The notes beneath the pieces were generated by a model. That model did not search any database. It saw nothing but the letters and a program-made list of their open reading frames with translations, and was not told where the DNA came from. A DNA stretch of 34,116 bases. Origin: Alphaproteobacteria bacterium (GTDB lineage Bacteria; Pseudomonadota; Alphaproteobacteria; Puniceispirillales; UBA1172). Of the stretch, positions 1 to 34,116 are shown piece by piece. Location of the stretch: the NCBI GenBank assembly GCA_016778985.1, contig JADHOM010000024.1, positions 1 to 34,116 on the forward strand. The letters run 5' to 3'. The translations under genes were made by a program, and so were the position numbers. The first letter of the stretch is position 1, and each line of letters starts with the position of its first letter.

Positions 1-191
1 GCACTAGAGACCCTGAGCCTGACCGTCGCATCATCACTAAAATAGCATTGGAATAAATCTGCTAATTTGTCTTTGTTGTTAAGGACATCATCAACGACAT
101 CCAATGTCCGCCCTAGTGAGTTTGGATGCCCGCCACTAAGCATGTTCTCAAAGATATTTTTATTGTTATGTTTAGGCGCATCAGTGTTCAT
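1..191 (-). CDS. HEAT-repeat-like protein, N-terminal part (cut by window edge)
   Basis: An open frame begins at the ATG at 191-189 and stays open to the left edge, giving 63 residues of an incomplete protein. The start is preceded by a purine-rich site (GAGGTG, about 6 bases upstream). A second in-frame ATG at 212 lies upstream of that site and is less likely. The visible part contains PNSLGRT, then VVDDVL, then CYFSDDATVRLRVSS. From memory this pattern resembles small alpha-helical repeat (HEAT-like) proteins found in diverse bacteria, whose function is unknown. It lies downstream of guaA on the same strand, separated by 112 bases, so it may be read from the same transcript or from its own promoter. 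The family assignment rests on a short fragment and is tentative; that the frame is coding is more certain. Confidence 0.6.
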   Translation of the reverse strand, partial: MNTDAPKHNNKNIFENMLSGGHPNSLGRTLDVVDDVLNNKDKLADLFQCYFSDDATVRLRVSS

Positions 192-303
192 CAGCCCCAC
201 CTCACCCTTCATTCAAATAGTGATTTTGTGAATCCAGGCGTAATGCTTTATTGGTTCCAGTGAAGAAAATGGTCTTCATCTCCCTCTCCTGCTGAATGTA
301 TCT

Positions 304-1854
304 TCACTCCCACTCAATCGTGCCGGGGGGTTTTGATGTGATATCATAAGTCACGCGGTTAATCCCCTTAACCTCATTGACGATACGGGTCGCAACATGG
401 GTCAGAAACTCATGGCTAAAAGGATAGACATCGGCGGTCATGCCATCAGTTGAGGTCACAGCGCGGATCGCCACCGCATAATCATATGACCGCGCATCGC
501 CCATGACGCCAACCGAACGCACAGGCAATAAAACGGCAAAGGCCTGCCATATCTCATCATAAAGCCCGGCTTGACGGATAGCATCCAGATATACCGCATC
601 CGCCGCCCGCAATAAATCCAGCTTATCGCGTGACACCGCACCCGGAATACGGATAGCCAGCCCCGGACCAGGAAACGGATGCCGCCCAACAAGCGTTTCC
701 GGCATGCCAAGCGTTCGCCCTAATTCACGCACCTCATCCTTAAACAAGGCACGTAAAGGTTCAACCAACTCAAGCGCCATATCATCAGGCAGGCCGCCAA
801 CATTATGATGCGATTTGATCGTCACACTAGGCCCACCTGTCACCGACACACTCTCAATCACATCAGGATAGAGCGTGCCTTGCGCCAAAAATTGAGCGCC
901 TTCAATACGCGCTGCCGCCTGATCAAAAATATCAATAAAGGCGGCACCAATGATTTTGCGCTTTGCTTCGGGGTCAGTAACGCCATCTAGCCGCGCCAGA
1001 AACAGATCGGCAGCATCTTCATGGATAAGCGGGATATTATATTGCCCACTAAAGAGGCTAATCACTTCCTCGACCTCACCTTGCCGCATCAATCCATGAT
1101 CAACAAATACACAAGTCAGCCGCTCCCCTATCGCTTCATGGATAAGCACTGCCGCCACCGAGCTGTCGACACCACCAGAAAGCCCGCAAATCACTTTTCC
1201 ATCATCACCAACCTGCGCCCGAATAGCGGCAATCGCTTGCTCACGATAAGATGCCATCGTCCAGTCACCAGCACAGCCGCAAATGCCTTTAGCAAACCGT
1301 TCAAGCAAGCGTTTGCCATCAGGGGTATGGACGACTTCGGGGTGAAACTGAACGCCATAAAACTGCCGCAACTCATCTGCAATCGCCGCAAATGGCGCGC
1401 CTTTGCTGGTGGCAATAACCGCAAATCCAGCAGGCAGATGATCAACTTTATCACCATGCGACATCCAGACCTGATGCTGGGTTTGGGTATCCCACAGACC
1501 TTCAAAAAGCGCCGAAGATGCCTCAACCGTTAATTCAGCACGGCCAAACTCACGCGTTGTGCCTTTGACCACCTTACCGCCAAGCTGTTCACACATCGTT
1601 TGCTGACCATAACAAATACCCAAGACTGGCACATCCATTGAAAACACCTGTTCAGGCGCACGCGGTGAGCCAGCATCAACAACAGACATCGGACCACCTG
1701 ACAGAATAATGCCTTTAGGCTGCATATTAGCGATGGTATCAGCGCTGGTTGTGTAGGGCAGTATCTCTGTGTAGATACCCGTCTCACGCAGACGTCGAGC
1801 GATAAGCTGCGTGACTTGTGAGCCAAAATCAAGAACAAGAATACGATCAGTCAT
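304..1854 (-). CDS. guaA: GMP synthase (glutamine-hydrolysing)
   Basis: This enzyme converts XMP to GMP using ATP and glutamine, the last step of de novo guanine nucleotide synthesis in the cytoplasm. The 516-residue product has the normal family length. The N-terminal class I glutamine amidotransferase domain (about 1-190) shows the nucleophile Cys81 in GICYGQQ and the His171/Glu173 pair in FHPEV. The ATP pyrophosphatase domain follows, with the PP-loop SGGVDSS at 226-232. The C-terminal dimerisation domain ends in the typical KPPGTIEWE. The start codon overlaps the guaB stop by one base (TAATG), so the two genes are very probably translated together. Nothing is missing or unusual in the protein. 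Identity is secure. Confidence 0.98.
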
Positions 1855-3329
1855 TACATATTATGCCGATAATTAGGAGCCTCACGGGTGATAGTCACGT
1901 CATGAACATGACTTTCTTTCAAACCAGAACCAGTGATCCGAACAAATTGACATTGCGTCTGCATCGCCGCAATTGTTTCGCATCCAGTATAGCCCATAGC
2001 CGCCCGCAAGCCACCAATCATCTGATGAATAACGGCGCCAGCAGACCCTTTATAAGGGACTTGACCCTCAATCCCTTCGGGAACGAGTTTCAGGGGCTGA
2101 GAGACTTCGGCTTGGAAATACCGATCAGCTGATCCGCGTGCCATAGCGCCAAGTGAACCCATGCCGCGATAGGCTTTATAGGATCGCCCTTGATAGAGGA
2201 ATACCTCCCCCGGAGTTTCATCAGTTCCAGCCAGCATCGTTCCGATCATCACCGCATCAGCACCGGCGGCAATCGCCTTTGCCAGGTCACCTGAATATTT
2301 AATACCGCCATCAGCAATCGCCGGAACGCCATGTTTGTGGCACATGGCAGAGGCCTCCATGACGGCGGTTAATTGCGGCACGCCAACACCAGCAACCATC
2401 CGCGTTGTACAAATCGAACCGGGGCCAATGCCGATCTTGATAGCATCCGCACCGGCATTGATTAATGCTTCAGCGCCCTCAGCAGTGGCAATATTACCGC
2501 CAATAATCTGAACATCATTGGACAGTCCGCGAACCGTGCTTACGGTTTCTATCACGCCAGCCGAATGGCCGTGGGCTGTATCAATAACAACGACGTCAAC
2601 CCCTGCCGCAATCAATGCCTCCGCCCTGGTTATACCTGCCACTCCTGTTCCGACAGCCGCCCCAACCATCAGACGACCTGAACTGTCTTTCGACGCATTC
2701 GGATAGTTTTCTGACTTTTCCATATCTTTGACCGTGATCAGCCCGACACAATGCTTATCCTTATCAATCACCACCAGCTTTTCGATACGGTGCTTATGCA
2801 ACAGCCGCCGCGCCGCATCAGGGGTGATATCATCAGTCACAGTGATGACTTCATGTGTCATCATATCGCTGACAGGCTGTTTAGGGTCTGTGGCAAAACG
2901 GACATCTCGATTTGTCAGAATACCAACAAGCGTTCTATGTTTTGAAGACACCACAGGAATACCGCTAATCTTATGATGGCGCATTAAGTCAAGCGCATCA
3001 GATAGCGTTTTATTATCATCAATAGTAACCGGATTGACGACCATGCCAGCCTCATATCGCTTAACCGAAGCGACTTGCGCAGCCTGCTCATCAGGTTCAA
3101 GATTTTTGTGAATAATACCAATACCGCCATGTTGCGCCATGGTGATAGCAAGCTGGCTTTCTGTCACCGTATCCATCGCCGCCGATATCAGGGGAATATG
3201 CAATGAGATGCCGCGCGTTAGTCGCGTCCGTGTCTCTGCATCTGAAGGCAGAACTGATGACGCGGCTGGTTTCAACAACACATCATCAAAGGTTAGTGCT
3301 TCGGGAATTTGTGAGGTTAAGTCTGGCAT
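1854..3329 (-). CDS. guaB: Inosine-5'-monophosphate dehydrogenase
   Basis: The enzyme oxidises IMP to XMP with NAD+, the committed step toward GMP, and feeds guaA directly downstream. With the start at 3329 it has 491 residues, the usual length. The catalytic barrel is split by a CBS pair at about 95-210. The active-site loop GPGSICTTR carries Cys307, and the NAD/IMP-binding segments ([27 protein letters not shown]) are present. The start was chosen because GGAGG lies 4 bases ahead of this ATG and family members begin around MPDLTSQ. A longer frame begins at 3401, where its ATG overlaps the rlmE stop (ATGA), but no ribosome-binding site precedes it and it adds 24 residues with no recognisable homology. 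Identity is certain; the start is fairly secure. Confidence 0.96.
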
Positions 3330-3397
3330 GATGCCTCCGCTTGGTCGGTGGCTCTTATCTATACCTAATGCAATCACATCTGAAAAGATGAAAGTCT

Positions 3398-4135
3398 TCA
3401 ATCAGCAAACAAATAATCGTCTGGGACACCTTTGAAGCCTGTGCATAGGACATATATTTCTACGGATTCTGACCGACTTGCATCAGGTTTGATATGTTTA
3501 ACCTGATCAAAGGATTGTCGCATCACGGTTAGCAGCTCAATTTCTGCCCCACCTTGAAAACATTTAGACAGAAAGCCGCCCCCCGGAACCAGCACTCGTA
3601 AAGCCGTATCAAGTGCCATTTCCAATAACGCGGTTGTCCGTAAATGATCTGTTGGTCGGTGGCCAGTTGTATCTGCCGCCATATCACTAATCACCCAATC
3701 GGCTTTACCATCAATATGGGCAACAAGTTCAGCCAGTTTTTCATCATCATTAATATCACCCTTAATGATCAATGTCCCACTGACAGGGTCAACATCAAGT
3801 AAATCAATTCCAGCCAGTTTTCCTTTGCCCTGATTGAGACCAATCCGCTCTGCTGTCACTTGCAGCCAGCCACCAGGCGCTGAGCCAAGATCAAGAACGG
3901 ACTGGCCAGGCTTAAATAAGCCATGTTTTTGATCAATTTGTTCAAGTTTCAACGCCGCCCGCGACCGATAGCCTTTACTTCTTGCCTCGGTAACATAAGG
4001 ATCATTAATCTGACGTTCTATCCAACGGCGTGATGAGGCGCTAAGGCCTCTTTTCTTTTTGACCTTGCTAGTTAATCCGCCCTCACCGCGATAAGACCTG
4101 CCGCTTGAACCTTTATTATCTTTACGAATTGTCAT
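3398..4135 (-). CDS. rlmE: 23S rRNA (uridine2552-2'-O)-methyltransferase
   Basis: RlmE (RrmJ/FtsJ) methylates the ribose of U2552 in the 23S rRNA A-loop on the large ribosomal subunit, using S-adenosylmethionine. The 245-residue protein has a basic, Gly/Ser-rich N-terminal extension (1-35) and then the methyltransferase domain. The SAM-binding motif is DLGSAPGGW at 82-90. The catalytic K-D-K-E tetrad is visible as Lys63 (in RSRAALKL), Asp151 (ISDMA), Lys191 (LSKCFQGG) and Glu226 (SESVEIY). It follows hisI by 11 bases and precedes guaB. Pairing of rlmE with guaB is seen in other alphaproteobacteria. The N-terminal tail is common in alphaproteobacterial versions, so the start is plausible, although no strong ribosome-binding site is seen before it. 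Confidence 0.95.
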
Positions 4136-4146
4136 GGCTGATATTG

Positions 4147-4473
4147 TCAGGTTAAATCACGAAAAAAGCAACTCTGTGCTCCGGTATGACAGGCAGGGCC
4201 TGTTTGTTTCACCTTTAATAAGATCGCATCCATATCACAATCCAGATAGGCTGAGATCAGCTTTTGCGTATGGCCAGAGGTTTCGCCCTTACGCCATAAT
4301 TCTTGCCGTGAGCGCGAAAAATAGGTCACTCGTCCAGTCACCAGCGTTTGCGTTAAAGCATCGCGGTTCATCCAAGCCAGCATTAACACGTCATTAGTAT
4401 CAGCGCATTGGGCGATTGCCGCAACCAATCCATCAGCATTAAATTCAACCTCGTCAAGCAACGGATGTGTCAT
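4147..4473 (-). CDS. hisI: Phosphoribosyl-AMP cyclohydrolase
   Basis: HisI opens the adenine ring of phosphoribosyl-AMP, the third step of histidine synthesis. It is a dimeric cytoplasmic Zn/Mg enzyme. The 108-residue product is compact but contains the whole family core: WMN at 35-37, the [16 protein letters not shown] block at 53-68, and the metal-binding segment DCDMDA with Asp78, Asp80 and Asp82. The zinc cysteines are Cys79, Cys95 and Cys102. AGGA lies 7 bases before the ATG. The gene sits alone, away from other his genes, between the RND pump (9-base gap) and rlmE (11-base gap), so it is probably co-transcribed with both. HisE is not fused, as is usual in alphaproteobacteria. Confidence 0.95.
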
Positions 4474-4482
4474 GATATTGTC

Positions 4483-7400
4483 CTATTCTGCATTGACTTG
4501 GCGGCGAAAAAACCGGCCAAATATTAATCGGAAGCCCCGACTGATATCAAGACCAATGGCTAGCACAGATGGAACAACAAACAAAACCAGCAATGTTGTT
4601 ACAGCCAGACCAAAAACAATTGTTGTTGCCATTGGAATTAAAAACTGCGCTTGTAGTGATCGTTCAAACATTAAGGTTGATAAGCCGCAAATGGTCGTGA
4701 CTGAGGTTAGGATGACCGGCCGCAGACGATCGGTTGCCCCCGACACAATAGCAACCATGTAATTGCCATCCGATTCTTCTATTCGGCGTTCAATCGTTGC
4801 CACCAAGATAATCGAATTATTGACGACAATACCAGCCAGCGCAATCAGCGCAAACATCGATAGAATAGTCATGGTCAGACCCATGACATAATGCCCAAGC
4901 ACCGCACCAATTAATGCAAATGGGATCATAATCATCACTGCTAATGGCTGCGTCCACGATGAGAACACCCATGAAAGAATAATATAGATAGCAATTAACG
5001 CCAGCATTGCCCCTGTTCCCATATCGGCAAAGGCTTCGGCTTGTTCTTGATCACGACCATCAAAGCGATAGCGCAGTCCATATTTCTGGGCAATATCTTC
5101 AAGCCCTGCGTCTTTGACAATTTGCAGGGCTTCAGGCGTTGAAATCACATTGCCATTCAAATCCCCCTTGATTGCGACTTCGCGGAAGCCATCTTGGCGT
5201 TTAATCACAGAGAAACCGAGACGATTTTCGACCGTCGCTACCTCACGCAACTGCACATAAGCTCCCATCGGAGTAATAATACGAATGTCGCCGATATTAT
5301 CTGTCGAAACCTCATCCTCTGGAAGCGATAATTTGACTGTTACCTCTTCATCACCGCGTGGAAATCGCGTCACAACCGCTCCATCTAAAGATGCCCGTAA
5401 TTGCTGGCCGATGGAAAATACAGTTAATCCTAGCGACTGACCATAAGGCGTAATGCGGACAATGCGTTCTTCTGCGCCATAGGATAAATCCTCAGTCACG
5501 CCAGACGCGGAAGGCACCGCCTTGACCAATATTTCAACCTCTTGGGCGGCGGCTTTCAATTTATCCAAATCATCGCCCATCAAGCGGACATCCATATCAC
5601 GGCCTGGCGGCCCCCCACGCGGTGCCCGAATGGTCAGACGTTGAAGCCCTGAAACCGTGTTAACCTCAGATTGCCAAGCCATCAGAAAATCATCAATGCG
5701 AACCGATCTTTTATCTGCCGTTAATAGCTCAGCCACAATACCGGCGCGCGTATCATTGGCGCCTATCACCCCTTCATCAGGGTTATCACTAAGCGTCTGG
5801 CCGAGCGTTGCCATGTGAAACTGTATCAGCCCGCCTTTGCCATCGGTGACTTTGGCTTCTGCGCGTAGTAAGGCGGCTTCCAATTCGGAAAGCATTTCAT
5901 CAGTCTGACTACGCGACGTCCCCGGCGCCATCACAATATTACCAAAGGCAATATCGGCTTCGGGGGATGAGAAAAAGACAAAAATAACGCGGCCGCCAGC
6001 CATCATGCCAACCGAAAAAAGCAATAAGGATAGACTTATCGCCATTGTGGCATAGCGCCAGTTAACCGCCAGTTGCACTAACCAGCGGAAAGGGCCATTG
6101 CGGAAACGATTAAACTGGCGGTCAAAATGATAACGGAAGCCTGAGGTTTTCTCTTTAGCGTTCTTGCCAAAATGCGCCAAATGCGCGGGCAGGATAAAAA
6201 ACACCTCAATTAGGCTGGCAATCAGCACCGCAACAACGACCATAGGGATAGCTGCTATAATCTCACCTATAATGCCCTTAATCATAAACAGAGGCAGGAA
6301 TGCCGCAACGGTTGTCAGCATGGCGCTTATTACCGGCGGCCCCATTCGGGTAACCGACATAGCAGCGGCTTCATGCATAGTAAGCCCGCGTCGTTGGCGC
6401 AAATGTTCGGCATGTTCACCAATAACAATGGCATCATCAACAACTATCCCCAATGCCATGATAAGCCCAAAAAGCGATATCATATTAATCGTTTGATCCA
6501 TGGCAAGCATAACACCAAAGGTGGCTAGAAATGCGACAGGGATACCCATAGCAACCCAGAAAGCCACGCGGACAGATAAAAACAGAAACAACACCCCGAT
6601 CACTAGCAATAGGCCGCCTGCGCCATTGCTGACAAGCAAGTTGATGCGTTCTTTGATCAGATTTGCTCGCACATCATATTGTTCAATGATTAGAGTTTCG
6701 GGGGCTTCTAGTCGATAATCAGATAACCAGTTTTGCACCACATCATTAATGGCGAGTGAGTCATTGGATGAACCCCGTTTAAAGGAAAGCATAACTGCGG
6801 GCAAACCATTGCGCGACAAGGTCACAGAAGGCGTTTCTAAATCTTCGGATATGACCGCAATATCACCTAATGTGACACGGCTACCATCTTGGCGAACAAG
6901 AACTTCGACTTTTTCAAACTCTTTTGCTGTTTTAATCTGACCAAGCGACCGCACCCGCAAAGCCCCATCAGCCAGGCTACCTGCCGGAACATCAAGCGTT
7001 GTTCTGGATATCGCCGCAGAGATATCATTAAGTGATAATCCTAACCGTGATAATTCATTCTGGCTAATCTCAATCTTAATAATCTCATCAGGCAAGCCAG
7101 TAAGCTCAATTTTATCGACACCAAGACGTTGCAAGTCCTCTTTGATATCCTTGGCCATGCTACGCAAAGCAAATAAATCAAAAGGCCCTGAGATGACTAA
7201 TTTACTAATATCGTCATAGAACTCCCCCTTCACAACTTTCGGGGTTTCGGCTTCTTCGGGGAAATCAACCTGCCCAACGGCTGTTTCCACATCAGCAAGA
7301 GCTTGCTGCATGTCTGTTCCAAAGTCAAACTCTACCTGAATAGCCGCAAGACCTTCGTAGCTGGTCGACAGCACTTTCTTAACATTTGAGATAGAGCGCA

Positions 7401-7620
7401 ATTCAGGTTCAAGCAATTGCACGATATTAGCATCGACATCTTCGGCGGTGGCGCCTGTCCATTGCACACTAACGCCAATGACCTCAATATTAAAATCAGG
7501 GAAAAATTGCCTATTAAGATTAGATAGCGATACAATGCCAACCGCAATCATCAAGATCATCAGAAGATTGGCGGCAGTGCGGTGGCTGATAAAAAACTCT
7601 AAAAATGCTGACGGTTTCAT
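4483..7620 (-). CDS. RND-family efflux permease (AcrB-like)
   Basis: This is a proton-driven inner-membrane pump of the resistance-nodulation-division superfamily, which works with a membrane-fusion protein and an outer-membrane channel to export drugs or other hydrophobic compounds. At 1045 residues it has the usual length. The architecture is classical: a first membrane helix near 12-34, a periplasmic porter half, a cluster of helices from about 333, a second porter half and a final helix cluster. The proton-relay pair Asp395-Asp396 lies in GIVVDDAIVIGE on the fourth helix, which points to a proton-driven HAE-type or related exporter. Its ATG overlaps the stop of the upstream fusion-protein gene (ATGA). 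No outer-membrane TolC-type gene is in the window, so the channel must come from elsewhere. Substrate cannot be told from sequence. Confidence 0.93.
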   Translation of the reverse strand: MKPSAFLEFFISHRTAANLLMILMIAVGIVSLSNLNRQFFPDFNIEVIGVSVQWTGATAEDVDANIVQLLEPELRSISNVKKVLSTSYEGLAAIQVEFDFGTDMQQALADVETAVGQVDFPEEAETPKVVKGEFYDDISKLVISGPFDLFALRSMAKDIKEDLQRLGVDKIELTGLPDEIIKIEISQNELSRLGLSLNDISAAISRTTLDVPAGSLADGALRVRSLGQIKTAKEFEKVEVLVRQDGSRVTLGDIAVISEDLETPSVTLSRNGLPAVMLSFKRGSSNDSLAINDVVQNWLSDYRLEAPETLIIEQYDVRANLIKERINLLVSNGAGGLLLVIGVLFLFLSVRVAFWVAMGIPVAFLATFGVMLAMDQTINMISLFGLIMALGIVVDDAIVIGEHAEHLRQRRGLTMHEAAAMSVTRMGPPVISAMLTTVAAFLPLFMIKGIIGEIIAAIPMVVVAVLIASLIEVFFILPAHLAHFGKNAKEKTSGFRYHFDRQFNRFRNGPFRWLVQLAVNWRYATMAISLSLLLFSVGMMAGGRVIFVFFSSPEADIAFGNIVMAPGTSRSQTDEMLSELEAALLRAEAKVTDGKGGLIQFHMATLGQTLSDNPDEGVIGANDTRAGIVAELLTADKRSVRIDDFLMAWQSEVNTVSGLQRLTIRAPRGGPPGRDMDVRLMGDDLDKLKAAAQEVEILVKAVPSASGVTEDLSYGAEERIVRITPYGQSLGLTVFSIGQQLRASLDGAVVTRFPRGDEEVTVKLSLPEDEVSTDNIGDIRIITPMGAYVQLREVATVENRLGFSVIKRQDGFREVAIKGDLNGNVISTPEALQIVKDAGLEDIAQKYGLRYRFDGRDQEQAEAFADMGTGAMLALIAIYIILSWVFSSWTQPLAVMIMIPFALIGAVLGHYVMGLTMTILSMFALIALAGIVVNNSIILVATIERRIEESDGNYMVAIVSGATDRLRPVILTSVTTICGLSTLMFERSLQAQFLIPMATTIVFGLAVTTLLVLFVVPSVLAIGLDISRGFRLIFGRFFRRQVNAE

Positions 7621-8795
7621 CCGCGTTCCGGCTTGACAAGAATGCCGTCCCCAAGCGCAGGTAATCGTGTCGCAACAACTTGCTCACCTTCGTCGATATT
7701 GCCTCTGACATAGACCAGCCCGTCTGATTTTTGAATGACTTCAACAACGCGGCGAGCCGTTCTGCCGTTGGTAATAACAAAAACGCTATTATCATCATAA
7801 AGCGCTGCTTCGGGAAGAATAGCAACATCATCAACCTGACCCGATGAGTAGATGACCTCAACAAATGCCCCTTCAGGGATAATCCAATCGCCGGTATCGG
7901 AAAGCCCGATCTGAGCATAAAGACGACCGCCACCTTCACCGGCTTGAACATTGCCTTCGGCGCGCGAAATCATGGCTTCGATTGATATAATCTCCCGCCC
8001 ACCTGACCGCCATACCACTTTAACAGGGGCGCCAATCAGGGCATTGGCTCTCGAAAATACATCCCCTGGAACAACAAAAGATACCTCGAGACTGGATAAA
8101 TCCGTAATTGTACCGACCGCCATAGCTGGCGATACGACCATCCCACGGCCAATTTGCACGGCTGATACAATACCATCAAATTGGGCGCGCAAAACCGCAT
8201 CAGTAAGCTGTTTATTGGCGCGCTTTAGGCTAAGTTCTAGCTGTGCTTGTTGTCTTTTGGCTTGCTCTAACGCATTTTTAGCCATTGATAAGGCGAGTTG
8301 CGCTTCATCCAGATTAGCTTGTGAGGCGACTGATGCTACATTCATCTGGCGCGTCCGCTCATAGCTATTTTGGCGCAGCTCAAGTTGAATAGCCAGCTCT
8401 GCAATATTGGTCTTATTGGCTTCGATTTGGATAGCAATCTCATCACGCGCAATAATCAATAAATCGCGATCAAGTCTGGCCAGTTCCTGACCTTTTTTAA
8501 CATAGCCGCCATTTTTGAAGGCATCAGATATCCACTCAACCTCACCTGATATATTAAAGTTCAATGTTGATTTGCGACTTGCTTCAACCTGACCAAAAGA
8601 TGATTTCTTGGGAAATGCGACCTGAAAGTCAATTATTGCGACATCGACAGTCCAGACTTTTTCAAGCCTTGGCTGTAATGGTTTTTCTGGCTTCGTGGCG
8701 ACCAAATAGTTATAGGCAGAAAATCCTAAAAAAAGGATGCCTAAGGCAACAATAGCCTTACTTCCGGTCGTGAGAAATTGTTTAATTATGTTCAT
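7617..8795 (-). CDS. RND efflux membrane-fusion (periplasmic adaptor) protein
   Basis: The protein is the HlyD/AcrA-type adaptor that joins the pump encoded next to it to an outer-membrane channel. The product is 392 residues from the ATG at 8795; a TTG three codons upstream would give 395, but neither has a strong ribosome-binding site. An N-terminal anchor or signal segment (about 14-32) is followed by a barrel-sandwich half (NISGEVEWI...VKKGQELARL), an alpha-helical hairpin rich in Ala, Gln and Leu (about 100-190), the second sandwich half (LRAQFDGIVSAVQIGRG) and a beta-barrel plus membrane-proximal domain. The hairpin is of the short type expected for AcrA-like adaptors. It is the first gene of its operon and reads away from the MATE gene, with a strong inverted repeat just upstream. 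Confidence 0.92.
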   Translation of the reverse strand: MNIIKQFLTTGSKAIVALGILFLGFSAYNYLVATKPEKPLQPRLEKVWTVDVAIIDFQVAFPKKSSFGQVEASRKSTLNFNISGEVEWISDAFKNGGYVKKGQELARLDRDLLIIARDEIAIQIEANKTNIAELAIQLELRQNSYERTRQMNVASVASQANLDEAQLALSMAKNALEQAKRQQAQLELSLKRANKQLTDAVLRAQFDGIVSAVQIGRGMVVSPAMAVGTITDLSSLEVSFVVPGDVFSRANALIGAPVKVVWRSGGREIISIEAMISRAEGNVQAGEGGGRLYAQIGLSDTGDWIIPEGAFVEVIYSSGQVDDVAILPEAALYDDNSVFVITNGRTARRVVEVIQKSDGLVYVRGNIDEGEQVVATRLPALGDGILVKPERG

Positions 8796-8962
8796 AATGC
8801 CCAATAAATAACATGATACACAACCATGTTATTCAATAATTATTTCTTTTTATAAAATTATGTTACCACATTCATAATTCAAGTTGCCGTAAACTGCAAT
8901 CTTTCATTGTCTCTTGCCGTGCCATAATACACAAACCATTTCCTAATCTGATAAATCCCGAT
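8796..8962. other. Divergent intergenic region between RND operon and MATE gene
   Basis: This 167-base AT-rich region must hold the promoters for both the minus-strand efflux operon and the plus-strand MATE gene. Apart from the 27-bp inverted repeat near its left end, no clear -35/-10 pair or ribosome-binding site could be picked by eye, and no open frame of note is present. Confidence 0.6.
8807..8833. promoter_or_regulatory. Perfect 9-bp inverted repeat, possible operator
   Basis: AATAACATG (8807-8815) and CATGTTATT (8825-8833) are exact reverse complements separated by 9 bases. The repeat lies 12 bases upstream of the membrane-fusion-protein ATG and about 130 bases from the MATE start. Size, symmetry and position fit a dimeric repressor site of the TetR or MarR kind that often controls RND pumps, but no regulator gene is next to it. 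An RNA hairpin in the 5' leader is an alternative. Functional role is inferred. Confidence 0.5.
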
Positions 8963-10366
8963 ATGATGACCGCCAAGAGGCTTCAAATGTTCCCTACACA
9001 ATCCTGGTCTTTTCATTTCTGGGCAACAATCAGACTTGCCCTACCCCTGATGATGGGTCAGATTGCTTTGATCAGCATTTGGACAGTTGATATTGTCATG
9101 ATGGGGTGGATTGGCACAGATGCCCTCGCCGCTGGCACGCAAGCTAACCGCATGTATCAACCGCTTTATTTCATTGCTATCGGGTTAACCTTGGCGGTAA
9201 GCCCGCTAACCTCACAAGCGCTGGGCGGAAAAAAGCAACGTATTGCCCGCCAAGTCTTGCGGATGGGAATATGGATGGCATTGCTTTATGGCATCATGAC
9301 GATAATCCCTATGTGGCATGGTGAGGTTATTTTACTATGGATGCGGCAAGACCCGGCGATTGCTGAACAGGCAGCGCTATATTTGCGACTGATGGGGATT
9401 GGTATGCCCTTCACTTTTATCTTTTTTGTCTTGCGGAATTACATCTCAGCCTATCAAAAGCCGATCCCTCCCGTTATCGTCATTGTCATTGGCGTGATCA
9501 TTAATATCATCTTGAATCAGGTGTTCTCCCAAGGCTGGTTTGGTCTGCCAGCCATGGAACTGGCCGGCATAGGGCTAGGTACATCCATCACATTTATAAT
9601 TATGGTCATCCTGCTTGCCATTTACATGGTGATGAATAAAAAGATCGGACGGACGCGCCCATTCGGACGCTTATTAAGATTTAACCCAGTTATCATGAAA
9701 CGCTTGTTAATTGTTGGATTTCCGATTGGCCTTACCTTGCTTGCAGAAACTGGCATGTTTATTGTTGGCGGAATTTATATGGGCATATTCGGTATTGCCG
9801 CCGTCGCTGCATCGGGGATTAGCAATCAGATTGCCGCTGTCACCTATATGGTGCCGCTTGCTATTTCTCTGGCTACAACTATCCGAATAGGCCATGCGGC
9901 AGGTGCTAATAAACCTGATGAGGCTATTCGGGCAGGTATTATGTCAACACTTATGGTGACGGCTATCACATTGATATTATCTGTTATTATCTACATATTT
10001 AGGGTGGATATCATTCAGCTTTTTCTAAACTCCAATGATAAATTATTTGATGCCGTCATGTCCTTTGCTGTTCCGATGATCATTATTGCCGCCATTTTCC
10101 AATTATTTGATGGCTTACAATCTGTCTTTATTTCCGCTCTCCGCGGGATCAGCGACACGCGCATGCCTGCCATTATTTCAATTTTCTGCTATTGGGGTAT
10201 CGGCGTTAGCTCTGGCTATATTTTATCAACACCATTTGAATACGGGCCTATTGGCATATGGATAGGAATTACCATCGGATTGATCGCAGCAACGCTGGCA
10301 TTGGGAATGCGGTGTTGGATGACAAGACAACAATTAATACATGAAGGTCGATTTAATTTGGTATAA
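8963..10366 (+). CDS. MATE-family multidrug exporter (NorM-like)
   Basis: MATE proteins export cationic drugs and other organic compounds across the inner membrane in exchange for Na+ or H+. The 467-residue product is almost entirely hydrophobic, with about 12 predicted membrane helices arranged as two halves. It shows the usual first-helix pattern (RLALPLMMGQIALISIWTVD) and the equivalent segment in the second half (FPIGLTLLAETGMF). Two ATGs stand in tandem at 8963 and 8966 and a third in-frame one at 8987. None has a convincing ribosome-binding site, so the exact start is uncertain. The gene diverges from an RND efflux operon and is followed after 8 bases by glnE, so it is probably co-transcribed with an unrelated regulatory gene. 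Substrate is unknown. Confidence 0.92.
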   Translation: MMTAKRLQMFPTQSWSFHFWATIRLALPLMMGQIALISIWTVDIVMMGWIGTDALAAGTQANRMYQPLYFIAIGLTLAVSPLTSQALGGKKQRIARQVLRMGIWMALLYGIMTIIPMWHGEVILLWMRQDPAIAEQAALYLRLMGIGMPFTFIFFVLRNYISAYQKPIPPVIVIVIGVIINIILNQVFSQGWFGLPAMELAGIGLGTSITFIIMVILLAIYMVMNKKIGRTRPFGRLLRFNPVIMKRLLIVGFPIGLTLLAETGMFIVGGIYMGIFGIAAVAASGISNQIAAVTYMVPLAISLATTIRIGHAAGANKPDEAIRAGIMSTLMVTAITLILSVIIYIFRVDIIQLFLNSNDKLFDAVMSFAVPMIIIAAIFQLFDGLQSVFISALRGISDTRMPAIISIFCYWGIGVSSGYILSTPFEYGPIGIWIGITIGLIAATLALGMRCWMTRQQLIHEGRFNLV

Positions 10367-10374
10367 ATTTAGTT

Positions 10375-13266
10375 ATGGAAAACCGTATTGCTTCATCTCC
10401 GGTAACTCGGGCTAACCTCAGCCAGCATGAAACCGAATGCTTGGCTTTGCTTACTCAACATATTGATCCAGAAGTTGCTCGTATTCTGGCAACGGCAATG
10501 CATCTAGCGCCTTATCTTGATCAGCTTTATCGAAAACATCTGACGCTAATTCCGCAAATTATTGGCGATAATCAAGACAAAGTCGCGAATGTGGCCAAAA
10601 TTATTTATGAGATTAATGCGCTATTAAACAGCGATTTTGATGCCGCCACCACCAAAGACCACGCGATGAGAGCTATTCGTCTGTTCAGGCAGAAGATCAA
10701 TGTCGTGGTTACAGTTCTCGACCTGCTTGACCGTGCCAGTGTGGCACAGCAAATCGCTTGGCTAAGCGCGGCAGCGGATTTAGCCAGTACAACATTAGCC
10801 CATTGGCTGGAGTCGCAAGCCCGCCAAATGAGGCGCCTAAAAACAGCCACATCTTGGGCCATTATTGCAATGGGCAAACTTGGTTCAAGTGAGCTTAACT
10901 TTTCATCTGATATTGATCTGATTATTCTTTATGATTGCGCCGAAAATGATATGGAAAGCGGCCGTTTTTATGTTGATTTAGCTCGACAATTTGCCACGAT
11001 TATGAGCCAGCCAACCGCTGATGGTATCGGCTGGCGGGTTGATTATCGGCTGCGCCCAAACCCTAGTGTTACGCCTGTTGCTATCAGGTTCGATAACGCC
11101 ATTAGCTATTATGAGTCGATGGCGAGAACATGGGAGCGTGTGGCCTTCATAAGGGCACGCCCAATCGCGGGATCAATTCAATTAGCTGAGCAGTTTTTAT
11201 CTGAAATTGATCTCTTTATCTGGCGGCGATATCTGGATTATACGGTTATTGATGAAATGAAATTGATGCTTCAGCGTGAGCCAAAGCATCAAGACCTGTT
11301 CGGGTTTAATATTAAAAAAGGTAATGGCGGTATTCGTTCAATTGAGTTTGCAGTTCATGTTCAGCAAATTATCGCGGGCGGCAGAGAGCCTGAATTGCGC
11401 CAGAGTTCAACCATAGAAGCTTTAACCGCTCTCGGTAAAAGTAACTGGATCAACGATGCCTCAGCTAAAATACTGAGTAAACATTATTATCAGTTGCGCC
11501 GATTGGAACACCGTATTCAGATGATCAACGACGCCCATAGCCATCAGTTTCCTCGTCATGGTGAGGCGTTATCTGATCTGGCACAATTTTGCGGATATCA
11601 AGACATTGCGGATTTTCGCCAGGCCGTCCATGCCGTAACCGATAGTGTTATTAGTCATACAGAAACGATCGCAAAGAAACTAGGCGCTAAACCATTAGAG
11701 GGGAGCCACACGCATCCGATATCACTGTTTTTGCTGCTCGATCAGGATGATGATAGCAATGCCGTCACTAATACATTATCAGAGATTGGCTTCACTGAGC
11801 TGGATAGCATTACCAGTACCTGCCGACGCTGGATGGCAGGGGATATACCCGCCACGCAAACAAGCCGCTCGAAAGATATTCTGGGTCGCCTTATGCCCGA
11901 AATACTTACTCAAATTGGAAAAGCTGAACATCCTGATCAAGCCTTTCATGCCTTTGCTAGGTTAGTTGAAAATCTGCCTATTGGTGTGCAATTTTTCTCT
12001 CTTCTTGAAAGCAATCCCAATATCACCAAGGTCATTGCCAACTTGCTCATGGCATCACCGCGGATGGCAGAAAACCTAGCCACGCATACTGCCTTAATTG
12101 ATGACTTGCTGTATGAGGAGTTTTGGCATCCGATTGATCTCAATATAGATAACATGGTGGAAACCTTATCCAATCGTATAGCGGCGAGCCGATCATATGA
12201 GGATAAATTGAACCAGTTACGCATCACCTTGCGGCACTGGCATTTTCGCACCCATGCACATCTTATCTCAGGCATAGTTGAGCCATTTGAGACGGCATTA
12301 ATCCTGTCACATATTGCTGAAGCGGCAATCATAGCCGCCTTGCCAATAGCCAAGGATCATATTGATGCCCGCTATGGAACAATAGCGACTGGCAGTCTTG
12401 CTATTATGGCGATGGGGCGGTTAGGCACGCGTGAGATGACATCCTCATCTGATCTGGATTTAGTATTTATCCACCACACCCCTTCGGATGCTGAGACGCC
12501 TATCATGACCGATGGTGACCATCCTATTCATGCGAATTATTATTTCACCCGCATTGGGCAGGAATTAATCAATATTTTGACTGTTAAAACTGCAGAAGGA
12601 CGAGCCTATGAAGTCGATATGCGGCTCCGGCCCAGTGGGAAATCAGGGCCGGTTACAATCGCCTTTGATCGGTTTGCCAATTACCAGCAAGACCAGGCAT
12701 GGACATGGGAGCATATGGCATTGGTGCGGGCGCGCATTATCACGGGATTTGATCATGAAGACCTTGCCAATAACATTGAAACTTGCCTCAAAACCCTGTT
12801 TCAGATGCCGCGTGATAACGATAAGGTCATCCGTGAAGCACATGACATGCGGCAACGCATCACCATTCATCATCCTCCCCGTTCGGCACATGATTTACGG
12901 CTTATCCCCGGCGGCTTGATTGATATTGATTTTTTTGCCCAAGTCATGCAGTTGCTTAACCCTCGGTCAGATGGCCGACGCTTCGGCAAGGCGATAGATG
13001 CTATCACTGACCTAGGCGCGCGCCGGATCATCACTGCCAAAGACAAAAAAGCCCTTAAAACATCTATTACCGTTCTGCTTGATCTCAATCAGATTATGCG
13101 GCTAGTCCTGATTAGCTTGCATGACCAAAACCCTGATGCAGGCTTGCCGCAACCGATTGCTGAACGATTTTCCATAAATACCATTGCAGAGATGGATAAA
13201 ATGGTTAAAACCCATGCTGAGGTCATTCTTGCCATTATCGGCAACTACCTCAAATTAAAACATTAA
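10375..13266 (+). CDS. glnE: Bifunctional glutamine synthetase adenylyltransferase/adenylyl-removing enzyme
   Basis: GlnE adds AMP to glutamine synthetase when nitrogen is plentiful and removes it when nitrogen is scarce, under control of PII proteins. The 963-residue protein has the expected duplicated structure. Each half holds a nucleotidyltransferase centre: GKLGSSELNFSSDIDLI near 167-183 (the N-terminal, AMP-removing half) and GRLGTREMTSSSDLDLVF near 681-698 (the AMP-adding half). Both keep the metal-binding Asp pair in SDxDL. Conserved blocks such as YEVDMRLRPSGKSGP and its N-terminal counterpart WRVDYRLRPNPSVTP are also clear. It starts 8 bases after the MATE gene with no obvious ribosome-binding site, which suggests translational coupling or a weak start. 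Neither the glutamine synthetase gene nor a PII gene is in the window. Confidence 0.97.
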   Translation: MENRIASSPVTRANLSQHETECLALLTQHIDPEVARILATAMHLAPYLDQLYRKHLTLIPQIIGDNQDKVANVAKIIYEINALLNSDFDAATTKDHAMRAIRLFRQKINVVVTVLDLLDRASVAQQIAWLSAAADLASTTLAHWLESQARQMRRLKTATSWAIIAMGKLGSSELNFSSDIDLIILYDCAENDMESGRFYVDLARQFATIMSQPTADGIGWRVDYRLRPNPSVTPVAIRFDNAISYYESMARTWERVAFIRARPIAGSIQLAEQFLSEIDLFIWRRYLDYTVIDEMKLMLQREPKHQDLFGFNIKKGNGGIRSIEFAVHVQQIIAGGREPELRQSSTIEALTALGKSNWINDASAKILSKHYYQLRRLEHRIQMINDAHSHQFPRHGEALSDLAQFCGYQDIADFRQAVHAVTDSVISHTETIAKKLGAKPLEGSHTHPISLFLLLDQDDDSNAVTNTLSEIGFTELDSITSTCRRWMAGDIPATQTSRSKDILGRLMPEILTQIGKAEHPDQAFHAFARLVENLPIGVQFFSLLESNPNITKVIANLLMASPRMAENLATHTALIDDLLYEEFWHPIDLNIDNMVETLSNRIAASRSYEDKLNQLRITLRHWHFRTHAHLISGIVEPFETALILSHIAEAAIIAALPIAKDHIDARYGTIATGSLAIMAMGRLGTREMTSSSDLDLVFIHHTPSDAETPIMTDGDHPIHANYYFTRIGQELINILTVKTAEGRAYEVDMRLRPSGKSGPVTIAFDRFANYQQDQAWTWEHMALVRARIITGFDHEDLANNIETCLKTLFQMPRDNDKVIREAHDMRQRITIHHPPRSAHDLRLIPGGLIDIDFFAQVMQLLNPRSDGRRFGKAIDAITDLGARRIITAKDKKALKTSITVLLDLNQIMRLVLISLHDQNPDAGLPQPIAERFSINTIAEMDKMVKTHAEVILAIIGNYLKLKH

Positions 13267-13389
13267 ATTACGGTATCATGGTTCATTCAAAAAGCATGAA
13301 AATTCCTTTTGCAAAATGATAAAAAAAGACGTAATTATCACTTAATCGCACCTGCTTCCTGTTGCGATAGTTAACGATGGGAACAGTCG

Positions 13390-14667
13390 ATGAAATCAGC
13401 ACTTATTTCATCTTGGACACTTTTTTTTGGCATTCTGCTTTTTATGGTTGGAAATGGCCTGCAAGGCGTATTGCTAGGTGTCAGAGCAGAACAGCTTCAA
13501 TTTGGCGATGTCATGACAGGGCTTGTCATGGGAGGATATTTTATTGGCTATTTTAGCGGCTCTTTAATTGTACCAAAATTAGTTAGTCGGGTTGGCCATA
13601 TCCGCGTTTTTGGGGTCATGGCAGCGATAGCTTCAGCCTCTATTCTGGTGCATCCAATTGTTGAAAACGCCTCAGTATGGATGCTTATGCGCTTCATGAC
13701 TGGCTTTGCTTATGTTGGCATGTATATCGTCTCGGAAAGCTGGATAAATGATAAAGCCACTAACTCAACCCGTGGTGGTTTGTTATCTGTCTATATGATG
13801 GTACAGATGTTTGGCATGATGATTGGCCAGTCAATGCTGACATTCGGCAGTGAAACTGGCTATGATATGTTTTTGGCTGTATCAATTATTGTGTCCTTTG
13901 CCGCTATTCCTATCATGCTAACGGCGGCACGTTCACCAGATTTTGAGGCACCTGAAAAAGCCTCATTTCGCCGCGTCTATCATAACTCACCGCTCAGCGT
14001 TGTGGGCATGGGCATCACTGGATTTAATGCCGCTATTGTGTTCGGGATGGGGGCGGTATTTGCCTCAAAGATTGGCATGACGTTTATTCAAGTTTCGTAT
14101 TTCATGGTGGCAATCGGTGCTGGCGCCATGATCCTGCAATACCCTATCGGCAAATTATCTGATCTGATTGACCGCCGAACGGTGATCTTAATCGCACATG
14201 TCCTGTCTTTAGGATTCTTGTTTGCCAGCTTTTTCACCAGCACAATTAGTTTCTTTTGGCTAGGGCTGATGATGGCATTATATAGCGGCGTCAGCATGCC
14301 GCTTTATTCGCTTTATATTGCCCATGCCAATGACTATCTATCACCGCGTCAGGTTGTCAGCACCAGCGCAAAGCTAGTCATGCTTAATGGCCTTGGGGCT
14401 ATTTTTGGCCCACCTTTATTGGGATATGCGATCTATTTAGTTGGCGTAGGCGCATTCTTTGGCGTCCAGATCATTATGCATATAGTAATGATTGGCTTTG
14501 TCTTCTACCGGATGTCGGTGCGCCCATCTATGCCAGTGGAAGCTCAGGGGCCATTTGTGGCGGTGCGCGGAACCAGCGTTGCATCAACCCTATTACCCGA
14601 AGCCGAATGGGGCGGTCGTGAAGATGAAGATGCAGATGATGACGCTCTAGTCCGAGACGCCCCATAA
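13390..14667 (+). CDS. MFS transporter (YcaD-like)
   Basis: This is a 425-residue inner-membrane carrier of the major facilitator superfamily with about 12 membrane helices. Its start, LLGVRAEQLQF and GLVMGGYFIGYFSGSL blocks, and the short cytoplasmic loop PKLVSRVGHIRVFG (the family's loop 2-3 motif region) resemble YcaD-type transporters. A second such loop is seen at GKLSDLIDRRT. The last 45 residues leave the membrane and end in an acidic tail rich in Glu and Asp (about 405-425), of unknown role. A 123-base gap separates it from glnE, so it may have its own promoter. It converges with the DUF1489 gene, only 24 bases away. The substrate is unknown. Confidence 0.88.
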   Translation: MKSALISSWTLFFGILLFMVGNGLQGVLLGVRAEQLQFGDVMTGLVMGGYFIGYFSGSLIVPKLVSRVGHIRVFGVMAAIASASILVHPIVENASVWMLMRFMTGFAYVGMYIVSESWINDKATNSTRGGLLSVYMMVQMFGMMIGQSMLTFGSETGYDMFLAVSIIVSFAAIPIMLTAARSPDFEAPEKASFRRVYHNSPLSVVGMGITGFNAAIVFGMGAVFASKIGMTFIQVSYFMVAIGAGAMILQYPIGKLSDLIDRRTVILIAHVLSLGFLFASFFTSTISFFWLGLMMALYSGVSMPLYSLYIAHANDYLSPRQVVSTSAKLVMLNGLGAIFGPPLLGYAIYLVGVGAFFGVQIIMHIVMIGFVFYRMSVRPSMPVEAQGPFVAVRGTSVASTLLPEAEWGGREDEDADDDALVRDAP

Positions 14668-14691
14668 AATAATATCGTTAAAATAAGGGTG

Positions 14692-15111
14692 TTAAAGAAG
14701 GCCCAATTCGCGCAATTCTTCTTGCATTTCACGCGGCATCACTTCATCAGGATTTGCCCCAGCAGGTAAATCAGCAGGCGCATCATTTGCTTCTAAATAG
14801 CGCCAGCCTTGAAACGGTCTCAGGCGTCTTTCCACAACAGGAATTAAGCCCGGCTTTAGCACAATGCCGCAAGCAGGTTTGCCATCACCGCGGACGACCT
14901 CAACCAAATCAATAATCGGCTGCCGCGCAACCATCCAGCCCTTGATCACCCAATACATTGAGCCGCCATCAAGGATAGCCTCAGCACGGCGAGGGAAAGA
15001 TCGCGTCACATGCATAATGCGCCCCTGCCGCTGCATCAGCTCATCATGCCAAGCCGTCAAGGTTTTAATATCCTCTGATCCAACAGAGAGTTTTTTAAGA
15101 TGCAGAGGCAT
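14692..15111 (-). CDS. DUF1489 family protein
   Basis: The 139-residue product matches what is known of the DUF1489 family, small conserved proteins found largely in alphaproteobacteria and without an assigned function. Typical features are the start MPLHLKKL, the central DGGSMYWVIKGWMVARQ (about 49-65) and RRLRPFQGWRYLEANDAPADL in the C-terminal half. There is no signal peptide or membrane segment, so it is likely cytoplasmic. It begins only 6 bases after the mgtE stop codon, so the two genes are probably one operon, but nothing in the sequence shows that it acts on magnesium. Family is secure; function unknown. Confidence 0.9.
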   Translation of the reverse strand: MPLHLKKLSVGSEDIKTLTAWHDELMQRQGRIMHVTRSFPRRAEAILDGGSMYWVIKGWMVARQPIIDLVEVVRGDGKPACGIVLKPGLIPVVERRLRPFQGWRYLEANDAPADLPAGANPDEVMPREMQEELRELGLL

Positions 15112-15117
15112 AAGGCA

Positions 15118-16533
15118 TTATACCAGATAAAGCGAAGCCAGACCAAGAAAGGTTAAAAACCCAATAACATCCGTAACTGTTGTAATAAAGACTGATGATG
15201 CTACCGCTGGATCAATTTTTAATTTTGATAGGATAATCGGTATTCCAGCGCCGCTAAGTGCCGCCGCTAGCATATTTGCAATCATCGCAAGCGCCATCAC
15301 TAGCGCGATATCAATTTTCTGAAACCATATCAAAGACACCAAACCAGCAACAAAGGCAAAGATCAAGCCGTTAACTAGCCCAACCATAGCTTCCCGCAAA
15401 ATGAAGCGATTGACAACCTGCGCATCTGCTAATTGCCGCATCGCTAACGCACGCACCGCAACCGTTACGGTCTGGGTGCCTGCATTGCCACCCATTGAGG
15501 CGACAATAGGCATCAGCACCGCCAAGGCGACAAGACGTTCAATGGTGGCATCAAAAATGCCAATGACCAGCGATGCGATGACAGCTGTCGCCAAATTAAC
15601 CAAAAGCCATAAGAATCGAGACTGAACCGTTGTCACAAGCGATGACCGCAAACTGCTGTCACTAACGCCGCCCAATGCCATTAAGTCTTCGCCAGCCTCT
15701 TCTTGGATAACATCAACAATATCATCGACCGTGATCATACCAACCAATTTTTCTTGTGCATCAACGACCGATACAGAAACCAGTCCATAGCGCTGAAAGA
15801 GAAGCCCAACTTCTTCTTTATCCATAGTAACAGGGATTTGATGCGGTGCTGTTTCCATAATTTCGGATAGCCGCACCGGACGATTTGATGATACTAGTTT
15901 TCCTAATCGTACCTGCCCTAATACACGGCGAGCAGGATCAATAATAATAATGACATAAAACTCATCAGGAAGCTGATCCTCGGATTGCGACCGCAGATGA
16001 TCAATAGATTGACCGACTGTCCAATGCGATGGACAAACCACAACCTCACGCTGCATTAAGCGGCCAGCGCAATGTTCAGGATAGGATAAGGCCTCTTCGA
16101 CAATCAGCCTTTCACCAACAGGTAGAGCTGCCAGAATATCAGCAACCTCATCATCTTCCAGGTCTTCCAGAATATCAACAGCATCATCACTATCAAGTTC
16201 AGGCAAGGCTTGCGCTAATTCATTGACACCATAATTGGACACCACATCTTCAAGCACCGAATCCGGCAAATAGGTCAACACGGTAGGGTCAAGATTATCA
16301 CGCATCATAAGCGTAAAGCGTTTCAATTGAGCTGAGTTTAGACGTTCAATCATGTCAGCCTGATCAGCCGGGTGGAGAGGCACTATCAGTGAAATCAGAC
16401 GTTCTTTATTATGTTCAGCTATAGACGCAATCACCGCCGCCACTACTTTTGGCGTTAAGCCATAGAGATTGGATAACTCAAGCGCTGGCTTTGTTTGAAA
16501 ATTGATATTTTCATGATCCGGTTTAACAGCCAT
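15118..16533 (-). CDS. mgtE: Magnesium transporter MgtE
   Basis: MgtE is a dimeric, Mg2+-gated channel of the inner membrane. The 471-residue protein has the full domain order: an N-terminal helical superhelix domain (about 20-135), a CBS pair (about 140-265, ending in GMITVDDIVDVIQEEAGED), a connecting helix, and a membrane domain with five helices (about 290-470). The pore region shows GGNAGTQTVTVAVRALA and the last helices carry the conserved Asp in TTVTDVIGF. The acidic N-domain surface (LDSDDAVDILEDLEDDEVADIL) is typical and senses intracellular Mg2+. No Mg2+ riboswitch was recognised in the upstream 160 bases, so regulation is likely by direct gating. DUF1489 follows 6 bases downstream. 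Confidence 0.96.
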   Translation of the reverse strand: MAVKPDHENINFQTKPALELSNLYGLTPKVVAAVIASIAEHNKERLISLIVPLHPADQADMIERLNSAQLKRFTLMMRDNLDPTVLTYLPDSVLEDVVSNYGVNELAQALPELDSDDAVDILEDLEDDEVADILAALPVGERLIVEEALSYPEHCAGRLMQREVVVCPSHWTVGQSIDHLRSQSEDQLPDEFYVIIIIDPARRVLGQVRLGKLVSSNRPVRLSEIMETAPHQIPVTMDKEEVGLLFQRYGLVSVSVVDAQEKLVGMITVDDIVDVIQEEAGEDLMALGGVSDSSLRSSLVTTVQSRFLWLLVNLATAVIASLVIGIFDATIERLVALAVLMPIVASMGGNAGTQTVTVAVRALAMRQLADAQVVNRFILREAMVGLVNGLIFAFVAGLVSLIWFQKIDIALVMALAMIANMLAAALSGAGIPIILSKLKIDPAVASSVFITTVTDVIGFLTFLGLASLYLV

Positions 16534-16692
16534 AATAGAGCGCTTTCTGAGAGCGAGGGGAGCCGCAACAATATCTATATTGCTTATACTGATTTTAATA
16601 AAATAATCAATGACCAGCCCATTTAGGGCTTCATTCTTGGGCTAAGGGGCTAAGATATCGCACTAGTATATTCTGATGCAAAGAGCGCGTAA
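16534..16692. other. Intergenic region between mttB-like gene and mgtE
   Basis: Both flanking genes read to the left, so this 159-base region should contain the mttB-like 3' end and the mgtE promoter. It holds a small AGCCC-N5-GGGCT hairpin (16616-16630) and two further GGGCT copies at 16639 and 16647. No T-tract follows the hairpin on either strand, so it is not a convincing terminator. Nothing else was recognised. Confidence 0.4.
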
Positions 16693-18297
16693 TCAGAAAT
16701 CTGTTGGCACACCGCCTTCGGCCTTTCGGCGGTTAACATAATCCAGCAATTCATCATGCCTTGCTTGATCAATTGGTGGTGGCGTAAACTCTGCCAGAAT
16801 GGCTTTCATGATGCCATTTGCCCTTGCTTCTGTGGTCAATCCTCCGGCCTCTTGCCAGCTCTCATAATTGCGCCAATCAGACAAGAATGGGGCATAGAAA
16901 GCATCCTTGAAGCGTCTTTGTGTATGTTCTGAGCCAAAAAAGTGACTGCCAGGGCCGACTTCTTTGATCGCCTCAAATGCCAGCGCATCATCACTTAGAT
17001 CAAGATCACGATTGAGATAGATCATTTGCTGTAACATTTCACAATCCATCACCAATTTCTCAAAACTGGCACATAACCCCCCTTCGAGCCATCCGGCGGC
17101 ATGATAGACCATATGACAATGCCCTGATGAAATAGCGTTAAGCGACGCCATGCTCTCCCATACCGCTTGTCCGTCAGGATAATTTGCCGCTGATGCTACC
17201 GATCCACGCCAAGGCAGGTCATAGCGCCGGGCCAGTTGCCCTGATATTTGCATGGCCCGAATATATTCTGGTGTTCCAAAGGCCGGTGAGCCCGATTTCA
17301 TATCCACATTACTGGTAAATGCTCCATAAATGACAGGGGTTTGCGGGCGTACAGATTGCATTAGCACCAGACCTGCCAAAAACTCAGCATTTTGTTGGAC
17401 AATAGCACCTGCAACAGTTGCTGGTGCCATCGCCCCTGACAGCGTAAATGGACTGATAACAACCGCCTGACCACGTCTGGCACATCGCATTGCACCATCT
17501 AGCATTGGCCAGTCATGTTTAAGGGGCGAGGTCGAGTTAATATTGGTGAACATATGCGGCTTGTCTTGAAACTCAGCTTCGGTGAGACCGGCGGCAATGC
17601 GCACCATTTCCATGCCGTCCTCAATACGACCACTGCCTAGCGAATAGGCATGAACAACCTTATCTGACAGCGTTAACATATCATAGAGACAATCCAGATG
17701 CCGGATTGATGCATGGATATCAACAGGCTCAACCGGATATCCAGCAATAAAATGCAAACAATTAAAATACTGATTTAGCCTGATAAGGTTTTGAAAATCA
17801 GGACGTGAGCCAACACGGCGACCATGATCAAGGTCACTTACATTCGGCGCAGAAGCAACTGTTGAATACAGCATATGCTTGCCTCCAACAGGTAACGTGC
17901 GTTCTGGATTGCGAGGCGTAATGGTGAATTGCGATGGCGCCAGAGCAACCATTTCCATAACTAATGTCCGATCCATGCGAACATTCTGATTGACAAAATC
18001 AACCTCACATCCGGCTTTTGCCAGAATATCCAATGCTTCTTCATTGAGAAAAACGATCCCTATTTCCTCTAGCACCCGCATCGACGTATCATGAATCCGT
18101 TGCATGTCCTCATCGGAAATCGGCTCAACAGGTTTGTCCGAATAAGACGGCAATGACCATTCGATCTGATTGATAGCTGAACGTATGGCATCACCCCTAC
18201 CAGCACCCCTGCCTGCATTTGGGCCTGTTCGTTTGCGTCTGCTATCGCCGCCATTGCCAGTCTTGCCAGTGTTAGCAGTGTTAGAAGATTCAGTCAT
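16693..18297 (-). CDS. Trimethylamine methyltransferase (MttB) family protein, non-pyrrolysine type
   Basis: Members of this family transfer a methyl group from methylated amines to a corrinoid protein. The archaeal trimethylamine enzymes contain pyrrolysine at an amber codon, whereas the wide bacterial group without it includes a glycine betaine methyltransferase. This 534-residue frame has no in-frame TAG, so it is of the second type. After a basic, Gly-rich N-terminal tail (1-37, probably disordered), the typical domain begins at about 58 (ISDEDMQRIHDTSMRVLEEIGI). Later blocks such as PLKHDWPMLDGAMRCARRGQ and PFTLSGAMAPATVAGA also match the family. GAGGG lies 7 bases before the start. It diverges from cobU by 156 bases. 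No cognate corrinoid protein or activase is in the window, so the substrate is unknown. Confidence 0.9.
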   Translation of the reverse strand: MTESSNTANTGKTGNGGDSRRKRTGPNAGRGAGRGDAIRSAINQIEWSLPSYSDKPVEPISDEDMQRIHDTSMRVLEEIGIVFLNEEALDILAKAGCEVDFVNQNVRMDRTLVMEMVALAPSQFTITPRNPERTLPVGGKHMLYSTVASAPNVSDLDHGRRVGSRPDFQNLIRLNQYFNCLHFIAGYPVEPVDIHASIRHLDCLYDMLTLSDKVVHAYSLGSGRIEDGMEMVRIAAGLTEAEFQDKPHMFTNINSTSPLKHDWPMLDGAMRCARRGQAVVISPFTLSGAMAPATVAGAIVQQNAEFLAGLVLMQSVRPQTPVIYGAFTSNVDMKSGSPAFGTPEYIRAMQISGQLARRYDLPWRGSVASAANYPDGQAVWESMASLNAISSGHCHMVYHAAGWLEGGLCASFEKLVMDCEMLQQMIYLNRDLDLSDDALAFEAIKEVGPGSHFFGSEHTQRRFKDAFYAPFLSDWRNYESWQEAGGLTTEARANGIMKAILAEFTPPPIDQARHDELLDYVNRRKAEGGVPTDF

Positions 18298-18453
18298 GGC
18301 ATTACCCTCAAATCATCTGATCCGCGAAAAGCACAATATTGGTCTTTATCCTCAACAGAAAATACATGATTTTGCAACTTATATTTCCAAACTTCTATTT
18401 CTTTAGAACAAAAAATCATTTATCAATGCAGGTAGATTTTATGAGATGTCACC

Positions 18454-18993
18454 ATGACACAACAAGGCATAACACTATATCTTGGCGGCGCCCGTTCAGG
18501 CAAAAGCATGGCGGCTGAACATTGCGCGTTGACACTGGCTGCCGATACCGGCCAATTGCCCTATTATCTGGCCACTGGACAAGCCTTTGATGATGAGATG
18601 AAAGCCCGCATTGCCCGTCATAAAGACCTTCGCCAAGGGCAATTCCAAACTATCGAAGAACCCGTTGATCTTGCCAAAATAATCAATTCCCTAGCCTATC
18701 AAACCGATAGCAAGAATAGCATTATTCTGATTGATAGTGTTGGTATCTGGCTGACTAATCTGATGTTGGCAGAAAAAGATTGGTCTGAGCCATTAGATGA
18801 AACCATTGCCGCCATTACAGACGGCGGCCATCATGCGGTATTTGTATCAGATGATGTTGGTGGCGGTATTATTCCAGAAAACGCTATGGCACGACAGTTC
18901 CGTGACCATATGGGCTTGATTAATCAGCGTATAGCCAGCGCAGCAAAGCATGTTTACTTTGTTATTGCTGGGATCGAAACAAAACTTAAATAA
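18454..18993 (+). CDS. cobU: Adenosylcobinamide kinase/adenosylcobinamide-phosphate guanylyltransferase
   Basis: This bifunctional enzyme (CobU, or CobP in the aerobic pathway nomenclature) phosphorylates adenosylcobinamide and then adds GMP, giving AdoCbi-GDP for CobS. The 179-residue protein has the normal length. The P-loop GGARSGKS is at 11-18, and His56 in RIARHK corresponds to the guanylylated histidine. SVGIWLTNLM (95-104) and IIPENAMARQFRDHMG are family blocks, and the end AGIETKLK matches the family C terminus. One deviation is Asp133-Asp134 in VSDDVG, where most homologues have Asn-Glu. Only a weak GAG precedes the start. It is the first gene of a four-gene cobalamin operon. Confidence 0.95.
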   Translation: MTQQGITLYLGGARSGKSMAAEHCALTLAADTGQLPYYLATGQAFDDEMKARIARHKDLRQGQFQTIEEPVDLAKIINSLAYQTDSKNSIILIDSVGIWLTNLMLAEKDWSEPLDETIAAITDGGHHAVFVSDDVGGGIIPENAMARQFRDHMGLINQRIASAAKHVYFVIAGIETKLK

Positions 18994-19004
18994 GGTTCTT
19001 GAAT

Positions 19005-20021
19005 ATGAGCATTACATACACAAGCATTGATCACGTCTCAACCTATATCGCGCAGATGCCAATGACCGATATTAATATGGTAGAGGCGGCGGTGCGTCGG
19101 CAAGGGCAACTGACAAAACCCCCTGGCTCACTTGGTCGGCTTGAGGAGATAGCGATCTGGCTGGCTGGCTGGCAAGAACAGGAAAAACCAGAGATTAATG
19201 CACCGGCATGTTTAATCTTTGCTGGCAATCATGGCATCACCAATAAAGGCGTGTCAGCATTTCCATCAGAAGTCACCGAACAAATGGTGCTAAACTTTCA
19301 GCATGGCGGGGCCGCAATTAATCAGCTTTGTCAAACCGCCGGCGCTAGCTTGAATGTCTTTTCCCTATCGCTCGATAAGCCTACAGCGGATTTTTCAGAA
19401 GAGCCGGCGATGAGCATTGATGACACGCTAGCGGCGATGCAAATCGGGGCGGATGCCATCCCAGACAATGCTGATCTTATCCTTCCGGGTGAGATGGGGA
19501 TAGGCAATACCAGTTCTGCCGCCGCGTTATCGCATCTGGTCTTTGGCGATCATGCAGCAACATGGACAGGTCGCGGTACTGGCCTTGATGATGAACGACT
19601 GGCGCATAAAACCGCTATCATCAAGCAATCCGTCGCTCGTATTGGCGACAGATCGCTTGATGCGGTGACGATGCTATCTGAACTTGGCGGCAGAGAGCTA
19701 GCCGCTATTGCTGGTTGTGTCCTTGCCGCGCGCCTGCGCCGGATACCTGTTCTGCTTGACGGATTTATTTCAACGGCGGCTTGCTTGCCGCTCTGGGCTG
19801 CCAATGAACATGCCTTAGATCATTGCCAGATTAGTCATTATTCTAAAGAACCGGGGCATCGACATGTTATTAACGCCCTTGGCAAGCCAGCAATTCTTGA
19901 TCTTGATCTGCGCTTAGGAGAAGCCAGCGGGGCGGCAATTGCCTTGATGATTGTCAAAGCAGCTCTTTCCACTCATAATGGCATGGCAACTTTTGCCGAA
20001 GCCGGAGTGTCGGATGGATAA
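19005..20021 (+). CDS. cobT: Nicotinate-nucleotide--dimethylbenzimidazole phosphoribosyltransferase
   Basis: CobT activates dimethylbenzimidazole to alpha-ribazole phosphate, the lower ligand of B12. The 338-residue protein has the family blocks KPPGSLGRLEEIA, FAGNHGITNKGVSAFP, GEMGIGNTSSAAAL, GRGTGLDDE and KEPGHRHV. The catalytic Glu306 lies in RLGEASGAA. The ATG at 19005 was chosen because AAGG, which overlaps the cobU stop, is spaced suitably from it. A TTG two codons earlier is open but too close to that site. The gap to cobU is 11 bases. The reading frame ends inside the start of cobS. The gene implies that the cell makes or salvages a benzimidazole-type base. Confidence 0.97.
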   Translation: MSITYTSIDHVSTYIAQMPMTDINMVEAAVRRQGQLTKPPGSLGRLEEIAIWLAGWQEQEKPEINAPACLIFAGNHGITNKGVSAFPSEVTEQMVLNFQHGGAAINQLCQTAGASLNVFSLSLDKPTADFSEEPAMSIDDTLAAMQIGADAIPDNADLILPGEMGIGNTSSAAALSHLVFGDHAATWTGRGTGLDDERLAHKTAIIKQSVARIGDRSLDAVTMLSELGGRELAAIAGCVLAARLRRIPVLLDGFISTAACLPLWAANEHALDHCQISHYSKEPGHRHVINALGKPAILDLDLRLGEASGAAIALMIVKAALSTHNGMATFAEAGVSDG

Positions 20022-20799
20022 CGTCCTTAACACCATATACCGCTATTTCAGCCAATATCAGCGTGATCTGCGTATGGCCGCCATGATCTTAACGCGCTTG
20101 CCGGGGGTTGCGTGTGAATATCCAGAGACAAGAGCCCTCGCCAATAGTTATATGGCGTTTCCAGTCATTGGCGCGTTGGTTGCTGGCCTAGCCGCAATCC
20201 CCGCATCGCTCCTTGCCTTAGCCAATATCCCTGATTTGGCGGTTGTCGCCGTCATGCTAGCAGTGGCGGCCATGATCACTGGCGGTATGCACGAAGACGG
20301 TCTAGCCGATATTGCCGACAGTATGGGGGGCTCTGACCCGTCAAAGCGGCTTATGATCATGCGCGATAGTCGCATCGGCGCATTTGGCGTCATTGCCTTG
20401 ATCCTTATCCTAGCCATTCAACTGGCTTGCCTGACCGCTATGTTGGCAGATGGCATCACGGTAATGATTGGCGGTTGGCTAGCCAGCGCCGTATTATCAC
20501 GCAGCATGATGGCATTGCAAGCTTGGTCATTCGCACCACCAGATAACAGCGGCTTTGCGCATTCTGTGGGCAGACCAGATCAAACCGTCATGCTTATCAG
20601 CTTAGCAACCGGTCTCGTGCTGGCATTAATGCTCAGCGGCTCATTATTAGTATGTATTGCGGCAGGTTTAGCAGGCGTTATCACCTACGGCTTTGGCTAT
20701 CTGCTCATGCAATATATCGGCGGCGTTAATGGCGATGGATTAGGTGCAACCCAGATGCTAAGTGCTAGCATGATTTTAATGGTGATGGCCGCCGCATGA
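20014..20799 (+). CDS. cobS: Adenosylcobinamide-GDP ribazoletransferase
   Basis: CobS is the inner-membrane cobalamin synthase that joins AdoCbi-GDP and alpha-ribazole (phosphate). From the ATG at 20014 the protein has 261 residues, close to the usual length. GGAG 6 bases upstream and an 8-base overlap with cobT support this start. A longer open frame reaches back to 19951 inside cobT and is less likely. The Mg2+-binding block GGMHEDGLADIADSMGG (about 89-105) and the GGVNGDGLGATQ block near the C terminus are the family signatures. Several hydrophobic helices fill the rest. The stop overlaps the start of the next gene (ATGA), so translation is coupled. Confidence 0.95.
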   Translation: MDNVLNTIYRYFSQYQRDLRMAAMILTRLPGVACEYPETRALANSYMAFPVIGALVAGLAAIPASLLALANIPDLAVVAVMLAVAAMITGGMHEDGLADIADSMGGSDPSKRLMIMRDSRIGAFGVIALILILAIQLACLTAMLADGITVMIGGWLASAVLSRSMMALQAWSFAPPDNSGFAHSVGRPDQTVMLISLATGLVLALMLSGSLLVCIAAGLAGVITYGFGYLLMQYIGGVNGDGLGATQMLSASMILMVMAAA

Positions 20800-21425
20800 C
20801 TGATCCTGTTGTGACGCGATTAATCCTGATACGGCATGCCAGAACTCAGTATGATAAATCATGCGTGCCTCCTGAAAATCCACCTCTTGATCCTGAAGCC
20901 AGTCATGATTACGCCTCTATGCGGTCGGCTTTACCTGATAATTATCGATGGCTGATTAGCCCTCTGAAGCGGTGCCAAGATACCGCCAAACACCTTATCA
21001 AAAATGGCGCAAAATTGGCTAGCCGGCAAAATGATGATCGCCTGCGTGAGCAATCATATGGGCTATGGCATGGGAAAAATATTGGCATGTTATGGGAAAG
21101 TGAACTGGCTCAGCTTGATAAACATAACTGGCATTTTCTGCATCCCAATCACGTTCCGCCTGATGGCGAAAGCTTTGCCCAAGTTATGACAAGGCTTGCA
21201 CCTGTTATTACCGAAGTTGCTGATCAAAACACCGTGTTAGTGACGCATGGCATGGTGATCCGAGCCTTGGTTGGTCTAGCCCTAGGGATGCCCCCTGATC
21301 AGTCTTTGTCGATTGATATCGCCCCGTTATCAATTACCGCATTAAGCTATATGAAATCAGGCACATCAGAAACTCCCGCTATTGGCGGTCAATGGCAATT
21401 AAATTATCTCAATTGCGCCTATTGA
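20796..21425 (+). CDS. cobC: Histidine phosphatase family protein, probable alpha-ribazole phosphatase
   Basis: The 209-residue product belongs to the phosphoglycerate-mutase-like histidine phosphatases. The catalytic RHA motif lies at 13-15 (LILIRHARTQYD), and the second-half histidine sits in VLVTHGMVIRAL. SPLKRCQDTA and REQSYGLWHG are further family blocks. It overlaps cobS by four bases (ATGA) and ends the cob operon, which argues for CobC, the enzyme that removes phosphate from alpha-ribazole phosphate or from cobalamin phosphate. Sequence alone cannot exclude another phosphatase substrate, so the symbol rests on context. It converges with hpf, 9 bases away, with no visible terminator between them. 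Confidence 0.82.
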   Translation: MTDPVVTRLILIRHARTQYDKSCVPPENPPLDPEASHDYASMRSALPDNYRWLISPLKRCQDTAKHLIKNGAKLASRQNDDRLREQSYGLWHGKNIGMLWESELAQLDKHNWHFLHPNHVPPDGESFAQVMTRLAPVITEVADQNTVLVTHGMVIRALVGLALGMPPDQSLSIDIAPLSITALSYMKSGTSETPAIGGQWQLNYLNCAY

Positions 21426-21434
21426 TTATCTTGT

Positions 21435-22061
21435 TTACCGGTTACCGCGTGGATCAACCCAGCCAATGCTATTATCATTACGCCGATAGATCATATTTAA
21501 TCCCATATGGCTTTTATTGCGGAACATCATCGCCGACTGTCCAGAGATATCAAATCGCATAATAGCCTCTTCAAGTGACAAGCTCTGAATTGAGTAATCC
21601 ATTTCTGCTAGAATGGCAGGAGCGCCGTTCTCACCATTATTATCCGCATTGGCACCAGTATTAGCATCATCTGTGCTAGTGCTATCACTTGCGGAGCTTG
21701 TATCGGCCTCATCATATGATAAAACCGTCATCGTTGCCGCCATCATATCCTGTTCATGGTGATCCTGATGGTGGTTTTTTAGTCTTCTTTTATAGCGCCG
21801 CAATCGCTTTTCAATATGTTCAGCGGCTATATCCATCGCTTGCTTAGCGTCACCAGCTCTGCCACTTGCCTCAATATCCATGCCTGTGGTGAGGACAACA
21901 TATATCTTTACTGCAAATCCGATTGTATCTTTTTCAAGAGTAACTTTGCCAGAAACCGCACGCGGAAAATATTTTGATACCGCCGCATCAAGCTGTGTTT
22001 CGGCATGATCTTGAAACGCTGAACCTGAGTCCATATTCTTACCAGACACTATAATTTGCAT
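21435..22061 (-). CDS. hpf: Ribosome hibernation-promoting factor, long form
   Basis: Long HPF binds the 30S decoding centre and dimerises ribosomes into inactive 100S particles in starved or stationary cells. The 208-residue protein has the N-terminal RNA-binding domain (about 1-100, starting MQIIVSGKNM and ending KRLRRYKRRLKNHH), a linker rich in Ser, Asp, Asn, Gly and Ala (about 105-155), and the C-terminal dimerisation domain (SLSLEEAIMRFDISGQ...MIYRRNDNSIGWVDP). AAAGGAG stands just before the ATG, a strong ribosome-binding site. In many proteobacteria hpf sits near rpoN and ptsN; neither is seen here. The upstream region carries two inverted repeats that may regulate it. Confidence 0.94.
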   Translation of the reverse strand: MQIIVSGKNMDSGSAFQDHAETQLDAAVSKYFPRAVSGKVTLEKDTIGFAVKIYVVLTTGMDIEASGRAGDAKQAMDIAAEHIEKRLRRYKRRLKNHHQDHHEQDMMAATMTVLSYDEADTSSASDSTSTDDANTGANADNNGENGAPAILAEMDYSIQSLSLEEAIMRFDISGQSAMMFRNKSHMGLNMIYRRNDNSIGWVDPRGNR

Positions 22062-22086
22062 AATCTTCTCCTTTCATATTGATCTT

Positions 22087-22129
22087 GATATCAGCCATTT
22101 TGAGTCAAGTGACAACACAAGCTGATATC
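22087..22129. promoter_or_regulatory. 9-bp inverted repeat with 25-base spacer in hpf leader
   Basis: GATATCAGC (22087-22095) and GCTGATATC (22121-22129) are exact reverse complements, 26-68 bases upstream of the hpf ATG. They could form an mRNA stem in the leader or two half-sites for a DNA-binding protein. Function is inferred only from symmetry and position. Confidence 0.35.
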
Positions 22130-22132
22130 CAA

Positions 22133-22153
22133 ATGATCAAATATATTGATCAT
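22133..22153. promoter_or_regulatory. 8-bp inverted repeat upstream of hpf
   Basis: ATGATCAA (22133-22140) and TTGATCAT (22146-22153) are exact reverse complements around a 5-base AT centre. The site lies about 70 bases upstream of the hpf start. No T-run follows on the minus strand, so a terminator for the upstream oxygenase-like gene is unlikely; an operator is possible. Confidence 0.4.
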
Positions 22154-22195
22154 GAATACAAGAGTAATAAGAGTTTGTGCTTGAATTAGGGCAGA

Positions 22196-22819
22196 TCAGG
22201 TAAGTTCTTGGCGTAAGCCGATTGACAGGCGGCCATCTGTCACCTGATCAACAAAATGAAGTGGACGACCATTATTACCATCACGGCCAGCAAAATCAGG
22301 AGCAGATAATAGCACCAAGTGACCGGGGCTATCATCAATGACCGTGGCACCGTTGCCATCGCGATCCTGACATAAACAGAACCGGGATTGCCCCGCTAGC
22401 GTGATTATAATAACAATCTGACGATAGCGCAGACCATCGCGGTGGATACCTATGCCTTTTGATCCAGAGGGATAAGCCTGCACCGCTAAATCATTAATAT
22501 GATATGGCATTTTAAGAACCGGATGCTGGCAGTTAGCACTCGCTTGATTGAGCCCTTGTTCCAGCAAAAGACAAAGCTTTTCCATCGCGCCTTGGCGCGG
22601 CGCCGGAAAGCAGATATCAAAGTCTTGTGATACAACAATACCCTTATGCGATACCCGATCACGGGCGCGCCGCTTGGGTAAAGCCTCGGCTTCGCTGGTT
22701 AAGCCTGCCAGCTCATCTTCATCAAAAAACGGAATAGAAAGACCAAGGCATTGATCTTGCGATAATTCGCGCAATGCCTCAGTCAAAATATTAAGCCTAT
22801 CTTCGGTTAATGCGAACAT
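22196..22819 (-). CDS. 2-oxoglutarate/Fe(II) oxygenase-like protein
   Basis: The 207-residue product has a pattern fitting the double-stranded beta-helix of Fe(II)/2-oxoglutarate dioxygenases. There is an HxD pair at His126 and Asp128 (IGIHRDGLRY), a strand run RQIVIIITLAGQSRFCL, then DDSPGHLVLLSA, and a distal His188 (RPLHFVD) followed by Arg197 and Arg203 as candidates for binding 2-oxoglutarate. The N-terminal third (1-60) is helical and acidic, then basic (PKRRARDR). No signal peptide is present, so it is likely cytoplasmic. The substrate is not evident; hydroxylation or demethylation of protein, nucleic acid or small molecule are all possible. It stands alone between the aminotransferase and hpf. 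The fold assignment is by motif and is not certain. Confidence 0.65.
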   Translation of the reverse strand: MFALTEDRLNILTEALRELSQDQCLGLSIPFFDEDELAGLTSEAEALPKRRARDRVSHKGIVVSQDFDICFPAPRQGAMEKLCLLLEQGLNQASANCQHPVLKMPYHINDLAVQAYPSGSKGIGIHRDGLRYRQIVIIITLAGQSRFCLCQDRDGNGATVIDDSPGHLVLLSAPDFAGRDGNNGRPLHFVDQVTDGRLSIGLRQELT

Positions 22820-22855
22820 TACCTACTCTAGTCAGATCCCAAAATTAACCCCAAA

Positions 22856-24247
22856 TTAGTTAAGAGAGGCAACCATCTTGTCAACCTCAGGCATGACACT
22901 CTCAATACGGTCAAACATGATATTAATTTCATCTTCGGTAATGATAAGAGGTGGACAAAAGCCAATCCCATCAATCGGCAATGCCCTAACAATAACCCCA
23001 GCATCCTGCACCATTTTCATCACCTTAGCGGCAGTTTTATGCGTTGGGTCAAGCTTAATTCGAGTTCCAGGTTCTGCCACAAACTCCGCCGCCCCGATCA
23101 AACCAACACTGCGAGTATTGCCAACAGACGAATATTTACCCAAACGCGCAACTCGCTCGGCAAATAATGGCGCCAATGCACGGACATGATTGATGATTTC
23201 ACGCTCCTCCATCAGCTCAAGCGTCCGAATTGCGACAGCCGCCGGCACCGGATGCGCCGAATAGGTATAGCCATGACCAAACTGCCCCAGTTTTTCAGCT
23301 TGAACAGCCATGCCGCTAGCCACCTCATCAGACACAAGGACAGCGGAAATAGGCAGATATGCTGATGATAACGCCTTCGCACAAGTCAGAATATCGGGAT
23401 TGAGCCCAAATGTCGTTGACCCCCACATATTGCCTGTTCGGCCAAAGCCGCAAATCACTTCATCGGCAATCAGCAGGATATCGTGCTTTTTCAAAATTGG
23501 CTGGAGAGCCGCAAAATATCCTTCGGGGGGTAAGATAACTCCGCCTGCACCCATTAATGGTTCAGCGATAAAAGCACCGATGGTATCAGCACCTTCTTCG
23601 GCAATCATATTTTCTAAGTCTTGCATACAGCGCTTGACGAAATCGGCTTCGCTTTCTCCATCATGAGCTTGCTGAAAGTAATTGGGTGAGGTCGTATGCT
23701 TGGCAAAATCAAGCGGCAGACTAAAGCCTTGTTGCACATAAGCAAGACCAGTTAGGCTAGACGCTGCCAAGGTAACACCATGATAACCGCCTTTGCGGGA
23801 GATAATCTTACGCTTTTCTGGCTTGCCGATAGCGGCATGATAATACCAAACCATTTTGATCGCGGTATCATTAGCTTCTGATCCTGAATTACAGAAAAAT
23901 ACCTTTTCAAGGCCTTCGGGCGCTATCCCGATTAGCTTTTCTGCCAGATTAATAGCTGGATTATGCGTTTTCGCCGTAAAGCTATGATAATATGGCAATT
24001 CTTCCATCTGTTTGACAGCGGCTTTGACTAATTCCGGCTCACTAAAACCAAATGAAGTACACCACAACCCTGCCATACCCTCAATATAATCTTTACCTTC
24101 ATTATCATAAACATAAACACCCTTCCCCTTATTCAGGATCATGGGGCCTTGTTCAGCCAATTGAGCGGGATTGGTGTAAGGGTGAAAATGATATGCAATA
24201 TCTTTGGCTTCTTGCGAGTTTGGCGCAAATCGTTCTGGTTTATTCAT
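22856..24247 (-). CDS. Class III (omega) aminotransferase, PLP-dependent
   Basis: The enzyme moves an amino group from a terminal amine or omega-amino acid to a keto acid, commonly pyruvate. The 463-residue protein has the fold-type I features of this class: FFCNSGSEANDTAIK (117-131) for cofactor phosphate binding, GGYHG (153-157), the Asp262 of ADEVICGFGRTG that pairs with the PLP nitrogen, and Lys291 in CAKALSSAY as the Schiff-base lysine. The start WCTSFGFSEPELV block and overall pattern resemble putrescine/pyruvate and beta-alanine/taurine-type enzymes. AGGAGG lies just before the ATG. It follows an SDR gene by 54 bases on the same strand, so both are probably one operon for an amine or amino-alcohol breakdown route. 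Substrate is uncertain. Confidence 0.93.
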   Translation of the reverse strand: MNKPERFAPNSQEAKDIAYHFHPYTNPAQLAEQGPMILNKGKGVYVYDNEGKDYIEGMAGLWCTSFGFSEPELVKAAVKQMEELPYYHSFTAKTHNPAINLAEKLIGIAPEGLEKVFFCNSGSEANDTAIKMVWYYHAAIGKPEKRKIISRKGGYHGVTLAASSLTGLAYVQQGFSLPLDFAKHTTSPNYFQQAHDGESEADFVKRCMQDLENMIAEEGADTIGAFIAEPLMGAGGVILPPEGYFAALQPILKKHDILLIADEVICGFGRTGNMWGSTTFGLNPDILTCAKALSSAYLPISAVLVSDEVASGMAVQAEKLGQFGHGYTYSAHPVPAAVAIRTLELMEEREIINHVRALAPLFAERVARLGKYSSVGNTRSVGLIGAAEFVAEPGTRIKLDPTHKTAAKVMKMVQDAGVIVRALPIDGIGFCPPLIITEDEINIMFDRIESVMPEVDKMVASLN

Positions 24248-24301
24248 TTAACTTCCTCCTAAAACTTATCGGTCTTATGCAAATGCTGAGACAATTTCAA
24301 T

Positions 24302-25051
24302 CTAAACATGTTGACCACCATTTATGTGCAATTCTGCACCATTGACGTAGCTTGCCTCATCAGAACATAAGAAAAAAATACTATCTGCCACTTCTTTCGT
24401 TGTTCCAAGTCTTTTCATCGGGATATTTGGTAAAACAACTTTTTCCGTATCAGCCGATATCATATCGGTTTTTATCTCACCAGGAGCTATGGCATTAACG
24501 CGCACCCCCATAGAGCCAAAATCATTTGCCATCTCACGGGTAAGCGCGCTTAATGCGGCTTTCGATGTCGCATATGCAGTGCCAGCAAAATCATGGACAC
24601 GGCTGCCGGCGATTGAGGTAACATTGACGATAGTGCCATTGCCATGTTTGAGCGCATCTGCCAGACCACGCGCTAACATAATCGGGGCAAAGAAATTAAC
24701 CTGAAACACCTCATACCAGTCTTCGATAGGTGTTGCTTTACTATCCATGCGGCCACCATCTTGGGTTTTCGGTGAAATTGCCGCGTTATTGACCAAAGCA
24801 TTTAAAGGCTTACCATCAAGCCTATCAAGAAGCTCAGAAATACCGGCTTCGATGCTTAGGCGGTCGGATAAATTAATCTGCAGATGATCTTCTTCACCGG
24901 CTGGCCAAGGGCAATTTTCGGGAAAAGCATTGCGCGAACAGGTAATGACGCGCCAGCCTTCCTCAGAAAAGCGTTTTACTGTCGCATGACCGATTCCGCG
25001 GCTGGCACCTGTCAAGACAAGCGTTTTTTTATCTTTATCATGATCTGTCAT
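24302..25051 (-). CDS. SDR-family oxidoreductase
   Basis: This is a classical short-chain dehydrogenase/reductase that uses NAD(P)(H) to interconvert an alcohol and a carbonyl. From the ATG at 25051 it has 249 residues; a GTG one codon upstream is also open. The nucleotide-binding motif TGASRGIG is at 14-21, and NNAAIS at 88-93. The catalytic triad is Ser146 (NVTSIAGS), Tyr160 and Lys164 (YATSK). PGEIKTDM and the C-terminal VNGAELHINGGQ are typical. The presence of Arg18 in the loop and of CSRN after beta-2 slightly favours NADP(H). It heads the operon with the aminotransferase and diverges from the GMC gene. Substrate is unknown. Confidence 0.93.
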   Translation of the reverse strand: MTDHDKDKKTLVLTGASRGIGHATVKRFSEEGWRVITCSRNAFPENCPWPAGEEDHLQINLSDRLSIEAGISELLDRLDGKPLNALVNNAAISPKTQDGGRMDSKATPIEDWYEVFQVNFFAPIMLARGLADALKHGNGTIVNVTSIAGSRVHDFAGTAYATSKAALSALTREMANDFGSMGVRVNAIAPGEIKTDMISADTEKVVLPNIPMKRLGTTKEVADSIFFLCSDEASYVNGAELHINGGQHV

Positions 25052-25091
25052 CACATCGCATTTTGTATTGTTTTGTTAGAAAGATTTGCCA

Positions 25092-25105
25092 TAATAGTAC
25101 TATTA
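25092..25105. promoter_or_regulatory. 14-bp perfect palindrome, possible operator
   Basis: TAATAGTACTATTA is its own reverse complement and lies in the 168-base divergent region between the SDR and GMC genes, 41 bases from the SDR start. It is flanked by a looser TTGTTA/TAACAA pair (25073-25078 and 25104-25109). The position suits a shared regulator of both transcripts. The element is AT-rich, so chance occurrence is possible. Confidence 0.4.
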
Positions 25106-25219
25106 ACAATTTAAGGTTAAATGCAACAAGATTTAATCTAGCAATAGTCAACGCATCAAACCCTAAATCAACATTCAGCCAACAGCAAATTATCATATCA
25201 TAATTTTAATGGAATACAT

Positions 25220-26836
25220 ATGAAACAAGCAGATTTTATCGTTATTGGTGCTGGTTCAGCGGGCTGCGTTTTGGCCAATCGGCTGACTGCAGACGGAAAA
25301 ACATCTGTCATCTTGATTGAGGCTGGCGGCGAAGATCGCCACCCCTTTATCCACTTGCCTGTTGGCTATGTCAAAACTATGGTCAATCCTGCTGTCAACT
25401 GGATGTTCAAGTCTGAGCCCGAAGCCGGCACCCATAATCGAAGCATTGATATGCCACGCGGCAAGGTTCTTGGCGGATCATCATCTATCAATGGAATGAT
25501 TTATGTGCGTGGGCAAAGTCATGATTATGATCAGTGGGCGCAAAGTGGCAATAAAGGGTGGAGCTATCAAGATGTTCTGCCCTACTTCAAGAAAAGTGAG
25601 TGTTTTGAAGGTATAACAAAAAAAACGGCTAATCCTGAATGGCGTGGTGGTGATGGGCCTTTGCATGTTCAGCATGTCCGCGAACATTACACCGCGATGG
25701 ATAAGATTCTGGAAAGTGCCCGTGCCGAAGGCTGGCCAACAAATGCTGATTATAATGGTGATGATCAGGAAGGATTTGCCTATGCTCAGACAACCATGCG
25801 CAATGGGCTGCGCTGGTCAACCAAGAAAGCCTATCTGAACCCTGCCCGCAAGCGGCCTAATCTGCATGTCATTAGCCGCGCTATGGCGACTGGCTTGGTC
25901 ATGGACGGTAAGACAGTAACCGGCGTTAACATATCGCAAGACGGTAAAAAACAAACCCTGACCGCCAATGCGGAGGTGATTTTATCAGCCGGAGCGTTCC
26001 AATCGCCGCAATTGCTAGAGCTATCAGGTATTGGTGATCATGATATCCTGTCACAATATGGCATTGAAACCACCCATCATCTGCCCGCCATTGGCAGGCA
26101 TTTGCAAGACCATTATATCTCTCGCCTATCGTGGAAATTGCGTGATCTGCCATCGTTAAACAGCAAGACACGCGGCATCGGGCTTGCTGGCGAAATATTA
26201 AAGTTCATTGGCAATCGCCGCGGTGCTCTGACCATGCCAGCAGGGATAATCATGGGTTTTATTAAAAGCCGTGCTGAATTATTAGGCCCAGATATTCAAT
26301 ATCATATTGCCAATGCCAGCTATGCCAATCCTGCTAAACGTATTTTTGACCGTTTCCCTGGCCTGACTATTGGCCCTTGTCAGCTGCGTCCTGAAAGTCG
26401 GGGGTCTGTCCATATCCGCTCAGCTGATCCATTTGCCCCGCCTGCTATTCGCATGAATTACCTGGATACAGCAGAAGACCAGCGTGTGCATCTGGCGGCG
26501 GTGCGAATGGCACGGAAAATCATGGAAAATGATGTCATGAAACCATATGTCATTGATGAATTGCGGCCAGGCAAAATCGTTGATAGTGATGATGAATTGC
26601 TGGATTATGTGCGGCAAACAGGCGTCACGTTATATCACCCTGTATCGACATGTCGGATGGGCGAAAATGCCAAAATCAACGTGGTTGATGATCGTCTGCG
26701 GGTTCATGGACTTTCGGGTATTCGCGTTGTTGATGCGTCTATCATGCCTAGTTTAGTATCTGGCAATACCAATGCTGCAACTATCATGATTGCCGAAAAA
26801 GCCAGCGATATGATTCTTGCTGATTTGAAACGCTGA
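25220..26836 (+). CDS. GMC-family oxidoreductase (choline-dehydrogenase-like)
   Basis: The enzyme is an FAD-dependent alcohol dehydrogenase or oxidase of the glucose-methanol-choline family. The 538-residue protein begins with the FAD motif [13 protein letters not shown] (about 9-21), then the family signature [19 protein letters not shown] (near 83-101) and [16 protein letters not shown] (second signature). The catalytic pair is His473 in [11 protein letters not shown] and an Asn (516 or 518) in [11 protein letters not shown]. It looks most like bacterial choline dehydrogenase-type paralogues, but these act on many alcohols, and no betaine aldehyde dehydrogenase or bet regulator is nearby, so betA is not claimed. 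GGA lies 7 bases before the ATG. It is followed after 34 bases by the YdhS-like FAD protein. Confidence 0.93.
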
Positions 26837-26870
26837 TCATCTTGACGCTTGTTTAGATATAAATAGGGTA

Positions 26871-28343
26871 ATGATGTCGACTCAATCTGGCTCACCAATT
26901 GTGATTATCGGGGATGGCTACGCCGCCGCGGTTTTGCTCATCCATTTGGCACGCCGAGGTGTTAATTTATCCTCTGTCAGGGTCATTGGCGATGCAGCTT
27001 TGGAGACGGGAGCTTTGGAGACGGGAGCTTTGGAGACGGGAGCTTTGGAGACGGGGGCTTTGGAGACGGGAGCTTTGGCGGTTTCAGCATTGGGGAGAGG
27101 CGCGGCATACGGCACTCATCATCCGCATTTCCGGCTCAATGTGCGTGATGACCTGATGGTTATTGATCAAGATTATCCAAATGATTTTGTTGATTGGGCA
27201 AAACAGCTTAATGACCCTGCGGCAACAGATCAGGCTGGCGCTGGTCAGTTTTATCGGCGCAGTGATTTTGCCAGTTATCTGGCTGGGCAATTAGCTAAAC
27301 ATAACATTATGAATGAGATAACATCACTTAGCGCTAAAGCCACTCACATAACACCAAATAAAAACAATAAAACCAGCTATTTATGGGATGTTACCCTCAA
27401 TGATGGCAGCACCGTTATGGCAGGGCATGTGATCTTGGCAACCGGCAATCCGCCACCGCAAGGCCAGCATCTCATTGCTGATAATGTGTCTCTAGATATC
27501 CAACATGAGCGTATTATTGATCAGCCGTGGAAAGGTGATGCAGTTGACCAAATCCCGCCATATGCGCATGTCGGGATCATTGGCGGCGGGTTAACGGCAC
27601 TTGATGCCTGTTTTGCGCTTTATGAAAATAGCCATCATGGGCAAATCACCGTGATCACCCCGAAAGGACTACTACCGCCACAGCAGAGCGCATGGAAAGA
27701 CGTTGATATGCCGCCCTTCCCTGACGCTCTGACGGCATCAAAGTTTATTCAGCATATGCGGAGATATTTGCCCGATAGGGATTGGACAACACCTGAATGG
27801 CAATCTGCTTTTGAGGGTATGAGAGCGCAATTAACTGATGGCTGGCAACGCCTTCCTGATAAGGATAAGCCGCGATTAATGCGGCGTTTTGGCTGGCTTT
27901 GGTCACTGATACGGTATCGCGCCTGTCCACAAACACAACGCGCTGTTCATGCTATGAGGAAGGCTGGCCAGATGCAGATTATTGCTGATCGCGTCAATCA
28001 AATTAAAGCCGCCATGAGTGATGCTGTGTCGCCTACACCGCCACCACTAATGCTAGTGATGCAAAGCCATGATGATTTGGCTTGCGATCATGTGATCCTT
28101 GCCGCCGGCGTTGGCCAAGATGCGCTGATTAAGCAATTAAAAAACAGTCATATTGCTGGGGTTTTGGCAAATGGTGGTATTAATGTTAGTGATCAATTGC
28201 AATTGCTTGCGCCTGATGGCAACCCCCAACCGCAATTATGGGTGTTAGGGCCGCCAACGCAATTTGCGTTAGGTGATGTTGTTGGCGCGACATCCACCGC
28301 GAAACAAGCTGCTAGACTGGCTGATCAGCTTGCGTCATTATAA
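26871..28343 (+). CDS. YdhS-like FAD/NAD(P)-binding protein with pentapeptide repeat insert
   Basis: The 490-residue product resembles the uncharacterised YdhS-like (COG4529) flavoproteins. The N-terminal nucleotide-binding segment is IVIIGDGYAAAVLL, where the last glycine of the usual GxGxxG is Ala. After it come LGRGAAYGTHHPHFRLNVRDD and YRRSDFASYLAG, typical of the family, and a second Rossmann motif HVGIIGGGLTALDACFALY (near 236-254). Between strand 2 and GRGAAYG lies an unusual run of five ALETG-type units (about 43-67) encoded by a 15-bp tandem repeat. The reaction is unknown. It starts 34 bases after the GMC gene and ends 4 bases before the cysteine-cluster gene, so all three are likely one operon. 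Two ATGs stand in tandem at the start. Confidence 0.85.
   Translation: MMSTQSGSPIVIIGDGYAAAVLLIHLARRGVNLSSVRVIGDAALETGALETGALETGALETGALETGALAVSALGRGAAYGTHHPHFRLNVRDDLMVIDQDYPNDFVDWAKQLNDPAATDQAGAGQFYRRSDFASYLAGQLAKHNIMNEITSLSAKATHITPNKNNKTSYLWDVTLNDGSTVMAGHVILATGNPPPQGQHLIADNVSLDIQHERIIDQPWKGDAVDQIPPYAHVGIIGGGLTALDACFALYENSHHGQITVITPKGLLPPQQSAWKDVDMPPFPDALTASKFIQHMRRYLPDRDWTTPEWQSAFEGMRAQLTDGWQRLPDKDKPRLMRRFGWLWSLIRYRACPQTQRAVHAMRKAGQMQIIADRVNQIKAAMSDAVSPTPPPLMLVMQSHDDLACDHVILAAGVGQDALIKQLKNSHIAGVLANGGINVSDQLQLLAPDGNPQPQLWVLGPPTQFALGDVVGATSTAKQAARLADQLASL
26996..27070 (+). repeat. Tandem 15-bp repeat, five copies, in frame
   Basis: The unit AGCTTTGGAGACGGG is repeated five times head to tail. 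Copies one to four are identical and copy five differs by one base (GG for AG at its start). The first 8 bases of a sixth copy follow (27071-27078). Because the unit is 15 bases the reading frame of the host gene is kept and reads as Leu-Glu-Thr-Gly-Ala units. Near-identity of the copies suggests recent expansion by slippage or recombination. Confidence 0.97.
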
Positions 28344-28347
28344 CGCC

Positions 28348-28803
28348 ATGTCAGATAGTGATCCGTTCTGGAAAATAAAATCTTTATCGCAAATGACGCC
28401 TGATGAATGGGAAAGCTTATGTGATGGATGCGGCAAATGTTGTCTGATTAAACTGCAAGACATTGATACAGGCGAATATCATTATACGGATGTTGGCTGT
28501 ACGTTGCTTGATCAATCAACATGCCGATGCAAAGACTACGCAAATCGCAAGGCCATCGTGCCAGATTGCGTTATTCTGAAACCGCATACGCTTGATCAAA
28601 TCCCCTGGATGCCTGACAGTTGTTCGTATCGACTGCTCTATGAAGGCAAGACCTTACCGACATGGCATCCATTAGTGACAGGTGATCAGATGAGCACGCA
28701 TCATGCTGATCAATCGGTGGCAGGCAAAATCATTTCTGAGGATCATGTTGATGAAGAGGACTTGCCATCCCATATAAAGGATTGGTCACATTATAATGGG
28801 TAA
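28348..28803 (+). CDS. YcgN-type cysteine cluster protein (UPF0260)
   Basis: The product belongs to the YcgN/UPF0260 family of small cysteine-rich proteins thought to bind metal, of unknown function. From the ATG at 28348 it has 151 residues, near family length. A longer frame starts inside the previous gene and adds 25 residues that do not fit. The cysteines are Cys25, Cys28, Cys31 and Cys32 (CDGCGKCC), then Cys51, Cys59 and Cys61, Cys74, and Cys92. Other family blocks are FWKIKSLSQMTPDEWESLCDG, IPWMPDSCSYRLL and the acidic ending near DEEDLP. It begins 4 bases after the FAD protein stop, with no clear ribosome-binding site, so it is probably coupled to it. Confidence 0.9.
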   Translation: MSDSDPFWKIKSLSQMTPDEWESLCDGCGKCCLIKLQDIDTGEYHYTDVGCTLLDQSTCRCKDYANRKAIVPDCVILKPHTLDQIPWMPDSCSYRLLYEGKTLPTWHPLVTGDQMSTHHADQSVAGKIISEDHVDEEDLPSHIKDWSHYNG

Positions 28804-28810
28804 TATGGCT

Positions 28811-28867
28811 AGATAACTGGCAATACCCCAGATAACTGGCAATATCCCAGATAACTGGCAAAATCTA
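28811..28867. repeat. Three tandem 19-bp direct repeats, intergenic
   Basis: The unit AGATAACTGGCAATACCCC starts at 28811, 28830 and 28849. The second copy differs by one or two bases and the third matches only over its first 13 bases or so. The array sits just after the cysteine-cluster gene and 33 bases before a small ORF. The spacing of 19 bases is nearly two helical turns, so proteins bound to each copy would lie on about the same face. Role is unknown. Confidence 0.9.
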
Positions 28868-28899
28868 GGTAAACATCGATACAAATACATGGAGTCAAG

Positions 28900-29112
28900 A
28901 TGAGCAAATGGTCATTGATAATTTTTGGGCTAATCACCCTTTTAATCATCATTTCCCTATCCGGGTTTGGCACGGCAGAACGCGAATGGCTAGCGTGTAA
29001 AGAATCCATGATACAGCAGTATTTTGGCTCTGGCTGTACGCCAATAAATGGCATTGGCATCCCTGCAGATCCTAACTCCCCTATGCTTTCATCCCCCGGA
29101 AGTAATGTATAA
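28900..29112 (+). CDS. Small putative membrane or secreted protein
   Basis: This is a 70-residue frame with a hydrophobic stretch (about 5-22, IIFGLITLLIIISLSGF) after a short basic start, which fits a signal anchor or a signal peptide. The rest is polar with two cysteines (Cys33 and Cys46) that could form a disulfide in the periplasm, and a Pro/Ser-rich end. GGAG lies 5 bases upstream of the ATG, a good ribosome-binding site, which is the best evidence that it is translated. A longer frame on the other strand covers the same bases but shows no family features. I do not recognise a family. Confidence 0.5.
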   Translation: MSKWSLIIFGLITLLIIISLSGFGTAEREWLACKESMIQQYFGSGCTPINGIGIPADPNSPMLSSPGSNV

Positions 29113-29193
29113 AAGTCATCTATTAATAGGAATTGTAAACCAGTCATGTATAATTAACGATGTTACATGCTGGCTAATTGAGTAGGAGATTTC

Positions 29194-29823
29194 ATGTTTT
29201 TCGCCATTGATACCCATAAAGAAAATGGTCTAGCCTTTAACCCGCTGAAAGCTATCGTTAGCCCTCGGCCTATCGGCTGGATTTCCAGCATAAGCAAGGA
29301 TGGTATCCATAACCTTGCGCCTTATAGTTTTTTCAATGCGGTTTCAGAAACGCCAGCAATGGTTGCCTTTTCCTCGTCACCGCAATCCGCATCAGACGGC
29401 ACGGCCAGCCATAAGGATTCTGTAAAGAATATCGAAGAAGTTGGGGATTTTGTGGTCAATATCGTATCAGCAGAGCTACTTGATGCGATGAATATCTCAT
29501 CTGCTAGCGTTGCCCATGATGTATCAGAGTTTGACACCGCAAAACTCACCCCTAAACCCTCGCATTTCGTCACCTCACCGCATGTTGCCGAGGCTCCTTG
29601 TTATCTGGAATGTAAGCTCTGGAAGATACTGGATTTACCAGCATCTGCGACAGGTGCACATAGCAAGCTAGTCTTTGGTGAAATTCTTGGTATTGGGATT
29701 GACGATGCGCTGATAACCGATGCAGGCAAGATTGATGTTACACGCTTTAAGCCAGCGGCTCGGCTCGGCTATAAAGATTATGCCATTATTGATGAAGTAT
29801 TTGAGCTAAGTCGTCCTGATTAG
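29194..29823 (+). CDS. Flavin reductase family protein
   Basis: The 209-residue product has the split-barrel flavin-binding fold of flavin reductases (DIM6/NTAB group). The family pattern is seen in NPLKAIVSPRPIGWISSISKDG (about 16-37), HNLAPYSFFNAVSETPAMVAFS (39-60) and KDSVKNIEEVGDFVVNIV (74-91), with FARL-type ending TRFKPAARLGYKDY. Such proteins bind FMN and often supply reduced flavin to a monooxygenase or act as small flavoproteins of unknown role. No partner monooxygenase is next to it. AGGAG precedes the ATG at good distance. It converges with the membrane-anchored unknown, 22 bases away. Confidence 0.88.
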   Translation: MFFAIDTHKENGLAFNPLKAIVSPRPIGWISSISKDGIHNLAPYSFFNAVSETPAMVAFSSSPQSASDGTASHKDSVKNIEEVGDFVVNIVSAELLDAMNISSASVAHDVSEFDTAKLTPKPSHFVTSPHVAEAPCYLECKLWKILDLPASATGAHSKLVFGEILGIGIDDALITDAGKIDVTRFKPAARLGYKDYAIIDEVFELSRPD

Positions 29824-29845
29824 ACGGATGGCAATAAAAATAAAC

Positions 29846-30556
29846 CTAAATGATCAAACACTTGCTAACGGTAACATTGACATAGCCATTTAATTCGGTG
29901 CTGGTTAGGCGGATACGGATGAGCCAATCCTCCATCGAGATAATCATTGATAACGGTAATAACCCGCTAGCAATTTTCTCACCACCTAGAAATGATGCCC
30001 GAACAATAATTGGCTGTGTCGGGTCAAACCATGAGTTTTCACGAAGATCATCTTTGCCAACCTCACCCTCAATAAACAGACTAAGCGTATCAGATAAAAA
30101 CAGCCGATCGCTCTCGCCGCCGGCAAAGTTCGGGGTCACAACGTCAATATCTCTTTTATCAAGTGTTCGGCATTTAGCAGGATTGCCTAGCTGATTTAGA
30201 GTTTGGCGAATTTGCTCTACTGGCACATCATTTGCCAGATATCGAGCAACAATCTTGCGGATAGAAAGCAACTCCTGATCTTCTTCATTGACAAGCGTTT
30301 CGGCAGCTATGCGGCGATTTCTCTCATCGTTAAGCTGCTCTGTCATTGCCGCTAGCATATATTCTAGTTGTTCATTTCGCAGGCTCACCTCTTGAAGGCG
30401 TTCATTTGAAGATGAAAATATTGACCATTGCTGATTTTGACCAATCATCCAGCCTATCCACAGCATGACAAGAATAGAGATCACCCAGAGAATAAATTTC
30501 ATCTGTGACTTAGCTTCACGCTTACGATATCGGTCGGTGGTTTGATGAAAATCCAT
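29846..30556 (-). CDS. Hypothetical membrane-anchored coiled-coil protein
   Basis: I do not recognise a family for this 236-residue product. It has a basic N terminus (RYRKREAKSQMK), one membrane helix (about 20-39, rich in Ile, Leu and Trp), and a likely coiled coil (about 50-100: NERLQEVSLRNEQLEYML and following). A C-terminal domain of about 100 residues looks beta-rich and alternates short hydrophobic strands. The layout suggests a short cytoplasmic tail and a large periplasmic part. Two cysteines (in AKCRTLD and SKCLII) could pair. Met19 (MKFILWV) is an alternative start. It diverges from the HD hydrolase. The length, clean frame and lack of a competing frame support a real gene. Confidence 0.7.
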   Translation of the reverse strand: MDFHQTTDRYRKREAKSQMKFILWVISILVMLWIGWMIGQNQQWSIFSSSNERLQEVSLRNEQLEYMLAAMTEQLNDERNRRIAAETLVNEEDQELLSIRKIVARYLANDVPVEQIRQTLNQLGNPAKCRTLDKRDIDVVTPNFAGGESDRLFLSDTLSLFIEGEVGKDDLRENSWFDPTQPIIVRASFLGGEKIASGLLPLSMIISMEDWLIRIRLTSTELNGYVNVTVSKCLII

Positions 30557-30638
30557 AGGCGTTCTAAAAACTCTGTCGAAATCGGATTATTGATTTAAAA
30601 ACTAGAATAACCGCATTATGTCGCTATGATAACCCTTC

Positions 30639-30654
30639 AAAAATATATATTTTT
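30639..30654. repeat. 16-bp AT-only palindrome in divergent region
   Basis: AAAAATATATATTTTT is a perfect palindrome between the start codons of the two divergent genes. It is low-complexity, so it may be a flexible or protein-binding promoter element or chance. Its position within the possible 19-residue N-terminal extension of the HD protein speaks against that extension being coding. Confidence 0.45.
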
Positions 30655-30682
30655 AGTTTTTACAACTTCTGCTAGTGACGTC

Positions 30683-31273
30683 ATGAAAAAAACCCAACGC
30701 GCATGGCAACGGATGTTAAGTGGACGCCGGCTTGATCTGCTTGAACCTACGCCGCTTGATATAGAAATAGAAGATATCGCCCATGGCTTATCACGGGTGG
30801 CGCGTTGGAATGGTCAGACTATGGGCAAATGGCCATATTCTGTTGCTGATCATTCCGTTTTTGTTGAAAAAATCTTTTGCATGCAAAATCAAGCTGTTAG
30901 TCAGCGTTGGAAATTGGCTTGTCTGCTCCATGATGCGCCTGAATATGTTATCGGCGATATGATCACGCCGTTTAAGCAATGTCTTGGTGATTATTACCGT
31001 GACATTGAGGATAGATTAAGCGACGCCATTCATATTCGCTTTGGATTACCAGGGGTATTGCCGCAATGGGTTAAGAAAGCAATTAAAACTGCCGATAAAA
31101 CCGCCGCCTATCTGGAAGCTATACAAATTGCCGGATTTGACCATATCGAGGCTAAACGCCATATTGCTAACCCTCGGCGAATACCAGATTTAACAATTAT
31201 CCCCTTATCACCCAATAAAGCCAAAAAAGTCTATCTTCAGCGCTTTAATCAATTAATTGACCGCTTAAAATAG
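30683..31273 (+). CDS. HD-domain phosphohydrolase (YfbR-like)
   Basis: This 196-residue protein has the metal-binding HD-domain pattern: His34 (IAHGLSRVARWNG), His57 (YSVADHSVFV), His83-Asp84 (LLHDAPEYVIGD) and Asp138 (KTADKTAAYLEA). Homologues of this kind are 5'-deoxynucleotidase-like (YfbR) enzymes in the cytoplasm, but family assignment here is by motif only. The ATG at 30683 was chosen because homologues begin near RAWQRMLSGRRLDLL. An in-frame ATG at 30626 would add 19 residues that overlap an AT palindrome and look non-coding. Nucleosidase follows 41 bases downstream on the same strand, so the two may form a nucleotide-salvage unit. Confidence 0.85.
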   Translation: MKKTQRAWQRMLSGRRLDLLEPTPLDIEIEDIAHGLSRVARWNGQTMGKWPYSVADHSVFVEKIFCMQNQAVSQRWKLACLLHDAPEYVIGDMITPFKQCLGDYYRDIEDRLSDAIHIRFGLPGVLPQWVKKAIKTADKTAAYLEAIQIAGFDHIEAKRHIANPRRIPDLTIIPLSPNKAKKVYLQRFNQLIDRLK

Positions 31274-31314
31274 GGCAAAATGGATAGATAGAAAATTGAG
31301 CGAACGGATATTCG

Positions 31315-31887
31315 ATGACAATTAATCCACAAAATACGATCATTATAGTCGCCTTGGAAAGTGAGCTTCCTGCCCATCTTTTGCCTGATTGGCCAGTTAT
31401 TTATAGCGGTGTTGGTAAGGTCAATGCTAGTATTGCGGCGAGCATTGCGATCCAGCAATACCAGCCAGATGTGATTCTAAATTACGGCACTGCTGGCAGT
31501 TTAGATCATACGCTTCATGGGCTGATTGAAATTGGCGAGTTCATCGAGCGCGATATGGATGTCGAAGCCCTTGGATTTGCCAAAGGCTTAACCCCTTTTG
31601 AGGACGCTATCACGATTAGCTTTGGTCATGACGGGGTTAGATGCGGCACGGGCGATCAATTTGTCACATCGGTGCCAGACCTATGGACTGAAGTTGTTGA
31701 TATGGAAGCCTATGCTTTAGCCAAATGTGCAAAAGCCTATGGCAGTGATTTCAGATCGCTAAAATATATTTCGGACATGGCTGATGACAGTGCCGCCAAT
31801 GACTGGCAAGCTAATCAAGCCTTGGGAGCAGAGCAATTTGTCAATTGGCTTAATACCGCTAAGCATGGTGGGGACACTCGGACTTGA
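31315..31887 (+). CDS. Nucleosidase of the MTA/SAH nucleosidase (phosphorylase) family
   Basis: The protein is a short member (190 residues, against about 230 in the E. coli enzyme) of the purine nucleoside phosphorylase/MTA-SAH nucleosidase fold. It shows GVGKVNAS (32-39), NYGTAGSLD (56-64), the ribose-binding VVDMEAYALAK with Glu131, and KYISDMADDSA with the catalytic Asp154. The N-terminal Glu15 region (VALESELP) corresponds to another active-site acid. Likely role: cleaving methylthioadenosine or adenosylhomocysteine, though other nucleosides cannot be excluded. Shortness comes from a reduced middle region. Its last seven or so codons (about 184-190) and stop lie antisense to the 3' end of tRNA-Leu. 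The native C-terminal helix ends near NWLN at 180, so the tail probably adds little. Confidence 0.88.
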   Translation: MTINPQNTIIIVALESELPAHLLPDWPVIYSGVGKVNASIAASIAIQQYQPDVILNYGTAGSLDHTLHGLIEIGEFIERDMDVEALGFAKGLTPFEDAITISFGHDGVRCGTGDQFVTSVPDLWTEVVDMEAYALAKCAKAYGSDFRSLKYISDMADDSAANDWQANQALGAEQFVNWLNTAKHGGDTRT

Positions 31888-31952
31888 ACCGAGAAGCCTG
31901 TTACGGCGGCAGATTTTAAGTCTGCTGTGTTTACCTGTTTCACCATGCCCCC
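31866..31952 (-). tRNA. tRNA-Leu (anticodon UAA)
   Basis: Read on the minus strand this 87-base segment folds as a class II tRNA. The acceptor arm GGGGGCA pairs with TGTCCCC, followed by discriminator A and an encoded CCA. The anticodon stem GCAGA/TCTGC encloses the loop CTTAAAA with anticodon TAA. A long variable arm (GCC/GGC) and the T arm CTCGG-TTCAAGT-CCGAG complete it. A long variable arm plus anticodon UAA identify leucine. It reads codon UUA (and UUG by wobble). The 3' end overlaps the nucleosidase gene on the other strand. Confidence 0.96.
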
Positions 31953-31967
31953 TGATATATGTCTTCT

Positions 31968-31996
31968 TGTTAAGTATTTTAAGTGCCATATGTCAA
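31968..31996 (-). promoter_or_regulatory. Putative sigma-70-type promoter of tRNA-Leu
   Basis: On the minus strand a perfect TTGACA (31996-31991) is followed by a 17-base spacer and TTAACA (31973-31968), about 15 bases before the mature tRNA 5' end. Spacing and -35 match are good; the -10 is a weaker match to TATAAT. Plausible by position. Confidence 0.55.
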
Positions 31997-32067
31997 GTCA
32001 GATACCGCATATAATGTAAAAGAACAGGATAAAATATTATCAATGCCAAATAATCACGGATACCAGC

Positions 32068-32970
32068 ATGTTTTTTCTGCCACTCTTTGACAATAACCCG
32101 ACGAGCCGGACGCCCATTATCACGCGCAGTATCATTGTAATTTGTGTTTTAGTCTTTCTCTATCAGATTGGGCTTACTGAGCGGATGGAAAGGCTGTTCA
32201 TCTTTTCCTATGGGGCTATTCCGGCGTTAATTACAGGGGCAGAAATCAGACCAAATTACTTTTTTGATATTCCCGATAGCGCCACGCTTCTCACATCCGT
32301 TTTCATGCATGGCGGTTTACTGCATCTAGGTGGCAATATGCTATATCTATGGATTTTCGGCGATAATGTCGAGGACAGCATGGGGGCAATAAAGTTTACG
32401 CTGTTTTATCTAGCCTGTGGGATTGCGGCAACATTCACCCATATTGCTATTGATCCGTCTTCTGTCACCCCACTTGTCGGCGCATCAGGCGCCATTGCTG
32501 GGGTCTTGGCCGCCTATCTAATGCTCCATCCGCATGCTGAGGTTAGGGTAATGATTGTTATTATTATCTTTGTGCGCTGGGTCTCGTTTCCGGCGGTCGT
32601 GGTGCTTGCTGGCTGGATATTAATTCAGTTCCTATCAGCCCCATCTAGCTTGGCGGAGGATGGCGGCGTTGCTTATTTTGCTCATATTGGCGGGTTTATT
32701 ACTGGCCTAGCACTAACGCCATATATGCGCAATAAAGGGCATCCCCTGTTTCCGTCAAAGGCGGAAGACAACCGCTATTATATGGATATAGAAGATGATA
32801 CCGAGCATTTTGCCGATCATGATCATAAAGCGGCTGGTCATCTCAAAGTACTGGACCGGCGCCAGATGAAAAATGCGTTTGTCGAACGCTATCGGAAACC
32901 CCGGAATTCAAATCGGCAAAGACCCCGAGCTTCAAATAAGCACCTGCCTAATGTGAAAAAGTCAAAATAA
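32068..32970 (+). CDS. Rhomboid-family intramembrane serine protease
   Basis: Rhomboids cut membrane proteins inside the lipid bilayer. The 300-residue protein has about six membrane helices in residues 18-220. The nucleophile Ser140 lies in GASGAIAG, and the catalytic His206 in YFAHIGGF. The HLGGNMLYLWIFGDNVED segment (86-103), with the conserved His, Asn and loop-1 features, is also present. After the last helix is an unusual tail: an acidic patch (DIEDDTEHFADHDH) and then a Lys/Arg-rich stretch with many Asn, Arg and Lys residues at 268-300, likely cytoplasmic. A weak GGA precedes the start. It converges with the CinA-like gene (27 bases apart). Substrate is unknown. Confidence 0.92.
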   Translation: MFFLPLFDNNPTSRTPIITRSIIVICVLVFLYQIGLTERMERLFIFSYGAIPALITGAEIRPNYFFDIPDSATLLTSVFMHGGLLHLGGNMLYLWIFGDNVEDSMGAIKFTLFYLACGIAATFTHIAIDPSSVTPLVGASGAIAGVLAAYLMLHPHAEVRVMIVIIIFVRWVSFPAVVVLAGWILIQFLSAPSSLAEDGGVAYFAHIGGFITGLALTPYMRNKGHPLFPSKAEDNRYYMDIEDDTEHFADHDHKAAGHLKVLDRRQMKNAFVERYRKPRNSNRQRPRASNKHLPNVKKSK

Positions 32971-32997
32971 ACAGAACGCTTTTGGTATGTTAACCGG

Positions 32998-33771
32998 CTA
33001 AACTGTGTTACCGCCTGTTACCACATCTTCAATAACGCCTGTACTACCCAGACTTTTGATCAAGGTAATGACTTCTGCCGCCGCCTGATCAACATCGTCA
33101 CGGTTCAGTGATGAGACAACCACAGCAGTACCATATTGCCCGGGCTTGAACCACGGATAACTGCCAATGCTCAGGTTATTATAGCGCCCCTCAATCACAC
33201 CTAACCCCTCGGCTAATGTGCCCTCACCCAATGCAGTCTGAACAGAAATCCTATGCTGCTTGACGCCGCTTGGTAACATGGCTTCGATTTGCATGAGCAT
33301 AGCATCAAAAATCTTTGGCACGCCTGCCATGACATGAACATTGCCGATGCGGTATCCAGGGGCGGCGGATACCGGATTATAAATCAATTCCGCGCCTTCG
33401 GGGATATCTGCCATTTTCTGTCGAGCACTGTTATAATCAAGACCAGTACCCTCATAATGATAAATCAGCAACGCATCTGCCTCGGGGTGGCGGATTACCT
33501 TAACATCAAATGCGGCGGCAACAGCAACAGTTGTGATATCATCATGGGTCGGGCCAATGCCGCCAGAGGTAAAGACCAGATCAAACTCAGCAGATAATGC
33601 CTGAACCGTTCCAACAATGCGGTTATGATCATCACCAATCACTCGGACTTCGCGCAATCTAATGCCGCGATCATGTAAAAATTGCGCAAGAGAATTGATG
33701 TTTTTATCTTTTGTCCGGCCAGATAAAATCTCATCCCCAATAATGATCAATGCGGCAGATGGCTGTGTCAT
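32998..33771 (-). CDS. CinA-like molybdopterin-binding domain protein
   Basis: The product is 257 residues and holds only the N-terminal competence/damage-inducible protein A domain (MoaB/MogA-like fold). Motifs are GDEILSGRTKDKN (12-24), the TSGGIGPTHDDITT loop (68-81) and ARQKMADIPEGAELIYNPVSAAPGY. The C-terminal nicotinamide-nucleotide amidase domain of full-length CinA is absent, which is common in proteobacteria, where the two domains are separate genes. Proposed activities of this domain include ADP-ribose pyrophosphatase action in some species; here the function is not proven. GAGA lies shortly before the ATG. It diverges from sfsA by 115 bases. Confidence 0.92.
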   Translation of the reverse strand: MTQPSAALIIIGDEILSGRTKDKNINSLAQFLHDRGIRLREVRVIGDDHNRIVGTVQALSAEFDLVFTSGGIGPTHDDITTVAVAAAFDVKVIRHPEADALLIYHYEGTGLDYNSARQKMADIPEGAELIYNPVSAAPGYRIGNVHVMAGVPKIFDAMLMQIEAMLPSGVKQHRISVQTALGEGTLAEGLGVIEGRYNNLSIGSYPWFKPGQYGTAVVVSSLNRDDVDQAAAEVITLIKSLGSTGVIEDVVTGGNTV

Positions 33772-33886
33772 ATCGTTCTCATAAAATATTCATTTTGTGT
33801 TAGAGGTTATATATCGGATGATCAACATATCAACCAAATATGATATATCTGAGCTAAGAGACAAACCATGATACAGGACATCTGAC
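33772..33886. other. Divergent intergenic region between CinA-like gene and sfsA
   Basis: This 115-base AT-rich region should hold both promoters. A loose inverted pair ATATATC (33809-33815) and GATATAT (33842-33848) is present, but low complexity makes it weak evidence for an operator. No other feature was recognised. Confidence 0.35.
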
Positions 33887-34116
33887 ATGTTAATACCGCC
33901 ATTAATTGAGGGGATTCTTATTAACCGCTATAAACGGTTTCTTGCTGATGTTGATTTTGTTGACAGAATTGAGGTTGTGCATTGCCCCAATCCGGGGGCC
34001 ATGACGGGCCTTAAAACGCCGGGCAGCCGTGTCTGGTGTTCACGCTCTGATAACCCTAAACGCAAACTGCCCTTAACGCTGGAGATTATTGAGGCGGATA
34101 ACACGCTTGTAGGTAT
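33887..34116 (+). CDS. sfsA: Sugar fermentation stimulation protein homologue, N-terminal part (cut by window edge)
   Basis: The first 76 residues of an SfsA-family protein are visible and the frame is open to the right edge. Family blocks are [17 protein letters not shown] (6-22), [19 protein letters not shown] (35-53) and [17 protein letters not shown] (55-71). The usual family motif is PNTG; here it is PNPG. SfsA has been described as a DNA-binding or nuclease-like protein of uncertain role, originally linked to maltose use in E. coli. AGGA lies 8 bases before the ATG, which makes this start likely, and an earlier ATG at 33868 meets a stop at once. It diverges from the CinA-like gene. Confidence 0.93.

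Follow-up and report, generated by a model that had tools for sequence, protein, structure and literature searches.

The flavoprotein gene at 26871–28343 (forward strand) of the window, the 34,116-nucleotide stretch of DNA that was analysed, contains an in-frame coding minisatellite. It probably arose from an in-place duplication, by slippage-driven, frame-filtered and near-neutral growth of a loop at a tolerant site. The window belongs to G000, a 2.1-Mb draft genome in 43 contigs from a marine alphaproteobacterium of the SAR116 cluster. The best match in the species collection is the SAR116-cluster MAG MED595 (L032), which also carries the flavoprotein gene.

TRF reported the array at 26996–27078 with a period of 15, 5.5 copies, 97% match and a score of 159, by far the highest of any tandem repeat in the window. 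TRF and codon reading together place five near-perfect units at 26997–27071 (forward strand), which encode ALETG five times as residues 43–67. The codons are GCT TTG GAG ACG GGA in each unit, and a silent GGG ending in copy 4 is the sole difference among the five. This confirms the five near-perfect in-frame 15-bp copies described in an earlier, sequence-only reading of this DNA. They are followed on the same strand by a degenerate sixth unit, GCT TTG GCG GTT TCA (27072–27086; ALAVS, residues 68–72), with 9 of 15 bases identical to the consensus unit, and then by the conserved ALGRG codons (27087–27101; residues 73–77), with AAYG next. When the sixth unit is included, the length added relative to the family is 30 residues (43–72), rather than the about 25 given earlier. 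No array scoring 50 or more appeared when some 400 kb of the G000 genome were put through first-order Markov shuffles, so the 15-bp array is far beyond chance. We considered whether the tract is a segment of a pentapeptide-repeat protein (PF00805) and rejected this, as the tract has no Pfam match at E values up to 10 and does not follow the A(D/N)LXX pattern; its Ala immediately precedes Leu instead of standing two residues earlier.

The gene product is a 490-residue FAD/NAD(P)-binding flavoprotein, assigned from its open reading frame and the Pfam profile PF13454 (NAD_binding_9). In the profile search it scored 72.3 bits, which passes the curated cut-off of 21.8, and PF13454 is matched by 19 of 19 aligned orthologues. 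The N-terminal dinucleotide-binding motif of the FAD domain, IVIIGDGYAAA (26898–26930, forward strand), is intact in the orthologue alignment, and its G14 and G16 are invariant across the 19 orthologues. The earlier description of the protein as YdhS-like holds at the level of the PF13454 domain but not over the full length, as the best BLASTP match to E. coli YdhS has E = 0.016 over 32 residues. YdhS orthology was rejected, since the full-length similarity is very weak and the Pfam domains alone are shared. Searches of PDB sequences with the flavoprotein returned distant FAD/NAD proteins only, with the loop covered by no match, and searches of viral contigs with the array and the protein as queries found nothing.

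Profile matches and synteny identify the upstream neighbour as a GMC oxidoreductase (choline dehydrogenase-like; 25220–26836) and the downstream neighbour as a YcgN-family cysteine-cluster protein (28348–28803), both on the forward strand. The gene order aminotransferase, SDR, GMC oxidoreductase, flavoprotein, YcgN and flavin reductase is common to G002, the sister species, and to G001 and G006. In G003 the block from aminotransferase to flavin reductase is divided between two contigs, parts of it are visible in shorter stretches of G007 and G008, and the stretch read around the flavoprotein gene in G009 has no GMC match. Since the gene order around the flavoprotein is kept, the genes compared here are positional orthologues and not chance paralogues. 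The complete genome of G004, from the same genus, gave no flavoprotein match at E ≤ 0.001, and the gene thus seems to be dispensable within the genus. Directly past the YcgN stop codon (28803) lies a second array of the window, 28811–28861, with a 19-bp unit in 2.7 copies (96%). It was not found by TRF in G002, where a 14-bp array of three copies occurs nearby instead (L032:6152–6193).

The loop of the G000 protein reads VIG-DA-[ALETG]5-ALAVS-[ALGRG]-AAYG. In G002, whose protein is 86% identical in amino acid sequence, it reads VIG-DA-ALEAG-ALKMG-ALEAE-[ALGRG]-AAYG, with three diverged units at the identical site that add 15 residues, 45 bp less than in G000. The genus members that have the loop region of the gene, G001, G003 and G006, contain no unit besides the conserved xLGxG. 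Nearly all orthologues of the order lack the tract and follow the pattern [VIF]xG-xx-[xLGxG]-xAYG. In these relatives 4–5 residues separate the end of the second strand from GxG, and E. coli YdhS is alike, so that the loop is indeed normally short in the family, as the sequence-only reading had said; the strands are assigned from what is generally known of the Rossmann-type FAD domain in this family. Comparison of orthologues, which the sequence-only reading had proposed, shows that copy number is not identical among relatives, with five units and one degenerate unit here, three in G002 and none in the other genus members. The tract is therefore a coding minisatellite (VNTR) both in its head-to-tail units of high identity (15 bp × 5.5, 97%) and in a copy number that differs between relatives. 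The G009 orthologue (L014) is an exception to the tractless pattern, with an unrelated, non-repetitive 10-residue insert at the position of the ALETG tract and the loop VFGDTPPENIPNENVSLGSGKAYG. In the G008 orthologue (L021) a different loop (alignment columns 201–230) contains a separate in-frame repeat of a tetrapeptide, WNTG ×3, so repeats have been gained more than once in the flavoprotein family.

The diverged units at the matching site in G002 also bear on the assembly, as G000 is in 43 draft contigs and an assembler can miscount a tandem array of 75–83 bp. An artefact that inflated or otherwise falsified the copy number is nevertheless very improbable. Besides the units in the sister genome, copy 4 carries its own base, the array is found nowhere else in the G000 genome, and the frame and both syntenic flanks are intact. 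The existence of the array is hardly in doubt, although the exact count of units could be off.

The sequence-only reading missed the match between the unit and the conserved (A)LGxG codons beside it; these codons are present once per relative as xLGxG or xFGxG. In the protein alignment each extra pentapeptide keeps the register of the conserved (A)LGxG that precedes AAYG. With the register fixed in this way, the consensus unit and the ALGRG codons are identical at 10 of 15 bases, while the remaining 448 in-frame 15-mers of the gene reach a maximum of 9 of 15 with the unit. The G002 units are identical to the G000 unit at 12–13 of 15 bases, but to the ALGRG codons of G002 at only 7–8 of 15. These alignments make the ALGxG codons the probable parent of the repeat unit. 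Because the 10/15 identity is modest and the value in G002 is only 7–8/15, this parentage is likely rather than proven.

Outside the tract, the gene has dS = 0.33 and dN = 0.067 between G000 and G002. The dN/dS of 0.20 indicates that the protein is kept under purifying selection, with the tract, in both species. Because both carry units at one site, the array in some form is older than their split. The five near-identical copies are probably younger, since one difference is seen among them, while about 12 would be expected if they had separated before the split and were unconstrained. Restricted to synonymous sites, this evidence of recency is weak (P about 0.16). The claim that the expansion was recent is thus borne out by one difference among five units against a dS of 0.33 to G002.

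In both species all units retain the Ala and Leu codons. This may point to constraint within the tract, but the sample is tiny. We considered whether the loop is selected, with the ALETG tract maintained for an effect of its length on cofactor access, on substrate range or on a protein contact, and with copy number acting to tune that effect. The preserved Ala-Leu, the position of the tract next to the conserved GxGxAY block of the FAD domain and the independent 10-residue insert of G009 at the identical site all agree with this explanation. However, the G002 units have diverged at residues 3–5 (EAG, KMG and EAE), all orthologues besides those of G000 and G002 manage without the tract, and G004, a member of the same genus, has no match to the protein at all. 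Furthermore, many unrelated genes of the genus carry similar arrays. We regard a selected loop as unlikely, and none of our observations reveals an effect of the tract.

The frequency of similar arrays was estimated with TRF on sampled stretches, taken either as the initial 20 kb of a contig or as 20-kb pieces at even spacing, with open frames of at least 150 residues standing in for genes. The estimated densities of in-frame 12- and 15-bp arrays per 100 kb are 4.4 (G000), 5.8 (G002) and 4.8 (G004) within one genus, and 1.0 (G007), 2.8 (G016) and 1.5 (G022) in three other genera of the order. For G000 and G002 together, the period is divisible by 3 in 43 of 48 arrays within long frames, and in 15 of 39 outside such frames. 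Two further in-frame 15-bp arrays of G000 are shorter in G002, one with KSQLV/KSQSV units (L054:10490–10558) by 45 bp and one with ESSAR units (L060:4332–4376) by 30 bp. Copy number is thus unequal between the sister species in 3 of 3 arrays tested. More in-frame arrays, of 12 or 24 bp, occur in long open frames of G000 at L058:15435–15486 (IRHG), L066:9829–9864 (ETTG), L057:17074–17129 (ENAP/ENAS), L055:324–386 (QANS) and L065:16200–16255 (FLVA). The commonness of such arrays across the genus is another feature that the sequence-only reading did not record. The ALETG array is an unremarkable case of a familiar type, in a genus apparently rich in such arrays. In a literature search, one paper contained both SAR116 and tandem repeats, with each term mentioned once, and a SAR116 phylogenomics paper does not discuss repeats (PMC8547437).

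The unit is G-rich and another short array lies close by (28811–28861), as might be expected if the array were a DNA-level element, such as a binding site, a structure or a small mobile repeat, that is in frame by chance. The single strands, however, fold no better than shuffled sequences (z = 0.87 and −0.27), and a DNA hairpin as the cause was rejected on this result. There is no second genomic copy save one unit-length match with 2 mismatches, and a reversed control pattern also yields one; no array was found among 60 relatives. Thus, we give a DNA-level element almost no credence.

Because similar arrays are common across the genus, neutral slippage is the default explanation, and we propose the following sequence of events for the ALETG tract. 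A 15-bp block, most probably the (A)LGxG codons, would have been tandemly duplicated in the common ancestor of G000 and G002, and the units of the array would then have drifted apart. Subsequently, the G000 lineage would have re-amplified one drifted unit to five near-identical copies, via slippage or unequal exchange. Since the unit length is divisible by three and the loop would be tolerant of insertion, each step would remain in frame and close to neutral, while steps that broke the frame within coding sequence would be purged by selection. We infer that slippage was the molecular step, that the tract is nearly neutral and that the loop is exposed at the surface. An AlphaFold2 model from a two-sequence alignment had a mean pLDDT of 35.5, too poor to use.

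In-frame coding VNTRs are best known from surface-protein genes and typing loci. The ALETG array resembles bacterial coding minisatellites in being tandem and in frame, with near-identical units and a copy number that varies between relatives. Surface proteins of S. aureus, for example, contain variable segments that are in frame (PMC2884548). Unlike the surface-protein VNTRs, the array is in a flavoprotein without any sign of surface location, and it was compared here between species, with one genome each. The flavoprotein shares with PF13454 proteins, including E. coli YdhS, the FAD-domain motifs and a GxG block that follows the second strand at the same place, but differs from them in the 30 extra loop residues before GxG. 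Phase-variable contingency loci likewise have an intragenic tandem repeat prone to copy change. By contrast, the 15-bp ALETG unit lies inside the open reading frame and keeps the frame when copies change, which rules out on/off switching of the gene by this unit. We rejected such a locus as an explanation, in agreement with the earlier remark that this repeat differs from the usual out-of-frame kind.

For the flavoprotein gene itself, nothing points to a new function. The finding is rather a small, clear example of a conserved codon block that has probably given rise, by in-frame copying, to a new loop and has later been amplified again; relatives still preserve the intermediates. More tentatively, and with the odds somewhat against it, this SAR116 genus may have a raised rate of 12–15-bp tandem duplication, filtered by frame, that steadily supplies new loop segments to ordinary enzymes. 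The flavoprotein would then be a case in which the stages can be read in living relatives: no tract, three old units, and five fresh units with one old. Should whole genomes confirm the genus-wide excess of 12- and 15-bp arrays, this would suggest a mutational habit peculiar to the lineage, within an abundant marine clade.
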